Translations under genes and position numbers: made by a program
Part shown: in pieces, positions 1-64,000 of the stretch
How the letters are laid out: the number at the start of each line of letters is the position of its first letter
How positions within the stretch are numbered: the first letter of the stretch is position 1
Assembly (NCBI RefSeq): GCF_000503895.1
Contig: NC_022997.1
Span: forward strand, 1,384,501 to 1,448,500
Reading direction: 5' to 3'
Source: Hyphomicrobium nitrativorans NL23
GTDB taxonomy: Bacteria > Pseudomonadota > Alphaproteobacteria > Rhizobiales > Hyphomicrobiaceae
Length of the DNA: 64,000 nucleotides
The notes under the pieces: model-generated
What the model was told of the DNA's origin: nothing
The model's database searches: none
Seen by the model: only the letters and a program-made list of their open reading frames with translations

Positions 1-172
1 CTGTCATCCCGGCCAAGTGAGGCGAAGCCGAGCGCAGAGCCGGGAGCCAGGAGAAGCTTCTTTCGCGAAATATCGCGTCTTCGACGACTTTTATGCTGGG
101 TCCCGGATAAGGCTTCGGGTCGTGCTGAAAGCACGCAAGCATAGACGCGCCTTCGCCTTTCCGGGATGACAG
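1..172. repeat. Intergenic repeat with 12-bp terminal inverted repeats
   Basis: The segment begins with CTGTCATCCCGG (1-12) and ends with its exact reverse complement CCGGGATGACAG (161-172). Motifs of the form GTCATCCCGG...CCGGGATGAC are familiar as dispersed intergenic elements in Hyphomicrobiales genomes (general knowledge). It contains no convincing gene and lies just past the 3' end of the minus-strand RNase D gene. The window starts exactly on the repeat, so its left edge may be cut. Confidence 0.55.
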
Positions 173-192
173 GGAGGCGAGAGCGGGGCCGC

Positions 193-1350
193 TCAGCGGC
201 CGTTGACTGGGATGGCCAGCACCTCGCCCTTGGAGAGGGTGAGCGCCAGCTCGCCGCGCTTCAACCGCAGCGCGTCCTCGCCGAAAAGCTGGCGCCGCCA
301 GCCCTTCAGGGCTGGGACGTCGGGCTCGGCTTCGCTCGCGATCCGCTCAAGGTCTTCGGAGCCCGCGATGAGGCGGGGCGCGACACGATGACGGGCGGCG
401 GCGGCCTTGAGTAGCACCTTCAGCAATTCGATGATTGCGGTCGCCTCGGCGGAGAGCGGCTGATTGCGCGGAAGCGGAGGCACCGTCTTGGGGTCGCGAT
501 CGAGGCCGCGGCGCACGGCATCCACAATGTCTTTCGCGCGCTGGGAGCGGGAGAAGCCTTCGCTTAGCGTGCGTAGCTCCGAGAGCTGGTCCGTCGAGGT
601 CGGAAGCTGGTTGGCGATGTCGTAGAGAGCTTCGTCGCGGAGGATGCGCCCGCGCGGGACGTCCTGCGTCTGGGCCATGCGCTCGCGCCAGGCGGCAAGC
701 TCCATCAGCACCGCGAGCGCCTTGCGGTTCTTCACCCGCATCTTGAGGCGCTGCCAGGCGTTGTCGGGGTGGCTTTCGTAGGTGGCCGGGTCGGTCAGCT
801 CGGCCATTTCCTCGTCCAGCCAGGAGGCGCGGTCGGTGGTGGCGAGTTCGGTGCGCAGATACGTGTAGATGTCGCGCAGGTGGGTGACGTCCCCGAGCGC
901 GTAGATGAGCTGTTTGTCGGAGAGCGGCCGGCGGCTCCAGTCCGTGAAACGCGAACTCTTGTCGAGGTCGCGGCCCGTGACCTTCTTCACAAGGTTGACG
1001 TAGCTCACGCTCTCGCCGAAGCCGCAGACCATGGCGGCCACCTGGGTGTCGAATACCGGCGCCGGGATGAGGCCCGCTTCCGAGTAGACGATCTCGATGT
1101 CCTGGCGCGCGGCGTGAAACACCTTCACGACGTTGCGTTTCGCCATCAGCTCGTAAAAGGGGCCGAGGTCGATGCCGTCCGCGAGCGGATCGACGATGAC
1201 CTCCTCGCGCGCATTGGCGAGCTGGATCAGGCAGAGATCCGGCCAGAAAGTCTGCTCGCGCATGAACTCCGTGTCGACGGTGACGAAGTCGCCATCGGCA
1301 AGCCTGGAGCAGGTGTCGGAGAGATCGGATGTGGAGGTAATGACGTGCAT
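193..1350 (-). CDS. rnd: Ribonuclease D
   Basis: 385-residue 3'-5' exoribonuclease of the DEDDy family, which trims tRNA precursors and other structured RNAs. The three exonuclease motifs are visible: DTEF at residues 26-29, HAARQD at 79-84, and Y150 with D154 in YALGDV. A helical HRDC-type region follows at about 200-290 and a helical C-terminal region after that. I chose the ATG at 1350 (MHVITSTSD) because family members start here; 21 more codons upstream are open but add only an arginine-rich tail. The length is normal. The gene stands alone, facing away from the 1820 gene, with a 468-bp gap upstream. Confidence 0.93.
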   Translation of the reverse strand: MHVITSTSDLSDTCSRLADGDFVTVDTEFMREQTFWPDLCLIQLANAREEVIVDPLADGIDLGPFYELMAKRNVVKVFHAARQDIEIVYSEAGLIPAPVFDTQVAAMVCGFGESVSYVNLVKKVTGRDLDKSSRFTDWSRRPLSDKQLIYALGDVTHLRDIYTYLRTELATTDRASWLDEEMAELTDPATYESHPDNAWQRLKMRVKNRKALAVLMELAAWRERMAQTQDVPRGRILRDEALYDIANQLPTSTDQLSELRTLSEGFSRSQRAKDIVDAVRRGLDRDPKTVPPLPRNQPLSAEATAIIELLKVLLKAAAARHRVAPRLIAGSEDLERIASEAEPDVPALKGWRRQLFGEDALRLKRGELALTLSKGEVLAIPVNGR

Positions 1351-1819
1351 TGCGGGACGTATATAGACTCGCCCAGGCGGATGCCGCCAGTGCATTCGTC
1401 GCAGCATCGCCACTCTTCCGCTTCTTCTTCATGGCTCGCGCGGGGGCTTGCCGCGGTTAACGGTTCGTTATCCAGCATCCTTCCGCGTCTTCGGGCCGCG
1501 CCCGGTTTCGGACCCGCGTGGCGCACGAAAAATTTTGCAAGAGTGCGATTTCATCGGGTGCGACATCTAGTCAGGAAATCGGGATTGATGTATAAAATTG
1601 TCCTGGCGCGGCTCGATCTCTTTCGCGGATACCGAACATAAGCGGTCTTTTGGAGTTGCCGTCGATTTGGCGGGCAATTGCCGATCGGATTCCCTTATGA
1701 GCGCTTCCGTCGATCTCTGCATTTCCTTTGTCGATCCGCCCGGTTGTTTCGGTGTGGCGGCTCAGCCGCCGAGCGTGCTTTCAGCGTGGCGGCCGCGGTG
1801 GGCCGCGTAGGAGTTTGGC
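1351..1819. other. Gene-poor gap between divergent genes
   Basis: No supported gene, RNA or repeat is seen here. The gap must hold the promoters of the leftward RNase D gene and the rightward coiled-coil gene. Short open frames in it are arginine- or proline-rich and lack ribosome binding sites. A clear TAGGAG site sits at 1808-1813, just ahead of the GTG start at 1820. Confidence 0.4.
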
Positions 1820-2353
1820 GTGCTGGAACTCATCAGGCAGAAGACCGTCAGAGCACGGTCGTCGGCGCTGCATACTTATCTCTCCGAGAAACAAGCGTTT
1901 GAGCGGGCGTCGCCCGGCCCCGCGGTTCAGCTCATCGCGCGCGACACCTTCGTCGCCGAGACCTCGATCAAGCTCGAACAGCTTGTCATCGAGGTCAAAT
2001 CTCTCGGTCGCGATCTGCAACTCGTAAAAGGCGACATTTCCGAACTTCGCGACGAGGCGGCGCGCAGCCGTAGATTTTCCGAATTTATCGATCGGGAGTA
2101 TAAATCCCGGACTTCGAAACTGGATGAGCTTTCGCGGCGATTTGATTATCTCAAATCGAGATTTGACGCGATCGACGGAAATTCGAAGGGCGATTATCAG
2201 GCTTTTCGCGATTTCGAGTCCGTAAGCCGCCGATTAACGGAGCTTGGGGCTGTCGAACGCTCGTTTCGGGACGTTTCGAAGCGGCTCAAGATCAGCGCGG
2301 CGCTTTTTCTCGCCTCGATCGTCGGTTGGATGATCATGCTGTTCGCGTCTTAA
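1820..2353 (+). CDS. Coiled-coil protein with C-terminal membrane anchor
   Basis: 177-residue protein starting at a GTG preceded by TAGGAG about 6 bases upstream. The central part (about residues 45-150) is rich in E, K, R, D and L with heptad-like spacing, as expected for a coiled coil. The last 16 or so residues are hydrophobic ([16 protein letters not shown]), suggesting a tail anchor that leaves the coiled coil in the cytoplasm. I do not recognise a named family and assign no function. It is about 190 bp upstream of aspS on the same strand. Confidence 0.75.
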
Positions 2354-2541
2354 GACGCGGGGCGCGTGTCGGTGTCGCCACGTCTCCGAGGGGCGCCAGG
2401 CCCCCAGGGCAGAGGCATTCGTCTCTTCGGCCATTCTCAGCACGGCCCGCTTCAGCCCAGCCGCCCCGAGCCTTGACTTTTGGGCCTCTTCCATGCGCTT
2501 GTCCGCCAACTTTACGCGGGGTTCGAGACAGGTTTCGGCAC

Positions 2542-4395
2542 ATGGCAGCGGCGAAGACATCGGCAGCAGGTGAAGGCAAGGCGGGGGGCGCGCTCCACCG
2601 CTATCGGTCCCACACGTGCGGGGCGCTTCGGCCGGCCGATATCGGCGCGACGGCGCGTCTTTCGGGGTGGGTGCACCGCGTGCGCGATCACGGCGGCGTT
2701 CTGTTTATCGACCTGCGCGACCATTACGGGTTGACGCAGGTGGTGGCCGACCCCGATAGCGCGGCCTTCAAGACGGCGGAAGCGGTGCGCTCGGAATGGG
2801 TGATCCGCATCGACGGCCTGGTCCGTCAGCGCCCCGAAGGCACGACGAACGCGGAGCTGCCGACCGGCGAGATCGAGGTTTACGCCAGCGAGATCGAGGT
2901 GTTGTCCGAAGCGCGCGAGCTTCCGGTGCCGGTGTTCGGCGAGCCGGACTATCCGGAGGACCTGCGTCTCACCTATCGCTTTTTGGATCTCCGGCGCGAG
3001 ACGCTGCACGCGATCATCATGAGGCGGCTCGCGATCACGCGCTCGATCCGCCAGCGGATGCACGAGGCGGGCTTCAACGAGTTTCCGACGCCGATCCTCA
3101 CCGCGTCCTCGCCGGAAGGCGCGCGCGACTTCCTGGTGCCGAGCCGCATTCACGCGGGCCGCTTCTACGCGCTGCCGCAGGCGCCGCAGCAGTACAAGCA
3201 GCTTCTCATGGTATCGGGTTTCGACCGCTATTTTCAGATCGCGCCGTGCTTCCGCGACGAAGACCCGCGCGCCGACCGTCTGCCGGGCGAGTTCTACCAG
3301 CTCGACGTGGAAATGAGCTTCGTCGAGCAGGAGGACATCTTCCAGACGATGGAGCCCATCATGACGGGGGTGTTCGAGGAGTTTGCCGACGGCAAGCGCG
3401 TCGACACGGACTGGCAGCGCATTCCTTACGACACTGCGATTGCGAAGTACGGCAGCGACAAGCCGGATCTGCGTAACCCCATCGAAATGCAGGACGTGAC
3501 CGAGCATTTCCGCGGGTCGGGTTTCAAGGTCTTTGCGGGCATGATCGAGAAGGACCCGAAGGTCCGCGTGTGGGCGATCCCGGCCAAGGGCGGCGGCAGC
3601 CGCGCGTTCTGCGACCGCATGAATGCGTGGGCGCAGAAGGAAGGCCAACCCGGTCTCGGCTACATCTTCTGGCGTGAGGATGAGGGTGCTGCTGGCGCGG
3701 GTCCCATTGCGAAGAACGTCGGCTCGGAGCGGGCGGCCGCCATCCAGGAGCAGATGGGGCTAGCGACGGGCGATGCCTGCTTCTTCACGGCGGGCGATCC
3801 GGCGCGCTTCTACAAGTTCGCAGGTCTCGCGCGCGACGAAGTCGGACGCGAGTTGAAGCTCGTCGACGAAGGGCGTTTTGCGTTCGCGTGGATCGTCGAT
3901 TTCCCGTTCTACGAGTGGAACGAGGAAGAGAAGAAGATCGACTTCTCGCACAACCCGTTCTCGATGCCGAAGGGCGGTCGGGCTGCGCTTGAGGCCGCGG
4001 AAGCGGAAGGGCGCGACGCCCTGCTGGCGCTCAAAGCGAACCAGTACGACGTCGTGTGCAACGGCTACGAGATCGCGTCCGGCTCGGTGCGTAACCACAT
4101 TCCGGAGACAATGGTGAAGGCGTTCGAGATCACGGGTCTCGGGCAGGCCGAGGTGGAGGATCGGTTCGGCGGTCTCTATCGCGCGTTCCAGTATGGTGCG
4201 CCTCCGCACGGCGGCATGGCGGCGGGTCTCGAACGCATGGTGATGCTGCTGACCGGCACGCCCACGGTGCGCGACGTGGCGCTGTTCCCGATGAACCAGC
4301 AGGCGGCCGACCTTCTGATGGGCGCGCCCTCGGACGTGACGCCGAAGCAGCTTCGGGAACTCTCGATCCGCGTCGTCGCTCCGGAGAAGAAATAG
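2542..4395 (+). CDS. aspS: Aspartate--tRNA ligase
   Basis: 617-residue bacterial-type class IIb aminoacyl-tRNA synthetase that charges tRNA with aspartate in the cytoplasm. An N-terminal OB fold ([14 protein letters not shown], from about residue 38) is followed by the catalytic core: motif 2 [10 protein letters not shown] near residue 236 and motif 3 GLERM near 562, with the GAD insert between. The ATG at 2542 was chosen; the conserved family start HRYRSHTCG comes about 19 residues later with no start codon closer to it, so there is a short basic N-terminal extension. Whether the enzyme is discriminating or Asp/Asn non-discriminating cannot be decided here. A YaiI-like gene starts 3 bp after the stop codon. 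Confidence 0.96.
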
Positions 4396-4398
4396 ACC

Positions 4399-4848
4399 AT
4401 GATATACGTTGACGCCGATGCCTGTCCGGTGAAGGACGAGGCATTGCGCGTGGCCGTTCGGCACGATCTCGAAATCGCGTTCGTCTCGAATGCCTGGATG
4501 CGGCTGCCGGAAGGGCCGAACGTTCAACGCGTCATCGTGGCGGAGGGTGCGGACGCCGCCGACGACTGGATCGCGGAGCGGATCGGCAAGGGCGACATCG
4601 CGATCACGGCCGACATTCCGCTCGCGTCGCGCTGCCTCAAGGCCGGCGCGCAGGCGCTTGGGCCCACGGGCAAGCCGTTCACGGATGCGAGCATCGGCAT
4701 GGCGCTTGCCATGCGCGACCTCAAGCAGCATTTGCGGGAGACCGGCGAGAGCCGCGGGTTCAACGCGTCTTTCACGCCGAAGGACCGCTCGCGGTTTCTC
4801 GAAGCGCTGGAGCTGGCCGTGCAGCGGGCCAAGCGCGGGCAGGCGTGA
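4399..4848 (+). CDS. YaiI/YqxD family protein (DUF188, PIN-like)
   Basis: 149-residue small protein of the UPF0178/DUF188 family. The diagnostic start MIYVDADACPVKDE is present, followed by SNAWMRLP near residue 31, a DDWIAERI stretch near 54 and ADIPLA near 72. These carry the conserved acidic residues expected of a PIN/NYN-like fold, which suggests nuclease-like activity (inference; the biochemical role of the family is not established). It starts 3 bp after the aspS stop, so the two are probably co-transcribed. Confidence 0.9.
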   Translation: MIYVDADACPVKDEALRVAVRHDLEIAFVSNAWMRLPEGPNVQRVIVAEGADAADDWIAERIGKGDIAITADIPLASRCLKAGAQALGPTGKPFTDASIGMALAMRDLKQHLRETGESRGFNASFTPKDRSRFLEALELAVQRAKRGQA

Positions 4849-4897
4849 GGATCTCCGGGCCGTCGTAAGCCTTCGTGGACTTGGAGACGCATCTGGG

Positions 4898-4915
4898 CAC
4901 CGGCCTTCGCCGGTG
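4898..4915. repeat. Short GC-rich hairpin
   Basis: CACCGGC and GCCGGTG form a 7-bp stem around a CTTC loop, 50 bp past the YaiI-like gene. The flanks (CTGGG before, TGACG after) resemble intergenic repeats common in alphaproteobacteria. It lacks a T tract, so calling it a terminator would be weak. Confidence 0.4.
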
Positions 4916-5049
4916 TGACGTAAATCGGGGCAAGCGGCTCGCCAACGCACAACGCCATCCGGGCCTCATGGCGGCCATGCTTCGCATGCACGGCCGCGAT
5001 GCGGACAAGTTTGCGGGCGCTGTACGGCGGCTTTCAGGACGGGAAAGGC

Positions 5050-6828
5050 TCAGCGGCGGATGGAGCGCAGCTCTTCGGCGATACGGGCCGACTGCGAGGG
5101 CCAGCTTGCCGCGAGCCAGTCGTCGGTGCCGAACAGCCAGTACCAGAAGCGGTTGCGGCGGTAGTAGCGCTCGACGGTGACGCGGTGCATCCGCTCGACC
5201 GTGCCGGAGAGGGCGTCCAGCATCTCGACGGGCTTGGCGGTTGCCTTCTCCAGACTGTCGATGCGCGTGGCGAGAATGCCGAACGCGTTGGCCGCGTCCT
5301 GCGCCTGGGCGTCGAGCGCGGTGGCGATGGTGTGCTGGTTGCCGTTGACCTTGGCGAGACCGATGTGCAGCTCGCTCAGCTCGTTCGAGAACGTTTCCGT
5401 CAGCTTGCCGACGCCGTCCTGTGTGTTGAGGAATTCGAGCGCGAGCGTGTCGCGCACGGCGGAGAGGCTGTCGCTTACGGAGCCGAGGTCTTCGGCGGTT
5501 TGGCCATCGGCGGTCTCGGAGCGAGTTGCGTGTTCGCCGAGCGCGCTTTCGAGCGCGGAAATGCGTTCGCGCGCCTGGGCGAGATCCTCGGCGGTGGCGG
5601 AGCGGCTGGCCTCGATCCGCTCGATCAGTGCGTCGAGATCGGTGTCGGGCTGGCGTGCGAGGGCGTCGAGCAGGGCTTCGTCCGCGGCTTTGGCCCGCTC
5701 GCGCTCGTCCTCGACGGCAATTTCGAGCGCCTTGAGGCGGTGATCCGTTTCGCGCGAGAGGACGGCATCCTCGATGACGGCGATGCGTTGCGCCAGCGGG
5801 GCGAGGTCGGGGCCCGGGCGGGAGGCGAGCGCCTCGATGGCCGTGCGGGTCTGTACGATCTCCGCCGTCAGCGTGCGCTCGATGGTTGCGAGGCGCTCCT
5901 GGATGCGCTCCTGATATTCACCGTTCGGCGGTGTGCGGGCGGAGAGGAAGGCCTGCTCCAAACTTTGCAACCGATCACCGATCACCGATTGGATCTTGTC
6001 CTGAGTGAGGCCGCCGGGGCGGGCTGTCGTGTCTTCGCGCTGGGCCATAAGCTCTCGCTGCAGGTCGTGCAGCACTCCCGATATTGTTTTTCTTTCGTCT
6101 GCCAATTCGTTCGTCAAATTGCGGATCGACTGTTCAAGGGCGTCGATCCGGGAACTTTGCGTGTGCGTCTCCGCCGTGCCGCTGCTCGCCAGTTCGTGGG
6201 TGCGCTGGGGCTGCGGCGAGGCTTGAGCGGGCTGCGGTGACGGCGCGGGGCGAAAGCGCTCGCGGACGATGCCGTCGTCGAACCCGGCATGGACGGGCTG
6301 GGCCTGTTGGAGCCGCCCGAGCAGGCGCTTGAGGCTCGTGAATTCTGCGTCGCTGTCGAACAGGGCGCGGATAATGTCGGTGACGTTGACTGGGGCCTGG
6401 CGGCGATAGGCGATGCCCGACGCCAGCCTCAAGACTTCCTCCAGCGCGTCGGTCCGGCTTGGTAATGTCTTGCCGCTGCCGGGGTCTGCCGGAATTTCTG
6501 TCGCGATGACGGTTGCGGCTTCACGGCGTAGCGCAACGGCGCGGATGCCGCGCGCCTCGAAGGCATCCGCAGCTTCGGGCACGCGGGTGAGCGCGTAGAT
6601 CAGGTGTTCCAAGCGCACTTCGAGTGCGCGATGGGCGGAGGCGACTTCAAAGGCGTGATTGCAGCAATCGAGTGCCGTCTGGTCGACCCAGATGGGGCCG
6701 CTGCGTGCGTTGGCACCCGACCGCGACCGCGATGGGGGTGCGAACATCTCTCCGCCATGCGGGAGGGCTAGATCCGACGGCGCCGCTTGAGGCGTTCTCA
6801 GATCCAGATCGTCGCCACGATAACTCAT
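5050..6828 (-). CDS. ClpA-N-like domain protein with long coiled coil
   Basis: 592-residue protein. After a disordered start, about residues 45-175 resemble the double Clp-N repeat: a first repeat with H-R-A-L-E-V-R-L-E-H-L-I-Y-A-L and a second with R-T-D-A-L-E-E-V-L. A long Q/E/A/R-rich segment (about 225-545) has strong coiled-coil character. The C-terminus is aromatic and basic (YYRRNRFWYWLFG), which may associate with the membrane. No AAA+ ATPase module follows, so this is not a Clp unfoldase. Clp-N domains elsewhere bind adaptors or substrates; a scaffold or adaptor role is inference. It faces away from the 7107 gene. Confidence 0.75.
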   Translation of the reverse strand: MSYRGDDLDLRTPQAAPSDLALPHGGEMFAPPSRSRSGANARSGPIWVDQTALDCCNHAFEVASAHRALEVRLEHLIYALTRVPEAADAFEARGIRAVALRREAATVIATEIPADPGSGKTLPSRTDALEEVLRLASGIAYRRQAPVNVTDIIRALFDSDAEFTSLKRLLGRLQQAQPVHAGFDDGIVRERFRPAPSPQPAQASPQPQRTHELASSGTAETHTQSSRIDALEQSIRNLTNELADERKTISGVLHDLQRELMAQREDTTARPGGLTQDKIQSVIGDRLQSLEQAFLSARTPPNGEYQERIQERLATIERTLTAEIVQTRTAIEALASRPGPDLAPLAQRIAVIEDAVLSRETDHRLKALEIAVEDERERAKAADEALLDALARQPDTDLDALIERIEASRSATAEDLAQARERISALESALGEHATRSETADGQTAEDLGSVSDSLSAVRDTLALEFLNTQDGVGKLTETFSNELSELHIGLAKVNGNQHTIATALDAQAQDAANAFGILATRIDSLEKATAKPVEMLDALSGTVERMHRVTVERYYRRNRFWYWLFGTDDWLAASWPSQSARIAEELRSIRR

Positions 6829-7106
6829 CCCACTCTACTCCCCGTTACGCACTGCCGGCGGGATACCCCCATATTCAGTTTGCCGGAACTCAGGCAGCAT
6901 GTCCGGCCGGATCGTCGTCCGCCGGGTGCCTGTGCGTATCCCCGCGAAGAGGATAGCCTGTTCCTGGCCGTGCGGCGAGGGGGAGCGGACTTGCCCCGAA
7001 AACGTGGTAAATGCAGCGAAATTGCCGGGTTGGCGCGGACGGTTCATACGGTCATCCGGCGGTCAGAATCGGTGCTAAACTCGGGACTTAGACGAGAGCG
7101 AAGCCG

Positions 7107-7568
7107 ATGCAGGTCCTCACAGTGCCATCCGTCATTTCCTCCGAGCCCTGGGGGCGTCCCGCTCGCGGGCGGTTTCGGCGTGTCGTGCTTGGGATTGCTG
7201 CGGTTCTTGTCGGCGCCTGGGCCTTCGCGCTGGCCGGTGCCGATCCTGTTCGGGCGCAAACCGCCGATACGAAGCCTTATGACGAGCAGCTTTTGCGCCT
7301 CGCGGAGATTCTGGGCGCGGTGCACTATCTGCGCGAGTTGTGCAGCGCCGACGACGGTCAGCTCTGGCGCGACAGGATGAAGGAGCTTCTCGATACCGAG
7401 GGCGCGACCGCGCTGCGGAAGGCACGTCTTACGCGTAGCTTCAATCAAGGCTATCGCAGCTATCGGCGCACGTATGCAACGTGCACGCCAACCGCGCAAT
7501 CTTCCATCGAGCGCTTCTTGGTTGAAGGAATCGAGATCGGCGATGGGCTTGTGAAGAACGCGCGCTAA
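7107..7568 (+). CDS. TIGR02301-like exported protein
   Basis: 153-residue protein with a basic start and hydrophobic segment (about residues 27-47), then an A-x-A-type cleavage region near VRAQ. The mature part carries the pattern I associate with alphaproteobacterial family TIGR02301: YDEQLLRLAEILGAVHYLR, LC-x3-DG-QLWRDRM, then RS-F-N-x-GYRSY-x2-TY-x2-C. The two cysteines (LCS and ATC) could form a disulfide in the periplasm. Function unknown. Confidence 0.8.
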   Translation: MQVLTVPSVISSEPWGRPARGRFRRVVLGIAAVLVGAWAFALAGADPVRAQTADTKPYDEQLLRLAEILGAVHYLRELCSADDGQLWRDRMKELLDTEGATALRKARLTRSFNQGYRSYRRTYATCTPTAQSSIERFLVEGIEIGDGLVKNAR

Positions 7569-7800
7569 CTCCGGCGCGAGATCAAATTGCGCAGCGTTTC
7601 ATGCTGCTCACATGAAAACGATCCGTTAGCGCATTGATATCTTACTAACAAAAATCAATGTCACTCTAGCGAGTTTACTGTGAATTGTCTAAGCATCTGG
7701 TCGGGCGCTCTCCGCGTGCTAGGTGTACGCTCGGGAATGGAGAGAGTCGCGCGGCGAGGGGGCCCGTCTCTCGCGTTAGGCTTCTGGGGGAAGGACCGAC

Positions 7801-8049
7801 ATGACAGCGCATATCGATCTCAAATCGTCTGAGGATCTGAGTTTTCGCGCCCTGAGCCTCATTCTGGCGGCGTGGGACGAAGGGACCGAGAGCGGCGTTG
7901 CGCCCGAGCAGATGGCCTACGCCGCGCTGTTCACCGCGCTGACGGATCTCGTTTCGCTTTACGGCGAAGACGCCGTGAAGAAGCTCGCGTGCGGGCTCGA
8001 ACAGCGGATCGACCTGGGCGAATTCACGCTCGACCGCAATCTGCAGTAG
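7801..8049 (+). CDS. Small conserved hypothetical protein
   Basis: 82-residue acidic, soluble, mostly helical protein with no signal peptide or membrane segment. The ATG is preceded by GGGGGAAGG about 5-12 bases upstream, a good ribosome binding site. I do not recognise a named domain. It stands alone between the TIGR02301-like gene and the convergent LysE-type exporter. Confidence 0.65.
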   Translation: MTAHIDLKSSEDLSFRALSLILAAWDEGTESGVAPEQMAYAALFTALTDLVSLYGEDAVKKLACGLEQRIDLGEFTLDRNLQ

Positions 8050-8107
8050 GTCCCTGAAGGCGCACGCGCTGGGAACGCCGGTCGCGCGGGGTGTTCGGCT
8101 TGAGGGA

Positions 8108-8770
8108 TCAGGCCTGAAGCCACGCCACCGCCAGCTCGCCAATGAGCAGTCCGCCGATCACGATCAGAAGGGCGCCTGCGACGAGGTTCGTGTAGGCGAG
8201 GTGGACCGGGCTGAAACGGTGGCGCAGACGGCCGATCAGGTGCGAGAGGCCGAGCCACCACATCAGGCTTCCACCCATGATCGCCGCTACCATGGTGAGC
8301 GCGTCGACAACGCTGTCGACATCCACGAACGTCGATACGCCTCCGAAGATCGCAAACAGACCCAGCACCGCGGCGGGATTTGTGATGGTGAGAAAAAACG
8401 TTTTCGGAATATCCCAGGCGTAGTCGCGCAGTGTGGCGGAGCCGTCGATTTCCGCCTCCACCGTCGCAATGATGGGAGGCGCCAGATACAGTTTTATCCC
8501 GACTAGAACGAGTGCAAGGCCGCCCACGATCTGGATCGTCTGGCGGTGGTATTCGATGGCGCCCGAGATCGCGCCGACGCCGAGGCTTGCGAACAGTGCG
8601 ATCAGCCCATCGCCCAACGTCGCGCCGATGCCGGCGGCCACTCCGCCCCAGAAGCCGCGCTCGATGGCGCGTTGGATGCAGAGGACGTTGACGGGGCCTA
8701 CGGGAGCCGCGACAAGCACCCCGATCACGATGCCAACGGGGATGATGAAGAGATTGGGCACTAGCTGCAT
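8108..8770 (-). CDS. LysE family exporter
   Basis: 220-residue inner-membrane protein with about six hydrophobic segments. The first carries the LysE/RhtB signature VLVAAPVGPVNVLCIQRAIERG; the run GVAAGIGATLGDG follows, and the loop LTITNPAAVLG is typical of the second half of the family. Such proteins export amino acids or similar small molecules; the substrate cannot be read from sequence. I chose the ATG at 8770 (MQLVPNLF) because it places the first membrane helix at the N-terminus; an in-frame start at 8821 would add 17 residues. It converges on the small gene at 7801. Confidence 0.85.
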   Translation of the reverse strand: MQLVPNLFIIPVGIVIGVLVAAPVGPVNVLCIQRAIERGFWGGVAAGIGATLGDGLIALFASLGVGAISGAIEYHRQTIQIVGGLALVLVGIKLYLAPPIIATVEAEIDGSATLRDYAWDIPKTFFLTITNPAAVLGLFAIFGGVSTFVDVDSVVDALTMVAAIMGGSLMWWLGLSHLIGRLRHRFSPVHLAYTNLVAGALLIVIGGLLIGELAVAWLQA

Positions 8771-9030
8771 GTGCGCCACCGCGGCGACAGCGCTTGATCG
8801 AAGTCCGGCATTGCACCTCAAATGGGAGACCCGGTTCTCCGGGTCATGGAAGGGGACGCGAGCGTCTTATGACATATGATACGCAGCGGTCTGATTTCGA
8901 GGGGACGCGATACGCTCATTTCTCGCGGCCTGCGACACGCGCTTGCGTTGTGCCGACGCACGTTGCGGCAGGATGTTCCTCGCCTCTGGTGGCATTCGCG
9001 CCGACAGGGCTCGGCCAAGCGATCCGTCGG

Positions 9031-9645
9031 ATGCGCCGACCGTGCTGGATCGGCACTCTGGCCTCGGCCCTATTGGTAGCCGTGGTCCTGGGTGATGTCC
9101 ATGGCGATGGTCTTTCGTCTCGCGCGCTTGCGGCCGAACCTGCTGTCCAGGATCGCGCTGCGATCAAAGAACGGGCCTTTCACGGCGAGCTTCCGGAAAG
9201 CGTGATCGAAATGCGGGAGGACATTCTCGCGGCGATCCATGCGGGTGCGCTCGCGGATCTGGACAAAGCGGCCCGTTGGAGCGAGGCGAGGAGCGGCAGG
9301 CCGGTGGACTTCGGCGCTGGACCGGATGCGGATCACGTGGGCCACTGGAAACGTCTCTCGCGGGATGGTGCGGGCCTCGAAGTGCTCGCGATTGCCGCGA
9401 ACCTTCTCGCGCTGCCGCCGGCGCGGCTTGCAATCGGCAAAGATCCTGAAAATACGTTCGTCTATGTCTGGCCCTATCTCGCGGAAGTGCCGGGCAACAC
9501 ACTGACATCGACGGAAACGGTCGATCTCTTGCGTCTTGTTCCGGCGGAGACGGCGGAGGCGATCCGTAAGGGCGGAAAGTGGCCCTGGTGGCGGATTGCG
9601 ATCGGGGCCGATGGAACTTGGCTGGCGTTCCGGCGCTACGAGTAG
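9031..9645 (+). CDS. Exported hypothetical protein
   Basis: 204 residues from the ATG at 9031, which begins a signal peptide (MRRPCWIGTLASALLVAVVLG) with a likely cleavage near ALAAEP. An in-frame ATG at 8869 has a nearby AAGGGG and would add 54 residues; the choice rests on the signal peptide being N-terminal. The mature part contains YVWPYLAE and ends with a W-rich segment (KWPWWRIAIGADGTWLAF) reminiscent of small periplasmic domains of unknown function. It lies upstream of the L,D-transpeptidase, but a link is not shown. Confidence 0.65.
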   Translation: MRRPCWIGTLASALLVAVVLGDVHGDGLSSRALAAEPAVQDRAAIKERAFHGELPESVIEMREDILAAIHAGALADLDKAARWSEARSGRPVDFGAGPDADHVGHWKRLSRDGAGLEVLAIAANLLALPPARLAIGKDPENTFVYVWPYLAEVPGNTLTSTETVDLLRLVPAETAEAIRKGGKWPWWRIAIGADGTWLAFRRYE

Positions 9646-9819
9646 GTGAGGCTTGCGCTCCGAACGAGAGGGTCAATTCGGAACGAGATATTTCCCATAA
9701 AATTCAACCGTGTTCTGCTGCGGCGTGTGGACGGGTGGAAGGTTGAGCAAAGTGGGCCTATGTTCAGGGCGATCTCCTCGCCGGGGTGATGCGTTTCGGT
9801 TAGCGGTTAGAGGTTTGTG

Positions 9820-10659
9820 ATGATGTCGGGTGTTCGTGTTTCTGCGTTGGTTCTCGGTGCGGGATTTTTGATGGTCGGGAGCGCCGCTCCCGTTTCGGCG
9901 CAGGGGCTCAGCCAATACGGCATGTGGGGCAGCGGTCCGCCCACCAGCCGCTCCCCCTCGTTTCTTGGCGCGGCGCCAGCAGCGCCTCAGGCGGCGCGCG
10001 GTGCGGAGCTGGCACAGGGTGGCGGCCGTCCGTCCATAAGCCCGAAGTCGCCCAAACGCGTTTCCTTCGACAACAGATTCGAGCCGGGCTCGGTAGTGAT
10101 CGATACTGCGGGCCGCAAGCTCTACTACACACTTTCGCAGAACAGCGCCTATGTGTACCCGGTTGCCGTGGGGCGGCAGGGCTTCACGTGGACGGGCATG
10201 GAGCGTGTCTCCCGCGTCCAGAGCTGGCCGGATTGGCATCCGCCGGCAGAGATGCGCCGCCGCGATCCGCGTCTGCCGGTCAAGATGACGGGCGGCGTCC
10301 GCAATCCGCTCGGCGCGAAGGCGATCTATCTCGGCAATACGCTCTATCGCATCCACGGCACCAACGAGACGCGTTCCATCGGCACGGCGTCCTCGTCCGG
10401 CTGCTTCCGGATGCATAATGGGCACGTGGTGCATCTGGCCGGTCTCGTCGATGCAGGAGCGCCGGTTTACGTGATGCGCAGCCTGCCGAAGTCCGGCCCT
10501 GCGACGCCGCCGGGTGGGTCCAAGCCCAAGCAGCCCGCCGTGCAGGAGGTGTCTGTCGAGAGCCCTGCTCCGACAGCCGGGGATGCGGACACGGGCGCCG
10601 GGGAGAACGGTGCCGGAGCGGCAGAGCCGGCCGACGCTGCGGACGATCAGGCGATCTAA
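9820..10659 (+). CDS. L,D-transpeptidase (YkuD domain)
   Basis: 279-residue exported enzyme of the YkuD family, which makes 3-3 cross-links in peptidoglycan or attaches proteins to it. A signal peptide covers about residues 1-28. The catalytic signature is visible: HGTNE near residue 180 and the SSGCFRMHN motif with the nucleophilic cysteine near 195; YYTLSQNSAYVYPVAVG marks the start of the domain. The last 75 or so residues are low-complexity P/A/G/E. A GTG at 9817 and ATGs at 9820 and 9823 are adjacent; AGAGG at 9809-9813 fits the ATGs better. Confidence 0.92.
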   Translation: MMSGVRVSALVLGAGFLMVGSAAPVSAQGLSQYGMWGSGPPTSRSPSFLGAAPAAPQAARGAELAQGGGRPSISPKSPKRVSFDNRFEPGSVVIDTAGRKLYYTLSQNSAYVYPVAVGRQGFTWTGMERVSRVQSWPDWHPPAEMRRRDPRLPVKMTGGVRNPLGAKAIYLGNTLYRIHGTNETRSIGTASSSGCFRMHNGHVVHLAGLVDAGAPVYVMRSLPKSGPATPPGGSKPKQPAVQEVSVESPAPTAGDADTGAGENGAGAAEPADAADDQAI

Positions 10660-10914
10660 CGAGGCCTGACGCGTTTCTTAATTCTGGACGGGGCGGTGAT
10701 CCGCCTCGTCCATTTCGCGTATCGAGGTCGGCCGCTGTGGCGGAGCGGTGTCGCTTCGTCCGGATCTTCCGGCCGGGCCATGGACGGCCGCCGCAATCCG
10801 GTGGTACGCGGCAGCCAAGTGCAATAAGCTGCGATTCTGACCACCTCGCGGGCTCATGTCCGCCGGGATAAGTCGCGCAGACAGCGCTTATCGGAACACA
10901 CGAGGTCAGGACAC

Positions 10915-12399
10915 ATGAGCAATAACGCGATCTCCCTTGAGCTTCTGGCCTTCAACCTGAAGCTGCTCGGCCGCCAGCGCCGCAAGAACATCTTGATCAG
11001 TGCGGGCCGCCGCGAAGACAAGAAGCGGATGCTGGCCGCGGTTCGGCGCATCCTCACGCTCGATGTCGAACTCTACGCAACGCCGGGTACCTACCGCTTC
11101 TTCAAGGAGAACGGCATCGACAGTACGGAGATCCACAAGATCACCGATGGCCGTTCGCCAAACATTCTGTCCTTTCTCAAGGCGAACCGCTTCGACCTCG
11201 TCATCAACGTGCTGACGGGCGACGAGGATTACGACGAGGGGTCGGATGCGCGCCTTATCCGCAAATTGTCGATCGAGAACGGCATTCCGCTGATCACGGA
11301 CGCTGATGTCGGCATCGCGACGCTCGAACAGATTATCATCGACGCGGAGCGGGGCACCTATCGCTACCGCCTGGCGGACGACAGCGAGCCGTGGAACCTG
11401 CGCTTGCGCTTCCTGGCCGCGGCGGAGAAGCATGGCGGGCTTGCGAACCATCACGCCCATTTCGACAAGGCCTATTTGATTACGCATGAGAACCTGCGCC
11501 TCAGCCAGGTCGATATGCAGAAGAAGTGGGAACTCTACCGCTATCTGAAAGAGAACTACACGCACGACGACCTCGTCGAGCGGATCAGCCGCGGCCTGGA
11601 GATGATGATCCAGCAGGGGGTCACGTACTGCCGCACCATGGTGGATGCGGACAGCACCGTGGGGCTGTTGCCGATCAAGGCGGCGATGGACGTCAAGAAG
11701 CGCTATGCGGACCGCATTCACTTCGAGGTCGGTGTGCAGCCGCTTCAGGGCGTGCTCGATCCGGCGTCGTTTGCGCAGTATGCGGAAGCGTGCGAGCTTG
11801 CCGACTATTGCGGCGGCCTGCCGTCGCGCGACCGGCCGACGCCGGAGAAGCATCTCGACGTGATCCTTTCGCTCGCCAAGAAGCTCGGCAAGCCTGTGGA
11901 TGTGCACATCGACCAAGAGAACAATCCGCTCGAAAACGAGACGGAGCTTTTGGCCGAGAAGACCATCGAGCACGGGATGCAGGGGCGCGTGTTCGGCGTG
12001 CATGCGATCTCGCTCTCCGCGAAAGAGGATCGCGAGCAGGACCGCATCATCGAGAAGGTGCGCGAAGCCGATCTTGGCATCATCATCTGTCCGTCGGCGG
12101 CGCTCAGCATGAAGCAGCTTCCGATGTCGGGTCCGCTGCACAACTCCATCGCTCCGTACGTCAAGCTGCGGGATGCGGGCGTGCGTTGCTATCTCGGCGT
12201 CGACAACGTGCACGATCTTTTCATGCCGATGGTGGACGGCGACATCTGGACCGAGTGCCGGATGCTGATGGAGGCGACGCGTTTCTACGACATCGACGCG
12301 GTGGCGGAGTGGGCCTGCGCCAAGCCGATCACCGCCATGGCGGGGTTAAGCGCGATGGACGAAGCCGCGCCCGCGAAGAAGCGCGCCGCCGGCGTCTGA
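10915..12399 (+). CDS. MGS-like domain fused to cytosine-deaminase-like amidohydrolase
   Basis: 494-residue soluble protein with two domains. Residues about 20-150 match the methylglyoxal-synthase-like fold found at the C-terminus of CarB and in PurH: LYATPGTYRFFKENGI, then GRSPNILSFLK, FDLVINV and SIENGIPLITDADVGIAT. The rest is an amidohydrolase barrel with the metal-site pattern of cytosine deaminase relatives: HAHFDK (H180, H182), H331 in DVHIDQ, H363 in GVHAIS and D430 in GVDNVHD. Substrate unknown. MGS-like domains bind phosphorylated ligands in other enzymes, so allosteric control or substrate presentation is possible (inference). It lies 52 bp upstream of ygfZ, where many Rhizobiales carry a dihydroorotase-type gene (from memory). 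Confidence 0.85.
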   Translation: MSNNAISLELLAFNLKLLGRQRRKNILISAGRREDKKRMLAAVRRILTLDVELYATPGTYRFFKENGIDSTEIHKITDGRSPNILSFLKANRFDLVINVLTGDEDYDEGSDARLIRKLSIENGIPLITDADVGIATLEQIIIDAERGTYRYRLADDSEPWNLRLRFLAAAEKHGGLANHHAHFDKAYLITHENLRLSQVDMQKKWELYRYLKENYTHDDLVERISRGLEMMIQQGVTYCRTMVDADSTVGLLPIKAAMDVKKRYADRIHFEVGVQPLQGVLDPASFAQYAEACELADYCGGLPSRDRPTPEKHLDVILSLAKKLGKPVDVHIDQENNPLENETELLAEKTIEHGMQGRVFGVHAISLSAKEDREQDRIIEKVREADLGIIICPSAALSMKQLPMSGPLHNSIAPYVKLRDAGVRCYLGVDNVHDLFMPMVDGDIWTECRMLMEATRFYDIDAVAEWACAKPITAMAGLSAMDEAAPAKKRAAGV

Positions 12400-12451
12400 T
12401 GACAGGGGCCAGCACCGGACGAGGCAGAGAAGTGCCTGAGGGGCGGTCGTC

Positions 12452-13339
12452 ATGACGTATGCGACACTTCTGGAAGACCGAGGTTTCGTTTCTGTGACGG
12501 GGCCGGACGCCGAGAAGCTGCTCGGCGGCTTGATCACGAACGAGATGTCGGTGCTCGACGCGGCGCCTGCGCTCTATGCGGCGTTGCTTGCGCCGCAAGG
12601 CAAGATCCTGTTCGACTTTCTCGTGGTGAAGACGGCAGACGGTTTTCTGCTCGATACGCTGCGGGCCCGTGCGGGGGAACTCGCCAAGCGGCTTGCGATC
12701 TACAAGCTGCGCGCCGCCGTCGAGATCCGCGACGCATCGGCGGATTTCGTTGCGGGCGCCGTTTGGGGTGGTGCTCCCCTGCTGGAGGACGGAGCGCCGT
12801 CTGGTGTGCAGGTTTATGCGGATCCGCGTTTTTCTGCGCTGGGCCATCGCGTGATCGCGCGCGCGGGGACGACGGCGGGCGATCTTGCTGCCGCTGTGGG
12901 AGGCGTGGAAATCTCTTCCGATGCGTATCATGCGCACCGCATCGGGCTCGGCGTGCCGGAAGGCGGGCGCGATTTTGCGTTCGGCGATACGTTTCCGCAC
13001 GAGGCCTTGCTCGATCAGCTCAACGGCGTTTCCTTCACCAAGGGTTGTTTCGTTGGGCAGGAAGTCGTGTCACGGATGCAGCATCGCACGACGGTGAGGA
13101 AGCGCGTTGTGACGGTGGTGGCGGATGCTGCGTTGCCGAGGGAGCCTGTGCCCGTCGCTATCGGTACGGTTGAAATCGGACGACTGGGCTCCGTCGCAGG
13201 GTCGCGCGGGCTGGCGCTGGTGCGGATCGATCGCGTCGCGGAAGCGATCCGCGACGGCATTCCGTTGACTGCCGGCGGCACGGATGTGCGCGTCGAAGTA
13301 CCGTCGTTCGCGACGTTCCGCATCGAGGTTGCCGCATGA
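12452..13339 (+). CDS. ygfZ: YgfZ/GcvT-like folate-binding protein
   Basis: 295-residue protein of the YgfZ family, a folate-binding accessory factor needed for repair or maturation of some iron-sulfur enzymes. The diagnostic motif K-G-C-F-V-G-Q-E is present near residues 197-204, with its cysteine intact; the N-terminal LLGGLITNEMSVL region and the C-terminal barrel also fit. The length is typical of alphaproteobacterial members. The stop overlaps the start of tag by 4 bases, implying translational coupling. Confidence 0.9.
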   Translation: MTYATLLEDRGFVSVTGPDAEKLLGGLITNEMSVLDAAPALYAALLAPQGKILFDFLVVKTADGFLLDTLRARAGELAKRLAIYKLRAAVEIRDASADFVAGAVWGGAPLLEDGAPSGVQVYADPRFSALGHRVIARAGTTAGDLAAAVGGVEISSDAYHAHRIGLGVPEGGRDFAFGDTFPHEALLDQLNGVSFTKGCFVGQEVVSRMQHRTTVRKRVVTVVADAALPREPVPVAIGTVEIGRLGSVAGSRGLALVRIDRVAEAIRDGIPLTAGGTDVRVEVPSFATFRIEVAA

Positions 13340-13956
13340 CATCGCGCAAGGCCGAGGCGGCACTCGAACGATGCCCGTGGGTCGGGATCGACGATCCGCT
13401 CTATGCGCGCTACCACGACGAGGAATGGGGCGTGCCGCACGCGGACGACGTGCGGCTGTTCGAAAAGCTCGTGCTGGAGGGATTTCAGGCCGGGCTTTCG
13501 TGGATCACGATCCTCAAGAAGCGCGACAACTTCCGGCGTGCGTTTCATGGGTTCGACGCGGCGCGCATCGCGCGTTACACGGAGCGCGACGTGGCGCGGC
13601 TGATGGCGGATGCCGGGATCGTGCGCAATCGCTTGAAGATCGAAGCGACCATCGACAACGCGAAGACTTATCTCAAGCTGCGAAAAACGCAGACGCTTGC
13701 GTCGTTTCTCTGGAACGCGGTGGACGGGAAGGCCGGCGCCCATCGCCATGCCGCGTTCGGTGACGTGCCGGCTGCGACCGATGTTTCGAAGCGGCTCTCG
13801 AAAGCGTTGAAAGGCGCAGGCTTCCGCTTCGTCGGTCCGACGACGGTTTATGCGTTCATGCAATCGACGGGGATGGTGAACGATCACCTCGTCGGCTGTC
13901 CGCGCCATGCGGTGTGTGCCAAGCTGCAGGCCGCATTTGTTCCGCCGCAGGTTTGA
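13336..13956 (+). CDS. tag: DNA-3-methyladenine glycosylase I
   Basis: 206-residue base-excision enzyme of the Tag family, which removes 3-methyladenine from DNA. Visible family features are RCPWVGIDDPLYARYHDEEWG near the N-terminus, LEGFQAGLSWITILKKR, and the C-terminal VNDHLVGCPRH, whose Cys and His residues with the N-terminal Cys and His fit the family zinc site. It overlaps ygfZ by 4 bases (ATGA) and is followed 10 bp later by the HD protein. In a methylotroph, repair of methylated bases is a plausible need (inference). Confidence 0.93.
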   Translation: MTSRKAEAALERCPWVGIDDPLYARYHDEEWGVPHADDVRLFEKLVLEGFQAGLSWITILKKRDNFRRAFHGFDAARIARYTERDVARLMADAGIVRNRLKIEATIDNAKTYLKLRKTQTLASFLWNAVDGKAGAHRHAAFGDVPAATDVSKRLSKALKGAGFRFVGPTTVYAFMQSTGMVNDHLVGCPRHAVCAKLQAAFVPPQV

Positions 13957-13966
13957 TGGCCACGAT

Positions 13967-14599
13967 ATGAGCGCATCCCGATCAAGGTCAGACGTAGCCG
14001 CGCCCGCGCGGGCCTGGCAGCGCATGTTGTCGGGGCGGCGTCTCGATCTTCTCGATCCTTCGCCCGGGGACGTCGATATCGACGACATCGCGCATGGGCT
14101 TGCGCGCGTGGCGCGGTGGAACGGGCAAACGCAAGGAGCGCACGCGTTTTCGGTGGCGCAGCACGTGCTGCTTGTAGAGGAGATTGCAGGTGCGCTCAAC
14201 GCTGCGTGGCCGGCGCGCTGGCGGCTGGCGGCGCTTCTGCACGATGCACCCGAATACGTGATCGGCGATCTGATCAGCCCGTTCAAGACTGCCATCGGGT
14301 TCGACTACAAGGCTTTCGAGTTTCGGATTCTCGAAGCGGTGCACGTGCGGTTCGGGCTTCCGCCAACGTTGCCGGACGAGATTCAAAGCGAGATCAAGCG
14401 GGCGGATCGTGTGGCGGCCTATTACGAGGCGACGCGGCTTGCGGGCTTCGCGGAGGACGAAGCGCTCATTTATTTTGGGCGGCCGGAATTGTCCGAGGCA
14501 CACTTTTCCAACACGCGAGATTTGCTCGCGCCGTTGCCTGCGCCCGACGCGCAAAAGCTCTTTTTGCAGCGCTTTTCGGATCTCGGAAGCGAACTTTAA
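13967..14599 (+). CDS. HD domain protein (YfbR-like phosphohydrolase)
   Basis: 210-residue HD-superfamily phosphohydrolase. The metal-binding motifs are present: HAFSVAQH near residues 59-66 and the HD pair in LLHDAPEYVIGD near 91. The segment ISPFK-T and the spacing fit the YfbR-like 5'-nucleotidase branch, so the substrate may be a nucleotide (inference). I chose the ATG at 13967, 10 bp after the tag stop, because the upstream in-frame sequence overlaps tag and is arginine-rich. Confidence 0.85.
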   Translation: MSASRSRSDVAAPARAWQRMLSGRRLDLLDPSPGDVDIDDIAHGLARVARWNGQTQGAHAFSVAQHVLLVEEIAGALNAAWPARWRLAALLHDAPEYVIGDLISPFKTAIGFDYKAFEFRILEAVHVRFGLPPTLPDEIQSEIKRADRVAAYYEATRLAGFAEDEALIYFGRPELSEAHFSNTRDLLAPLPAPDAQKLFLQRFSDLGSEL

Positions 14600-14725
14600 T
14601 CGATGTCTCGGCGTTGGTTCCGAGCACGTTCGTTTTTATTCCCTCTTTGGTGAAAAATATCTTGAGTTGGCGGTTCGGAAAATCGCCACGATCCGACTTT
14701 AGCCGGGCTCCGAGGAGCACACGCC

Positions 14726-15772
14726 ATGATCACGGATGGGACTGTCAGGCATCGGGTCCACGAGAGTGGAATCGACGCAATGGAAACGCACCCCGCTGTT
14801 CGTAGCGAACCGGCGGGAGTGGAGATCGGACTCAACGCGGCGATTGTCGCCGTGGTGGACGACGAGCCGGTGGCTCTCGTCATCCGCAACGACGGGGATG
14901 CGGTGGACGGCTTGCCGTTCGGCCCGTTCTCGCCCGTTGCACACCGAACGCTCGAAAGCGGATTGCGCTCTTGGGTGGAAGAGCAGACGGGGCTCGGGCT
15001 CGGCTATGTCGAGCAGCTCTACACGTTCGGGGATCGCGGACGACACGCGCAGCCGGACGACCCTTCCTTGCACGTGGTGTCGATCGGCTATCTCGCGCTC
15101 ACCGAGCGGGGACATGCGCGCGATCTCGAACATGGGACGTGGCGGAGCTGGTATCAGTATTTCCCGTGGGAGGACTGGCGTAAAGGCAAGCCGGATATTC
15201 TGACGAGCGAGATCGAGCCGCGGCTCAGAGAGTGGGCCGTGAAGCCGGCACTTCGTTCTGCGCCGGTGCGGCCCGTGCCGCGCGAGGATCGTATCCGCAT
15301 CTGTTTCGGCCTGGACGGGGGCGCGTGGGACGAGGAGAAGGTTCTGGATCGCTTCGAGCTTCTCTATGAAGCGGGTCTCGTGGAGGAAGCGCGACGCGAC
15401 GAGCGCGAGGCGGCTTCGCTTTGGAATGGGCTTCCGCGCCTCGGCCTGCCGATGCGTTTCGATCATCGACGCATCCTGGCGACAGCCATCGGGCGCGTGC
15501 GCGCGAAGATCAAATACCGCCCCGTGATCTTCGAGCTGATGCCCGATAACTTCACGCTCTTCGAACTGCAGAAGACGGTGGAGGCGATCCTGGGGCCGCA
15601 TCTTCATAAGCAGAACTTCCGCCGCCTGGTGGAGAGCGCGGGGCTCGTGGAGCCCACGGGCGAAGTGAAGACGCAGACGGGCGGGCGGCCTGCCAAGCTG
15701 TTCCGCTTCCGCCGCGAAGTGCTGCTGGAGCGGCCGGCGCCCGGCGTGCGCGTTAAACCGGCGAGAAGCTGA
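14726..15772 (+). CDS. nrtR: NrtR-type NAD biosynthesis regulator (degenerate Nudix plus winged HTH)
   Basis: 348-residue protein with a Nudix-like domain (about residues 30-170) and a C-terminal winged helix (about 255-345: NFTLFELQKTVEAIL, then KQNFRRLVESAGLV and G-GRPAKLFRF). The Nudix box region (LRSWVEEQTGL) lacks the catalytic REx2EE arrangement, as expected for NrtR repressors, which sense ADP-ribose or related NAD metabolites and repress NAD genes (family knowledge). Its position just upstream of nadABC, with palindromes in the gap, supports this. GAGGAG at 14712-14717 supports the ATG at 14726. Confidence 0.86.
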   Translation: MITDGTVRHRVHESGIDAMETHPAVRSEPAGVEIGLNAAIVAVVDDEPVALVIRNDGDAVDGLPFGPFSPVAHRTLESGLRSWVEEQTGLGLGYVEQLYTFGDRGRHAQPDDPSLHVVSIGYLALTERGHARDLEHGTWRSWYQYFPWEDWRKGKPDILTSEIEPRLREWAVKPALRSAPVRPVPREDRIRICFGLDGGAWDEEKVLDRFELLYEAGLVEEARRDEREAASLWNGLPRLGLPMRFDHRRILATAIGRVRAKIKYRPVIFELMPDNFTLFELQKTVEAILGPHLHKQNFRRLVESAGLVEPTGEVKTQTGGRPAKLFRFRREVLLERPAPGVRVKPARS

Positions 15773-15869
15773 AGACGTATGTCGTTCCTCAGTCGAGCGT
15801 ACGTGGAGGAGCCGCGATATGCGGCTCTTCAAAAAAATCGGTGAGACTCTGGAAATTGAGCAGCAGTTA

Positions 15870-15883
15870 CACTAAATTTAGTG
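15870..15883. promoter_or_regulatory. Perfect AT-rich palindrome in the nrtR-nadA gap
   Basis: CACTAAATTTAGTG is a perfect 14-bp palindrome about 150 bp upstream of nadA. It differs in sequence from the ATACTC/GAGTAT sites nearby and may serve another regulator or be part of the promoter. Confidence 0.4.
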
Positions 15884-15893
15884 CAGCCGCTCA

Positions 15894-15910
15894 ATGCTCT
15901 AGTCGAGCAT
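15894..15910. promoter_or_regulatory. Second, imperfect NrtR-like site
   Basis: ATGCTC (15894-15899) and GAGCAT (15905-15910) are exact inverted arms around a 5-bp spacer, the same geometry as the stronger ATACTC-5-GAGTAT site 93 bp downstream. Both arms carry the matching A-to-G / T-to-C difference, so the symmetry is kept. Confidence 0.5.
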
Positions 15911-15982
15911 AACAAGGGGAACCGAACGGTACCAAGAGCGTAGAAATAACTGGCCCGAAACGGCCGGTATTTTTCAGGTCCC

Positions 15983-16007
15983 GCATATACTCAAGTGGAG
16001 TATATGC
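15983..16007. promoter_or_regulatory. Putative NrtR operator upstream of nadA
   Basis: GCATATACTC (15983-15992) and GAGTATATGC (15998-16007) are perfect 10-bp inverted arms around the spacer AAGTG. The site ends 18 bp before the nadA start and contains TATACT (15986-15991), a plausible -10 element, so a bound repressor would block the promoter. The nrtR gene lies just upstream. GGGGAGG at 16014-16020 is the nadA ribosome binding site. Confidence 0.75.
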
Positions 16008-16025
16008 CAACATGGGGAGGTCTCA

Positions 16026-17126
16026 ATGGCGCTTCAGGCCCATTCGACTCTCACTTTGACGCCCGATGTTGATCGCGCGGCATGCGCGCCGCGCGCCCGG
16101 ACGGCTCCGATCGTTCCGCCCTTCGCGTTTACGCCCGCGCTCAAGCGTGAGCTTGCGCCGCTCTACGAGCGCGTGAAGGGCGTCGTGACGCCGATGGAGT
16201 GGGTGCACTACGCGCCGCTCGTGAAGGCGATCAACGAGCTTAAGCGCGAGCGGGGGGCGGTGATCCTCGCGCACAACTACATGACGCCGGAGATCTTCCA
16301 CTGCGTGGGCGATTTCCGCGGCGACAGCTTGCAGCTTGCGAAGGAAGCGGCGCGCACGGACGCGAAAGTGATCGTGCAAGCCGGTGTGCACTTCATGGCC
16401 GAGACGTCGAAGCTCTTGAGCCCCGACAAGACGGTTCTGATCCCGGATCCGCTGGCGGGCTGCTCGCTCGCATCCTCGATCACGGCGGACGACGTGCGCG
16501 CGTTGCGTGCCGCTTATCCGGGCGTGCCGATCGTGACTTATGTCAACACGAGCGCGGCGGTGAAGGCCGAGTGCGATATCACCTGCACCTCGTCCAACGC
16601 GGTGAAGATCGTGGAAGGGCTTGGCGCGCCGCGCGTGCTGCTCATTCCCGATCAGTATCTCGCGAAGTATGTGCAGACGCAGACGGACAAGGTCGAGATT
16701 ATCACCTGGAAGGGTTCCTGCGAGGTGCACGAGCGCTTCACGGGTGATGAAATGGAGGCGATGCGCGCGGCCGATCCCGGCCTCAAGATCATCGCGCACC
16801 CCGAGTGCCCGCCGGATGTCATCGAGGCGTCCGACTTCACGGGCTCGACCGCTGCGATGATCGATTGGGTGAAGACCAAGCGCCCGGCGAAGGTCGTGCT
16901 CGTCACCGAGTGCTCGATGGCGTCGAACGTCGCGGCTGAAGTGCCGGACGTCGAGTTCGTGCGGCCGTGCAACCTGTGCCCGCACATGAAGCGCATCAGC
17001 CTCGAAAAGATTTATGAGGCGCTGCTCTACAACCGCTACGAAGTGACCGTCGATCCGACAGTCGCGGAGAAGGCGCGCCGCGCCGTGGAGCGTAGTCGGT
17101 CGACGGCGTCGGGGCTAAGGTCGTGA
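16026..17126 (+). CDS. nadA: Quinolinate synthase
   Basis: 366-residue iron-sulfur enzyme that condenses iminoaspartate with dihydroxyacetone phosphate to quinolinate in de novo NAD synthesis. Conserved segments are visible: ILAHNYM near residue 80, [24 protein letters not shown] (Cys near 146), [12 protein letters not shown], and [11 protein letters not shown] near 315. Cysteines in the first, third and last of these probably bind the [4Fe-4S] cluster. The last serine codon and the stop lie within the terminal repeat of the inserted element at 17120-17382, so the natural C-terminus may have been altered by the insertion. Confidence 0.95.
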
Positions 17127-17382
17127 ACTCACAAATGGATGGGACATTGATGAGCCAATCAAGCCCAAGGGCCAGGGAAATCGCGTCACGCCGGAGGCGT
17201 GCTTCCAGCACGACGCCGCCGCCGCCGTTGGGCTTGCTTGGCTCACCCCGGAGGGGCGCGGTCCTTTCGCGCTTCCGGTGCGTCGCAAAAGCTTGCAAAC
17301 CATGGAGGTTTGCTGCGCTTTCGCTCCTGCCGGATGCACAAAAGTCCTCGCGTCAATGCCCATCGATTTGTGAGTTCACGAC
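17120..17382. mobile_element. MITE-like insertion between nadA and nadB
   Basis: A 263-bp non-coding segment has 17-bp perfect terminal inverted repeats, GTCGTGAACTCACAAAT (17120-17136) and its complement (17366-17382). Similarity continues inward: TGGATGGGACATTGA on the left against the complement of TCAATGCCCATCGA on the right. CTAAG flanks it on both sides (17115-17119 and 17383-17387) as a probable 5-bp target duplication; because GTCGT also follows on both sides, the duplication could be read as longer. It encodes no transposase, so it would depend on one supplied in trans. No second copy is seen in the window. Confidence 0.75.
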
Positions 17383-17462
17383 CTAAGGTCGTCGGCGCAG
17401 GTGCGAACGTGCCCGCGCCCTTGCTTCCGTTTCGTCGGAACGCTTCGAAGGAGGTCCGGCCC

Positions 17463-19151
17463 ATGGACTCCGCTGTCTCAAATCCTCTCGTTCACGGCTT
17501 TGCCGATCCGAACCGCGCGCTCGGAAGCGGCGACATCGTCGTCGTCGGCGCGGGGCTTGCTGGCCTCTTCGCGGCGCTTCGCCTCGCGCCGCTGCCGGTG
17601 ACGGTCGTGGCGGCCGCGCCACTCGGTGAAGGTGCGTCGAGCGTTTGGGCCCAGGGCGGCATCGCTGCGGCGGTGGGGGAGGGCGACACGCCCGAGCAGC
17701 ACGCGGCCGATACGATTGCGGCTGGCGATGGGCTCGTCGATCCCAACGTCGCGCGCGTTATTGCAGAGGAAGCGCCCGCCCGAATCGCGGATCTGCTTCG
17801 GTATGGCGTGCCGTTCGACCGCGATCTAGCCGGACATCTCGTGCTCTCGCGGGAGGCGGCGCATTCGGCGCGCCGCGTCGTGCGTGTGTCGGGAGACCGC
17901 GCGGGCGCCGCTATCATGCAGGCGCTCATCGCGGCGGTGCGGGCAACGCCCTCCATCCGCGTGCTCGAAAACTACGAGGCGCTGGATCTCATCCTCGATG
18001 CAGGCTCGAACGCTGCCGGGCGGTGTGCGGGCGTCCGTCTCATTCGGCGCGATGCTGCGGGATCCGGCACTTTCGATTTCATGCCGGCGTCGGCTGTGGT
18101 GCTCGCCACGGGCGGTGCGTCGGCGCTTTACGCCGTGACGACGAACCCGATCTATGCCTGCGGTGAAGCGCTCGCGTTCGCGGCGCGCGCGGGTGCGGTG
18201 ATCTCGGATGCCGAGTTCGTGCAGTTCCATCCGACGGCTATCGATGCGGGGATCGATCCGGCACCGCTCGCGTCCGAAGCCTTGCGCGGCGAGGGCGCGA
18301 CGCTGATCAATCGCAGCGGCGAGCGGTTCTTGCTGCAACTGCATCCGGACGGAGAGCTTGGTCCCCGCGATATCGTCGCGCGCGGGGTGTTCTCCGAAAT
18401 CGCATCCGGCGATGGCGCGTTCCTCGATTGCCGGACTGCGATCGGTGCGCGGTTTCCGCAGGCGTTCCCTACCGTTTATACTCATTGCCTCGCGGCCGGA
18501 ATCGATCCCGCGACACAGCCGATCCCGGTGGCTCCGGCGGCGCATTATCACATGGGCGGTGTCGCAACCGACCTTTCGGGACGGACATCGCTGGAAGGTC
18601 TTTGGGCGGTCGGCGAGGTGGCGGCGACGGGGCTGCACGGCGCAAATCGTCTTGCGTCCAACTCGCTGCTCGAAGCCGTCGTGATGGGCGCGCGCGTGGC
18701 TGCGGACATTGCGGCCTTGATCGCGCCCGAAACGGCGCGGCCGGTGGCGAAGACCTATCGGGTTGCAGAGGAGCGTGCGCTGGACAGTGCGTATCGCGAT
18801 TATCTGCTCGCGCGCCTCAGGAACACCATGAGCCAGCATGTTGGGGTCGTGCGTAACGGCCCGGACCTCGTTCGCGCGCTCAAGATCCTGAGAGAGATTG
18901 GCGTGGAGGCCGTTGGCGACCGCTCGCTCGTCAATATGGCGCTTGCGGCGGAGATCATCGCGGGGTCAGCGCTGTTGCGGCGAGAGAGCCGCGGGGCTCA
19001 TTTCCGTTCGGATTTTGCGGAGCCGGTCGAGGCGCTGCGGCAGCGGAGTGCCGTTACGCTCGACACGATCCGGTCGGCCGTTGCTGCGGCGCCCGATGCC
19101 GGCGGGCCGGCCGTCGCGGCCGCGTCATTCGTTGCGGAGCTCTCGCTGTGA
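17463..19151 (+). CDS. nadB: L-aspartate oxidase
   Basis: 562-residue flavoprotein that oxidises L-aspartate to iminoaspartate, the substrate of NadA. The N-terminal dinucleotide-binding motif GAGLAG is at residues 29-34 (DIVVVGAGLAGL); SVWAQGGIAAA and H-F-H-P-T (EFVQFHPTAID) are typical of the family, and GLHGANRLASNSLLEA lies near residue 395. The ATG at 17463 has a near-perfect AAGGAGGT at 17449-17456; upstream open frame belongs to the inserted element and is not part of the gene. The stop overlaps the nadC start (GTGA). Confidence 0.95.
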   Translation: MDSAVSNPLVHGFADPNRALGSGDIVVVGAGLAGLFAALRLAPLPVTVVAAAPLGEGASSVWAQGGIAAAVGEGDTPEQHAADTIAAGDGLVDPNVARVIAEEAPARIADLLRYGVPFDRDLAGHLVLSREAAHSARRVVRVSGDRAGAAIMQALIAAVRATPSIRVLENYEALDLILDAGSNAAGRCAGVRLIRRDAAGSGTFDFMPASAVVLATGGASALYAVTTNPIYACGEALAFAARAGAVISDAEFVQFHPTAIDAGIDPAPLASEALRGEGATLINRSGERFLLQLHPDGELGPRDIVARGVFSEIASGDGAFLDCRTAIGARFPQAFPTVYTHCLAAGIDPATQPIPVAPAAHYHMGGVATDLSGRTSLEGLWAVGEVAATGLHGANRLASNSLLEAVVMGARVAADIAALIAPETARPVAKTYRVAEERALDSAYRDYLLARLRNTMSQHVGVVRNGPDLVRALKILREIGVEAVGDRSLVNMALAAEIIAGSALLRRESRGAHFRSDFAEPVEALRQRSAVTLDTIRSAVAAAPDAGGPAVAAASFVAELSL

Positions 19152-20011
19152 AGTGTGCTTCATTCGACGGCGGACTGCCGTCCATTCTCATCTCCCGTGC
19201 CGTTTCGGACGCGCTCGTCGAGGATCTCGGGACGCGCGGCGATATCACGACGCTTTCCACCGTGTCGGCCGATGCGCAGGCGGTGGCGGCATTCGGCGCA
19301 CGGCGCGCGGGCGTGATCTCGGGCCTCGATGTGGCGCGGGCTGCGTTCGAAGCGTTCGACGGACGGGTTGCGTTCGAAGCGCTCGCGCGGGATGGCGATC
19401 GCGTGGATGCGGGTGCCGTTGTGGCGCGTGTGTCGGGAGCCGCGCGCTCATTGCTCACGGCGGAGCGTGTTGCGCTCAACTATCTTTGTCACATGAGCGG
19501 GATTGCAACGCTCACGTGTCGGTTCGTGGAGCGGATTGCGGGCACCAATGCGCGTATTGTGGACACGCGCAAGACGACGCCGGGTCTGCGCGCGTTCGAA
19601 AAGTATGCCGTGCGCTGCGGCGGCGGGCACAATCACCGCTCGGGGCTCTACGACGCGATCCTGATCAAGGACAATCACATCGTGGCGGCGGGCGGCGTGG
19701 AGGCCGCGATTGCAGCGGCGCGGGCCCACGCGGGCCATATGGTGAAGATCGAAGTCGAAGTCGGCTCTCTCGAAGAACTCGAAGCCGCGCTCCGGCATCC
19801 GCTCGACGCGGTTCTGCTCGACAACATGACGTCCGAAACGTTGAGGGAGGCCGTCCGCATCGTGGACGGTCGTATCACGACGGAAGCCTCCGGAGGGGTA
19901 TCGCTGGAGACGGTTCGCGCCATTGCGGAGAGCGGTGTCGATCTCATTTCTGTAGGCGCGCTGACGCATTCGGCGCCTATTCTCGATCTCGGGCTAGATT
20001 TCTCGGCGTAA
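19148..20011 (+). CDS. nadC: Nicotinate-nucleotide diphosphorylase (carboxylating)
   Basis: 287-residue quinolinate phosphoribosyltransferase, converting quinolinate and PRPP to nicotinate mononucleotide. Family signatures are present: EDLGTRGDIT near the N-terminus, RVALNYLCHMSGIAT, DTRKTTPGLRAFEKYAVRC, GGGHNHRSGLYDAILIKDNH, and the C-terminal SGGVSLET. The GTG start overlaps the nadB stop by 4 bases, so nadA, nadB and nadC form one pathway operon, interrupted only by the MITE-like element between nadA and nadB. Confidence 0.96.
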   Translation: MKCASFDGGLPSILISRAVSDALVEDLGTRGDITTLSTVSADAQAVAAFGARRAGVISGLDVARAAFEAFDGRVAFEALARDGDRVDAGAVVARVSGAARSLLTAERVALNYLCHMSGIATLTCRFVERIAGTNARIVDTRKTTPGLRAFEKYAVRCGGGHNHRSGLYDAILIKDNHIVAAGGVEAAIAAARAHAGHMVKIEVEVGSLEELEAALRHPLDAVLLDNMTSETLREAVRIVDGRITTEASGGVSLETVRAIAESGVDLISVGALTHSAPILDLGLDFSA

Positions 20012-20149
20012 GCCGGGCGCGATGACGCGCGAAAAAATCCGACGCTTAAGCACGAAATCCACGTGCAGCTTGATTTGGCCGCACTCGCACGGCATGTCTC
20101 GCTTGTTGCGTCGGATTGGCTGAGCTTTGAGGAAAAGGGGGTCGCGATC

Positions 20150-20377
20150 ATGACTTGGATCGTCGCCTGGGGTTTGGCGGCCATGGCTTCGGCTGCACTC
20201 GCCGGCTTTCTCGCCGCGTGGAAGAATCGCGACTATTCGTTCTGGATGGCGTGGTGCTTCATCCTGCCGCCGCTGCTCTTGTGGCTGGCGTTCATGCCGA
20301 AGCATGTGGGCCCGCGTCCGCGCCGCCCATCCATCGACGAACTCGAACACATCGAAAATCGCGATCTGATGCACTGA
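20150..20377 (+). CDS. Small two-helix membrane protein
   Basis: 75-residue protein with two hydrophobic segments: WIVAWGLAAMASAALAGFLA at the start and FWMAWCFILPPLLLWLAF in the middle, then a polar C-terminal tail ending DELEHIENRDLMH. The start ATG is supported by AAAGGGGG about 9 bases upstream; an upstream in-frame start at 20063 would add a non-conserved-looking stretch. No named family is recognised. It converges on ppdK. Confidence 0.7.
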   Translation: MTWIVAWGLAAMASAALAGFLAAWKNRDYSFWMAWCFILPPLLLWLAFMPKHVGPRPRRPSIDELEHIENRDLMH

Positions 20378-20400
20378 TCGCGGCTGCTCTATTTTTTTGA

Positions 20401-20451
20401 CGAGACCGATGATTCACGCTTCGGACTGATAGGGTCCGAAGCGATCATGGT

Positions 20452-20453
<2 letters not shown>
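20401..20453. repeat. Structured hairpin repeat, copy A (3' of convergent genes)
   Basis: CGCTTCGGAC and GTCCGAAGCG form a perfect 10-bp stem around TGATAGG, inside an outer partial stem AGACC/GGTCT. The 53-bp unit is 42/53 identical to 27962-28014, and three differences are compensatory pairs. It lies where the genes at 20150 and 20452 converge, so it could end both transcripts. Confidence 0.65.
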
Positions 20454-23163
<2,710 letters not shown>

Positions 23164-23301
23164 AAGCCCTCTCCTTGGATTGCAGCCGGGAAGGCCGGAC
23201 TGTGGCATATGCGAAGGGGGCGCGCCAACACCCCCTTTGACTGATTGAGCCCGTTCGCGCACTCTCCCGCCTCCCATCCTTAATGCGACAAGGTTTCCGA
23301 C

Positions 23302-24705
23302 ATGACGGATCTCGTGCCCCAGGTTCTCGCCCGGCTGGAACGCAATTTCGATGCCGGTCTCGAACGGCTGTTCGAACTCATCCGGATCGAGAGCATTTCG
23401 ACGGACCCGGCCTATGGCGCGCAGTGCCGCCAAGCCGCCGACTGGTGTGCCGAGACGCTGACGGAAGCGGGCATCCCCGCATCCGTGCGTAAGACCAGCG
23501 GCCATCCGATTGTCGTTGGGCATGACCGCAAGAAAGTGGCCAAGGGGACGCCGCACGTCCTGTTCTACGGACACTACGATGTGCAACCTCCCGATCCGCT
23601 GGAGCTTTGGACGAAGCCGCCGTTCGAGCCGCGCATCGCCAACGACAAGCTGAACGGAAAGGTGATCGTTGCGCGCGGGGCCGAGGACAACAAAGGCCAG
23701 CTCATGACCTTCCTCGAAGCGGCGCGCGCGTGGACGGAGGTGGCGGGCGAGTTGCCGGTTGCCGTGTCGGCGATGATCGAAGGCGAGGAGGAGTGCGGCT
23801 CTCCGTCGCTGCCGGGGTTTCTTAAGAAATCGGGGCGGGAGATCACGGCCGACCTGGTGCTCGTCTGCGATACGGGGCAGTGGGACAAGGATACGCCGGC
23901 GATCACCACCATGCTGCGTGGGCTCGCGGGGCTTGAAGTGATCGTGAAGGGGCCGTCGCGCGACCTGCATTCGGGCCTCTATGGCGGCGCGGCGATGAAC
24001 CCGATCCGCGCGCTCACCCGTGTGCTCGGCAAGATGTACGACGACCGCGGCCGCATTCGCGTGCCCGGCTTTTACGACGGGATCCAAAAGCCCTCGGCCG
24101 CGCAGCTCAAGCAGTGGAAAGCGTTGAGGCTTGGGCCGGATCAGCTTTTGAAGCCGGTGGGCCTTTCGGAGCCCGCGGGCGAAGCGTCCGCCTCTCTCAT
24201 CGAACAGCTCTGGTCGCGGCCGACCCTTGAATTCAACGGCATTACCGGAGGCTATCAGGGCGCAGGCTCGAAGACGATCATTCCGGCGCAAGCGTCGGTG
24301 AAGATCACGTGCCGGCTGGTTCCGGGGCAGGACCCGGAGAAGGTGCTCAAGGCCATTCAGCAGTTTGTGCTCGACAACTTGCCGAGCGATTGCTCGGCGG
24401 AGTTTCTTGGCGTGCATGGCAGTGCGGCCATCGGGTTCGATACGTCGGCCCCTGCGGTCGGTGCGGCGGCGCAGGCGCTCAGCGATGAGTGGGGCGTGCC
24501 GGCCGTGCTGATGGGATGCGGAGCGTCGATCCCCATCGTCACGTCGTTCAAGTCCGCGCTCGGGATGGACAGTCTGCTCATCGGCTTCGGCGTGGAGGAC
24601 GACCGCATCCATTCGCCGAACGAGAAATACAACCTGAAGAGTTTCAAGAAGGGCGCGCGGAGCTGGGTGCGCATTCTGGACGCTCTGGCGCGTCAGGCGG
24701 CTTGA
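23302..24705 (+). CDS. M20 family metallopeptidase (dipeptidase)
   Basis: 467-residue cytoplasmic zinc peptidase of the M20/M25/M40 family. Likely metal ligands are visible: His in [17 protein letters not shown] near residue 90, Asp in [10 protein letters not shown] near 127, and Glu residues in [11 protein letters not shown] near 161; a later His sits near the C-terminus ([13 protein letters not shown]). The dimerisation domain lies between. The substrate is probably a small peptide or related amide. The RNase T2 gene starts 1 bp after the stop. Confidence 0.9.
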
Positions 24706-24706
24706 A

Positions 24707-25510
24707 ATGGCACAACCGAAACAGATGTCCCTGCCGGGGCTTGTGCTGCTGCTGATCGTTGTGGCTGTCCTTTATTACTTCGACCAGTTGCCGGGCGGGG
24801 AGCAGGCGCGCGACACCACGTCGGCTCAAAAGCAGACGACGCAGCGAGACACCGCGGATCGGAGAACGGGCCGGGAGCGCTCTAGCGGCGACGGGGCCAT
24901 TGCGACCGGCGCGTTCGACTATTACACGCTCGCACTCTCGTGGAGTCCGACGCATTGCGAAAGCGCAGATCATGACCGCGATGCGCAGCAGTGTGCACCC
25001 CGGCACGGGCGGCCCTATGGTTTCATTCTGCATGGGCTCTGGCCGCAGTATGCCGACGGATTTCCCGAAAGTTGCGAGACGCGCGAGCGGCCGTTCGTGC
25101 CGGATCGCGTGATCTCGGAGATGGCCGACATCATGCCGAGCCGCGGGCTCGTCATTCACCAGTATCGCAAGCACGGCACCTGCTCGGGACTTGGGCCCGA
25201 GGCGTACTTCGATAAATCGCGAGAACTCTTCCGCAGCATCACGGTGCCGGACAAGTTTCGCAATCCGCGAGAGACGCAGTTTCTCAGTCCCGACGATGTC
25301 ATGGCTGCGTTCGCTGCCGCCAATCCGAAACTCGATCGCGACATGATGGCGGTGGTTTGTGCAGGTCCCGGCAATCGGTTCCGCGAGCTTCGCGTCTGTT
25401 TCTCGAAAGCGGGCGAACCCGTTCGATGCGGGCGGAACGAGGCGCAGCAACGGCTTTGCCGCACGCAGCGGATGCATGTGCCGCCGCTGCGCGCGGCGGC
25501 GCGTAACTGA
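24707..25510 (+). CDS. Ribonuclease T2 family protein
   Basis: 267-residue exported or membrane-anchored endoribonuclease. An N-terminal hydrophobic segment (about residues 8-24) is followed by a charged linker, then the catalytic motifs: CAS I FILHGLWPQY near residue 107 and CAS II KHGTCSG near 155, both with their histidines. Cysteines in the domain (for example SWSPTHCES and the C-terminal CRTQRMHVPP) fit family disulfides. It probably acts in the periplasm to degrade RNA. Confidence 0.9.
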   Translation: MAQPKQMSLPGLVLLLIVVAVLYYFDQLPGGEQARDTTSAQKQTTQRDTADRRTGRERSSGDGAIATGAFDYYTLALSWSPTHCESADHDRDAQQCAPRHGRPYGFILHGLWPQYADGFPESCETRERPFVPDRVISEMADIMPSRGLVIHQYRKHGTCSGLGPEAYFDKSRELFRSITVPDKFRNPRETQFLSPDDVMAAFAAANPKLDRDMMAVVCAGPGNRFRELRVCFSKAGEPVRCGRNEAQQRLCRTQRMHVPPLRAAARN

Positions 25511-25619
25511 GGCTCTCTGCACAGTCTGTGGATAAGTTGCCTTCCGCCCCGATTGCGCCACTTGTCGCCGCGGGCCACGGGCCCCAAGCTTCGAGTCGTA
25601 CTGCGTTCGGTCGTCGTCC

Positions 25620-26192
25620 ATGCGGAAGTGGGGCATGCGGGGATTTGCAAACGAGCGCGGTCTGCCGCCATTGGCAGAGGGTGGCTTTCCGAGGGCGCAG
25701 GACGTGGGGTCTACGTCGCTTGCGGCGAGGCGTGACGGTGCGCGTCGCTTTGAGGAAAGCCGTGGCGCGCAGCTTCGTGCAGCGCGGCGGGTGCTCGACG
25801 GCGTTGGCGGTCTCGGTTGGAGCGTGATCGGATTCCTGCTAGGCGCGCTTTTCTGGCACTTCGTCGGCTTTTGGAGCTTCGTATCGGCTGTGGTGCTCGC
25901 GGGGCATCCGTCCGGCTCGGTCGATCGTTCGCGCGCCGAGGCGCCTGAGATCGAAGCCTCCCAGACCGCTGCGGAAATTTCGGATGCGCCGCTGGTGATG
26001 GCTTGGTGTACGGCGCTTCAGCTCGACCGGAAGACGGGGGCGATTTCGTCGGGCGCCTGCGGACAGGATTTTTCGCCTTCGCACGGTGCTTCGGTCAAAC
26101 AGCGCGAAGATCGCGCGGGAACGAGCAACGACGGGGCCGCGTGGGCCGCTCCGGAGACTCCGGCGCGCGCGCTCGGCCCTCGGCGCCCGTAA
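25620..26192 (+). CDS. Hypothetical protein with one membrane segment
   Basis: 190-residue protein with a basic N-terminal half, a clear hydrophobic segment near residues 65-92 (WSVIGFLLGALFWHFVGFW followed by SFVSAVVL) and a polar C-terminal half containing MAWCTALQLDRKTGAISS-x-C. The membrane helix and lack of a better frame support a real gene, but no ribosome binding site is convincing and no family is recognised. The true start may be one of several in-frame ATGs up to 25635. Confidence 0.55.
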   Translation: MRKWGMRGFANERGLPPLAEGGFPRAQDVGSTSLAARRDGARRFEESRGAQLRAARRVLDGVGGLGWSVIGFLLGALFWHFVGFWSFVSAVVLAGHPSGSVDRSRAEAPEIEASQTAAEISDAPLVMAWCTALQLDRKTGAISSGACGQDFSPSHGASVKQREDRAGTSNDGAAWAAPETPARALGPRRP

Positions 26193-26395
26193 AATTCCGT
26201 TCGTGCGACGATTTTCCTCGTGCTGCGTCTTGAGCTGCGAGCGCATTTGAAAATCAACGCTTTCTCTGGCGACGCGCAGAATCGAAGCGAACTTTGCCGA
26301 TTGGCGCGCCCGAAAGCTGCCCCGATGCCCGCGTATCAGCGCATCGCTCGGCTCAAGTCTTTGAGCCATTTCTGGATTTTGTGGAGTCGTCGAAC

Positions 26396-26782
26396 ATGGA
26401 CCTTGTCGCCGGACAAAGCTGGAGCTATCGCGCCCCTCGGGGCTTCGAGACGTCCCGGCTTTTGATTGGAGCCATCGCGTCCTTCGGTGACGATCAGCAC
26501 ATCGTCTGTGCGGCCGCCGTTCATGCGCCGCGACGCCACGCCGATGGTCATCTCGAACGCGTGACCATTCCGTTTCTACCCATGACGGAAGCGGCCTTCC
26601 GGTCCAGCATCGTCGATCGCGACGAAGAGGCGGCGCCGTTGCCGGCCGCGTTCGCCGAGAAGCTCACGGCGTGGCAGAACGATCCGAAGGGGCTCACAAC
26701 GTTCACGGTTCCGTTCGAGGGGTTTCTGGATCAGATGATCGCGCAACAGATGGCCGAGATCGCAGGTCTCTCGGCTGCGTAG
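26396..26782 (+). CDS. Small hypothetical protein
   Basis: 128-residue soluble protein beginning MDLVAGQSWSYRAP. The first half has a beta-rich pattern (SWSYRAP, RLLIGAIASF, HIVCAAAVHAP) and the C-terminal half is helical (FEGFLDQMIAQQMAEIAG). No named family is recognised. It converges on the gene at 26808, only 25 bp away. Confidence 0.65.
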   Translation: MDLVAGQSWSYRAPRGFETSRLLIGAIASFGDDQHIVCAAAVHAPRRHADGHLERVTIPFLPMTEAAFRSSIVDRDEEAAPLPAAFAEKLTAWQNDPKGLTTFTVPFEGFLDQMIAQQMAEIAGLSAA

Positions 26783-26807
26783 CGCCGCAGACCGCATCAA
26801 GCTCCGA

Positions 26808-27605
26808 TTAGCCAGCTTTTTTCATGCCGGTTTTGTTTGCGCGTTCCGGTTTCCAGGATGCCGGGGCAAGCGCGATCAAGCCCAGTGCAGGCGTTGGGAT
26901 CTCGACGTTTTCGAGGCCGCTCGGATCAATGCTCCAGCGTTTGGCTAGGCTGAGGACGTGCTTTTCGGTCGGATAGAAGACGATCTCGCCGCCCGCATCG
27001 CCCTTGCGGCCGCGGACACCTCGGAAATCGAACAGCTTGAGGCCGAGGCCGCGCTCCTCTCGCGTGATGCGTCCCCGGTTCCACATGATGCCGGAATCGG
27101 TGATGGCGAAAGCGCGGACCACGCGGCCATCGAGCACGCGCGCCCAGGCGAAGCAGTCGATGGGCGGATAGGCGAAGAAGTATTGCACCTCGACGAAGCG
27201 GTCTCCCAGGCGCCGCAACATCGGCATCGCCTTGTCGGTGAACGTGCGGCCGGCGGGAAAGGGAAGCGCGAGGCCGACGACGAACGTCCATCCGTTGACG
27301 GGCGGGGAGACGAAGACGTGATCGTTGCCGAGGTGGTTGTCGTAGACGGTGCCGATGCCGGATCGCCAGTTGCAGGGTTCGGGGGCGACGAGCCCAAGCT
27401 CTTTTGCGACGGCCTCCGTATCGCGGCTTCGCACCGCGAGCCATGCCATTCGGTAGCCGAAGGGGGATGGGTGGTCCGGGCTTTGCTCGAACAGGACGCG
27501 ATCACCCGCAAGACGCGGCGCGAGCACGCGGGCCGCGATCGCGACGGTGAGAGTGACCATGATGACAATTGCCAGAATCACGGCATCTGCTCGATTCTCC
27601 CTCAA
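26808..27605 (-). CDS. Hypothetical protein with N-terminal membrane anchor
   Basis: 265-residue protein with one hydrophobic segment near the start (AVILAIVIMVTLTVAIAARVL), then a large soluble domain containing W-N-R-G and YFFAYPPIDCFAWARV. The fold and function are not recognised; the topology suggests a periplasmic or membrane-attached domain. It converges with the 26396 gene, and its upstream region is a 584-bp gap that holds a hairpin repeat. Confidence 0.65.
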   Translation of the reverse strand: MRENRADAVILAIVIMVTLTVAIAARVLAPRLAGDRVLFEQSPDHPSPFGYRMAWLAVRSRDTEAVAKELGLVAPEPCNWRSGIGTVYDNHLGNDHVFVSPPVNGWTFVVGLALPFPAGRTFTDKAMPMLRRLGDRFVEVQYFFAYPPIDCFAWARVLDGRVVRAFAITDSGIMWNRGRITREERGLGLKLFDFRGVRGRKGDAGGEIVFYPTEKHVLSLAKRWSIDPSGLENVEIPTPALGLIALAPASWKPERANKTGMKKAG

Positions 27606-28189
27606 TGTCTCTTAGGGCGCGCTTTGACCGGCGATCAAGCGCGCGTCGCGAAGAATACGGGGAAAAAGGGAGGCGGCTCGCAGCGAGGGCACAAACGAGG
27701 CCAGCCTGGCTGCCGATTGCCGGTCGCGGGGTGCGCGGCGCGAGACAGACAGGCCGGCCTCTCTCGTGCCGCTCAAGACCGTTGCCGGTCCGGGCGGGCG
27801 GCAGGAGACGGGACGCGCGAAACGAGGGCGGGCGACGTCCCATTACCGTCCTCTCAATGGATTGCCCGAGCGAGGCAACCACACCCCGGACGCGGGAGAT
27901 GGGGTAAGAGGACTGGTCGAAGTCTTCGACCACAAGCGTGAAAAGCGCTCGTGGTTTCTCATGAGACCGACGGTTCACGTTTCAAGCCGATAGGGCCTGA
28001 AACGATCATGGTCTGCGCGGAAGCTATCGGTGGTTCGTGACGTGGTGATGAAGGAACTGCAACGGGTTCGTGGCAGGCGCACACGAGCGCACACCGCGCG
28101 ACGGCCGGCTGCACGGCGCGGGGTGCTCAAGACGTATCGATTGCAGAGGGCCGATCCGAACGAAGCGCAGCGCGCGCTTCGTTGATGGA
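27606..28189. other. Gap holding a hairpin repeat
   Basis: No supported gene. Open frames here are arginine-rich and antisense-like. The right part contains hairpin repeat copy B (27962-28014). A further stem, AACGAAGCG...CGCTTCGTT (28158-28182), lies just past the end of the first porin gene but has no T tract. Confidence 0.4.
27962..28014. repeat. Structured hairpin repeat, copy B
   Basis: Second copy of the unit at 20401-20453. The stem is CGTTTCAAGC with GCCTGAAACG (9 of 10 pairs). Compared with copy A, three positions change on both sides of the stem so that pairing is kept. It lies 3' of the minus-strand porin gene. Confidence 0.6.
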
Positions 28190-29005
28190 TCAGGGCAGCG
28201 AGACGGTCGTCGTGAAGACGAAGCGCTCGTCGGCCAAGCCGTCGGCGCCGCCGCGGACGTCCGAATCCCAGTAGCGGAAGTCGAAGGTGAAGTTCTCGAC
28301 GGCGAGTTCGAGGCCGGCGCTCCAGTAGGAGTAGCGGTCCTTATTGTTGGTGCCGAAGACGAAGCCGTCTTTGCGATCTCCGTAAGATGTGCCCCAGACG
28401 CCGCTGATCGCGGGCTGGAACATGCCGACCTTAGGAAGGGCGTAGGAGGCCGCGCTCTCCAGCGTGAAGACACTGCCCAGCTCGCCGCTGTAATCCGGTG
28501 TCCAATAGAGCGTGGTGCCGCTGGTCAGGCCTTTGATCCAAGGGCTTTCCAGGCTGTAGCTGGCCTTAAGCTCGACGAAATCCAGCTCTGCCCCTGCATC
28601 GTTCGCGCTGGGGTAATGGTAATAGATGGCACCGAAGTCGAAGGTGACGGGCCCCCAGACCGGCTTGACGCCGGTGTAGTAGTTGATTTCCGCGTTGGCA
28701 TCGGAGCCGGGGCCAAAATCGACATTCGATCCCCAGATGCCCGCGTAAAAAATGCCATAGGCCAGGTCGACCGAGCCCTGAACGGCGGGGTTTTCCATAT
28801 TCTGAGAGAAACCGCGCCAGACGTAATCGTTGGTGCCGGTGAGGGTGGCCGAAAGTTCGAGCTTGCGGCTTTCTACGGGCGCATCCTTGAAGCTGCCGCC
28901 GTGCCAGCCATCGGCGAGGGCGGTGCCGGGCATCGCTCCAACGGTCAACACGATCGCAGCGGCTGCTGCCAGACCTGCGCGTGTGGTCCCCACCAACATC
29001 GACAT
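28190..29005 (-). CDS. TorF family putative porin
   Basis: 271-residue predicted outer-membrane beta-barrel of the TorF/Gcw_chp type (as in TIGR02001). A signal peptide covers about residues 1-32 (GTALADG). Family features: LSATLTGTNDYVWRGFSQN, alternating aromatic strands such as YGIFYAGIWGSNVDFG, TGVKPVWGPVTFDFG and a C-terminal strand ending FVFTTTVSLP. It is one of a tandem pair with the gene at 29233, which shares its layout. The physiological substrate is unknown. Confidence 0.85.
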   Translation of the reverse strand: MSMLVGTTRAGLAAAAAIVLTVGAMPGTALADGWHGGSFKDAPVESRKLELSATLTGTNDYVWRGFSQNMENPAVQGSVDLAYGIFYAGIWGSNVDFGPGSDANAEINYYTGVKPVWGPVTFDFGAIYYHYPSANDAGAELDFVELKASYSLESPWIKGLTSGTTLYWTPDYSGELGSVFTLESAASYALPKVGMFQPAISGVWGTSYGDRKDGFVFGTNNKDRYSYWSAGLELAVENFTFDFRYWDSDVRGGADGLADERFVFTTTVSLP

Positions 29006-29175
29006 GGACTTTGCCCCTTAGATTCCCCGGGCGCTGTCGGCCGTCGCCGGACATGCGCGATTCATCAGGATACAAGACCGTAGCCGTCGGACGGAGACAA
29101 GGACAAAGACGGGGTTTTCCCTTTGTCGCCGGAGCTTTGTGGCTCCGCGGCAACGCGTGGCTTGCCGGTCTTCAA

Positions 29176-29205
29176 AACGAAAACGGGGCCCGCGAAGGCC
29201 CCGTT
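29176..29205 (-). terminator. Rho-independent terminator of the upstream porin gene
   Basis: On the minus strand, AACGGGGCC and GGCCCCGTT form a 9-bp stem around a 6-base loop, followed by a TTTTCGTTTT tract. It lies just past the stop of the 29233 porin gene, separating it from the 28190 copy. Confidence 0.8.
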
Positions 29206-29232
29206 CCGTGGAAAAGGTCTTGGTCTGGTCGA

Positions 29233-29955
29233 TCAGGGCAGCGTGATGCTGGCCGTGAACACGAAGCGCTCGTCGGCAAGGCCGTCGTTCGAGATGTCCG
29301 TGTCCCAGTAGCGGAAGTCGAAGGTGAACTTGTCGACGGCCAGAGCAAGACCGGCGTTCCAGTAGGTGTATTCCCCACCGCCGAAGTTTTCGGTCCAGCC
29401 GACGAGGCCGCTCAGGGTCGGCGTAAAGACGCCAACGGAGGGCAACTCGTAAGCAAGCGTACCTTCGACCGTCGAAGCTTCGTCGGAGTTGCTCTGGTCC
29501 GGCACGTAGTAGTAGGCGGGCGAGAACGTCAGGTTTTTGACGGGCGACCAGTCGAAGGCGGCCTTCAGCTCGATAACGTCGCTGTCGCCGGAGTTATCGG
29601 CCCAAGGATAGAAGTAGTAAACGATGCCGAAGTCGAAGGTTACCGGGCCGAGAACCGGCTTGATGCCCGTGTAGAAGTTAAGCTCGACGGGTTCGTAGCC
29701 CTGGCCGTCGACCATGGTGCCCCAGAGGCCTGCGTACCAGATGCCGTACTCGACATCGATGGACGCCTGGAAAGCCGGATCTTCGTTGTTGAGCGAGAGG
29801 CCGCGGAAGACGTAGTCGCTGGTTCCGGTGCCGGTGACCGACCACGAGAACTCGCGGCTCTCAGCCTGGGCGGAGCCCGACAGGGCGCAAAGCGCGAGGC
29901 CCGCGGCTCCGACCGTTGCTCCGATGAATTTCTTGAATGATGCTGATGTCGACAT
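29233..29955 (-). CDS. TorF family putative porin
   Basis: 240-residue predicted outer-membrane barrel, second of a tandem pair. I chose the ATG at 29955 (MSTSASFKKF), which begins a good signal peptide cleaved near AQAES; upstream in-frame sequence is not conserved in character. Shared features with the neighbour: SWSVTGTGTSDYVFRGLS, YGIWYAGLWG, TGIKPVLGPVTFDFG and a C-terminal strand ending VFTASITLP. Its own terminator follows at 29176-29205, so the two copies are probably transcribed separately. Confidence 0.86.
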   Translation of the reverse strand: MSTSASFKKFIGATVGAAGLALCALSGSAQAESREFSWSVTGTGTSDYVFRGLSLNNEDPAFQASIDVEYGIWYAGLWGTMVDGQGYEPVELNFYTGIKPVLGPVTFDFGIVYYFYPWADNSGDSDVIELKAAFDWSPVKNLTFSPAYYYVPDQSNSDEASTVEGTLAYELPSVGVFTPTLSGLVGWTENFGGGEYTYWNAGLALAVDKFTFDFRYWDTDISNDGLADERFVFTASITLP

Positions 29956-30428
29956 CGTACCTCTCAACCCCCAAATGATCCCACGCCCGAATTCTCTCTG
30001 GCGCCCGCGTCCCGATCCCGGCTCCCCTGTCCGGGTGCCCACCGAAGATCAGCGTGCCGACCCAACGGCGCTGCTGATCTAAAAAAACGGAAACTCAGGT
30101 CGAAGTACAAGTCAGAACACGTCCAAGAGGTGCGCGGGCAAAAGGGGTGTCTCATCTTCGCAACTTTGGTCCCGATCTGGTCATGTCTTGCTCAAAAACC
30201 GCCCGTTGAGCAGGCATTTGCTGTCAGGTCGTGTAAGAAAACCGGGCAGTAACTGCCTAAAATTTGTGCGCCCCTCGTTGGGAAATCGATTCGCGTCGAT
30301 TGAGCACCTCTTCCCCGCGACTCGTTTTCGATGCAGGAAGACCTCATCGGCTTCTCAGGGACGGGCGGGCGAGCGCTTAATCTCGTGTTTGCGTCCTCTC
30401 CGGGATCAACTCATCAGGGATCAAGTTC
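29956..30428. other. Divergent upstream region
   Basis: Gap between the leftward porin gene and the rightward SDR gene. No gene, RNA or repeat is recognised. It should contain both promoters; no strong -35/-10 pair stands out. Confidence 0.35.
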
Positions 30429-31187
30429 ATGTCGCGTGCGATGGCGGCGTCCGCTCCCACCGTTCTCATTACGGGAAGCGCCCGGCGGATCGGGTGCGCA
30501 ATCGCGCGCGATCTCGCCCAGAACGGATGGCAGGTTTGCGTCCATTATCGCCGCTCTGCTCAAGAGGCTGAGGCGCTGGTCGAGGACATTCGGCGCGCCG
30601 GGGGGACGGCTGCTGCGGTTGCCGGAGATCTTGCGGTGGAGGCGGACGTCGCGAGCCTGGTGCCGCGCTGCACGGAAGCGCTCGGCGCACCGGTTTGCCT
30701 GATCAACAACGCGTCCGAGTTTCTCGTTGATACGGTCGCGACGATGGCGCCAGAAACATGGGACACGCATCTCGATATCAACCTCAAGGCCCCGGTGTTT
30801 CTCGCGAAATCTCTTTTCCTCGCCCTTCCGCCGGGTGCGGTTGGCAATGTGATCAACATCATCGATCAGCGGGTTTGGAAGCTCACGCCGGATTTTTTCT
30901 CCTACACCATTTCGAAAGCCGGCCTTTGGACGGCCACGCGGACGCTCGCCCAGGCTTTAGCGCCACGCGTCCGGGTGAACGCGATTGGCCCAGGTCCTGT
31001 GTTGAAGAGTGTTCACCAGACGGATGCGGACTTTGCCAAGGAAGGCGCATCGACGCTTTTGAAGCGTGGCCCGACGCCCGAGGAGATTGCCGCCGCGGTG
31101 CGCTTCATCCTGGCTTCCCCCACCCTGACGGGGCAGATGATCGCGCTCGACGGCGGGCAGCATCTGACGTGGGGCTCGGAAGAGTAG
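30429..31187 (+). CDS. SDR oxidoreductase, pteridine reductase / FolM-like
   Basis: 252-residue short-chain dehydrogenase/reductase. The cofactor motif reads TGSARRIG (residues 15-22), the TGxxxRxG form typical of pteridine reductases and FolM rather than the usual TGxxxGxG. NNAS is near residue 95 and the catalytic Tyr and Lys are in SYTISKAG near 158-162. Probable role: NADPH-dependent reduction of dihydromonapterin or dihydrofolate (inference from the motif). Members of this branch often lie near folate or pterin genes; here the neighbours do not show that. Confidence 0.8.
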   Translation: MSRAMAASAPTVLITGSARRIGCAIARDLAQNGWQVCVHYRRSAQEAEALVEDIRRAGGTAAAVAGDLAVEADVASLVPRCTEALGAPVCLINNASEFLVDTVATMAPETWDTHLDINLKAPVFLAKSLFLALPPGAVGNVINIIDQRVWKLTPDFFSYTISKAGLWTATRTLAQALAPRVRVNAIGPGPVLKSVHQTDADFAKEGASTLLKRGPTPEEIAAAVRFILASPTLTGQMIALDGGQHLTWGSEE

Positions 31188-31519
31188 CCGCGATCGCCGC
31201 TCCACGACGCCCTGGCCGCGCGGGGGCGCGCGGCGCTCGGCAGCAGGCGCCACAATTCCTCCCTCTGATCCCCCCACTCGCGCCCTAAATATGAGGGACG
31301 GGTAGGGCACGTCCTCTTCAACTGAATCACCCGTAAACCCGCTCTTAAACTTAAGGGGTTATGAACCGATGCTCGGATCGGCGGGGGCCAGACGATAGCG
31401 GCATCCGGAGCTTTCGGTCCTAAGCGTTACTCATGGTCTCGTGCGCGTGAGTGGCGAGGCGAACCGTTCCCTCGGGTGGGGATCGGCACGCTTCTGGCGC
31501 TGCGTAGAAAACCTGGGGT
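31188..31519. other. Gap upstream of the glucosaminidase pair
   Basis: No gene or RNA is supported. It is likely to hold the promoter for the two downstream secreted proteins. A GC-rich stretch follows the SDR stop, without a clear terminator. Confidence 0.35.
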
Positions 31520-31525
31520 GTGTCC

Positions 31526-32755
31526 ATGACTTGCCGATTTCGGCCCCTTCTCCTTGCCGGCGTTGCTTTGTCGGTTTCTCTCTTTCCTGCTGCCGCTTCG
31601 GCTGCCAATCTTCCGCCCATCCGCACCAGCGCGAGCAATGCGGTGGCCGAATGCGCCACGCCGGGCCGGTTGATGGCGTTCCTCAAGGAGCGCAATCCGA
31701 AACTCGATTCCCGGTACGACGAGCTTGGCAGCCACTACATGCGTCATGGCGAGGCTCTCGGCGTGCGTTGGGATTACGCGTTCTTCCAGATGATCCTGGA
31801 GACGGGCCATCTGACGTACAAGGGCGACGTGCGCGCCGATCAGAACAACTTCGCCGGTCTCGGCGCGACGGGAAAAGGTGCGCGGGGCGAACGGTTTTCC
31901 GATATTTCGACAGGCGTGCGCGCGCATCTCGAACATGTCGTGATGTATTCGGGCGAGCGGGTCGAGAACCCCGTGGCCGAGCGGACGCGCAACATTCAGG
32001 ACTGGGGCGTGCTCACCTCCTGGCAGAAGGGTTTCTCGCGGCCGATCACTTACACCGATCTTGCCAAGAAGTGGGCGCCGGGAAGCCGCCGCTACACGCG
32101 TGACATGCAGACGATTGCCACGCGTTTCTTCGAAGGGCCTTGCCGCGAGCCCGATCCGAGGCCGGAACTGGTTGCCGAGATCCGCGGCACGAGCGGGCAA
32201 GCCGTCGCGCATAAGAGCGCGCCGCCAGAGACAACGGTCAGCACGCTTCCGAGCGCGCCCGAGGCCAAACCCGACGTTGTCGCGAAGGTCGAGAAAAAGC
32301 CGCCCCAGGTGCAGACGGCTTCCATGACGCCGTCCGTCACGCTGCTCAATCCGAGCGAGGCCGACGAGCCTGTGAAGGCCGTGGAGGCTTCCGTTTCCGT
32401 CGTCGAGGAGGCCGTTGCGACGGTCGACGATCAGGCAACGGTCGAGGTCGCGGCGCTGCCCAGCGGTGCCGCCGCAGGTGCGGCCGTCACGCCGCAGAAG
32501 GATGCGCCACCTGCCAAGGCCAAAGGGAGTTGCCGCGTCTGGACGGCAAGCTACGGCGGCAGCAAGGCGATCATCATCAAGGCCGTCCAGGATGCGACGA
32601 CCAACTATACGGTTCTGGATGTGAACGAGGGCGCGGAGAAGCGCGAGGCGGACGCCTACATCAACGCATACGCCAAGGGCGGGGCGTCGGTCGGCGAGTT
32701 TTCAAGTCAGTCGCAGGCTCTCGAAAAGGCCTTCGAACTGTGTCCGGAGGGGTGA
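31526..32755 (+). CDS. Secreted glucosaminidase-like protein (first of tandem pair)
   Basis: 409-residue exported protein with a signal peptide (residues about 1-27, ending ASAANL). The globular domain (about 35-210) resembles the GH73/Bax-type glucosaminidase fold, with a likely catalytic glutamate in RWDYAFFQMILETGHL and the conserved QNNFAGLG, followed by a D-I-S-T-G-V-x-A-H segment. A low-complexity P/E/V linker follows, then a C-terminal domain of about 75 residues with two cysteines (SCRVWTASYGGSK...LCPEG). It probably acts on peptidoglycan or a related glycan in the envelope (inference). A GTG at 31520 is an alternative start. The paralogue at 32762 follows 6 bp later. Confidence 0.8.
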   Translation: MTCRFRPLLLAGVALSVSLFPAAASAANLPPIRTSASNAVAECATPGRLMAFLKERNPKLDSRYDELGSHYMRHGEALGVRWDYAFFQMILETGHLTYKGDVRADQNNFAGLGATGKGARGERFSDISTGVRAHLEHVVMYSGERVENPVAERTRNIQDWGVLTSWQKGFSRPITYTDLAKKWAPGSRRYTRDMQTIATRFFEGPCREPDPRPELVAEIRGTSGQAVAHKSAPPETTVSTLPSAPEAKPDVVAKVEKKPPQVQTASMTPSVTLLNPSEADEPVKAVEASVSVVEEAVATVDDQATVEVAALPSGAAAGAAVTPQKDAPPAKAKGSCRVWTASYGGSKAIIIKAVQDATTNYTVLDVNEGAEKREADAYINAYAKGGASVGEFSSQSQALEKAFELCPEG

Positions 32756-32761
32756 TCGGAC

Positions 32762-34213
32762 GTGAAGAGCGTATTCTGCCGTAAAGTATTTCCGTTCTGC
32801 GTCTCCGTGCTCGTCGGCGCCGCGCTTGCCGGCGTGCTCGGCGGGGAGGCGCTCGCACAGGCGGCAAGGTCGCCGGAAATTCGATTGTCGCAGCGGAACG
32901 CCGTGCCTCAGTGCGTGACGCCGGATCGGCTGATGGCGTTTCTCCGCCAGCGGAACGGCAACCTCGATCCGCGTTTCAAGACCATCGCCCATTACTATCG
33001 CCAACACGGCGAAGCTTGGCGCGTGCGCTGGGACTACGCGTTTTTCCAGATGGCGATCGAGACCAACTTTCTCAGCTATCGGCGTCCCAACGGAAAAATG
33101 GGCGACGTCGATCCGCGCCAGAACAATTTCGCGGGCATCGGCACGACAGGCGGCGGCGTGCCGGGAGACAGCTTTCCGGACGTGAGCACGGGCGTGCTGG
33201 GGCAGATCCAGCATCTCGTCGTGTATTCGGGCGAGCAGGTCGGCGAACCCGTCGCTTCGCGCACGCGGCTCAAGCAACACCACATCCTGGCTCTGTCGCG
33301 GAAGCTGAACAGGCCCGTGCTGTTTTCCGATCTCGCGCGGCGCTGGGCGGTCGATCCGAAGTATGCGAGTTCGATCGAGTGGGTGGCTGGGCGCTATCGG
33401 GAGCAGTTCTGCCGGGGCAGCGACAACGTTTCGGACGAGGTCGAAATTCTGCCGTGGCATCGCGGGCCTTCGCAACGCACGGGCGATGCCGGAAAGCCGC
33501 GCAATGTCGCTGCGCTGGAGTTGCCGAAGCCGAAAGGGACGGTTGCGATTTCGACAGTCGAGGAGAGCGGCGACGCCTTGGAGCCGGATTCGACGCAGGC
33601 CGTCGATGCTCTGCCCGCGCCGACATCGGCAGAAAGCGATGCCGCTGCGATCGAAACCGCGTCGGTTGACGCGCCTTCCGTGTTTGCCCTGTTCTCGCCT
33701 CCTGCCGGGTTTGCCGGAGCGCTGACGCCGGAAGCGGTTGCGAGCCGCGATCTGCCGCAGCCGGTCCTCGACGCGAGCGCGACCGCGCAGGCAGATGCGC
33801 GCGACGCGTCCGAAGTGCCGGTCGTTTCCGAAGCGCCGGCCGATCCGCAGGCGGTCGCGGGTGCGTCCGTTGGCGGGTTTCTGATTGCAGGGGCTTCCTC
33901 GGCGTCCGATGCCAAGCCGGCATTCGATCCGCCTTCGGGCCTTGGTATGAAGCCGCCGCCGGCTCCCGTGGCGCAAACAGGGGGCTGCGTGGTGGAGACG
34001 GCGACGTTCGGCGGGCAGACGACGGTGCTTGTGCGGACGCCCAAGGGCGACGCGATGCATTACGTCGCGCTGTCCGTTCTCGACGGCTTCGAGGATACGA
34101 TGACGAAGAGCTTTCTTTCGGCGCAGCCGAACGGAGGCGAGGCGGTGGGCACATATCTCTCGCGCGACGAAGCGCTCAAGCAGGCCCGGACGCTCTGTCC
34201 CGACGGGGGCTGA
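32762..34213 (+). CDS. Secreted glucosaminidase-like protein (second of tandem pair)
   Basis: 483-residue paralogue of the preceding gene, starting with GTG. It has a signal peptide (residues about 1-34, ending ALAQA), a glucosaminidase-like domain with RWDYAFFQMAIETNFL and QNNFAGIG, a long low-complexity A/P/S/E linker (about 230-395), and a C-terminal domain with GGCVVETATFGGQT and a final LCPDGG. The linker is much longer than in the first copy while both ends are conserved, typical of tandem duplication followed by linker drift. Confidence 0.8.
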   Translation: MKSVFCRKVFPFCVSVLVGAALAGVLGGEALAQAARSPEIRLSQRNAVPQCVTPDRLMAFLRQRNGNLDPRFKTIAHYYRQHGEAWRVRWDYAFFQMAIETNFLSYRRPNGKMGDVDPRQNNFAGIGTTGGGVPGDSFPDVSTGVLGQIQHLVVYSGEQVGEPVASRTRLKQHHILALSRKLNRPVLFSDLARRWAVDPKYASSIEWVAGRYREQFCRGSDNVSDEVEILPWHRGPSQRTGDAGKPRNVAALELPKPKGTVAISTVEESGDALEPDSTQAVDALPAPTSAESDAAAIETASVDAPSVFALFSPPAGFAGALTPEAVASRDLPQPVLDASATAQADARDASEVPVVSEAPADPQAVAGASVGGFLIAGASSASDAKPAFDPPSGLGMKPPPAPVAQTGGCVVETATFGGQTTVLVRTPKGDAMHYVALSVLDGFEDTMTKSFLSAQPNGGEAVGTYLSRDEALKQARTLCPDGG

Positions 34214-34237
34214 TTCCTGCCTTTTGCGACGGGATGC

Positions 34238-35203
34238 TTAGGGGGCGGGCGCTAGATATTTGAGGGCGGCCGACGAGACGGCGCCGCCCACGACGCACGG
34301 AATTCCGAACTGGACCTGCCCCGTTGCCGCGGCGGCCACGCAGCCGAGCGCGAACGTCGTCTGCCCGACCTGGCCCCACCATGCGAAATTGCGGGAGCTT
34401 TCCGGCCCTCTCGCCTTCAACTCCTCGACGGCTGCGACGGCCTCTTTGCGGATCTTGCCCGTCTCGAACGTCTCGGCGGCTTCGATCACCTCGCGCAACG
34501 GCGTTCGCACGTCGTCGGGCTGGCGGTTCATCTCGTCGTGCAGGATGTCGAGCAGATCCTTCTCGCGGGAGGCATTCGTCGCAAGCGTCCATTTCGACAT
34601 GGAGCCGATGGTGAGTTTCTCGACGCTGTTCTTGTCCGTGCTCCATGCGAGTGTCGCGACGATGCGGCGGACGGGCTCGGGGTTGCCGGTTGCGAAGTAG
34701 TTGCCCCAGAGCAAGTCGATCACGTAGCCGTCGTCGGGTTCGAGTTCGGCAAGCGTCTTGCCGTCGCCGTAGAGGTATTTTCGGATCAGGACCATGCGCG
34801 CGGGCATCCGCTCGACGAACAGGCCGAGCAGGCCTTTCCAATCGGGCAGACCCGAATAGGCGATGGCGCGGATGAGAACGACTTGATCCTCGGGCGGCAT
34901 CGGGAACATGCGGGCGACCAGACGCTCGGCGCGTTCCGGGTTGGCGCCGATGACACCTCCGATGAAGCCGATGTAGACGCCGGCCGAGTCAAGCTCGCGA
35001 AATAGACCGAGGTTGCCCATTGCGCGGACCATGTCGGGCAGTTTGTCGGGCGTTGGAGCCTGGCGGTAATCGTTGATCCATTTCAGGATCTGTTCGGAGC
35101 GGGTGATTTCCGGCTGCGTTGGAGCTGCCCGTTTGCTCCGATCCTGAGCGAGGGCAGGGGTCAGCAGCAGGGTGGCAACCAGGACTGAAAGTACAACTCG
35201 CAT
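34238..35203 (-). CDS. Exported hypothetical protein
   Basis: 321-residue protein from the ATG at 35203, which begins a short signal peptide (VLSVLVATLLLTPALAQD). The mature part is helical with several repeats of the form W-x2-G-L-x-G-L-F-x-E-R and ends in a hydrophobic, alanine-rich tail (TTFALGCVAAAATGQ, GGAVSSAALKYLA) that could insert into a membrane. No named family is recognised. It faces away from uvrC and converges on the glucosaminidase pair. Confidence 0.7.
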   Translation of the reverse strand: MRVVLSVLVATLLLTPALAQDRSKRAAPTQPEITRSEQILKWINDYRQAPTPDKLPDMVRAMGNLGLFRELDSAGVYIGFIGGVIGANPERAERLVARMFPMPPEDQVVLIRAIAYSGLPDWKGLLGLFVERMPARMVLIRKYLYGDGKTLAELEPDDGYVIDLLWGNYFATGNPEPVRRIVATLAWSTDKNSVEKLTIGSMSKWTLATNASREKDLLDILHDEMNRQPDDVRTPLREVIEAAETFETGKIRKEAVAAVEELKARGPESSRNFAWWGQVGQTTFALGCVAAAATGQVQFGIPCVVGGAVSSAALKYLAPAP

Positions 35204-35357
35204 AGGGCCTCGCCTCCCGGATGCAGCCGGGTGCTGGTCGTGATTGCGCGCATCGTTTCGATTTTCGGCCCAAGGGCACCAAAGTCCTGGGCGGTTTTGT
35301 GGCAGGAGGTCCGGCGCGGCGCTTGACGGGGCGGGTTTCGCCGCCAATGTTCGGCCC

Positions 35358-37364
35358 ATGTCAGACACCGACGACACCTCCCACGACCGTCCGGCTTCTG
35401 CGCCGCCGGGCGCGGAAGAGGCGTTGGCGCTTGCCGCCGTCAAAACGGGGCCGGAGGTCATTCAGGGCTATCTGAAGACGCTGGGCACGGGCCCCGGCGT
35501 CTATCGGATGCTGGATCCGGCCGGGACCGTCGTCTACGTCGGCAAGGCGCGGAACCTCAAGGCGCGCGTGACGAGCTATACGCGGCTTGCGGGGCTTGCG
35601 AACCGCACGTTGCGCATGATCCAGTCCACGGCGTCGATGGAGTTCGTGTCGGTCCGTACGGAAGCGGAAGCGCTGCTGCTGGAAGCGAACCTCATCAAGC
35701 GTTTCCGTCCGCGCTTCAACGTGACGCTGCGCGACGACAAGTCGTTTCCCTACATCCTGATCCGGCGCGATCAGGATGCGCCGCAGATCCTCAAGCACCG
35801 CGGCGCACGGACGATCAAAGGCGAATATTTCGGGCCGTTCGCGTCTGCGGGCGCGGTCAATCGCACCATCAACATGCTGGAGCGGGCGTTCCTGCTGAGG
35901 TCGTGCTCGGATTCGGTTTACGAGAGCCGCACGCGGCCATGCCTGCTGCACCAGATCAAACGATGCGCGGCGCCATGCACCGGAGAAATCAGCCTCGAAG
36001 ATTACAGTCTACTCGTGGACGAAGCCGTGCGCTTCCTGCGCGGCGAAAGCCAATCGGTGCGGGAGATGTACCAACGGCTGATGGAAGAAGCGGCGGAGAA
36101 GCTCGAATTCGAGCGGGCGGCGATGCTGCGCAACCGGCTTTGGGCACTCGCTCACGTCACGGCCGAGCAGGCGATCAATCCGGAAGGGGTGGAGGAAGCG
36201 GATGTCTTCGCCGCCTATCAGGAAGGCGGGCAGACGTGCATCCAAGTGTTCTTCTTCCGTGTGGGGCAGAACTGGGGCAATCGCGCCTATTATCCGAAGG
36301 CCGACCGTTCGCTTGCGGTCGAAGAGGTGCTCGATAGCTTCATCGCGCAGTTTTACGACGACAAGCCGGTGCCGCGGCTGGTTCTGCTTTCGCACGAGAT
36401 CGCCAACCGGGATGTGCTTGCGGACGCGCTGTCCATCAAGGCCGACAGGCGTATCGAGATCCGGGTGCCGCAGCGGGGCGTGAAGTCCGGGATCGTCGAG
36501 CACGCGCTTTCCAATGCGCGCGAGGCGCTGGGACGGCGGCTTGCGGAAAGCTCGTCGCAGCGGATGCTGCTCGCGGCCCTCGGAGAACGTTTCGGATTGT
36601 CGCGGGCCCCAAGGCGCGTCGAAGTTTTCGACATGAGCCACATCATGGGCACCAATGCGGTGGGCGCGATGATCGTGGCGGGGCCGGACGGGTTCGCGAA
36701 AAACGCCTACCGGAAATTCAACATCCGTTCCGAGACGCTGACGCCGGGCGACGACTACGGGATGATGCGGGAGGTGCTGGAGCGGCGGTTTCGGCGGCTT
36801 GCGGAGAACGAGGCGGAGGCTCCGCCCGAGACATCCTCCGAGGCGCTTTGGGAGCATGTCGCCGAAGAAGGCGGTGTCGTCGAGGAGGAGGACACTGGTG
36901 TATTCCCGGATCGCCCCGATCTCGTGCTCGTCGACGGCGGCGCGGGGCAGCTCACCGTTGCACGCGAGGTGCTGGCCGAACTCGGACTGACCGACATTCC
37001 GGTTGCAGGTGTGGCGAAGGGGCCGGATCGCGATGCGGGCCGGGAGCATTTCCACATTCCGGGGCGGGCGTTCTTCATGCTCGAACCGCGCGATCCGGTT
37101 CTCTATTTCGTGCAGCGGCTGCGGGACGAAGCGCATCGGTTCGCCATCGGCACGCATCGGGCGAAGCGCGCGAAGTCGCTCGGCGCAAATCCGCTCGACG
37201 AGATCGCGGGCATCGGGCCCACGCGCAAGCGGGCGTTGCTCAAGCACTTCGGGTCGGCAAAGGCGGTGTCGCGTGCAGGCGTCGAGGATTTGCAGGCGGT
37301 GGCCGGGATCTCGGCCGAGATGGCGCGAAAGATTTACGATTTCTTCCACGAGCGCCGAGTTTGA
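35358..37364 (+). CDS. uvrC: UvrABC system protein C
   Basis: 668-residue nucleotide excision repair endonuclease that makes both incisions around a lesion. An N-terminal GIY-YIG domain ([12 protein letters not shown], then [17 protein letters not shown], about residues 45-75), a UVR domain that contacts UvrB near 215-250, the RNase H-like C-terminal nuclease with [16 protein letters not shown] and [12 protein letters not shown], and tandem HhH elements near the end ([17 protein letters not shown]). I chose the ATG at 35358; a proline- and alanine-rich tail precedes the conserved domain. Confidence 0.96.
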
Positions 37365-37605
37365 ATCACGTGTTGTCGATTCCTTAGGTCCATCAGCACT
37401 GAACCCATGCTGCGAGATGCCGGATGGCCGATCCGCCGCACCAATGGCGTTGTATTTTTCCTCTTTATCAATGCTTTGAACATCCTTTTTAAACCGCTTG
37501 AGATCATAGTCGAAGGTCCGCGGGGAGGATGGGTTTCGAGCCCTGGCCGAGCCTGCGGACGCGCTCAAAAGCGCGGACCACGACGGGGAGCCAAGGACAA
37601 TCGTT

Positions 37606-38784
37606 ATGCGTACGAGTGTGGAGTTGGGAGGGCGTGGTTTGTCCCGCGCCAACAAGAATACGCGCACCGCGACTGCCAAGAAAACCGCCAGCAATGCGTC
37701 GAAGGCGCGGGGGGGCGGCCGAACGGCGGGGGATCAGGCGAAGGCCAAGCGCACCAAGCCGCGCGGCCGCAAAGAGGCGCCTCTCGGTACGCTGCCGATC
37801 CTTTACATGCTTTCTCCGCAGAAATTCATGAGCCCGTTCGACTGCAACATGGCGGTCGATTCCGGTTTCAAGGTTGTGCTTCCGTACGACAACGTTGCTG
37901 TCGGCGATGTCGCGGGGCTGGTTCAAGATGCCATCTTCTCGCGTCCGCCGGGCGCCCGGACGGGTGTATTCATCGGCGGCAAGGACGTCACGCTCGCGCT
38001 TGATATGATGAAAGCGGCGCGTGCGGCGATGGTGCCGTCGTTCGAGGTGTCGGTGTTTGCCGATCCGGGCGGTTCGTTCACGACAGCGGCTGCCATGGTC
38101 GCCTGCGTCGAGCGCGTGCTTAACCAGAATTACGGCCGGGGCCTGAAGGGGCTCCGCGTCACGGTGTTCGGCGCGATGGGCGTCGTCGGGTTTTCTTCTG
38201 CCGTTGTCGCGGCCCTCGAAGGTGCGAAGGTGCGCATTGTGGCGCACGACACGCTGGAGCCGCTCGAAGAGCTGGCGCGGTTGGCCAAGGAGCAGTTCGG
38301 TGCCGAGCTGGAGCCGGTCGCCGGGCAGACGGATACGCTCAAGAGCACGTTGCTTGCGGTGTCCGATGTCGTGCTCACGGCGGGGCCTGCGGGAGTAAAC
38401 ATTCTGCCGCGGCTTCTGCTGTCGCGCGCGCCGGGCGTTCTGGTCGCGGCGGACGTCAACGCGGTCAGCCCGTTCGGGATCGAGGGCATGGATCTGTTCA
38501 TGAACGGTGTGCCGCTTCCGGGCTGTTCGACGCTTGGCGTCGGCGCACTCGCGATCGGTGACGTGAAATATAAAACCCAGGCCGGTCTTTTCCGGCGCAT
38601 GATCGCCAGCAAAGAGCCGCTCGATCTCGATTTCCGCCATGCGTTCGAGTTGGCGCGGGAGATCGTGACCGAGCAGGCCGCGAACAAGCGGGCGCCGAAG
38701 GCTGCGGCGGCGAAGCCCCGCAAGGCGAAGACACGCCGGCCCAGGGGCCGCGCTGCCGAAACCGTCGCGCTGACGGCGGCTTGA
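37606..38784 (+). CDS. mtdB: Methylene-tetrahydromethanopterin dehydrogenase, MtdB-like, with basic tails
   Basis: 392-residue enzyme. The core (about residues 66-350) matches MtdB: MLSPQKFMSPFDCNMAVDSG, then FSRPPGARTGVFIGGKD, FADPGGSFTTAAAMVA and PGVLVAADVNAVSPFGIEG. It oxidises methylene-H4MPT with NAD(P) in the formaldehyde oxidation route of methylotrophs. Unusually, a K/R/A/T-rich N-terminal extension of about 65 residues and a histone-H1-like C-terminal tail (KRAPKAAAAKPRKAKTRRP) flank the core. The AAGGAC site about 8 bases before the ATG at 37606 supports this start; no start codon lies nearer the core. Confidence 0.88.
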   Translation: MRTSVELGGRGLSRANKNTRTATAKKTASNASKARGGGRTAGDQAKAKRTKPRGRKEAPLGTLPILYMLSPQKFMSPFDCNMAVDSGFKVVLPYDNVAVGDVAGLVQDAIFSRPPGARTGVFIGGKDVTLALDMMKAARAAMVPSFEVSVFADPGGSFTTAAAMVACVERVLNQNYGRGLKGLRVTVFGAMGVVGFSSAVVAALEGAKVRIVAHDTLEPLEELARLAKEQFGAELEPVAGQTDTLKSTLLAVSDVVLTAGPAGVNILPRLLLSRAPGVLVAADVNAVSPFGIEGMDLFMNGVPLPGCSTLGVGALAIGDVKYKTQAGLFRRMIASKEPLDLDFRHAFELAREIVTEQAANKRAPKAAAAKPRKAKTRRPRGRAAETVALTAA

Positions 38785-39120
38785 ACCGCCTGCCTGGCGC
38801 GTGAAACAAAAAATGAGCGGAGCGGGAGCTTGCTCCCGCTCCGCTCACACTTGCGCCCGTTTTCCAAAGTACGCGGACACTGAACGAGCGCTTGCGACCA
38901 AACAGTCGGCGACGCAATACTTACGACCGCTGCTTGACGCTTCCGTGAAGAAGAACGGCCGCGGCGGCCATTTCTTCCCGATCCTTTTCGATCTCCTGTG
39001 GATAAGATGTAAGGACGCCTCTGGGCCGGGCGGTTAGGCCTATTTTCTACGATTGGTTCTTAACCGCGTCCGGGTACCCCATTGACTGGGGTGCGTGCGA
39101 GTGGTGTTAGCTTGGCCCTT
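38785..39120. other. Gap between mtdB and pgsA
   Basis: No gene is supported. It holds the long perfect hairpin at 38815-38846 and then, closer to pgsA, an unremarkable sequence without a recognised promoter. Confidence 0.35.
38815..38846. terminator. Long perfect hairpin after mtdB
   Basis: GAGCGGAGCGGGAGC and its exact complement form a 15-bp stem around TT. The plus strand has no T tract after the stem, but the minus strand has TTTTTTG, so it would act as a canonical terminator only for leftward transcription. It could still mark the 3' end of mtdB mRNA. Confidence 0.6.
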
Positions 39121-39708
39121 ATGGATACGCCCGTTACCTCCCGACCGCCCGTGGCGACTGTGCCGAACGTGCTGACGTACGCGCGGATCGCGGCCGTGCC
39201 TGCGCTCGTCGCTTGCCTTTTCATGGGCACCGAGGGCGGGCGCTGGGCGGCGTTCTGGCTGTTCGCTGCGGCGGCCGCCACCGATTGGCTCGACGGGTAT
39301 CTCGCGCGCCGGCTGGAGCAGCAGTCCACGCTGGGGCGGATGCTCGATCCGATTGCGGACAAGCTGATCGTGGGCGCCGCGCTGATCATGCTGGTTCATG
39401 ACCGGACGCTCGACGGGTGGTCCATCTGGGCGGCCATCGTCATCCTGTGCCGCGAGATCCTCGTCTCGGGGCTGCGCGAGTTCCTGGCCGAGCTCAACGT
39501 CAAAATCCATGTGACCAACCTCGCCAAGTGGAAGACCGGGGTGCAAATGGTGGCGCTGGCCGCACTTATTGCGGGGCCCGCTGCCGACAAGATCGTTCCC
39601 GGGGTCTCGACGGCCGGGATGGTTCTGCTCTGGATCGCGGCAGGGCTTACGCTCTGGACCGGATATGACTATCTCAAGGCCGGTATCCGCCACGCCATGG
39701 AAGGATAA
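39121..39708 (+). CDS. pgsA: CDP-diacylglycerol--glycerol-3-phosphate 3-phosphatidyltransferase
   Basis: 195-residue inner-membrane enzyme of the CDP-alcohol phosphatidyltransferase family, making phosphatidylglycerol phosphate. The family signature DG-x2-AR-x8-G-x3-D-x3-D is present (DWLDGYLARR, then GRMLDPIAD near residues 57-80). Several hydrophobic segments follow. I chose the ATG at 39121. moaD starts 4 bp after the stop. Confidence 0.93.
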   Translation: MDTPVTSRPPVATVPNVLTYARIAAVPALVACLFMGTEGGRWAAFWLFAAAAATDWLDGYLARRLEQQSTLGRMLDPIADKLIVGAALIMLVHDRTLDGWSIWAAIVILCREILVSGLREFLAELNVKIHVTNLAKWKTGVQMVALAALIAGPAADKIVPGVSTAGMVLLWIAAGLTLWTGYDYLKAGIRHAMEG

Positions 39709-39712
39709 GGCG

Positions 39713-40024
39713 ATGTCCAGCACTACGATGACGAGCGGCGGCGCAATCGCGGCAGTCGCCGCCGAACAGCGCGTAACCGTGCGTTATTTCGCATGGGTGC
39801 GCGAGCGCGTCGGACGTTCCGAGGAGCAGGTGACGATCCCGCCGAGCGTTGCCACCGTGGGCGAGTTCGCCCGCTGGCTCGCCACGCGCGGCCCGGAATA
39901 TGCGGAAGCCTTCAAGCGCGCGGACGTGGTGCGCGCCGCGCTCGACCAGGTGCACGTCAAGCCCTCGGCGCCGCTTGCCGGTGCGCGTGAGGTTGCGTTC
40001 TTCCCGCCCGTCACCGGCGGGTGA
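39713..40024 (+). CDS. moaD: Molybdopterin synthase sulfur carrier subunit
   Basis: 103-residue ubiquitin-like small subunit of molybdopterin synthase. It ends in the diagnostic PPVTGG, whose last glycine carries the thiocarboxylate. The beta-grasp pattern (VTVRYFAWVRERVGRSEE near residues 25-42) is visible. It sits in an operon with pgsA upstream and moaE downstream. Confidence 0.9.
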   Translation: MSSTTMTSGGAIAAVAAEQRVTVRYFAWVRERVGRSEEQVTIPPSVATVGEFARWLATRGPEYAEAFKRADVVRAALDQVHVKPSAPLAGAREVAFFPPVTGG

Positions 40025-40041
40025 GGGAGGAGAGAGGCCCC

Positions 40042-40515
40042 GTGGCGGTCAGGGTTCAGCACGAGCCGTTCGATGCGGTAGCCGAGGTCGAGGCATTGAC
40101 GCGCGGGCGTATCGACGTCGGCGGCATCGTGACGTTTACCGGCCTCGTGCGCGGAGACGTGGACGGGCGTCCGCTTATCTCGCTCACGCTCGAACACTAT
40201 CCAGGGATGACGGAGGCCGAACTCGGCCGTATCGAAGTCGAAGCGCGTAAACGGTTCGACCTTGTCGATTGCGTCGTGGTGCACCGCGTGGGCGAACTCA
40301 CGCCCGGCGAGGGGATCGTGCTGGTGGTTGCGCTCTCGCGGCACAGGCAGGCGGCCTTCGAAGCGGCCGAATTCCTGATGGACTATCTCAAGACCCGCGC
40401 GCCGTTCTGGAAGAAGGAAACGTTTGCGGACGGTGCGGGAAATTGGGTCGATGCGCGCGATAGCGACAGCCGCGCCGAAGCGCGTTGGGGCGGGGAATCG
40501 GCAACACAAAAGTAA
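40042..40515 (+). CDS. moaE: Molybdopterin synthase catalytic subunit
   Basis: 157-residue large subunit of molybdopterin synthase, which with MoaD turns cyclic pyranopterin monophosphate into molybdopterin for molybdoenzymes such as formate dehydrogenase. Visible: VTFTGLVRGDVDG, LEHYPGMTE, VHRVGELTPGEGIVLV and KTRAPFWKKE with the conserved lysines. I chose the GTG at 40042, preceded by GGAGAGAGG; a GTG at 40021 overlapping the moaD stop would add 7 residues. Confidence 0.92.
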   Translation: MAVRVQHEPFDAVAEVEALTRGRIDVGGIVTFTGLVRGDVDGRPLISLTLEHYPGMTEAELGRIEVEARKRFDLVDCVVVHRVGELTPGEGIVLVVALSRHRQAAFEAAEFLMDYLKTRAPFWKKETFADGAGNWVDARDSDSRAEARWGGESATQK

Positions 40516-40731
40516 CCATAGTCGATTTGTCAGATCATTCTCATACTGCTTTGTATTTCCTTTCTTTTTTGGCCCCTCTCGCACAATTGACGAAACCCCG
40601 TTAGGTCTTTGTTAACCTTTCACATTTCATAACTTTGCCCTGATGGTGTCCCGTAAAAGGCCATCATCAGAAGGTTAGATTTTGACCGTCCCGCCAAAGG
40701 ACCGTGTTGCGTAGACGGGGGTCACACAACG

Positions 40732-42126
40732 ATGACGATAGGGTATTTGCGGCGCTTTGCGCTGCAACTCGGCTGTGCGCTCATGGCGCTCGCTTTCCCG
40801 CTCGCGGCCTCCGCGACGGGGGGTGGGGGTACGCCTGCCGCCATGCCGCTTCCGACCCAAAAATCCCTCCATCAGGCCAAGAGCGCCGGGACCACGGCGC
40901 GTGGCCTCACCACGGGTGCGCTGTCGGCTGCTGCAAAAGCGAAGCCCGGCGCCGATGCGGCGCTCGGCGGCGATGTCATGCGCACGCGGTTTTTGATCGG
41001 GCTGCCGCGTGAGACGGAATTCCAGGTTTTCTCGCTCGCCAATCCCAATCGCGTCATCGTCGACGTATCCGAGACGGCGCTGCAGCTTCCGCCGCAGCCG
41101 GACGAGAACATTGCGGTCGGGCTCGTCCGAAACTTCCGCGCCGGTCAATCGGGGCCGGGCAAATCGCGCGTTATCATCAAGGTGACGCGGCCCGTCATCG
41201 TCGAGAGCGCGAGTATCGTACCGTCGGCCGACGGCAAGGGCCATCGGCTCGCGCTCGACATCGTGCCGGTGACCGCGCCGGCGGCGGCTGCGAAGGCGAC
41301 GAAGAAAGCCATCGCGAAACCGTCGTTCTCCCTTGGCGCGGCGAGCGTCCAGCCGCCCCTCCCTGTTCCCGCGACGCGGCCCGATAGACTCGCGGAGCGT
41401 TCGTTCAAGCCGATCATCGTCATCGATCCCGGCCATGGCGGCCACGACTCGGGCGCAAAGAAGCATGGCGCGGTCGAGAAGGACGTGGTGCTGGCGTTCA
41501 GCCTGATGCTTCGCGACAAGCTTGAGGAGACGGGGCGCTACAAAGTCTTGATGACGCGCGACACGGACGTGTTCGTCGCGCTCGACGACCGGCGCCGTTT
41601 CGCCGAGCAGCACGGGGCCAACCTTTTCATCGCCGTTCACGCCGATTATGCGCAGCGGGCGGCGGCGCGGGGCGCCACGATCTACTCGTTGCGCGAGAAC
41701 GTGGCCAATTCGCTCAAGCGGTCCGCCAAGGGCAAGGTTTCGTCCAACGTGCTTTCGAAGGACGAGGTCGAGACGATGAACAAAGTCAGTGCCGACGGAG
41801 ACTTGGCGGCGGTGCGCAGCATCCTTGCGGACCTTGCGGGCCGCGAAGTGGGCGCTACGCAGGAGCGCACCAACGTCTTCACGCGTTCGGTCATCGAATA
41901 CATGGGCGCGAGCACGGAAATGCGCGCCAAGCCCGATCAGCAGGCGGCGTTCCGCGTGTTGCGTACGGCACAGTTCCCGTCCGTGCTGATCGAACTCGCT
42001 TACGTCACCAACAAGCAGGATGCGGCGCTGCTCAAGTCCGATTCCTGGCGCGATAAGGTCTCGGATTCGATCATGGACGCGATCGAGAACTACTTCTCGA
42101 ACCAGATCGCAAGGTTGCCGCTGTAG
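40732..42126 (+). CDS. N-acetylmuramoyl-L-alanine amidase with AMIN domain
   Basis: 464-residue exported zinc amidase that cleaves the lactyl-peptide bond of peptidoglycan, probably in daughter-cell separation (AmiC-like). A signal peptide (about residues 1-29) is followed by a linker, an AMIN domain (about 84-185: FLIGLPRETEFQVFSLANPNRVIVDV) that targets septal murein, and an Amidase_3 domain (about 222-460) with the zinc ligands in IVIDPGHGGHDSGA, IAVHADYA and the glutamate in VLIELAYVTN. The C-terminus ends at the domain boundary. A strong terminator follows at 42263. Confidence 0.94.
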   Translation: MTIGYLRRFALQLGCALMALAFPLAASATGGGGTPAAMPLPTQKSLHQAKSAGTTARGLTTGALSAAAKAKPGADAALGGDVMRTRFLIGLPRETEFQVFSLANPNRVIVDVSETALQLPPQPDENIAVGLVRNFRAGQSGPGKSRVIIKVTRPVIVESASIVPSADGKGHRLALDIVPVTAPAAAAKATKKAIAKPSFSLGAASVQPPLPVPATRPDRLAERSFKPIIVIDPGHGGHDSGAKKHGAVEKDVVLAFSLMLRDKLEETGRYKVLMTRDTDVFVALDDRRRFAEQHGANLFIAVHADYAQRAAARGATIYSLRENVANSLKRSAKGKVSSNVLSKDEVETMNKVSADGDLAAVRSILADLAGREVGATQERTNVFTRSVIEYMGASTEMRAKPDQQAAFRVLRTAQFPSVLIELAYVTNKQDAALLKSDSWRDKVSDSIMDAIENYFSNQIARLPL

Positions 42127-42169
42127 TTTTCGCTCACGCGCCGTACCGCGCGCCAAGAGGCGCGCTGGC

Positions 42170-42216
42170 GCTCCGCGGGGGCGCGACACTTGCCGCGGGT
42201 CGCCTTGCTCCCGGGC
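42170..42216. repeat. Dispersed 47-bp repeat, copy 1
   Basis: A GC-rich segment just past the amidase gene matches 62112-62158 at 41 of 47 positions; both contain GGGTCGCCTTGCTCCCG. A TTTTCGCT-x-ACGC motif also precedes each copy. It looks like an intergenic family of this genome. Confidence 0.6.
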
Positions 42217-42262
42217 GCCTGCGGCGCCGTAGAGATGCCGCTTTCCAGTTGCTCGAAAACAT

Positions 42263-42290
42263 AAAGGCCGGTCCTGTGGGACCGGCCTTT
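42263..42290 (+). terminator. Rho-independent terminator of the amidase gene
   Basis: AAAGGCCGGTCC and GGACCGGCCTTT form a 12-bp stem around TGTG, followed by GTTTGT. The A tract on the 5' side also allows use in the other direction. Confidence 0.88.
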
Positions 42291-42920
42291 GTTTGTGTGG
42301 CCGGCTTCCGGGTCGCACACCCTGCCGGCACCGTCTCAGTTAGAGTGTACTTGGAGGATGCTTGGTTTTGAGGCGCCAGAGAAAAACGAATTTCCAGTCG
42401 ATTTCGTGCCGAAGCTCATGGATATGAGCGGTGCTCTCCGAACAGGACGCGTCGATTGACAACTGACGAAGCTGCTTCAGCATGGTGCACTCCATCTTCG
42501 AGTTGGGGCCGCGTCCGAGCTCTGGAGACGTGCTCCCCGACAACCGCGACACACATCACCTGCTGCCTGGGTTGGCGGCACGAGACGACGACGGTGCTGA
42601 CGGGGACGGAGCGGATGCGGCGATCCTGGACGGATGTGGGTGCAATGCGGGCCCGTAGAACGCTCCCTCTGGCTGCTCCGTCCGGGGCTGCCACGCGTTC
42701 TGCCGGGCTCGATGACCAGCTCGGTCGTATTGGCTCAGAGGATCTCAAGGACTCCTGTCCCAAGGCTCTGACGCACGCACCCTATGCAGACGATAATTAG
42801 GCCGAGGCCGCAGGTATCGTCCGGCGAGGTGAAATTTTCCCCACGGCGCAAAGATTACGCGATTCGATGACATTGATGTGTTGGCCGCCCTAACTATCGA
42901 GGCGGCGTGGCCCGCGCGAC
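42291..42920. other. Gap without a recognised gene
   Basis: No convincing gene, RNA or repeat is seen. Short open frames on both strands overlap each other and lack ribosome binding sites and recognisable domains. Confidence 0.35.
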
Positions 42921-43547
42921 TCACTCCGCAGGTTGCGGCTCGCTCTCAGGCGCATCGCCGCAGGACGCAAACAGCGATGTGATGCAGGTCCAGGTATTTG
43001 AGGCGGCCTGGCCGATCGCGCTGCCCGCTTTGCCGATGCCCTCGCCCGCCTTTTTCGCGGAGCCGCCGATGGCTTCACCGGCCTTCTCCAGCCCTTCCTT
43101 GGACGAGCGTACGGTTTGCCCGGCCAGTTCTTCCACGGTGCGGGGGACCTTCGATGTGGGCTCCGCAGGGGCCTTCGCCGTATCCGCTTCGCCTTCAGGA
43201 CCCGAAAGGGTGTCTTGAGGCGACTGTGGATCGGGATAAGGCGCGGCGTGGTCGGGATGGGCCGGGCCATCCAATTGCGGCTTCACGAGCGCTGTCAGCC
43301 CAGGGCATGGGAAGGGAGCGCCGCGGGACACCGCGCATCGCTCGTGCTTGCCCTGTCTGGCCATCTCGGAAATGCAATAGATCGATGCGCGCGGGTCCTT
43401 GCCGGGGCCTTCAGCCTGCCCGTCGATGACGCAGCGGTAGAGCGCCGGGGGGCCCTCGCACGTGACGCAATACTCGGCGGCGCCGACGGCCGCAGACAGC
43501 CCCACGGTGAGGCACACTCCAGTGAGGATCGGTATGTATTTCTGCAT
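42921..43547 (-). CDS. Exported cysteine-containing hypothetical protein
   Basis: 208-residue protein with a signal peptide (about residues 1-23, MQKYIPILTGVCLTVGLSAA). Six or so cysteines in the first 90 mature residues (YCVTCEGP, YRCVIDG, YCISEM, ERCAV, FPCPG) suggest disulfides in the periplasm. The C-terminal third is a repetitive K/A/G/E helix (GLEKAGEAIGGSAKKAGEG) that resembles an amphipathic segment, ending in a final Cys pair region. GAGGGG lies about 6 bases before the ATG at 43547. No named family. Confidence 0.7.
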   Translation of the reverse strand: MQKYIPILTGVCLTVGLSAAVGAAEYCVTCEGPPALYRCVIDGQAEGPGKDPRASIYCISEMARQGKHERCAVSRGAPFPCPGLTALVKPQLDGPAHPDHAAPYPDPQSPQDTLSGPEGEADTAKAPAEPTSKVPRTVEELAGQTVRSSKEGLEKAGEAIGGSAKKAGEGIGKAGSAIGQAASNTWTCITSLFASCGDAPESEPQPAE

Positions 43548-43639
43548 GACGCCCCTCTGGCGCGAAGACGACGCCCTCTCCAGGCGAGGCACAGGCTCTG
43601 CCACCACTTAAAGCCGTTCCGATTTTGGTGGAATCGCGG

Positions 43640-43720
43640 AGCGGCTCTAAGCTTTTGTCTGGTCGTGCTTCTTATCGGAAAACCGTTTCCCACTTTTCCC
43701 GGAAGCACTCTAGCACAGGG
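43640..43720. repeat. Rhizobiales-type intergenic repeat
   Basis: The segment contains ATCGGAAAACCGTTTCCCAC, then TTTTCCCGGAAGCACTCTAG. Sequences of this form (GATCGGAAAACCG...TTTTCCGGA...CTCTAG) recur in many Rhizobiales intergenic regions (from memory). Only one copy is seen in the window. Confidence 0.45.
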
Positions 43721-43838
43721 CTTGTGGCAAACCAATGAAGCGGTCGGCGCGTCCCCACCGCAGGCTTCGGTTCGTTCCCATGTGCGGTGTGCTTGCAAAC
43801 GGCGGAACCCACCTCTATACGGGTGCTCGCACCGATCC

Positions 43839-43929
43839 GGAGACGTGGCCGAGAGGCTGAAGGCGGCGGTTTGCTAAATCGTTATACCCCTAAAGGGTAT
43901 CAGGGGTTCGAATCCCCTCGTCTCCGCCA
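43839..43929 (+). tRNA. tRNA-Ser (anticodon GCU)
   Basis: 91 bases fold as a class II tRNA: acceptor GGAGACG pairing with CGTCTCC, a D arm with GCCGAGAGGCTGAAGGC, anticodon loop TTGCTAA giving GCU, a long variable arm ATACCCCTAAAGGGTAT, and T arm AGGGGTTCGAATCCCCT. CCA is encoded. Its last 19 bases are the left attachment site of the integrative element. Confidence 0.95.
43911..43929 (+). repeat. attL, 3' end of tRNA-Ser
   Basis: AATCCCCTCGTCTCCGCCA is repeated exactly at 62065-62083. The tRNA stays whole on this side, the usual outcome of tRNA-targeted integration. Confidence 0.88.
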
Positions 43930-44162
43930 ACTGTTACCCCTTTAACGTATTGATTTTATTTGATTTTTGTCGAGATTTGCTCGTCCACCCCGTACCATAG
44001 TACCCATTCAGGGGTAACGGATTGCGCAACAAGTAGCCCCTCCGCTTCCGCCGTTCAGGCGGCGTCGATGACGAGCTACCTACCCACCTCAGCATCCGTT
44101 CCAGTCGTGTCGGCGCGCTCTACGGGCGGCCGTCTGGTGTTCCTTGGAAGGGAGTGATTGCT

Positions 44163-44579
44163 ATGAGCAAGGCAAAGACGATTGGTGGCCGCAAACAGAA
44201 GTTCGATAATGGCATCGCCGATCGGGTCGAGGCCGACTTGAATGTTTTGGCTTCGGTCGATAGCGCTCAGCGAGTTGTGAGCGGCATGGCGTGTTTCGCC
44301 ACTCAGACTGTGGGGCCCCACAAATGGACGCATCTGATCCACGTTCCGACTGGCCGGAGTGTTTACCTGTTCGAGACCCGCGAGCTTGCGCAGAAGGCGG
44401 CTGGTGTATTGGCGGAGATGGATGATTGGTCAGAGGGTATTCCGAGTGATTTGGACCGGATAATGCACGGCATCCTTGATGCTGGTTTCTATCCGTCAGG
44501 TGCTTTTGACGGCTCAGGGAGCCATGTTTGGTCGTGGTATCGCCGTGCGGCGACAACGGGGCGGAGCGAGGCGGCGTAG
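44163..44579 (+). CDS. Small hypothetical protein next to attL
   Basis: 138-residue soluble protein, beginning MSKAKTIGGRKQKFD, with a GAAGGGAG site about 9 bases upstream. It contains a T-G-R-S-V-Y-L-F-E-T segment and a C-terminal W-rich stretch (SGSHVWSWYRRAA). Codon use is less GC-biased than in the chromosome. No named family is recognised. It lies between the tRNA and the integrase. Confidence 0.65.
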   Translation: MSKAKTIGGRKQKFDNGIADRVEADLNVLASVDSAQRVVSGMACFATQTVGPHKWTHLIHVPTGRSVYLFETRELAQKAAGVLAEMDDWSEGIPSDLDRIMHGILDAGFYPSGAFDGSGSHVWSWYRRAATTGRSEAA

Positions 44580-44642
44580 TAACTGTCGAATGTAGGGGAG
44601 CGGCGCTCGGCGCCCTCCCTATGGTGCGTCGGGGGGGCGTGA

Positions 44643-45962
44643 ATGGGCAAAATCAATCCGCACAAGCGCAAGGGATACTGGCACCTTGTCAGGCGTGTCC
44701 CGGCTGCTATGCGCCACCTCGACGCTCGATCATTCGTCCGGATCACGACGGGCATCAAGATCGTTGACGACCCGCGCGGCGCTCGCGCCCGCCTCGTCGT
44801 TGCCGACCTCAACGCGCAGCTCGAACAGGACTGGGCCGACCTTGTCGCCGGGCGACAGCCGGGCCACGCGCGCAGGTACGATCAGGCGCGCGCCAAAGCG
44901 GCGGCCTACGGCGTCCAATACGCCCCGGCCGCCGACATAGCACTTGAGCCGCTTGCCGAGCTGCTACGGCGGCTCGCGGCGCTTGCGCGCGGCAACGACG
45001 GCGGTTCCGATCCGAAGGCTGTGGAGGCCGTTCTGGGCGGCATTGGGCCGCCCCCGCTTAAGCTGTCGGGGTTGGTCGATGCGTTCGAAAGCGAGCAGGC
45101 AACGGCGCTGAACGCACTGTCGCCCGATCAGCGCCGGAAGGCGCGCAACCCGAAGGTCCGGGCCGTGACCAACCTCATCGCCGTAATCGGTGACAAGACC
45201 CTGACCGATCTGTCGCGCGCCGACGCGCTCGCCTTCCGCGATCATTGGAAGGATCGCGTCCTCGAAGGTGAGGTCGAGATCGGAACGGCGAACAAGGACT
45301 TCGGCCACGTCGCGAAGATGCTGCGTACAATCGAAGACGCGCGGCGGCTCGGCATATCCCTCGAAGCCTTCGCGAAGCTAAGGCTCGAAGGCGAGGAACA
45401 GGGCCAGCGAACGGCTTTCGATCCTGACTTCGTGCAGAAGGTCATCCTCAAGGACGGCGCGCTCGACGGGCTCAACGACGAAGCTAGGCGCGTCGTGTAC
45501 GTCGTCGCCGATACTGGGCTGCGGTTGTCGGAGGTCGTGAACCTCTTGCCGAACCATATCCACCTCGACGCGGAAGTCCCGCATGTGGAGATCGTCGCCG
45601 AAGGACGGAAGCTGAAGACGCGCCATTCGGCGCGGAAGATGCCGCTGGTGGGCTGTGCGCTGGCGGCGATGCGGCTTCAGCCGAAAGGGTTTCCGCGATA
45701 CCGCGACAACGCCTCGTCGCTATCCGCGCTCGTGAACAAGGCGATGGACGCTCGCGAGATGCGGCCGACGCCACGGCACTCGCTCTATTCCCTGCGCCAC
45801 ACGTTCGAGGATCGCCTCACGGCGCTCGATCCGCCGGACAAGATTATCGCGGTGTTGATGGGTCACAAACACCAGCGGCCGAAGTATGGATCGGGTCCGA
45901 GCCTTGAGCACCTGAAGGGATGGCTCGACCGGATCGCGTTCACGCCGCCACGAACAATCTGA
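44643..45962 (+). CDS. int: Tyrosine site-specific recombinase (phage integrase)
   Basis: 439-residue integrase of the tyrosine recombinase family, expected to integrate and (with an excisionase) excise the element at the tRNA-Ser site. An N-terminal arm-binding region and a core-binding helical domain (about 140-240) precede the catalytic domain. Active-site residues: Arg in DTGLRLSEV near residue 300, Arg and His in YSLRHTFED near 382, His in MGHKHQ near 402, and the nucleophilic Tyr probably in RPKYGSG near 410. The usual first His of HxLRH is Tyr here, a variant seen in other phage integrases. Its place 0.7 kb from attL fits its role. Confidence 0.92.
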   Translation: MGKINPHKRKGYWHLVRRVPAAMRHLDARSFVRITTGIKIVDDPRGARARLVVADLNAQLEQDWADLVAGRQPGHARRYDQARAKAAAYGVQYAPAADIALEPLAELLRRLAALARGNDGGSDPKAVEAVLGGIGPPPLKLSGLVDAFESEQATALNALSPDQRRKARNPKVRAVTNLIAVIGDKTLTDLSRADALAFRDHWKDRVLEGEVEIGTANKDFGHVAKMLRTIEDARRLGISLEAFAKLRLEGEEQGQRTAFDPDFVQKVILKDGALDGLNDEARRVVYVVADTGLRLSEVVNLLPNHIHLDAEVPHVEIVAEGRKLKTRHSARKMPLVGCALAAMRLQPKGFPRYRDNASSLSALVNKAMDAREMRPTPRHSLYSLRHTFEDRLTALDPPDKIIAVLMGHKHQRPKYGSGPSLEHLKGWLDRIAFTPPRTI

Positions 45963-45976
45963 CGGAGATGGGAACG

Positions 45977-46252
45977 ATGAAATATGTAGGACTTCTCGAC
46001 GGTAGCGGCGACGTGTGGGGCGTAATGATCCCCGACGCGCCCGGTGTTCACGGCGGCGGCGCTACGCCGGAGGAGGCTATCGCGGACGCGACGAGCGCCT
46101 TGAGTGAAGTCGCAGCGATGATGGCTGCTGAAGGAAGCCCGATCGCAAACCCACGCCCGCTACCGATAGTTCTGGCCGATCAGAGTGTCATTGACCATGT
46201 CGCCTTCTGTGGCGCGACAACGGTCATGATCCCGCTTCTTTCGGACGCGTAG
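45977..46252 (+). CDS. HicB-like antitoxin domain protein
   Basis: 91-residue protein of the HicB type: a beta-rich partial RNase H-like fold with V-W-G-V-M-I-P-D-A-P-G-V-H-G-G-G-A-T-P-E-E-A (residues about 13-34), then SALSEVAAMMAAEG. HicB usually neutralises the HicA mRNA interferase, but no HicA-like gene of about 60 residues is seen on either side. It begins 15 bp after the integrase stop. It lacks an obvious C-terminal DNA-binding tail. Confidence 0.75.
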   Translation: MKYVGLLDGSGDVWGVMIPDAPGVHGGGATPEEAIADATSALSEVAAMMAAEGSPIANPRPLPIVLADQSVIDHVAFCGATTVMIPLLSDA

Positions 46253-46283
46253 CTGACGCGTTCACCCGCCTTGGCTGCCTCGA

Positions 46284-46418
46284 TCACCCTCGTGGGACGA
46301 GCGCGCTGGTCTTGCCGTTGCCGTTCTTGCCGGTGATCTGCACCACGGCGCCGGTCGGCTCGATCTCTACGGCGACGAGGCGCTTGATGTTCTCGGCAGT
46401 CAGTCCGATGATTTTCAT
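46284..46418 (-). pseudogene. AAA ATPase N-terminal fragment
   Basis: 44 residues beginning MKIIGLTAENIKRL and reaching a Walker A motif, GKNGNGKTS, then stopping a few residues later. The pattern (start, short strand, VEIEPTGAVVQITG, P-loop) is that of RecF/SbcC-like phage ATPases, which are several hundred residues long; everything after the P-loop is missing. The start overlaps the stop of the upstream ParB-like frame. Confidence 0.7.
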
Positions 46419-47217
46419 TGTCCGTCTCCGTTCAAAAATTGCGCGATGGCTTCGGCGTTGCTCTTGACGAACTGCCTCCGCCCCTTTTCGCCGCAACCGT
46501 TCCATGCGGATTGAAGCGCTGCGGCGTCCTGATCGGCTTGACGCTCGCTTGCGCGCCGTGTTTGCGGCTTCGGCGCCGTGCGTTGCTCAAGGGCAGCGAC
46601 CTGCGCGGCGGGGCTTGTCTTCTTCGCCGCCGTGAGCAACGCCTCCTGATTGTCATCGAGCTTCAGCTTTCGGGCCTCGGCTTTTGCCTCGGGAGAGAGC
46701 TTCGCGATCTTGACAGAGCGGCGTAGGTCGGTCGGGGGAACGCCAAGTTCGCGGGCAGCTTGATTGATGCCGCCGGTCTTCCCGCGTCCACCCTTCCCGG
46801 AAACCGCGCCAACTTGGCGGGGTTTGTCTGCGCGCTTGGTCTCCTCAATCTGCCGAACTTCGGCCGATTGAGCATCACGCTTCCGCGCCCCGATGATCTC
46901 CACCCACGCCGCCTGAAGCTCACTGCGTTCGAGCGCCGTGATCTCCCGCCTGTGCAGGTTTTCGGCGATCTCTGCGAGCTTTGCGATGGGCGCCGCGTCC
47001 TCCTGCTCGTCGAGCTGGGGAAGTTCGATTACGTCGATCGTTTCCCATCCAAGCTCGATCGCGGCCTGAAGCCGGTTCCGGCTTGCAACGAGAAAAGGCC
47101 CCCATCACGGCGCCTTTCCAGGTCATGAATGAAATCGGGAAGCGATCCTTTCGAGGTCAACCCGGACGGAAGGCGCGGCCCCGACCACATCGCCGTCGTC
47201 GGCGTGGCTCTTCTCAA
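46415..47217 (-). pseudogene. ParB-like protein, frameshifted
   Basis: The 3' part (46415-46903, about 162 residues) is open from a GTG and holds the HTH region (INQAARELGVPPTDLRRSVK) and a K/A/Q-rich tail. Upstream in the same frame, FLVASRNRLQAAIELGWETI and LAEIAENLHRREIT match the ParB core (boxes binding or hydrolysing CTP in the family), but no start codon precedes them. The continuing N-terminal part (LPDFIHDLERRRDGG) is in another frame, with the break at a run of five G on the coding strand near 47092. A single-base deletion or a sequencing error would explain it. Confidence 0.65.
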
Positions 47218-47701
47218 ATTGTTCCAGGTAGTGAAGCGCCTCAGCGATCAGGTCAGGCCAACGCTGCCGGAGAATGTCAGCGCACTCGTGAAGAAGCGCT
47301 TCGTCTATTTCTCCGGCCCTCTCACGATCGGTGGCCGACATGGTGTTCGGATCATTGTCTACCTGGTCGAGCAAGCTGTACGAGCAAAAATATTCCTCAT
47401 CAGCAAGGCTTTCAGCGACTATTCCCGCAACACCCATAAGCTGCTTGTTGCGCCCATGTAGGCGCGGAAAAAAGGAAGCTCGACCGCGGATAAGCTTCTT
47501 GTCTAGAGGGTGAGCGTCTTCGCAGAGCCAGATATCGGCAAACGACTTTTCGACCCCGACATGATCGCCAACGATCAAGTGGCCGCACTCGTGAATTAGG
47601 GTGCCTCGGAGATCGAAGGCGATCAGCTTGTCGCGCGGCGGGACGGTTAGTGCGCCCACCAAGTCGTCGTCATGGTCCCAAACGGGTGCTAACTCAGTCA
47701 T
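47123..47701 (-). CDS. HExxH-motif protein (M41-like zincin)
   Basis: 192-residue protein with LIHECGHLIVGD near residue 36, an HExxH zinc-binding motif, and a later acidic stretch (VAESLADEEYF) that could supply the third ligand. The arrangement recalls the isolated M41 (FtsH-like) peptidase domain seen in some phage and mobile elements. No membrane segment. The start overlaps the stop of the 47698 gene by 4 bases. A second protein of similar design lies at 57297 in the same element. Confidence 0.65.
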   Translation of the reverse strand: MTELAPVWDHDDDLVGALTVPPRDKLIAFDLRGTLIHECGHLIVGDHVGVEKSFADIWLCEDAHPLDKKLIRGRASFFPRLHGRNKQLMGVAGIVAESLADEEYFCSYSLLDQVDNDPNTMSATDRERAGEIDEALLHECADILRQRWPDLIAEALHYLEQFEKSHADDGDVVGAAPSVRVDLERIASRFHS

Positions 47702-47964
47702 ATCGCCCCCCCCTTGCTGCTGTTGTGGTTGATCTGACGCGGTGCTTCGCCTGTGAGCTGGATCGGCTCGGCCAGGGCATTCTTCGCCCTGAACTCCTCA
47801 AGGATACGCTTCGCCCGTGCCGTCGCGCCGTTACGGCGCGCGGCTTCGACTTCACGCTCAAGGCGGTCGAGGATTGGGGCATAGACCTCACCGTGGCGCA
47901 GCACGATCTGCGCCACGAAAGCGAGGGCTTGCTCAAGCTTTTCCAGAGAGGGAGGAGATTGCAT
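47698..47964 (-). CDS. Small helical hypothetical protein
   Basis: 88 residues from the ATG at 47964 (MQSPPSLEKLEQ); an open frame continues upstream to 48150 but is less plausible. The protein is helical and charged (LDRLEREVEAARRNGATARAKRILEEFRA). No named family. It is translationally coupled to the HExxH protein through an ATGA overlap. Confidence 0.6.
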   Translation of the reverse strand: MQSPPSLEKLEQALAFVAQIVLRHGEVYAPILDRLEREVEAARRNGATARAKRILEEFRAKNALAEPIQLTGEAPRQINHNSSKGGAI

Positions 47965-48274
47965 TTCACCCCGAACTGATCGCGGGGATGGCTGCTCGCC
48001 GGTCCCCAGAACTGCGCCTAGGGATAGGATTACTAAATGACATTCGGCGAAAAAGTCAAGCGATTTCTCAGTCTGCGCACCGTCGTAGCAGTCGCCGCGT
48101 AGCGTTCGCACGCGGGCGATTTCGCAATGTCGGTAGTCATCGCGGATCATGGTAAGTCGGCGGTGCTCGCCCGTGTACGGGGCAGCATCCGCATGAGCAA
48201 TGCAGCTTGATCATGTCGCGCGCGCCGATACATCATGCGGAACACATCGGGAACGCAAGCCTGCCAACATTTAG

Positions 48275-48309
48275 TTTGACAATTATCACGGTTTAATTTT
48301 ACAATTATC
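48275..48309 (+). promoter_or_regulatory. Promoter with 13-bp direct repeats upstream of the HATPase-STAS gene
   Basis: TTGACA (48276-48281) and TACAAT (48300-48305) are separated by 18 bp, a near-consensus sigma-70-type promoter, which is rare in this GC-rich sequence. Direct repeats TTTGACAATTATC (48275-48287) and TTTTACAATTATC (48297-48309), 22 bp apart (two helical turns), overlay both elements and could bind a regulator. Confidence 0.65.
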
Positions 48310-48347
48310 TCGCTAGTTCATAAGGCTTTTTGCGTCAGGAGTGCCCC

Positions 48348-49406
48348 ATGGCCCGTCCGGTCAAGGAAGAAATACTTCGCTTCGTTCTCGACAACGTAGC
48401 ACAGCACCCCGACACGATCGTTCAGATGGTCGCCAAAGAGTTCGCGGTAACGAGACAAACCGCGACTAATTATTTGGTGCGAATGATTAGGTCCGGTGAG
48501 ATTGTTGGAAAAGGTACCACTAAGGGGCGTACCTATCACCTTAAGTCGATCGTGGACATTGTGCAGGAGGCTCCTGTCACCAGCGATATGGCTGACGACG
48601 AGATCTGGCGAGAACAATTGCTTCCGGCCGTAAAGCCGTACCTTGCGCGCAACGTGCTGGACATTTGCCAGTACGGCTTCACAGAGATGATGAATAACGT
48701 CATCGATCACTCTGAAAGCCCGAAAGTCCTTTACTGGTGTGAACTGAATGCATCGTACGTAATTCTCGGAATTAAAGATTACGGCGTCGGTATTTTTGAG
48801 AAAATTAGGAAAGCATTCGATCTGGACGATCGGCGACATGCTCTTTTGGAGCTTTCAAAAGGGAAGCTGACGACCGATGCCAGAAGGCACAGCGGGGAGG
48901 GCATATTCTTTACGTCTAGAATGATGGATCGATTTTCAATTACTTCGATTGATCTCTTCTATACGAAGGAACGCAGCGATGACGGCTGGTTGATCGATAT
49001 CGTAGAAGGTCCAGTTGACAACGGGACGACCGTTATCATGCGAATGGCGAGAAACTCGCCGCACACGAGCAAAGAAGTGTTCGACAAGTTCAGTACGGGC
49101 GAAGATTACGGATTTGCTAAAACGCATGTGCCCTTGCAGTTGGCGCGATATGAAGGAGAAAGCCTTGTCTCTAGATCGCAAGCAAGGCGCCTCATGGCCC
49201 GCGTTGAGCGTTTTCAAGAGGTTATTTTGGACTTCTCTGGTATCGACACGATCGGCCAGGCGTTTGCTGATGAGATTTTTCGCGTCTTTGCCAGCCAGCA
49301 CCCAGAAATTCGGATAATCACACTCCGCACAAATCCGGATGTCGATAAGATGATTGCCAGGGCGAAAGGGGGCGCTTCCCTCGATCCAAAGCTTCCCGGA
49401 TTTTAA
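48348..49406 (+). CDS. HTH - HATPase - STAS-like (DUF4325) protein
   Basis: 352-residue protein with three domains. Residues about 1-65 form a winged helix (IVQMVAKEFAVTRQTATNYLVRM). About 85-240 is a GHKL ATPase-like region with N-box residues in FTEMMNNVIDHSE and G motifs in IKDYGVGIFEKI and ARRHSGEGIFFTSRMMD. The C-terminal 90 residues match the STAS-like DUF4325 fold (DFSGIDTIGQAFADEIFRVF). This resembles anti-sigma kinase and anti-anti-sigma partners fused in one chain. It has its own promoter and is AT-richer than its neighbours. SD CAGGAG is 8 bases before the ATG. Confidence 0.85.
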   Translation: MARPVKEEILRFVLDNVAQHPDTIVQMVAKEFAVTRQTATNYLVRMIRSGEIVGKGTTKGRTYHLKSIVDIVQEAPVTSDMADDEIWREQLLPAVKPYLARNVLDICQYGFTEMMNNVIDHSESPKVLYWCELNASYVILGIKDYGVGIFEKIRKAFDLDDRRHALLELSKGKLTTDARRHSGEGIFFTSRMMDRFSITSIDLFYTKERSDDGWLIDIVEGPVDNGTTVIMRMARNSPHTSKEVFDKFSTGEDYGFAKTHVPLQLARYEGESLVSRSQARRLMARVERFQEVILDFSGIDTIGQAFADEIFRVFASQHPEIRIITLRTNPDVDKMIARAKGGASLDPKLPGF

Positions 49407-49476
49407 GCTGTAACCGACTTCTCTTGCTACTGATGAAGCTACTTTATGTGCACCGGCTCCCGCGGAGGTACCCGAT

Positions 49477-49965
49477 CTAAGCTCCGGGCCGGGCAACATC
49501 GATGATAAAACGGCGGTTTCCGAAAGATCGCCGATCAATCGAACGGTGGGCGCTGACGCGCTCGCCAGCCTTGGCCCTGGCGATCACCTCGCTCTGCTTC
49601 TCGTCTGGAAGGTTCACGAGCGCATCGAGTTCATCACCCTTGTCCAGCGACGTGCCAACCACTTCGGCTATCTTCGGAATGAGCCGAGCGCGGGCCGCGT
49701 CCCGACGAACCTTGCGTTCGGACTGGCCGGTCTTCGCGGCGGTATTCTCGACGAATGACGTAATGGCCAACTTGGCCGTTACGTCGCCCTTACCCTGCTT
49801 CGCATTTGCCGCTCTGGCAGAGTTGGCTTTCGCCGGTCCATTGACGCGCTCGTAAATCTCCTTCCGCCGCTGAACGTGGATGGCCCGCTCGGCCGGGGAT
49901 AGGTCGCCCCGCGATGCTCTATGGCTGCGGTCTGTGCTTCAGGCGTCTTTGTGTTCGCCGCTTGG
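49477..49965 (-). pseudogene. Second ParB-like remnant
   Basis: An open frame from a TTG at 49770 encodes the C-terminal part of a plasmid/phage ParB-like protein (SFVENTAAKTGQSERKVRRD). Immediately upstream in the same frame, DLSPAERAIHVQRRKEIYER continues the similarity without a start codon. Further upstream TAAIEHRG is in another frame. The N-terminal half is absent, because the ligase gene lies there. Confidence 0.6.
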
Positions 49966-49972
49966 GAGCGCC

Positions 49973-50584
49973 TTACTTCCAGGTCGCGCGCCACACGTGG
50001 CACTTCACTTTGATCCACCCTCGATTTTTTCCGCTGACGTAGGGCTGGTCAGTGCGTTTCGACACCACGCCTTCGAGCCCGGCTTCATCGAGCGCCTCCA
50101 GAAGTTTCAGCGGGTCGGGGAATGGTTCGGAAAGGCGCAGCACTTCGCTACGGGCCTTTTTCAGCAGGGCGCCGAGCCGCAGGCGCCGCTTGACCAGTGT
50201 CAATTCCCGCAGGTCGCGCTCGTCCACAACGAGCAGATCAAAGCACCACGCAACGCGGTCATGCTTTTGCCCCCCGGCAAGGGCTCTGAAATCAGGACGA
50301 CCGGCCGCATCGAGGGCCACACCCTCCGCGTCGATTACGCAGCTTTTGACTGGCAGCCCTGAGACCGCTCTCGCGATATCACGAAAACGCGCCGTGAAGT
50401 CCTTTCCGTTCTTGGAGTAAATCGTGACCTCCTCGCCGACCTTATGGAGTTGGAGGCGATAGCCGTCGAACTTGACCTCGTGGATCCAGCCCTTGCCGGT
50501 GGGCGGCGCGCTTTGCTCGATGGGCTCGGACGGCCGGATAAACTCGTCTATCGCGTCTCGTGCGCGGCGATCCAGATGGGTCAT
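49973..50584 (-). CDS. ATP-dependent DNA ligase, adenylation domain (stand-alone)
   Basis: 203-residue ligase domain. Nucleotidyltransferase motifs: I HEVKFDGYRLQLHK with the AMP-accepting lysine near residue 38, III SCVIDAEGVAL, IV LEGVVSKR, V GWIKVKC. No OB fold follows; the protein stops at KCHVWRATWK, about ten residues shorter than related stand-alone ligase domains from memory. It overlaps the LigD gene start-to-stop (ATGA), giving one operon with ku. Role: sealing ends in non-homologous end joining. Confidence 0.87.
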   Translation of the reverse strand: MTHLDRRARDAIDEFIRPSEPIEQSAPPTGKGWIHEVKFDGYRLQLHKVGEEVTIYSKNGKDFTARFRDIARAVSGLPVKSCVIDAEGVALDAAGRPDFRALAGGQKHDRVAWCFDLLVVDERDLRELTLVKRRLRLGALLKKARSEVLRLSEPFPDPLKLLEALDEAGLEGVVSKRTDQPYVSGKNRGWIKVKCHVWRATWK

Positions 50585-52203
50585 CGCTTTGCGCCTACGA
50601 GGCGGCGGATCGCGTCCTTCAACGAGCGGGCGCCGCTGTCGTAGTCACGCCATGCTTCGGATCGCGCGATCAACTTCGGCACAGTGCGGAGCGTGAAGCG
50701 CGAGGGATCAAGCCCGCGACGCACTTGGCCCCAGGTGAGCGGCATCGACACGAGCGCGCCGGGCCGCGCGCGTGGAGAGAGGGGCGCCACGGCGGTCGCC
50801 ATGCGGTCGTTGCGCAGGTAGTCGAGAAAGATGCGCCGACGTCTCAGAGACCTCGTCATCTTGATCAGGTAACGGTCGGGGCTGTCATGGGCCATCTGAG
50901 CGCAGACGGTTTGAGCAAACATCTTGGCTTCATCCCACCCGATGCCGTGAGAGCGCTTCGGATCGAGTGGCACGGTGACGTGCAGCCCTTTCCCTCCCGT
51001 GGTCTTGCAGAAGGGCACGAGGCCGAGCTTTTCTAGCCTGCCGCGTAGCTCGATCGCGGCAGCAACAACGTCATCAAATGCGACGCCCGATCCCGGATCG
51101 AGATCGAAAACCAGTCGGCCGGGAACGTCAGTTGCGTCTGGGGCTGAATTCCAAGGATGAAATTCGAGCGCCGACATCTGCGCCATGCCTACCAGACCTT
51201 CGACACTGTCGATCTGAATGTATGGCTTTCTGTCGCCGCCGACCTCCACCTCAGTCACACCCTCGGGCGTTCGTTGCAGCGCGTGGCGCTGAAAGAAGAT
51301 TTCACCTTTTATGCCGTCCGGCGCCCTCACGACCGAGCACGGCCGACCCGCGAGATGGCCGATCATCCACGGCCCGATCGCTTCCAGGTAACGCGCGAGA
51401 TCCCGTTTGGTCGTCGCAGGATTGGTCTTCGTGCGGGGCCACAGCACTCTATCGGGGTTTGAAATCTTCACGCTGAGCACGGCGGTTGCATCCTGCGACC
51501 GTGGCTTCTCAATTGGCTGTGAATGCCAAATCGCATCGGCCTTTCCACGCCGACGTCCGTCGAGCATGAATGCTTCGGGCGCGCGCCCGGTGCCTTTCGC
51601 GATTTCGGCCATCGTTCGATCCGATGCCACGGAACGATCCTGCTTCAAGAGCGCATCGTTATCGCCGCCCCGCGCATAGATGTCGCGATGCTTTATGAAA
51701 AGCCAGTTGTTGCGCTTGCTTCCGGTGCGGTCGCGCTTCATGCGCACCAGCACCCACCCGCCTTGAAGTTTCGATCCTGCAAGGACCAGCTTAAGTTCGC
51801 CGTCGCGAAGCGCGTCTCGCACAGGCTTGTCGCCCTCCGGCAGCCAGAACCCTCGGTCCCAAACCATTACCGTGCCGCCGCCATACTCGCCCTTCGGTAT
51901 CGTGCCCTCGAAGTCGCCGTAGTCGAGCGGGTGATCTTCAACCTCAACCGCTAAGCGCTTCTCACCTGGATCGAGAGAAGGGCCGCGCGTCACCGCCCAA
52001 CATTTGAAAGCTCCGTCGATCTCAAGGCGAAGATCATAATGAAGCCGAGTAGCGTCGTGTTTCTGGATCACGAAGCGCGGGTACGAGCCTGGGCGCACGT
52101 TCTGAGCGCCGCTCGGCTCCTCAGTTCGGGTGAAGTCGCGCTTTGCACGATATGGCAGGAGCGTGTTGCGGGAGCGCTCCGACTTCCTACCCGAGCGCGC
52201 CAT
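50581..52203 (-). CDS. ligD: LigD, phosphoesterase-polymerase form
   Basis: 540-residue end-joining protein. An N-terminal 3'-phosphoesterase domain (about 35-150) has the catalytic residues in VIQKHDATRLHYDLRLE and VEDHPLDYGDFEG. The primase-like polymerase domain (about 265-530) has SNPDRVLWP, GEIFFQRHA, the metal Asp pair in LVFDLDPG, and TTGGKGLHV. No ligase domain is attached; it is encoded by the next gene. The ATG at 52203 is 2 bp from the ku stop codon. The order PE-POL plus separate LIG differs from the single-chain LIG-PE-POL of Pseudomonas and POL-PE-LIG of mycobacteria. Confidence 0.92.
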   Translation of the reverse strand: MARSGRKSERSRNTLLPYRAKRDFTRTEEPSGAQNVRPGSYPRFVIQKHDATRLHYDLRLEIDGAFKCWAVTRGPSLDPGEKRLAVEVEDHPLDYGDFEGTIPKGEYGGGTVMVWDRGFWLPEGDKPVRDALRDGELKLVLAGSKLQGGWVLVRMKRDRTGSKRNNWLFIKHRDIYARGGDNDALLKQDRSVASDRTMAEIAKGTGRAPEAFMLDGRRRGKADAIWHSQPIEKPRSQDATAVLSVKISNPDRVLWPRTKTNPATTKRDLARYLEAIGPWMIGHLAGRPCSVVRAPDGIKGEIFFQRHALQRTPEGVTEVEVGGDRKPYIQIDSVEGLVGMAQMSALEFHPWNSAPDATDVPGRLVFDLDPGSGVAFDDVVAAAIELRGRLEKLGLVPFCKTTGGKGLHVTVPLDPKRSHGIGWDEAKMFAQTVCAQMAHDSPDRYLIKMTRSLRRRRIFLDYLRNDRMATAVAPLSPRARPGALVSMPLTWGQVRRGLDPSRFTLRTVPKLIARSEAWRDYDSGARSLKDAIRRLVGAKR

Positions 52204-52204
52204 G

Positions 52205-53065
52205 TCAAGCTCGCTTCTTGGCGCCACGGCGCGCGGGTGAGCTGCGACGCGCTGTCTTCTTTGGTTTCTCTGCGCCCGATGCGCCACCCCGAACGCTCTT
52301 CTTCAAGGCCTCCATGAGGTCGATAATGTTGCCGCCTCTGGGGCCATCCTCTTCGCGGGCGACGATCTTGCGTCCCTTCAGCTTGTCTCGGATGAGCGCC
52401 TTAAGCGCCGTCGCATAGTGGTCCTCGAACTTCTCCGGGCGGAACGGACCCGACTTTTTCTCGATGAGCTGGACGGCGAGATCCACCATCTCCTTATCGG
52501 GCTTTGCGTTCGGCACTTCGTCGAAGAAGTCTGCGGGCTGTCTCAGCTCCTCCGCATAGCGGAGCATTTCCATAACCATGCCGTCTTCGAGCGGCGCGAT
52601 GGCGACCAGCCATTCGCGCCCAGAGATGGTGATCTGGGCGATGCCAACTTTACCTGTCTTCCGAAGCGCATCGCGAATGACGACGAAGCCCTCTCCGGAG
52701 AGCGGGTCCGACGGCACGATGAAATAGGGGCGCTCGAAGTAGCGGTAGTCAATGTCCTTGGCGTCAATGAACTGCACGAGATCGATGGTCTTCTTACTGT
52801 CGAGCTTGACCGCGTCGATCTCCTCCGGGTCAAGGGTGACGTAGGTGTCCTGATCGACCTCGTAGCCTTTAACGATATCGGCGTTGTCGATAACGCCTAT
52901 CCCTTGGACGATTTTTTGATAGTTAACACGCTTGCCAGAGGGCTTGTGGATCTGGCGGAACGAGATGTCCGCTTTGCTCTCCACCGCATTGTAGATCTCT
53001 ACGCCGATCGTCACGAGAGACAGTCTGAGAAACCCCTTCCAATATGCGCGGGCTCTCTTAGGCAT
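52205..53065 (-). CDS. ku: Ku DNA end-binding protein
   Basis: 286-residue bacterial Ku, which rings double-strand ends and recruits LigD. Family features: WKGFLRLSLVTIGVEIYNAVE at the start, ISFRQIHKPSGKRVNYQKIV, KGYEVDQDTYVTLDPEEI and FDEVPNAKPDKEMVDLA. The C-terminal 35 residues are K/R/A-rich, the DNA-binding tail of many Ku proteins. I chose the ATG at 53065; the upstream open frame is not conserved. First gene of ku - ligD - ligase. Confidence 0.95.
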   Translation of the reverse strand: MPKRARAYWKGFLRLSLVTIGVEIYNAVESKADISFRQIHKPSGKRVNYQKIVQGIGVIDNADIVKGYEVDQDTYVTLDPEEIDAVKLDSKKTIDLVQFIDAKDIDYRYFERPYFIVPSDPLSGEGFVVIRDALRKTGKVGIAQITISGREWLVAIAPLEDGMVMEMLRYAEELRQPADFFDEVPNAKPDKEMVDLAVQLIEKKSGPFRPEKFEDHYATALKALIRDKLKGRKIVAREEDGPRGGNIIDLMEALKKSVRGGASGAEKPKKTARRSSPARRGAKKRA

Positions 53066-53149
53066 GACGCAAACTCCAACATTAGGGGCCCGAAACGGGC
53101 ACGACCTATCGTTGGAAACGCCTGATTGTGTCACAAAGTTTCCGCCGGA

Positions 53150-53400
53150 CTTCGATGAGCGGTGCAATCCGCCTTCCGGTCAAAGGCTGAAACCAGTGGC
53201 GTCTGCCGCCTCACCCAGCAGATCAAGCTTTTCTCGCCGCTAGCCTCCGCAGGACACGTGCGCACGAGCCAATACGCCTCTTCGGGTGTCCCCGTCAGCC
53301 ACGTCTCGGAAATCGCTCTCATCCGACAACAGCACCGGCATCCGGTCGCGCACGTTCGTTACCGGGTTCGGCGTGAGGCCCAGACGATCGTCGTTGCGCC
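53150..53400 (-). pseudogene. SRAP (HMCES/YedK-like) C-terminal remnant
   Basis: On the minus strand, LTPNPVTNVRDRMPVLLSDE is in one frame and continues, after a one-base shift, as WLTGTPEEAYWLVRTCPAE in another. This matches the C-terminal part of SRAP proteins (DRMPVIL-x-W-L-x-A-x-L pattern), which shield abasic sites in single-stranded DNA. The N-terminal half with the catalytic Cys2 is missing. SRAP genes often sit beside ku and ligD (established association). Confidence 0.65.
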
Positions 53401-53419
53401 GACCACGGCCCGAGAGCGC

Positions 53420-53794
53420 CTAATCCGCTGCCGCACGGGGGCGAAGTGCGACAACGACAGCATCGACACGCTCCTTCGGCTCCGGCGGCGCGCTGGCCTT
53501 CCGAAGCGCGTCTTCGATATCGAGCCCTTCCGCGAGGAGCCGAACTACTTCAGCCTCGACGCCGCGAGACCGAGGATCAGTCAGAGCGATCGCGGCCCGG
53601 CGGAGCGCTTCAGCGACGCCAAGGACGTATCCCGCGGCGAATGGTACGCGCTCGCCCGGACATTCCTCGTCCGCCCCAACGAAGGCGACGTACGCGCGCG
53701 TAGCCCGACCCAAAGCAGCTTCCGAGAACACAGTATGGAACTGGGCTGCGCCTTCGCGGGCGACCACCTCCGCCATCGCCTTTTGAATGCTCAT
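53420..53794 (-). CDS. Small phage-region hypothetical protein
   Basis: 124-residue helical, alanine-rich protein (MSIQKAMAEVVAREGAAQF) with no signal peptide or membrane segment. It starts 12 bp after the tape measure gene ends, in the same direction, as downstream tail genes do. No named family. Confidence 0.6.
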   Translation of the reverse strand: MSIQKAMAEVVAREGAAQFHTVFSEAALGRATRAYVAFVGADEECPGERVPFAAGYVLGVAEALRRAAIALTDPRSRGVEAEVVRLLAEGLDIEDALRKASAPPEPKERVDAVVVALRPRAAAD

Positions 53795-53806
53795 CGCGCG
53801 CTCCCG

Positions 53807-56113
53807 TTAGTAGCCAAAGCCAGTTCGCGCGTCGGCGAAGACGCCGCGGAAAACATCTTGTGCCGCCCGCTCCATTTCACGCCTGATCGTTGCGAGCAGC
53901 GACGAGGGATCGGTCGCTCCATTGATCGTGAAGTGCTGCGTGACGTTGATCGGGCCAGAGCTACCGCCAGTACCAACACCAACGTCCGTGCGCGGGTGAA
54001 TGTAGCCACTCGATCCGGGCGTAAAGATCTCCGGGCGCTTCTCGCCGACGATGTACGACCGTCCCCGCGACACAGGTCCGCCGCGAACGCGTGCCGGAGG
54101 AGCCGCGCCACCACTCTGCGCAGAAGGCGCAGCACCGCGACCGCTCGGCATGGCAGGGGCACTTCCGCCACCCCATGAGAGTGCATTTGAGATCGCGCTG
54201 CCGAACCGGACGGCCATGTCGACCGCCGACGAGAGGAAGCCGACTACACGTGACAGCGCGCCGATTACGGCGTTGACGCCGCTGGCTACGGTGCCACCGA
54301 TCGTTTCCCCCCACGATTTCCACATCTCATCTGAGGCTTGCAACGGGCCGACTAGGCCAGAGATCGCGGATGAGATCCGTTCGGCGAAGTTGGCGATCGG
54401 TTCGAATGCTTTCGCAGCCGGTCCTAGTCCTTTCGCGAAGCCGTCCGCGATGCCGGAGAACATCGCCTTGATCCCGGACCAGTTCTGGTAGATCGCCGTC
54501 CCGGCCGCAGCGATGGCGCCGACGGCCAATCCGACGCCGCTAAACATGAGAGCGCCCTTCAAGACGGCAAAGGCGCCAGCAAGCAGCTTGGCAGGGGCGA
54601 GAAGCGACACCAGCGACGCTCCTATCGCTTTGAATGCACCACCCTTCCCGAGGATCGCAGCGGACGCGGCGAAGCCTACCATCGCGGTGCGGGCCGCGCG
54701 GAGCGCGGCGGCGAGTGGAGCGATAGTGACAAACGCCAGGGCGCGTCCGACGAATAGGGCCGCGTTCGCGATCGACAAGAGCCCGCCATATGCAAGGCGC
54801 CCGGCGATCCCGAGACCGAGTAGGCCGACGCGCAAGCCGATCAGCGCGGCCGCCGCGCCGAGCGTTGCGACGATGACCCCAGAGTTGGCTTCCGAAAATT
54901 CGGTTAGTCGCTTCGCGAACGGGCCAAGGAAATTCAAGCCCTTCTTGAGGTTCGGGAGCAAAGTGCCCGCGAGCGCGAGCCCGATGTCTTTCACGCGGTT
55001 CTTGAATAACCGCCACGCATAAGCCGTCGTTTGCGCCCGCCGCTCAAATTCCTTGCCCACACTGTTTGCGTATTCTTGCTCTTCGGCAACGAGACGCAGC
55101 GCATCTTGAAGAAGCTCGACGTTGTTCAGCAGCGGCGCAAGGGCGCGCGCTTCATCGCCGAACAGATCGGACATCACCGACGCCTGCATATATTCCGGCA
55201 GCTCCCCGAGCCGCTGGATCACGTCAAGCGTCGTGCCGACCGCATCCTTCTGCATCGCCTTCGCGACGCCAGTCGAGGTCAGACCGAGCTTCTTATAGGC
55301 ACTCTGCATCCGCTTCGGAGCGCTTGCGCCTTTGGTCAATGCGCGGCCCATGTTGCGGAAGCTCGTCGCCGCCACTTCGGACTGCGCACCCGCGCCGATC
55401 ATCGCGGCGCCGAACGCGAGCGTCTGTTCCTTTGCAAATCCGAAAAATTCGCCTTGGGACGCGACACGCCTCGTGTAATCAACTAGGTCGTGCGAGCTTG
55501 CAGCGGTATTGTCACTGACGTGATTGATCGCGTCAGCGTAAAGAGCTGTCTGCTTGTTGGTGAGACCGAGCGCTGCGCGGATCTTCGCGAGGTTCTCGCC
55601 CGCCTGCTGTCCAGTCATTTCCCAAGCGACCGCTGCCTTAGCGGTCATTTTAGTAAAGCCTTCTAAGTCAACCTCCGGCACACCGGACTGTGCGGCGGCG
55701 GCAGCGAGGGCGGCAAGCTCATCGACAGCAACAGGTATCTCATCGGTCGCGATGCGACGGAGCGACTTCCCGAATTTCGCAAGCTCGGTGTCATCGAACG
55801 AGGTGACTTTGGCCACGTCGGCAAGAGCGCTTTCGAACGATACCGCCGGGCCGACGACGCCCGTGAAGCCGCCTTTAAGAGCCCACGCACCGGCCGCCGC
55901 CGCGAACATCTTGTTCTGAAGACCGGCGATCGCGGCGCTGTTGCGCTTGCTCGCCTCGGTGACCCGCTGCTGCATCGCAACGAGCCCGCCACCGATTGCC
56001 CCGTTATTCGAGGCGCGGTTCAGGCGACCGAGGGCGCCCGCTGCGGCACGAGCCGGGCCGGAAACGCCGTCGATCAGGCGGACGATCAATCTTGAAGTCA
56101 GATCAGCCATCAC
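53807..56113 (-). CDS. Phage tail tape measure protein
   Basis: 768-residue protein that sets tail length. The conserved N-terminal part has VSFESALADVAKVTSFDD and LRRIATDEIPVAVDELAALA, and the MGRALTKGASAPKRM region typical of the TP901 family. Hydrophobic alanine/glycine-rich segments follow (about 420-570), as in other tape measure proteins, and a glycine-rich C-terminus ends with RGRSYIVGEKRPEIFTPG. It starts with GTG or ATG (56113 or 56110), overlapping the gpE-like gene. For a full-size siphophage 768 residues is modest. Confidence 0.88.
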   Translation of the reverse strand: MMADLTSRLIVRLIDGVSGPARAAAGALGRLNRASNNGAIGGGLVAMQQRVTEASKRNSAAIAGLQNKMFAAAAGAWALKGGFTGVVGPAVSFESALADVAKVTSFDDTELAKFGKSLRRIATDEIPVAVDELAALAAAAAQSGVPEVDLEGFTKMTAKAAVAWEMTGQQAGENLAKIRAALGLTNKQTALYADAINHVSDNTAASSHDLVDYTRRVASQGEFFGFAKEQTLAFGAAMIGAGAQSEVAATSFRNMGRALTKGASAPKRMQSAYKKLGLTSTGVAKAMQKDAVGTTLDVIQRLGELPEYMQASVMSDLFGDEARALAPLLNNVELLQDALRLVAEEQEYANSVGKEFERRAQTTAYAWRLFKNRVKDIGLALAGTLLPNLKKGLNFLGPFAKRLTEFSEANSGVIVATLGAAAALIGLRVGLLGLGIAGRLAYGGLLSIANAALFVGRALAFVTIAPLAAALRAARTAMVGFAASAAILGKGGAFKAIGASLVSLLAPAKLLAGAFAVLKGALMFSGVGLAVGAIAAAGTAIYQNWSGIKAMFSGIADGFAKGLGPAAKAFEPIANFAERISSAISGLVGPLQASDEMWKSWGETIGGTVASGVNAVIGALSRVVGFLSSAVDMAVRFGSAISNALSWGGGSAPAMPSGRGAAPSAQSGGAAPPARVRGGPVSRGRSYIVGEKRPEIFTPGSSGYIHPRTDVGVGTGGSSGPINVTQHFTINGATDPSSLLATIRREMERAAQDVFRGVFADARTGFGY

Positions 56114-56223
56114 GCACCCCCAGTCACCTTAGAAATCCGAACCGCCTCGTCGTGCCACAGCAGAACTTCGGACCATTCCATCTCAAGGACGTCGGTAAGC
56201 GGCGTGCGCAGGACGCACGCCAC
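56110..56223 (-). CDS. GpE-like small tail protein
   Basis: 37 residues from a GTG at 56223: a small protein with P-L-T-D-V-L-E-M-E-W-S-E-V-L-L-W-H-D-E-A, the D-x-L-x2-M-x-W-x2-L-x2-W-H/R-E pattern of P2 GpE and relatives, which lies between the tail assembly and tape measure genes. Its stop overlaps the tape measure start. In related phages this frame can also be made as a fusion by frameshifting from the upstream gene. Confidence 0.65.
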   Translation of the reverse strand: MACVLRTPLTDVLEMEWSEVLLWHDEAVRISKVTGGA

Positions 56224-56231
56224 CTCCGCGA

Positions 56232-56549
56232 TTATTCCTCGCGGGCGCCCTTGAACTGTTCCGGCAAAAAATCGACGACCATCGCGCCGACCTCGATCAT
56301 GTCCTCGGCGTCGATCTCGCCCAGGTCGTCGAGCGACATCCCATTCACGCTCGCGAGGAACGCCAACGTCACGCCGGTATCGCTACCGCCGCGCTTCAGC
56401 TCCTCCTCGAACGCAAGGATGTCTTTCGCGCGGGCACGGCGAAACAGGATCTCGGTGACCTGCTTTCCGTCCGCAGTTGTGAAGGGGTGCTTCAGGTGAT
56501 GGGTCCTTTTGGACGGACCTGCGGATACGGTCTCGGAAGTGCTCGTCAT
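56232..56549 (-). CDS. Phage tail assembly chaperone-like protein
   Basis: 105-residue protein of the P2 gpE'/Mu gp41 type: HPFTTADGKQVTEILFRRARAKD, then a long acidic region (DLGEIDAEDMIEVGAMVVDF). AAGGAAAAAAAG precedes the ATG at 56549. Position just upstream of GpE-like and tape measure genes supports the role. Confidence 0.8.
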   Translation of the reverse strand: MTSTSETVSAGPSKRTHHLKHPFTTADGKQVTEILFRRARAKDILAFEEELKRGGSDTGVTLAFLASVNGMSLDDLGEIDAEDMIEVGAMVVDFLPEQFKGAREE

Positions 56550-56678
56550 CTTTTTTTCCTTGTTGCGGTGGTGGGGCGGCCCAGTGGGGCCGCCCCGATG
56601 GCGCAGCGACAAAGGAGAGGGCCGCCGCGCCAAATGCATTCGTGCGACGCGACGTGGCCGCGCGGATGGCGTGTTCAA

Positions 56679-57287
56679 TCAGAACTTCACGCCTGCACAT
56701 TCAAGGGAGACGCGCGCTGCACCCCACCCCGGTGAACCTTTGCACGGCTGCAATGAAGTGCACGCAGCCACGCCGTGCCAAATGATGCCACTCGGCATAG
56801 GAAAGGCGCGAGGATCGACCTCCTCTATGTACAGTCCGTACCCACCTTGCACCGCCTTCTCATTGAATTTTTTCACTCGCTCCTCGGCCTCCATGAGGCG
56901 TTCGATCAGATCGATGATTTCTCGGCTCGCTCGCGGGTATACCCTTTTAAGGTCAGCGGCGACGCTATTCGCCAGCTTCTCGATCGCTGCTCGCTCGGTT
57001 TCAATAGCGAGTTCAGTCTCCCGCTTCTCCGCCTCTGCAATCTTTGTCGTCAGAGCCTCGGTAGCTGCGCGGCCTCGATCGAGATCACGGTGCGCCATCG
57101 CGAGAGTGGCTTCTGCGCGCTCCAACCGCTTTTCGTCTCCGGAGAGTAGTGCTTCATCACGTGATGAGGTCGCCGCCTCAAGTGCCGTGGCGAGCGCCGC
57201 TTCGTCGATTGAGGCCAGTGCGTCTTGCAACTCCGCGGCAGTTGCGGGACGTGATGCGCCCGCCAGCTTCTTGAAAATCTCGATCAT
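56679..57287 (-). CDS. Coiled-coil phage-region protein
   Basis: 202-residue protein. Residues about 20-150 are E/A/R/L-rich and predicted to form a long coiled coil (LERAEATLAMAHRDLDRGRA); the C-terminal 55 residues change character (GYGLYIEEVDPRAFPMPSG, then two Cys). The role is unknown; the place suggests a structural or assembly function. Confidence 0.6.
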   Translation of the reverse strand: MIEIFKKLAGASRPATAAELQDALASIDEAALATALEAATSSRDEALLSGDEKRLERAEATLAMAHRDLDRGRAATEALTTKIAEAEKRETELAIETERAAIEKLANSVAADLKRVYPRASREIIDLIERLMEAEERVKKFNEKAVQGGYGLYIEEVDPRAFPMPSGIIWHGVAACTSLQPCKGSPGWGAARVSLECAGVKF

Positions 57288-57296
57288 GTACTTCTC

Positions 57297-57965
57297 CTAG
57301 ATGGTGATGCGACGCGAGCCAAACTCAACGCCGCTGGTTTCGATGAGGCGGTGGGCAGCGGCACCGTCAACCGTGCCGATCTCCATTAGGCGGTCTGCGA
57401 GTTTGCGAATGACGGCTCGCGCTACCGGCTCTCTGAGGAAATCGATGGTGGCGGCCTCTACCCGGCGGTACGTTGCGAGTAGGTCTGCGTCTGACGGATC
57501 GAAACCGCAGTAGCCGAACATCGCGAGGGCTGCGTTACACTGATCGCAACCGCCCATCCGCAGCGCTCGAACGATGTTGAAGGTCTCCAGCACGGCGTCG
57601 TCGTAGGGCCGAAACTCGCAGCGCTCGATGATGAGACGTTCGCCATGGCCACCAGCAAGCGCGATGGCCGCCCGGTCTATGTGACTTCCAATGGCAGCGT
57701 GGAGGCAGTGGGCTTGGCCGTCCGCCGTGATGGACAACAGTTCGTGACCAAGCACATGAACCATCGCCGCGTGTGAGGCTTCGTGTGTCGCGACGCGCAG
57801 CGTGCGATCCGGAGCTGCTGTCGGCACTGCGCCTGCCACAATTTGTGGTCGTTTGTACTGAAGCACTTTGAGCGCGTACTCTGCATCTGCTGGAGCGAGA
57901 TATCCGCCAGCGCCGCACCGACATTGCGCAGCGAGGTAAGTCGTCTCCGTCACGAGCGCCTCCAT
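57297..57965 (-). CDS. M41-like HExxH protein
   Basis: 222-residue protein with VATHEASHAAMVHVLGHELL near residue 60, very similar to the FtsH (M41) catalytic helix HEAGHA-x2-x-x-L, and an acidic motif further on (ALAGGHGERLIIE, D-D-A-V-L-E-T) that may provide the third zinc ligand. No AAA module or membrane helix. The start overlaps the terminase gene by 16 bases. Confidence 0.7.
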   Translation of the reverse strand: MEALVTETTYLAAQCRCGAGGYLAPADAEYALKVLQYKRPQIVAGAVPTAAPDRTLRVATHEASHAAMVHVLGHELLSITADGQAHCLHAAIGSHIDRAAIALAGGHGERLIIERCEFRPYDDAVLETFNIVRALRMGGCDQCNAALAMFGYCGFDPSDADLLATYRRVEAATIDFLREPVARAVIRKLADRLMEIGTVDGAAAHRLIETSGVEFGSRRITI

Positions 57966-58417
57966 GCGTTGCGGTACTCGGACCCGGCTTCGTCAACCTT
58001 CCGGCCGATATGCTCAACGATTTTTGAGATGCGTTGCTGCTCGTGCGGATCGCTGGTCACGCTCGCCGGAAGCTTGCGAAGACGCTCCATGAGTGCACCA
58101 ACGACAGCGCTCGTGTAGGCAATCACCTCGTCCGTCGGCACCAACGAGGCTTCCTCGCGTGCCGTCCGCAGTTCGATCTCACGAGCCCGTGCGTCGCGGA
58201 TGCGGTTGTCGGCATTCCGCTTTTCGGCGCGCGCGATCTGATCGTCGCGGAACGCGATAGCGCCTTGGACAACTTCCTTGATGGCGTACTCGCCGCGTTC
58301 GGATCGCTGGATCCAACCGTCGCTGACGAGCTGGAAAAAACGACGTCGGGAAACCTTCAGCAAGGCCGAGGCGACATCGACTGAGATCGTTCCAGGGGTG
58401 GGAGATTTGATTTTCAT
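57950..58417 (-). CDS. Phage terminase small subunit (Nu1-like)
   Basis: 155-residue DNA-packaging protein. An N-terminal winged helix (VDVASALLKVSRRRFFQLVSDGWI) is followed by the typical central segment RDARAREIELRTAREE with LVPTDEV and LMERLRKLPA. It would recognise the packaging site and recruit a large terminase, but no large subunit gene is in the window. Confidence 0.78.
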   Translation of the reverse strand: MKIKSPTPGTISVDVASALLKVSRRRFFQLVSDGWIQRSERGEYAIKEVVQGAIAFRDDQIARAEKRNADNRIRDARAREIELRTAREEASLVPTDEVIAYTSAVVGALMERLRKLPASVTSDPHEQQRISKIVEHIGRKVDEAGSEYRNAWRRS

Positions 58418-58914
58418 GTGCCCTTGAAAGTGAAGTGCAACGCGGATCGGGAAGCTTCAGAAACGCTAAAATATCGGGGGTTGGCCGCCGCAGTGGCGAG
58501 GAGGCCCTGGAAAGAACCTAAGCGCCCCGGGGGAGGGGTGCGGGACGGGGCCTGGGCGGCGCGACGTCGGGGCGTGTCGCGCGCGGGGTATCCTGGCAAG
58601 GGTTTGCCGAACCCCGATGTGACTACCCGTGTGTCGGCCAGGGTTGCGGTGAGCCGAGCCAAGGCGTGGCGCACCGTGGACCGTGGGCGCCGCCCGCCCC
58701 TGGCGCGGCGCGGACCCGCACTGTACTCGGCGCTGCCGGTGGCGAGCGGCGTCGCCTTCTACTGTTGGGTCCGTGTTTGCCCTCTGGGTGTGAGAGGGCC
58801 AGTCGCCCGCGATCTGACGCGCGTCCCAACGCTTCTCGCACGACGAACCGTTCGCGCCGCTCGCTGTCAGATCGCCAGGACTTTTCGGATTTTCAAAACC
58901 GGGGAGGGATCCAA
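58418..58914. other. GC-rich gap inside the element
   Basis: A stretch of about 500 bp with no supported gene. Open frames exist on both strands but are R/P/G-rich and lack similarity or ribosome binding sites. Large terminase, portal and capsid genes that would normally follow the small terminase are absent, and this gap may mark a deletion. Confidence 0.4.
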
Positions 58915-59127
58915 TCATGCGCGCGCCTTCTCGATATACTCGGTCGTTGATCTGAACAGGCGCTCACGCGCCCACTCGTTCAAATCGTCGGCACGATACT
59001 TGACGAGACCCCCAAGCTTGAAGAAGCGAGGGCCGGTTCCAGTGATGCGGTGCTTCGCCAAGGTGCTGGCCGACAGACCGAGATGCGAGGCCGCTTCTCG
59101 CGGCGATAGATAGGTAGTCTTGCTCAT
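58915..59127 (-). CDS. Excisionase-like HTH protein
   Basis: 70-residue winged-helix protein (MSKTTYLSPREAASHLGLSA, then KLGGLVKYRADDLNEWA), the MerR/Xis-type fold that binds DNA and assists excision or regulates phage genes. The ATG at 59127 was chosen over upstream in-frame codons. A second protein of the same type is at 61563. Confidence 0.82.
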   Translation of the reverse strand: MSKTTYLSPREAASHLGLSASTLAKHRITGTGPRFFKLGGLVKYRADDLNEWARERLFRSTTEYIEKARA

Positions 59128-59240
59128 CGCTGCTCCGTCGCGCGGCACGCTGATCACCGCGTCGGAGCAAGAATGCACGGATATCGCTAATTGCGACAAA
59201 GGACGGAAAACGATGCAAAACTCGGAACGCGCCGATGGCG

Positions 59241-59942
59241 CTATCCGGCTTCCACTTCGCAAAGTGGGATCACTTTGCGATCCATATCAATCCATTGAAG
59301 GGAACGATACGGCGGAGGGACGATGCCGAATTCCAGGATGATGCTACAGGCGTAGCGCCCGTCGCGAACAGCGTCGCGCAACGCGCGTTCGCCGAGATCG
59401 CCAGCAGATGCTCGTGCGAAGCGAACAAAGGGGCCGGTAACATCGAACAGCGAAACAAGGTCATCGTGGCCGTCGAGGAATTGTTCTGAGGTGCTCACCT
59501 TAGGCAACTCACCGAAGCGGCCGGTGAATTCGTAGCTAAGGTGGAGTGCGAGGAAGAACTCGGCGCCCCTTCGTCGTCCCTGTTTACCCCTCGTGAAGTG
59601 GGCGTGGCTTTCGAGGGAGCACGCGATCTGGTCAATTACTCGCGCGTCGAGGGGATCGCGTTCAATGTTCAACAGGCTCGGCAAGCAATCAACACGAGAT
59701 GGGTCACCGTGCCCCTCCGCCCGCGCCAAGAGGCGGCCAAGGCCGCCCGACGCAACGAACGCGACCCAATCTCTTGGGCCAAGTCCTCGATTGATTTGCA
59801 CCTTTCCAATGAGGCGGAGAGCGGTGTTCAGGTCGCGGTGGAGGGCGCACTGGGCGCAGTGTTGTGCATGATCAGCCTCGGCTCGCGCGCGCAAGGCGCG
59901 CAGGGCATCTGCATCAAGCGGCTCCGGATACGACACGGCCAT
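59241..59942 (-). CDS. Hypothetical protein
   Basis: 233-residue soluble protein with a small cysteine and histidine cluster near the N-terminus (HAQHCAQCALH) that could bind a metal, and a helical remainder (LPKVSTSEQFLDGHDDLVSLF). No named family. It follows the 59957 gene in the same direction. Confidence 0.6.
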   Translation of the reverse strand: MAVSYPEPLDADALRALRARAEADHAQHCAQCALHRDLNTALRLIGKVQINRGLGPRDWVAFVASGGLGRLLARAEGHGDPSRVDCLPSLLNIERDPLDARVIDQIACSLESHAHFTRGKQGRRRGAEFFLALHLSYEFTGRFGELPKVSTSEQFLDGHDDLVSLFDVTGPFVRFARASAGDLGERALRDAVRDGRYACSIILEFGIVPPPYRSLQWIDMDRKVIPLCEVEAG

Positions 59943-59956
59943 CGCACCTCGTCTAC

Positions 59957-60622
59957 CTAGAATGGTACAAACTCTAAAATGCCGAGATCGAATAGATCTT
60001 GGTCGGGCTCGTGAGGCACGCCTGTATCTTCTAGAATTTGCCCAGCGTAGTGGCGAGCTTCATTGATTTGTTCCACCGCCTCGACGGCCGCGTGGAACCC
60101 GCGTTGTTCGTCTCGGATGAAGCGAAGAACTTTCGCGATCTCTGGTAAGAACTCCTCATTCGTGATCACCCGGTAGACCGCTGCCGCCAGCGCTGCGCGA
60201 GAGAACGGGCGCAAGTCGTTTTCCATCAGGAGTACCGCGAGCAGTGCATCGACGTACCCGGCCTTGCGAGATGGATCAAAGCTGGCGCGAGATTGAAGCA
60301 TCACGCTGACGATCGACGAGATCGCCGCCTTCGACGCTTGGCTCTCGGCGGCTGTCTTGAGCTTCTCAAGGGCGTCGTGGGTATCGATGAAGCGCGGCGT
60401 TCTGTTCCAAACGTGCAGCGCTAGATCCTTCAGCTTGTCACAACTTGCCGGGGTTCCATCATACTCGATACACAGTTTTCGAACCTCAGCGCCAGCAAGG
60501 CGCAGCACAACCTCGTATCGATCGCGAACCGCCCGTGCATCGACATGGGCCGTCAAGAAGGCAGCCGGGCTGTTCGGCTGCGCAGGCACGTTGCGCGCAC
60601 GTTGTGCAACTTCAGTTTTCAT
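59957..60622 (-). CDS. Hypothetical protein
   Basis: 221 residues from the ATG at 60622. Helical, with no membrane segment; no named family. The start overlaps the stop of the replication-like gene by 11 bases, implying coupling. Confidence 0.6.
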   Translation of the reverse strand: MKTEVAQRARNVPAQPNSPAAFLTAHVDARAVRDRYEVVLRLAGAEVRKLCIEYDGTPASCDKLKDLALHVWNRTPRFIDTHDALEKLKTAAESQASKAAISSIVSVMLQSRASFDPSRKAGYVDALLAVLLMENDLRPFSRAALAAAVYRVITNEEFLPEIAKVLRFIRDEQRGFHAAVEAVEQINEARHYAGQILEDTGVPHEPDQDLFDLGILEFVPF

Positions 60623-61493
60623 CGATTGCCTCCAAGGAGTAGCCGAGCTGGCGGATGACATCGTTGACGTGAACATGTGGGGTGGATGATCTGCGAGATT
60701 GCGCTTGCGGTCGCTTGGTCGGTTCCTTGAGCCAGCAGCGTTCTCGCAGCCAATTCGATGCGAACTTCGTAAACTGCTCATCCTGGCCTTCACGAGCAGC
60801 CGCGTAGCGACCCGCGCCTTCGATGATTGCCTCGGGATCGGCGCCGTTCTCGATTGCCTTGTCGAAATGGCACCGGGCGAGGTCGTACCCAGCACGTTTT
60901 GGGTACACCGCCCAAAACCGGTTGAACGGCTCCCCTTGGCGGTTGGGGGCCGTCAGGCCCCCCAAAGCAGACCCCTCCCCCCTCTCTTCTTTCTGGAGTT
61001 CTTTAAAAGAAGTTGGGGCCAACTCCTGTTCGCCCTTTTCCGAACTACAGTTAGCCCTTTCAGCCGAAAGGACTAACTCCTGTTCGTCCTTTTCTTCATT
61101 AATAGGGGAACTGCTGTTGGCCCTTTTGTCCTCAATGACGGCTGGGAACGCGTAGACAGTCGCGCGCCCACGCCCCTTTGACTTCTCGACAATCAGCAAG
61201 TGCCCGCGAGCAACCAGTGGATCGAGGAGCTTCTTGATGCCCTCCTTGCTCTTAAAGCCCATTCGTTCCGCGAGCGTCTCCTGCTTCGGCCAAGCAATCC
61301 CCGTGCTCGAACTGATGTAGCTCGCGATTATGTGAGCGAGCCGAAAGCAAGACGAATGCACATGAAGGTCATCACGGATCGCTGCAATTCTCTTGGCCTT
61401 CTCCTCTGTGAAATCGTCTCCAAAATTCTTCTGCGACACGATCAGCGGCGCGTCATTGCGCGGTTGCGCTCTCGCGCTACCCTTGATACTCAT
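60612..61493 (-). CDS. Replication-like HTH protein
   Basis: 294-residue protein. A winged-helix domain (about 50-110: WPKQETLAERMGFKSKEGIKK) is followed by a linker and a C-terminal region with FNRFWAVYPKRAGYDLARCHFDKAI and W-L-K-E, a pattern common in phage primosome or replication-initiation helpers (DnaT/DnaD-like). I chose the ATG at 61493; an ATG at 61508 is close. Confidence 0.7.
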   Translation of the reverse strand: MSIKGSARAQPRNDAPLIVSQKNFGDDFTEEKAKRIAAIRDDLHVHSSCFRLAHIIASYISSSTGIAWPKQETLAERMGFKSKEGIKKLLDPLVARGHLLIVEKSKGRGRATVYAFPAVIEDKRANSSSPINEEKDEQELVLSAERANCSSEKGEQELAPTSFKELQKEERGEGSALGGLTAPNRQGEPFNRFWAVYPKRAGYDLARCHFDKAIENGADPEAIIEGAGRYAAAREGQDEQFTKFASNWLRERCWLKEPTKRPQAQSRRSSTPHVHVNDVIRQLGYSLEAIDEN

Positions 61494-61562
61494 GCTGGAT
61501 ATTCCCATTGACTGACTGTACACGCGCCCGGCTCGCCAAAGCCGGGCGCGTTGCTTTGCGAC

Positions 61563-61760
61563 TTACGATTGGCATCCCGCTCGCGGTACATAGCGGGGCA
61601 GTCTCTCCCGCCACTCCCGTTCAACCTCGACCGGGATTTTGGTTTGCTTGCCGACCTTGAAAGCGCAGATCTCTCCGCTGTTCAGCATTCGGTAGACCTG
61701 AACGCGCGAAACGCCATTGCGGTGAGCGAACTCGTTCGGAGATAAAAGAAGGCGATCCAT
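61563..61760 (-). CDS. Excisionase-like HTH protein near attR
   Basis: 65-residue protein (MDRLLLSPNEFAHRNGVSRV, then MLNSGEICAFKVGKQTKIP). This is the excisionase-family winged HTH, with a GGAGAGGTC ribosome binding site. It is the last gene before attR, where it could direct excision with the integrase at the other end. Confidence 0.85.
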   Translation of the reverse strand: MDRLLLSPNEFAHRNGVSRVQVYRMLNSGEICAFKVGKQTKIPVEVEREWRERLPRYVPRAGCQS

Positions 61761-62064
61761 GACCTCTCCATACACCTTGAAACGTCACGGAACAGATGCT
61801 GGTCAAATGACCGGAAAACAATACCGCAAATTGAAATCTACCCAAAAAGTCGCATTGTAAATTTACAAATTAGTCCGACATCCGCGCTAATTTCTGCCCC
61901 AGGCCGATCTTTGTTTCGCGAATGTCAATGCGGTAAAAGTTTTCCAAAACGCCTGTGGATAGAATGTACCGTTTTTCGGGCAACATCCGGGGTAACGCGA
62001 TACGAAATGGTCGAATTGTTATCTAGCAAAATCAATGGTTTGTTTGTAGGTCGAGGGGTAATTC
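61761..62064. other. Control region next to attR
   Basis: AT-richer than the surroundings. It contains the perfect palindrome TTGTAAATTTACAA (61855-61868) and the upstream region of the leftward operon beginning with the excisionase-like gene. No gene is supported. Confidence 0.4.
61855..61868. promoter_or_regulatory. Perfect 14-bp palindrome, possible repressor site
   Basis: TTGTAAATTTACAA reads the same on both strands and lies about 95 bp upstream of the excisionase-like gene, the first of the leftward genes. The position would suit an operator. Confidence 0.5.
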
Positions 62065-62083
62065 AATCCCCTCGTCTCCGCCA
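62065..62083 (+). repeat. attR
   Basis: AATCCCCTCGTCTCCGCCA matches the end of tRNA-Ser at 43911-43929 exactly. The preceding bases GAGGGGTAATTC allow a T-arm-like hairpin but no tRNA body precedes it. Confidence 0.88.
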
Positions 62084-62380
62084 GCTCTTTTCGCTAACGC
62101 CCGCGCGGCGGGCTCCGCGAGGGCGGGCCACTTGGCCCGGGTCGCCTTGCTCCCGAGCCCTTCGTGCTTTGACTGGAGTTCGAACTCAGTCCCTCCAAGC
62201 CCGCCATTGCCCAAAAGCTAAATGTCTGTCCATGTCGATGAGCGTCGATGTTTGACAAGATATTTCAGCGTCTTAGCATGCTTGTCGTCTGGCGAGCGTC
62301 GGCGCACGTCGAGCCACGTCACGTACACAAATGTGGGCTGGGGGCAGGGCCGGTCGCCAGCAAGCCGGACGACTAATAGG
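62084..62380. other. Gap between attR and the integrase remnant
   Basis: No gene is supported. Its left part carries dispersed-repeat copy 2. A short palindrome GAGTTCGAACTC recalls a T arm but no tRNA can be built around it. Confidence 0.35.
62112..62158. repeat. Dispersed 47-bp repeat, copy 2
   Basis: 41 of 47 positions match 42170-42216, and a TTTTCGCT-x-ACGC motif precedes both. This copy starts 28 bp beyond attR, that is, in the chromosome next to the original tRNA end. Confidence 0.6.
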
Positions 62381-62792
62381 CTGACGGCGCTTCAGGTGCA
62401 GAACCTCCGGAAGCCCGGCTAGCATTGTGATGGCGGTGGGCTGCACCTCCGCGTCACGGACAGTGGCAGCAAGAGTTGGCTGTTCCGTTTCACTCACGCG
62501 AAGCGAGCGCGCGAGATGGGCCTCGGGTCCTCCCGGCGATGTCGCTGGCAGCGGCTCGGGTGGCCGCTCAAAAATGCCGTGAGAGCCTTGCAGCGGATGT
62601 AGACTCCATAGAAGCGCGCAGCGCCAAACGCGCGGCTGCCCGCATTGCCGAAGCCCAGTTGATCACCTTCAAGACGTGCGCGGAGGCCTATGTCGCCGCC
62701 CACGAAGCGGATTGGAGCAACGACAAGCATCGGGCTTAATGGCGGGCCACGCTGTCGCGCAACGTGTCCGCGGTCGACAGCCGCGCCACGCG
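62381..62792 (+). pseudogene. Tyrosine integrase N-terminal remnant
   Basis: Translated pieces match the DUF4102-type N-terminus of P4-like integrases: LTALQVQNLRKPG, a TAG stop, HCDGGGLHLRVTDSGSKSWL, a frameshift, then LPAMSLAAARVAAQKCRESL and FKTCAEAYVAAHEADW, and a TAA before WRATLSRN. Two stops and at least one frameshift make it non-functional. The catalytic domain is absent: the CRISPR array begins where it would be. Confidence 0.75.
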
Positions 62793-63993
62793 GTTTCTAT
62801 CCACGCCTCCGCGCGGGAGGCGACTAATGCCCCCCACAAAGCGGCGGCCATGCTCAATGTTTCTATCCACGCCTCTGCGCGGGAGGCGACTCGCCGGTCC
62901 AGCGCGTGTTTTCGCGCACGATGGTGTTTCTATCCACGCCTCCGCGCGGGAGGCGACCATGGCGTTGCGGACAGGCCGATGTTTCTATCCACGCCTCCGC
63001 GCGGAAGGCGACACTCCAATGTGATCACCATCTGCAATCGGCATGCGGTTTCTATCCACGCCTCCGCGCGGGAGGCGACTGCGGATACCCGATCCCCTCG
63101 GAGCGGATGTTCTCGTTTCTATCCACGCCTCCGCGCAGGAGGCGACTGTCCGTCCGGCGCGTTGAGGTCGCAGATGATGTTTCTATCCACGCCTCCGTGC
63201 GGGAGGTGACTCGCATGGGTGCACGCACGGTGCCTGCGGGATCGAGTTTCTATCCACGCCTCCGCGCGGGAGGCGACCGCTCCTTGCGGTTCAGCATGGC
63301 GTTTTCATGGCGTTTTTTCCCTTGCTGTTTTCTATCCACGCCTCCGCGCGGGAGGCGACCTGCGCCGCAGGCTGCCGGCGAGGCCGATGTGGAGTTTCTA
63401 TCCACGCCTCCGCGGAGGCGACCTTCGGGTTCCACGTCACGCTGCTCGCCACAGAGTTTCTATCCACGCCTCCGCGCGGGAGGCGACTGACGTTTGCGTC
63501 GCTAGTCCGCTCGACGATGTGTTTCTATCCACGCCTCCGCGCGGGAGGCGACCGAGGGGCAAAACCCCGTGGGCGAAGGAGCTTGAGTTTCTATCCACGC
63601 CTCCGGGAAACGGAACAACCTTTTCAGTTGGGTTTCTATCCACGCCTCCGCGCGGGAGGCGACGCGTCGCTCATCGTATGAGCCACAGCAGGGCGGCGTT
63701 TCTATCCACGCCTCCGCGTGGGAGGCGACAGACCGTGGGGCAGATGCTCGAAGCCGTCTGGGAGTTTCTATCCACGCCTCCGCGCGGGAGGCGACTGGGG
63801 TGATATTCGGCATGGCCGGATCGGGCGGCGTTTCTATCCACGCCTCCGCGCGGGAGGCGACACGATCGGGAGCGCTGACCGGAGCTAACAGCTGCGTTTC
63901 TATCCACGCCTCCGCGCGGGAGGCGACCCGGAGATTTACAACGACCTCGACGAAGATGTCGTGTTTCTATCCACGCCTCCGCGCGGAGGCGAC
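62793..63993. CRISPR. CRISPR array, type I-C-like, at least 19 repeats
   Basis: The 32-nt repeat starts GTTTCTATCCACGCC and ends TCCGCGCGGGAGGCGAC. Its complement begins GTCGCCTCC, with a GCCTCC/GGAGGC stem, and ends GTGGATAGAAAC, close to type I-C repeats, which end ATTGAAAC. Nineteen repeats (one truncated) and 18 spacers, mostly 32-35 nt, are seen before the window ends. By repeat polarity, crRNA is made from the minus strand, so the leader and newest spacers should be beyond 64000. Variants: point changes near 62875, 63006, 63137, 63196 and 63719, a 29-nt repeat at 63394, a 19-nt repeat at 63587 and a 31-nt repeat at 63963. No cas gene is in the window. Confidence 0.97.
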
Positions 63994-64000
63994 CACGGCC

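Follow-up and report, generated by a model that had tools for sequence, protein, structure and literature searches.

A fused MGS-amidohydrolase of Hyphomicrobium nitrativorans as a probable dihydroorotate-forming enzyme acting on argininosuccinate

The window analysed here, a 64,000-nucleotide stretch of the Hyphomicrobium nitrativorans NL23 genome, contains an open reading frame at positions 10915-12399 that starts with ATG and encodes 494 amino acids plus the stop codon. It lies on the forward strand, as do all window features given below. Pfam models assigned residues 39-128 (11029-11298) to the MGS domain PF02142 (E 6.6e-16; 58.7 bits against a cut-off of 24.1) and residues 175-468 (11437-12318) to Amidohydro_1 (E 5.2e-11). 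This confirmed the original prediction that the two domains are joined in one protein, and a structure search concurred. Since the fusion is seen across phyla, it is no chance or assembly join. Residues 162-469 matched the NCBIfam family NF005365/PRK06886 with 452.3 bits (curated cut-off 340). The family is named 'hypothetical protein', in agreement with the expectation that no reaction had been assigned to it. We propose that the gene encodes a dihydroorotate-forming argininosuccinate hydrolase.

By sequence, the barrel came closest to the solved structures of cytosine deaminase and AtzC, and the N-terminus to that of carbamoyl-phosphate synthetase. For the AlphaFold2 model of the fusion protein (mean pLDDT 86.8, pTM 0.78), 37 proteins of the window and the loci were aligned as input. 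In a Foldseek search with this predicted model, the barrel retrieved 5-methylcytosine deaminase, CodA and AtzC with E values of 1e-16 to 1e-19, and the N-terminus retrieved carbamoyl-phosphate synthetase 1a9x at rank 44 (E 3.7e-6). Neither of the dihydroorotase models, TIGR00857 and TIGR00856, was among the 11 NCBIfam families that matched the fusion protein at E up to 1. AtzC hydrolytically strips an N-alkyl amine off a triazine ring. The proximity of the barrel to hydrolases of ring exocyclic amines (CodA, AtzC) counts for the reaction proposed below.

The amidohydrolase metal site, which had been read as intact from the single sequence, held up across an alignment of 54 family members. H180 and H182 of the HxH motif (11452-11460), H331 (within 11905-11916, together with Q334) and H363 (12001-12003) were present in every member, and D430 (12202-12204) in 53, the exception being a truncated piece. 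Q334 occupies the position of the catalytic Glu in most deaminases and was Gln in 54/54 members; this exchange of the deaminase Glu for an invariant Gln was counted against our main reading. K204, W205, Q234, Q334, N336, H409 and N410 are invariant in the family alignment and are candidates for gripping the aspartyl and ornithyl parts of the proposed substrate. The cytosine deaminase fold and the metal site would also suit an enzyme that deaminates nucleobases or cyclic amidines in salvage or catabolism, with the genomes being pyrimidine auxotrophs or incomplete assemblies. We consider this highly improbable, as cytosine-deaminase models scored only 64-90 bits against the fusion protein (cut-offs 403-483), outside the range of CodA members, and as K204, W205, Q275, Q334, H409 and N410 are family-specific and stand in place of deaminase residues.

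The N-terminus had been described as an MGS fold of the CarB/PurH kind. The MGS assignment stood and the likeness to PurH did not: CarB models of NCBIfam gave 40-45 bits versus 15-16 bits for PurH models, so that by sequence the domain is specifically CarB-like and not equally PurH-like. Residues S29, K36, T56, T59, K75 and N98 (10999-11208) align with the UMP/IMP site of CarB, and in the alignment K36, T56, T59, K75 and N98 correspond to CarB K954, T974, T977, K993 and N1015. We take K954, T974 and N1015 of CarB to be UMP-site residues. For T977, K993 and S948, one study reports importance for UMP inhibition or binding (PMC6245113). The equivalents of CarB K954, T974, T977, K993 and N1015 were unchanged in 41/41 MGS domains, taken from fused (31), ArgG (7), AsnRS-like (2) and ATCase (1) proteins, while the S948 position was Ser or Thr in 40 of these domains and Ala in one. 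A CarB-type MGS domain with its UMP-site residues kept supports the earlier suggestion that the protein is probably controlled by a phosphorylated ligand. The ATCase among these proteins (361.6 bits; L180:11880-13130) carries a C-terminal MGS domain and comes from a candidate-phyla genome, G095, that had no match to the amidohydrolase family. MGS domains were found on several kinds of committed pyrimidine enzymes.

The fusion gene is followed by ygfZ (12452-13339; gene name from the earlier sequence note) and preceded by a gene at 9817-10659, whose product we presume to be L,D-transpeptidase-like. In eight relatives, ygfZ forms one border of a slot that holds a dihydroorotase over cut-off (710 bits with the dihydroorotase equivalog model in L186). 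An HD gene is found there in seven of them, tag in six, and a homologue of 9817-10659 on the opposite side, beyond the dihydroorotase, in five. Seven further dihydroorotase-bearing relatives lie outside this count, and a ninth locus, L192 (G025), whose hydantoinase-like match below the dihydroorotase cut-off had been wrongly chosen, was set aside. In the window, the MGS-amidohydrolase occupies this slot in the orientation opposite to the relatives' dihydroorotase, and in Bauldia (L008, L010) the enzyme also adjoins ygfZ. The slot relatives carry another dihydroorotase-family gene beside ATCase (e.g., G014:C1), making the slot copy one of two. The ygfZ neighbour had been taken as a pointer to folate. 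With a dihydroorotase at this position in all eight relatives examined, a folate or pterin link through ygfZ was rejected; of the pterin-, purine- or pyrimidine-derived substrates originally considered, pyrimidine metabolism fits the evidence and the other two do not. Occupation of the slot is also what would be seen if the enzyme were a non-orthologous dihydroorotase and OTCase or another protein carbamoylated aspartate in addition, an explanation that we regard as unlikely on the evidence from candidate phyla given below.

Gene content was assessed with models for ATCase (TIGR00670), dihydroorotase type I (TIGR00857) and type II (TIGR00856), ArgG (PF00764) and the DHO_dh family (PF01180, which takes in dihydropyrimidine dehydrogenase too). 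The window genome (G000), a single contig that is 100% complete, had no ATCase over cut-off (best match 155 bits versus 236.95) and no dihydroorotase of type I or type II over the cut-offs. Its sole carbamoyltransferase is an OTCase (TIGR00658, 373.5 bits). ArgG is present, and the DHO dehydrogenase is a quinone-type PyrD (TIGR01036, 345.6 bits). Among the 40 nearest relatives, ATCase passed its cut-off in 0/8 genomes with the fusion versus 29/32 without it (Fisher p 2e-6, or 3e-8 when four genomes less than 90% complete are left out). Because relatives share ancestry, these p values exaggerate how many events took place, and a single event may account for the losses of ATCase and dihydroorotase in Hyphomicrobium. 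The three fusion-free relatives without ATCase over cut-off (G004, G008, G031) are each at most 88% complete, and G031 has ATCase in two pieces. Dihydroorotase, tested in 26 of the 40 relatives, was found in none of the eight with the fusion and in 17 of the 18 without.

The pattern extended to the wider set of fused-type genomes, 29 of which (out of 35) underwent the full gene test; in G054, G056, G057, G060, G061 and G076 the test covered ArgG alone. ATCase and type II dihydroorotase over cut-off were each found in 0/29, and type I dihydroorotase in one (G047), which has a full dihydroorotase and a 204-aa ATCase fragment and was counted against the main reading. ArgG was present in 27/29 (over cut-off in neither G052 nor G063), and the DHO_dh family in 29/29, with weak matches of 113-126 bits in G048, G049 and G063. 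Control genomes had ATCase in 14/14 cases. Many of the positive genomes are metagenome assemblies whose completeness is not established, and single absences therefore carry little meaning; the absence argument is carried by the window genome, which is complete, by its genus and by the recurrence of the pattern. The universal retention of the DHO_dh family and the single-contig state of the window genome argue further against a salvage or catabolic deaminase in an auxotroph or an incomplete assembly, as do the PyrF and PyrE-type genes in candidate-phyla operons. Simple mineral media with methanol, moreover, suffice for growth of Hyphomicrobium.

Scanning one genome per species recovered 48 related loci. 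The fused form was present in Hyphomicrobium, Rhodomicrobium, Bauldia, Planctomycetes and Terriglobia. It was also found in Desulfobacterales, in relatives of Beggiatoa and Thioploca, in Myxococcales and in one Campylobacterales genome. Given that the family occurs in many non-methylotroph groups, the methylotroph setting lost its value as a clue to the substrate. In the groups sampled, the family is rare: NF005365 passed its cut-off in 2/385 genomes of the window's class, one being the window genome itself, and in 3/369 genomes of a gammaproteobacterial class, two being already-known positives. In a plasmid collection, none of the 572 matching records covered 80% of the query and all were below 60% identity. 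Arginine or pyrimidine neighbours are not shared among fused loci outside Hyphomicrobium and Bauldia. An exception is a Terriglobia locus (L012:4646-11477) in which the fusion is flanked by a dihydroorotase gene on one side and an ATCase fragment of 204 aa on the other.

A stand-alone form of the enzyme, without MGS, occurs in candidate-phyla bacteria. In the phylum of a Peregrinibacteria genome, 9/239 genomes were over the NF005365 cut-off and 15/239 matched at E 0.001. There is also a gammaproteobacterial stand-alone member (L139:8001-8993 in G565; 614 bits with NF005365), in a genome with two OTCases and no ATCase or dihydroorotase over cut-offs; both are likewise absent over cut-offs from the stand-alone genome G064. 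Divergent amidohydrolases with weak family matches (L137, L138, L078, L057) form a long branch inside the family in the tree; as they had been counted as outgroup, the outgroup is not clean. Two of them, the candidate-phyla matches L137 and L138 (G186, G126), were omitted from the 22 candidate-phyla loci considered next, which comprise ten from the one-genome-per-species scan and twelve others.

All 22 loci could be sorted by the partner of the amidohydrolase: ArgH adjoining (14), ArgG-MGS within two genes (7), or carAB-pyrB-pyrC adjoining (1). The ArgH neighbours of the first type (L034-L040, L042, L044, L128, L130, L131, L134 and L136) fall into one argininosuccinate lyase blastp cluster, with 320.6 bits for that of L040 (argH cut-off 279.5). 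The gap between ArgH and the amidohydrolase was an overlap or at most 31 bases in 13 of the 14 loci, and 57 bases in the other. In 7/7 loci of the second type, argininosuccinate synthase and a C-terminal MGS domain share one open reading frame (458.5 bits with argG in L125, cut-off 268.2), and PF00764 was over cut-off in all seven genomes. A dihydroorotate-dehydrogenase-family gene was found in six of these loci and was absent from L127, a 5.7 kb contig. L135 additionally has, downstream, PyrF over cut-off and a PyrE-type gene just under cut-off, and L126 and L129 have genes resembling these types. The third type is L043 from Kerfeldbacteria (5929-12915), where the amidohydrolase is followed by carA, carB, pyrB and a dihydroorotase gene, named by eye except that ATCase and dihydroorotase came from profile models. 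In the tree, the ArgH-neighboured L131 groups with the ArgG-neighboured L132 and L133 with a support of 1.0. The amidohydrolase is thus constant while its partner changes, and the common denominator of the partners is argininosuccinate.

Several further features were observed at the ArgG-MGS loci. A DDAH/arginine-deiminase-like gene lies near the amidohydrolase in L127 (4805-5650) and L129 (8996-9799) and could provide citrulline from arginine. An AsnRS/asparagine-synthetase-like ligase with a C-terminal MGS domain stands beside the amidohydrolase and ArgG-MGS in L132 (11382-12881) and L135 (8889-10307). No anticodon domain was matched in either ligase, and each is a candidate argininosuccinate cyclase that would activate the beta-carboxylate. 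The amidohydrolase match of L135 (7950-8750 and downstream, G275) is in two pieces with one internal TGA under table 11, possibly reflecting another genetic code or an error.

The genomes of the seven ArgG-MGS loci (G090, G096, G123, G134, G225, G243 and G275) contained ArgG in all cases, with neither ATCase nor dihydroorotase over cut-off in any, and no MGS match within a CarB-length frame. In five of them (G090, G096, G225, G243 and G275) there was no carbamoyltransferase match of any kind at E 0.001, and carbamoyl-aspartate would therefore not be made by a carbamoyltransferase. This is hard to reconcile with a non-orthologous dihydroorotase fed by a promiscuous carbamoylating enzyme, which would also leave ArgG-MGS or ArgH as neighbours without explanation. 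The position of the L043 enzyme within a pyrimidine operon fits such a dihydroorotase, but that operon already has a dihydroorotase gene, and its genome (G074) has ATCase as well, as summed pieces.

Gene content was not uniform across the family. Against the main reading, ATCase was over cut-off in 12/14 ArgH-type genomes as well as in G074, and dihydroorotase in 11/14 ArgH-type genomes. The proposed pathway does not account for the ATCase kept in these ArgH types. There the enzyme may serve an additional route that starts with arginine and fumarate, or perform a related but different task. In G313, ArgH adjoins the enzyme and there is a strong DHO_dh match, with no match for ArgG, ATCase, full dihydroorotase or MGS. 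G070 has no ATCase, dihydroorotase or DHO_dh, and its assembly may be incomplete.

Together, the slot, the gene content and the neighbourhoods lead us to conclude that the enzyme probably makes L-dihydroorotate from argininosuccinate, replacing PyrB and PyrC and receiving UMP feedback through its MGS domain; the substrate, the chemistry, the order of ring closure and hydrolysis and the direction of the UMP effect are all inferred. In the proposed pathway, OTCase would form citrulline from carbamoyl phosphate and ornithine, and ArgG would convert citrulline, aspartate and ATP to argininosuccinate. The free guanidino nitrogen would then attack the aspartyl beta-carboxylate to close a six-membered ring, giving a dihydroorotate that bears an ornithyl-amino group instead of the C2 oxygen. 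By cutting the C2-N bond, the amidohydrolase would release dihydroorotate, with ornithine as the leaving amine, and dihydroorotate would pass to PyrD and the usual later steps to UMP. Ornithine would thereby act as a recycled carbamoyl carrier, and carbamoyl-aspartate would be bypassed. Ring closure might be spontaneous, occur in the amidohydrolase active site, or, in two lineages, be carried out by the AsnRS-like ligase. Argininosuccinate is known to exist in a six-membered anhydride form. Its loss of water to give 'anhydrides' is described in two publications (PMC6918381, PMC4987396), and the ring named in the former is five-membered, unlike the six-membered ring required here. In lineages with an ArgH neighbour, ArgH in reverse (arginine plus fumarate) could supply argininosuccinate.

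A variant of this scheme has the enzyme hydrolyse linear argininosuccinate to N-carbamoyl-aspartate and ornithine, with another protein closing the ring. The ArgH and ArgG-MGS neighbours fit it equally well, and the amidohydrolases of G045, G048, G049 and G064 reach 160-208 bits, under cut-off, with the type I dihydroorotase model. We nonetheless give it little credence, since no dihydroorotase of either type was over cut-off in 28 of the 29 fusion genomes or in the seven ArgG-MGS genomes, and the slot occupied is that of a dihydroorotase.

Returning to argininosuccinate as the direct source of dihydroorotate, UMP bound to the CarB-type MGS domain would throttle the first committed step in organisms where argininosuccinate is common to arginine synthesis (ArgH). 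We propose that MGS rides on the amidohydrolase where arginine synthesis would have to use ArgG as well. A somewhat less secure but still rather likely generalisation is that MGS, as a portable domain sensing UMP, became joined in each lineage to the committed-step enzyme, alongside the existence of a second de novo pyrimidine pathway. The proposed bearers would be the amidohydrolase (where arginine synthesis also draws on ArgG), ArgG itself or the AsnRS-like ligase in candidate-phyla bacteria, and ATCase in G095.

If a route past both PyrB and PyrC exists, the apparent gap left by these enzymes would be filled in Hyphomicrobium, Rhodomicrobium, Beggiatoa-type bacteria, some Planctomycetes and candidate-phyla bacteria, and metabolic models that would score such organisms as pyrimidine auxotrophs would be corrected. 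The 'hypothetical protein' family NF005365 would receive a name, and the MGS domain would be seen as a transferable UMP feedback switch. A Hyphomicrobium argG mutant should then need both arginine and pyrimidine, and an argH mutant arginine only.

To our knowledge, de novo pyrimidine synthesis via carbamoyl-aspartate is generally regarded as nearly universal, and our search of the open-access literature found nothing on the fusion, the family name, an argininosuccinate pathway or the missing PyrB. The nearest published finding is another non-textbook link between arginine and pyrimidines, the arginine-synthetase route of Thermococcus kodakarensis, in which, according to a 2026 report, carbamoyl phosphate is obtained from arginine and the canonical steps are then retained; the word 'amidohydrolase' is absent from that text (PMC13260591). 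CodA and 5-methylcytosine deaminase (4r7w) are the closest folds by Foldseek and have the HxH/H/H/D site in common with the family, but they differ in their catalytic Glu and lie far from it by model score. AtzC (N-isopropylammelide isopropylaminohydrolase) resembles the enzyme in its barrel, its metal site and, by analogy, the proposed hydrolysis of an N-alkyl amine. It differs in having about 24% identity, other invariant pocket residues and another proposed substrate, and the fusion has MGS where AtzC has its own N-terminal part. With the canonical route (CarAB, PyrB and PyrC; CAD in animals), the proposed pathway has in common dihydroorotate as product, aspartate as ring donor and UMP sensing by MGS. 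It would proceed through citrulline and argininosuccinate with recycling of ornithine, whereas the canonical route uses carbamoyl-aspartate, and it places MGS on the amidohydrolase; if confirmed, it is a separate de novo route to pyrimidines.
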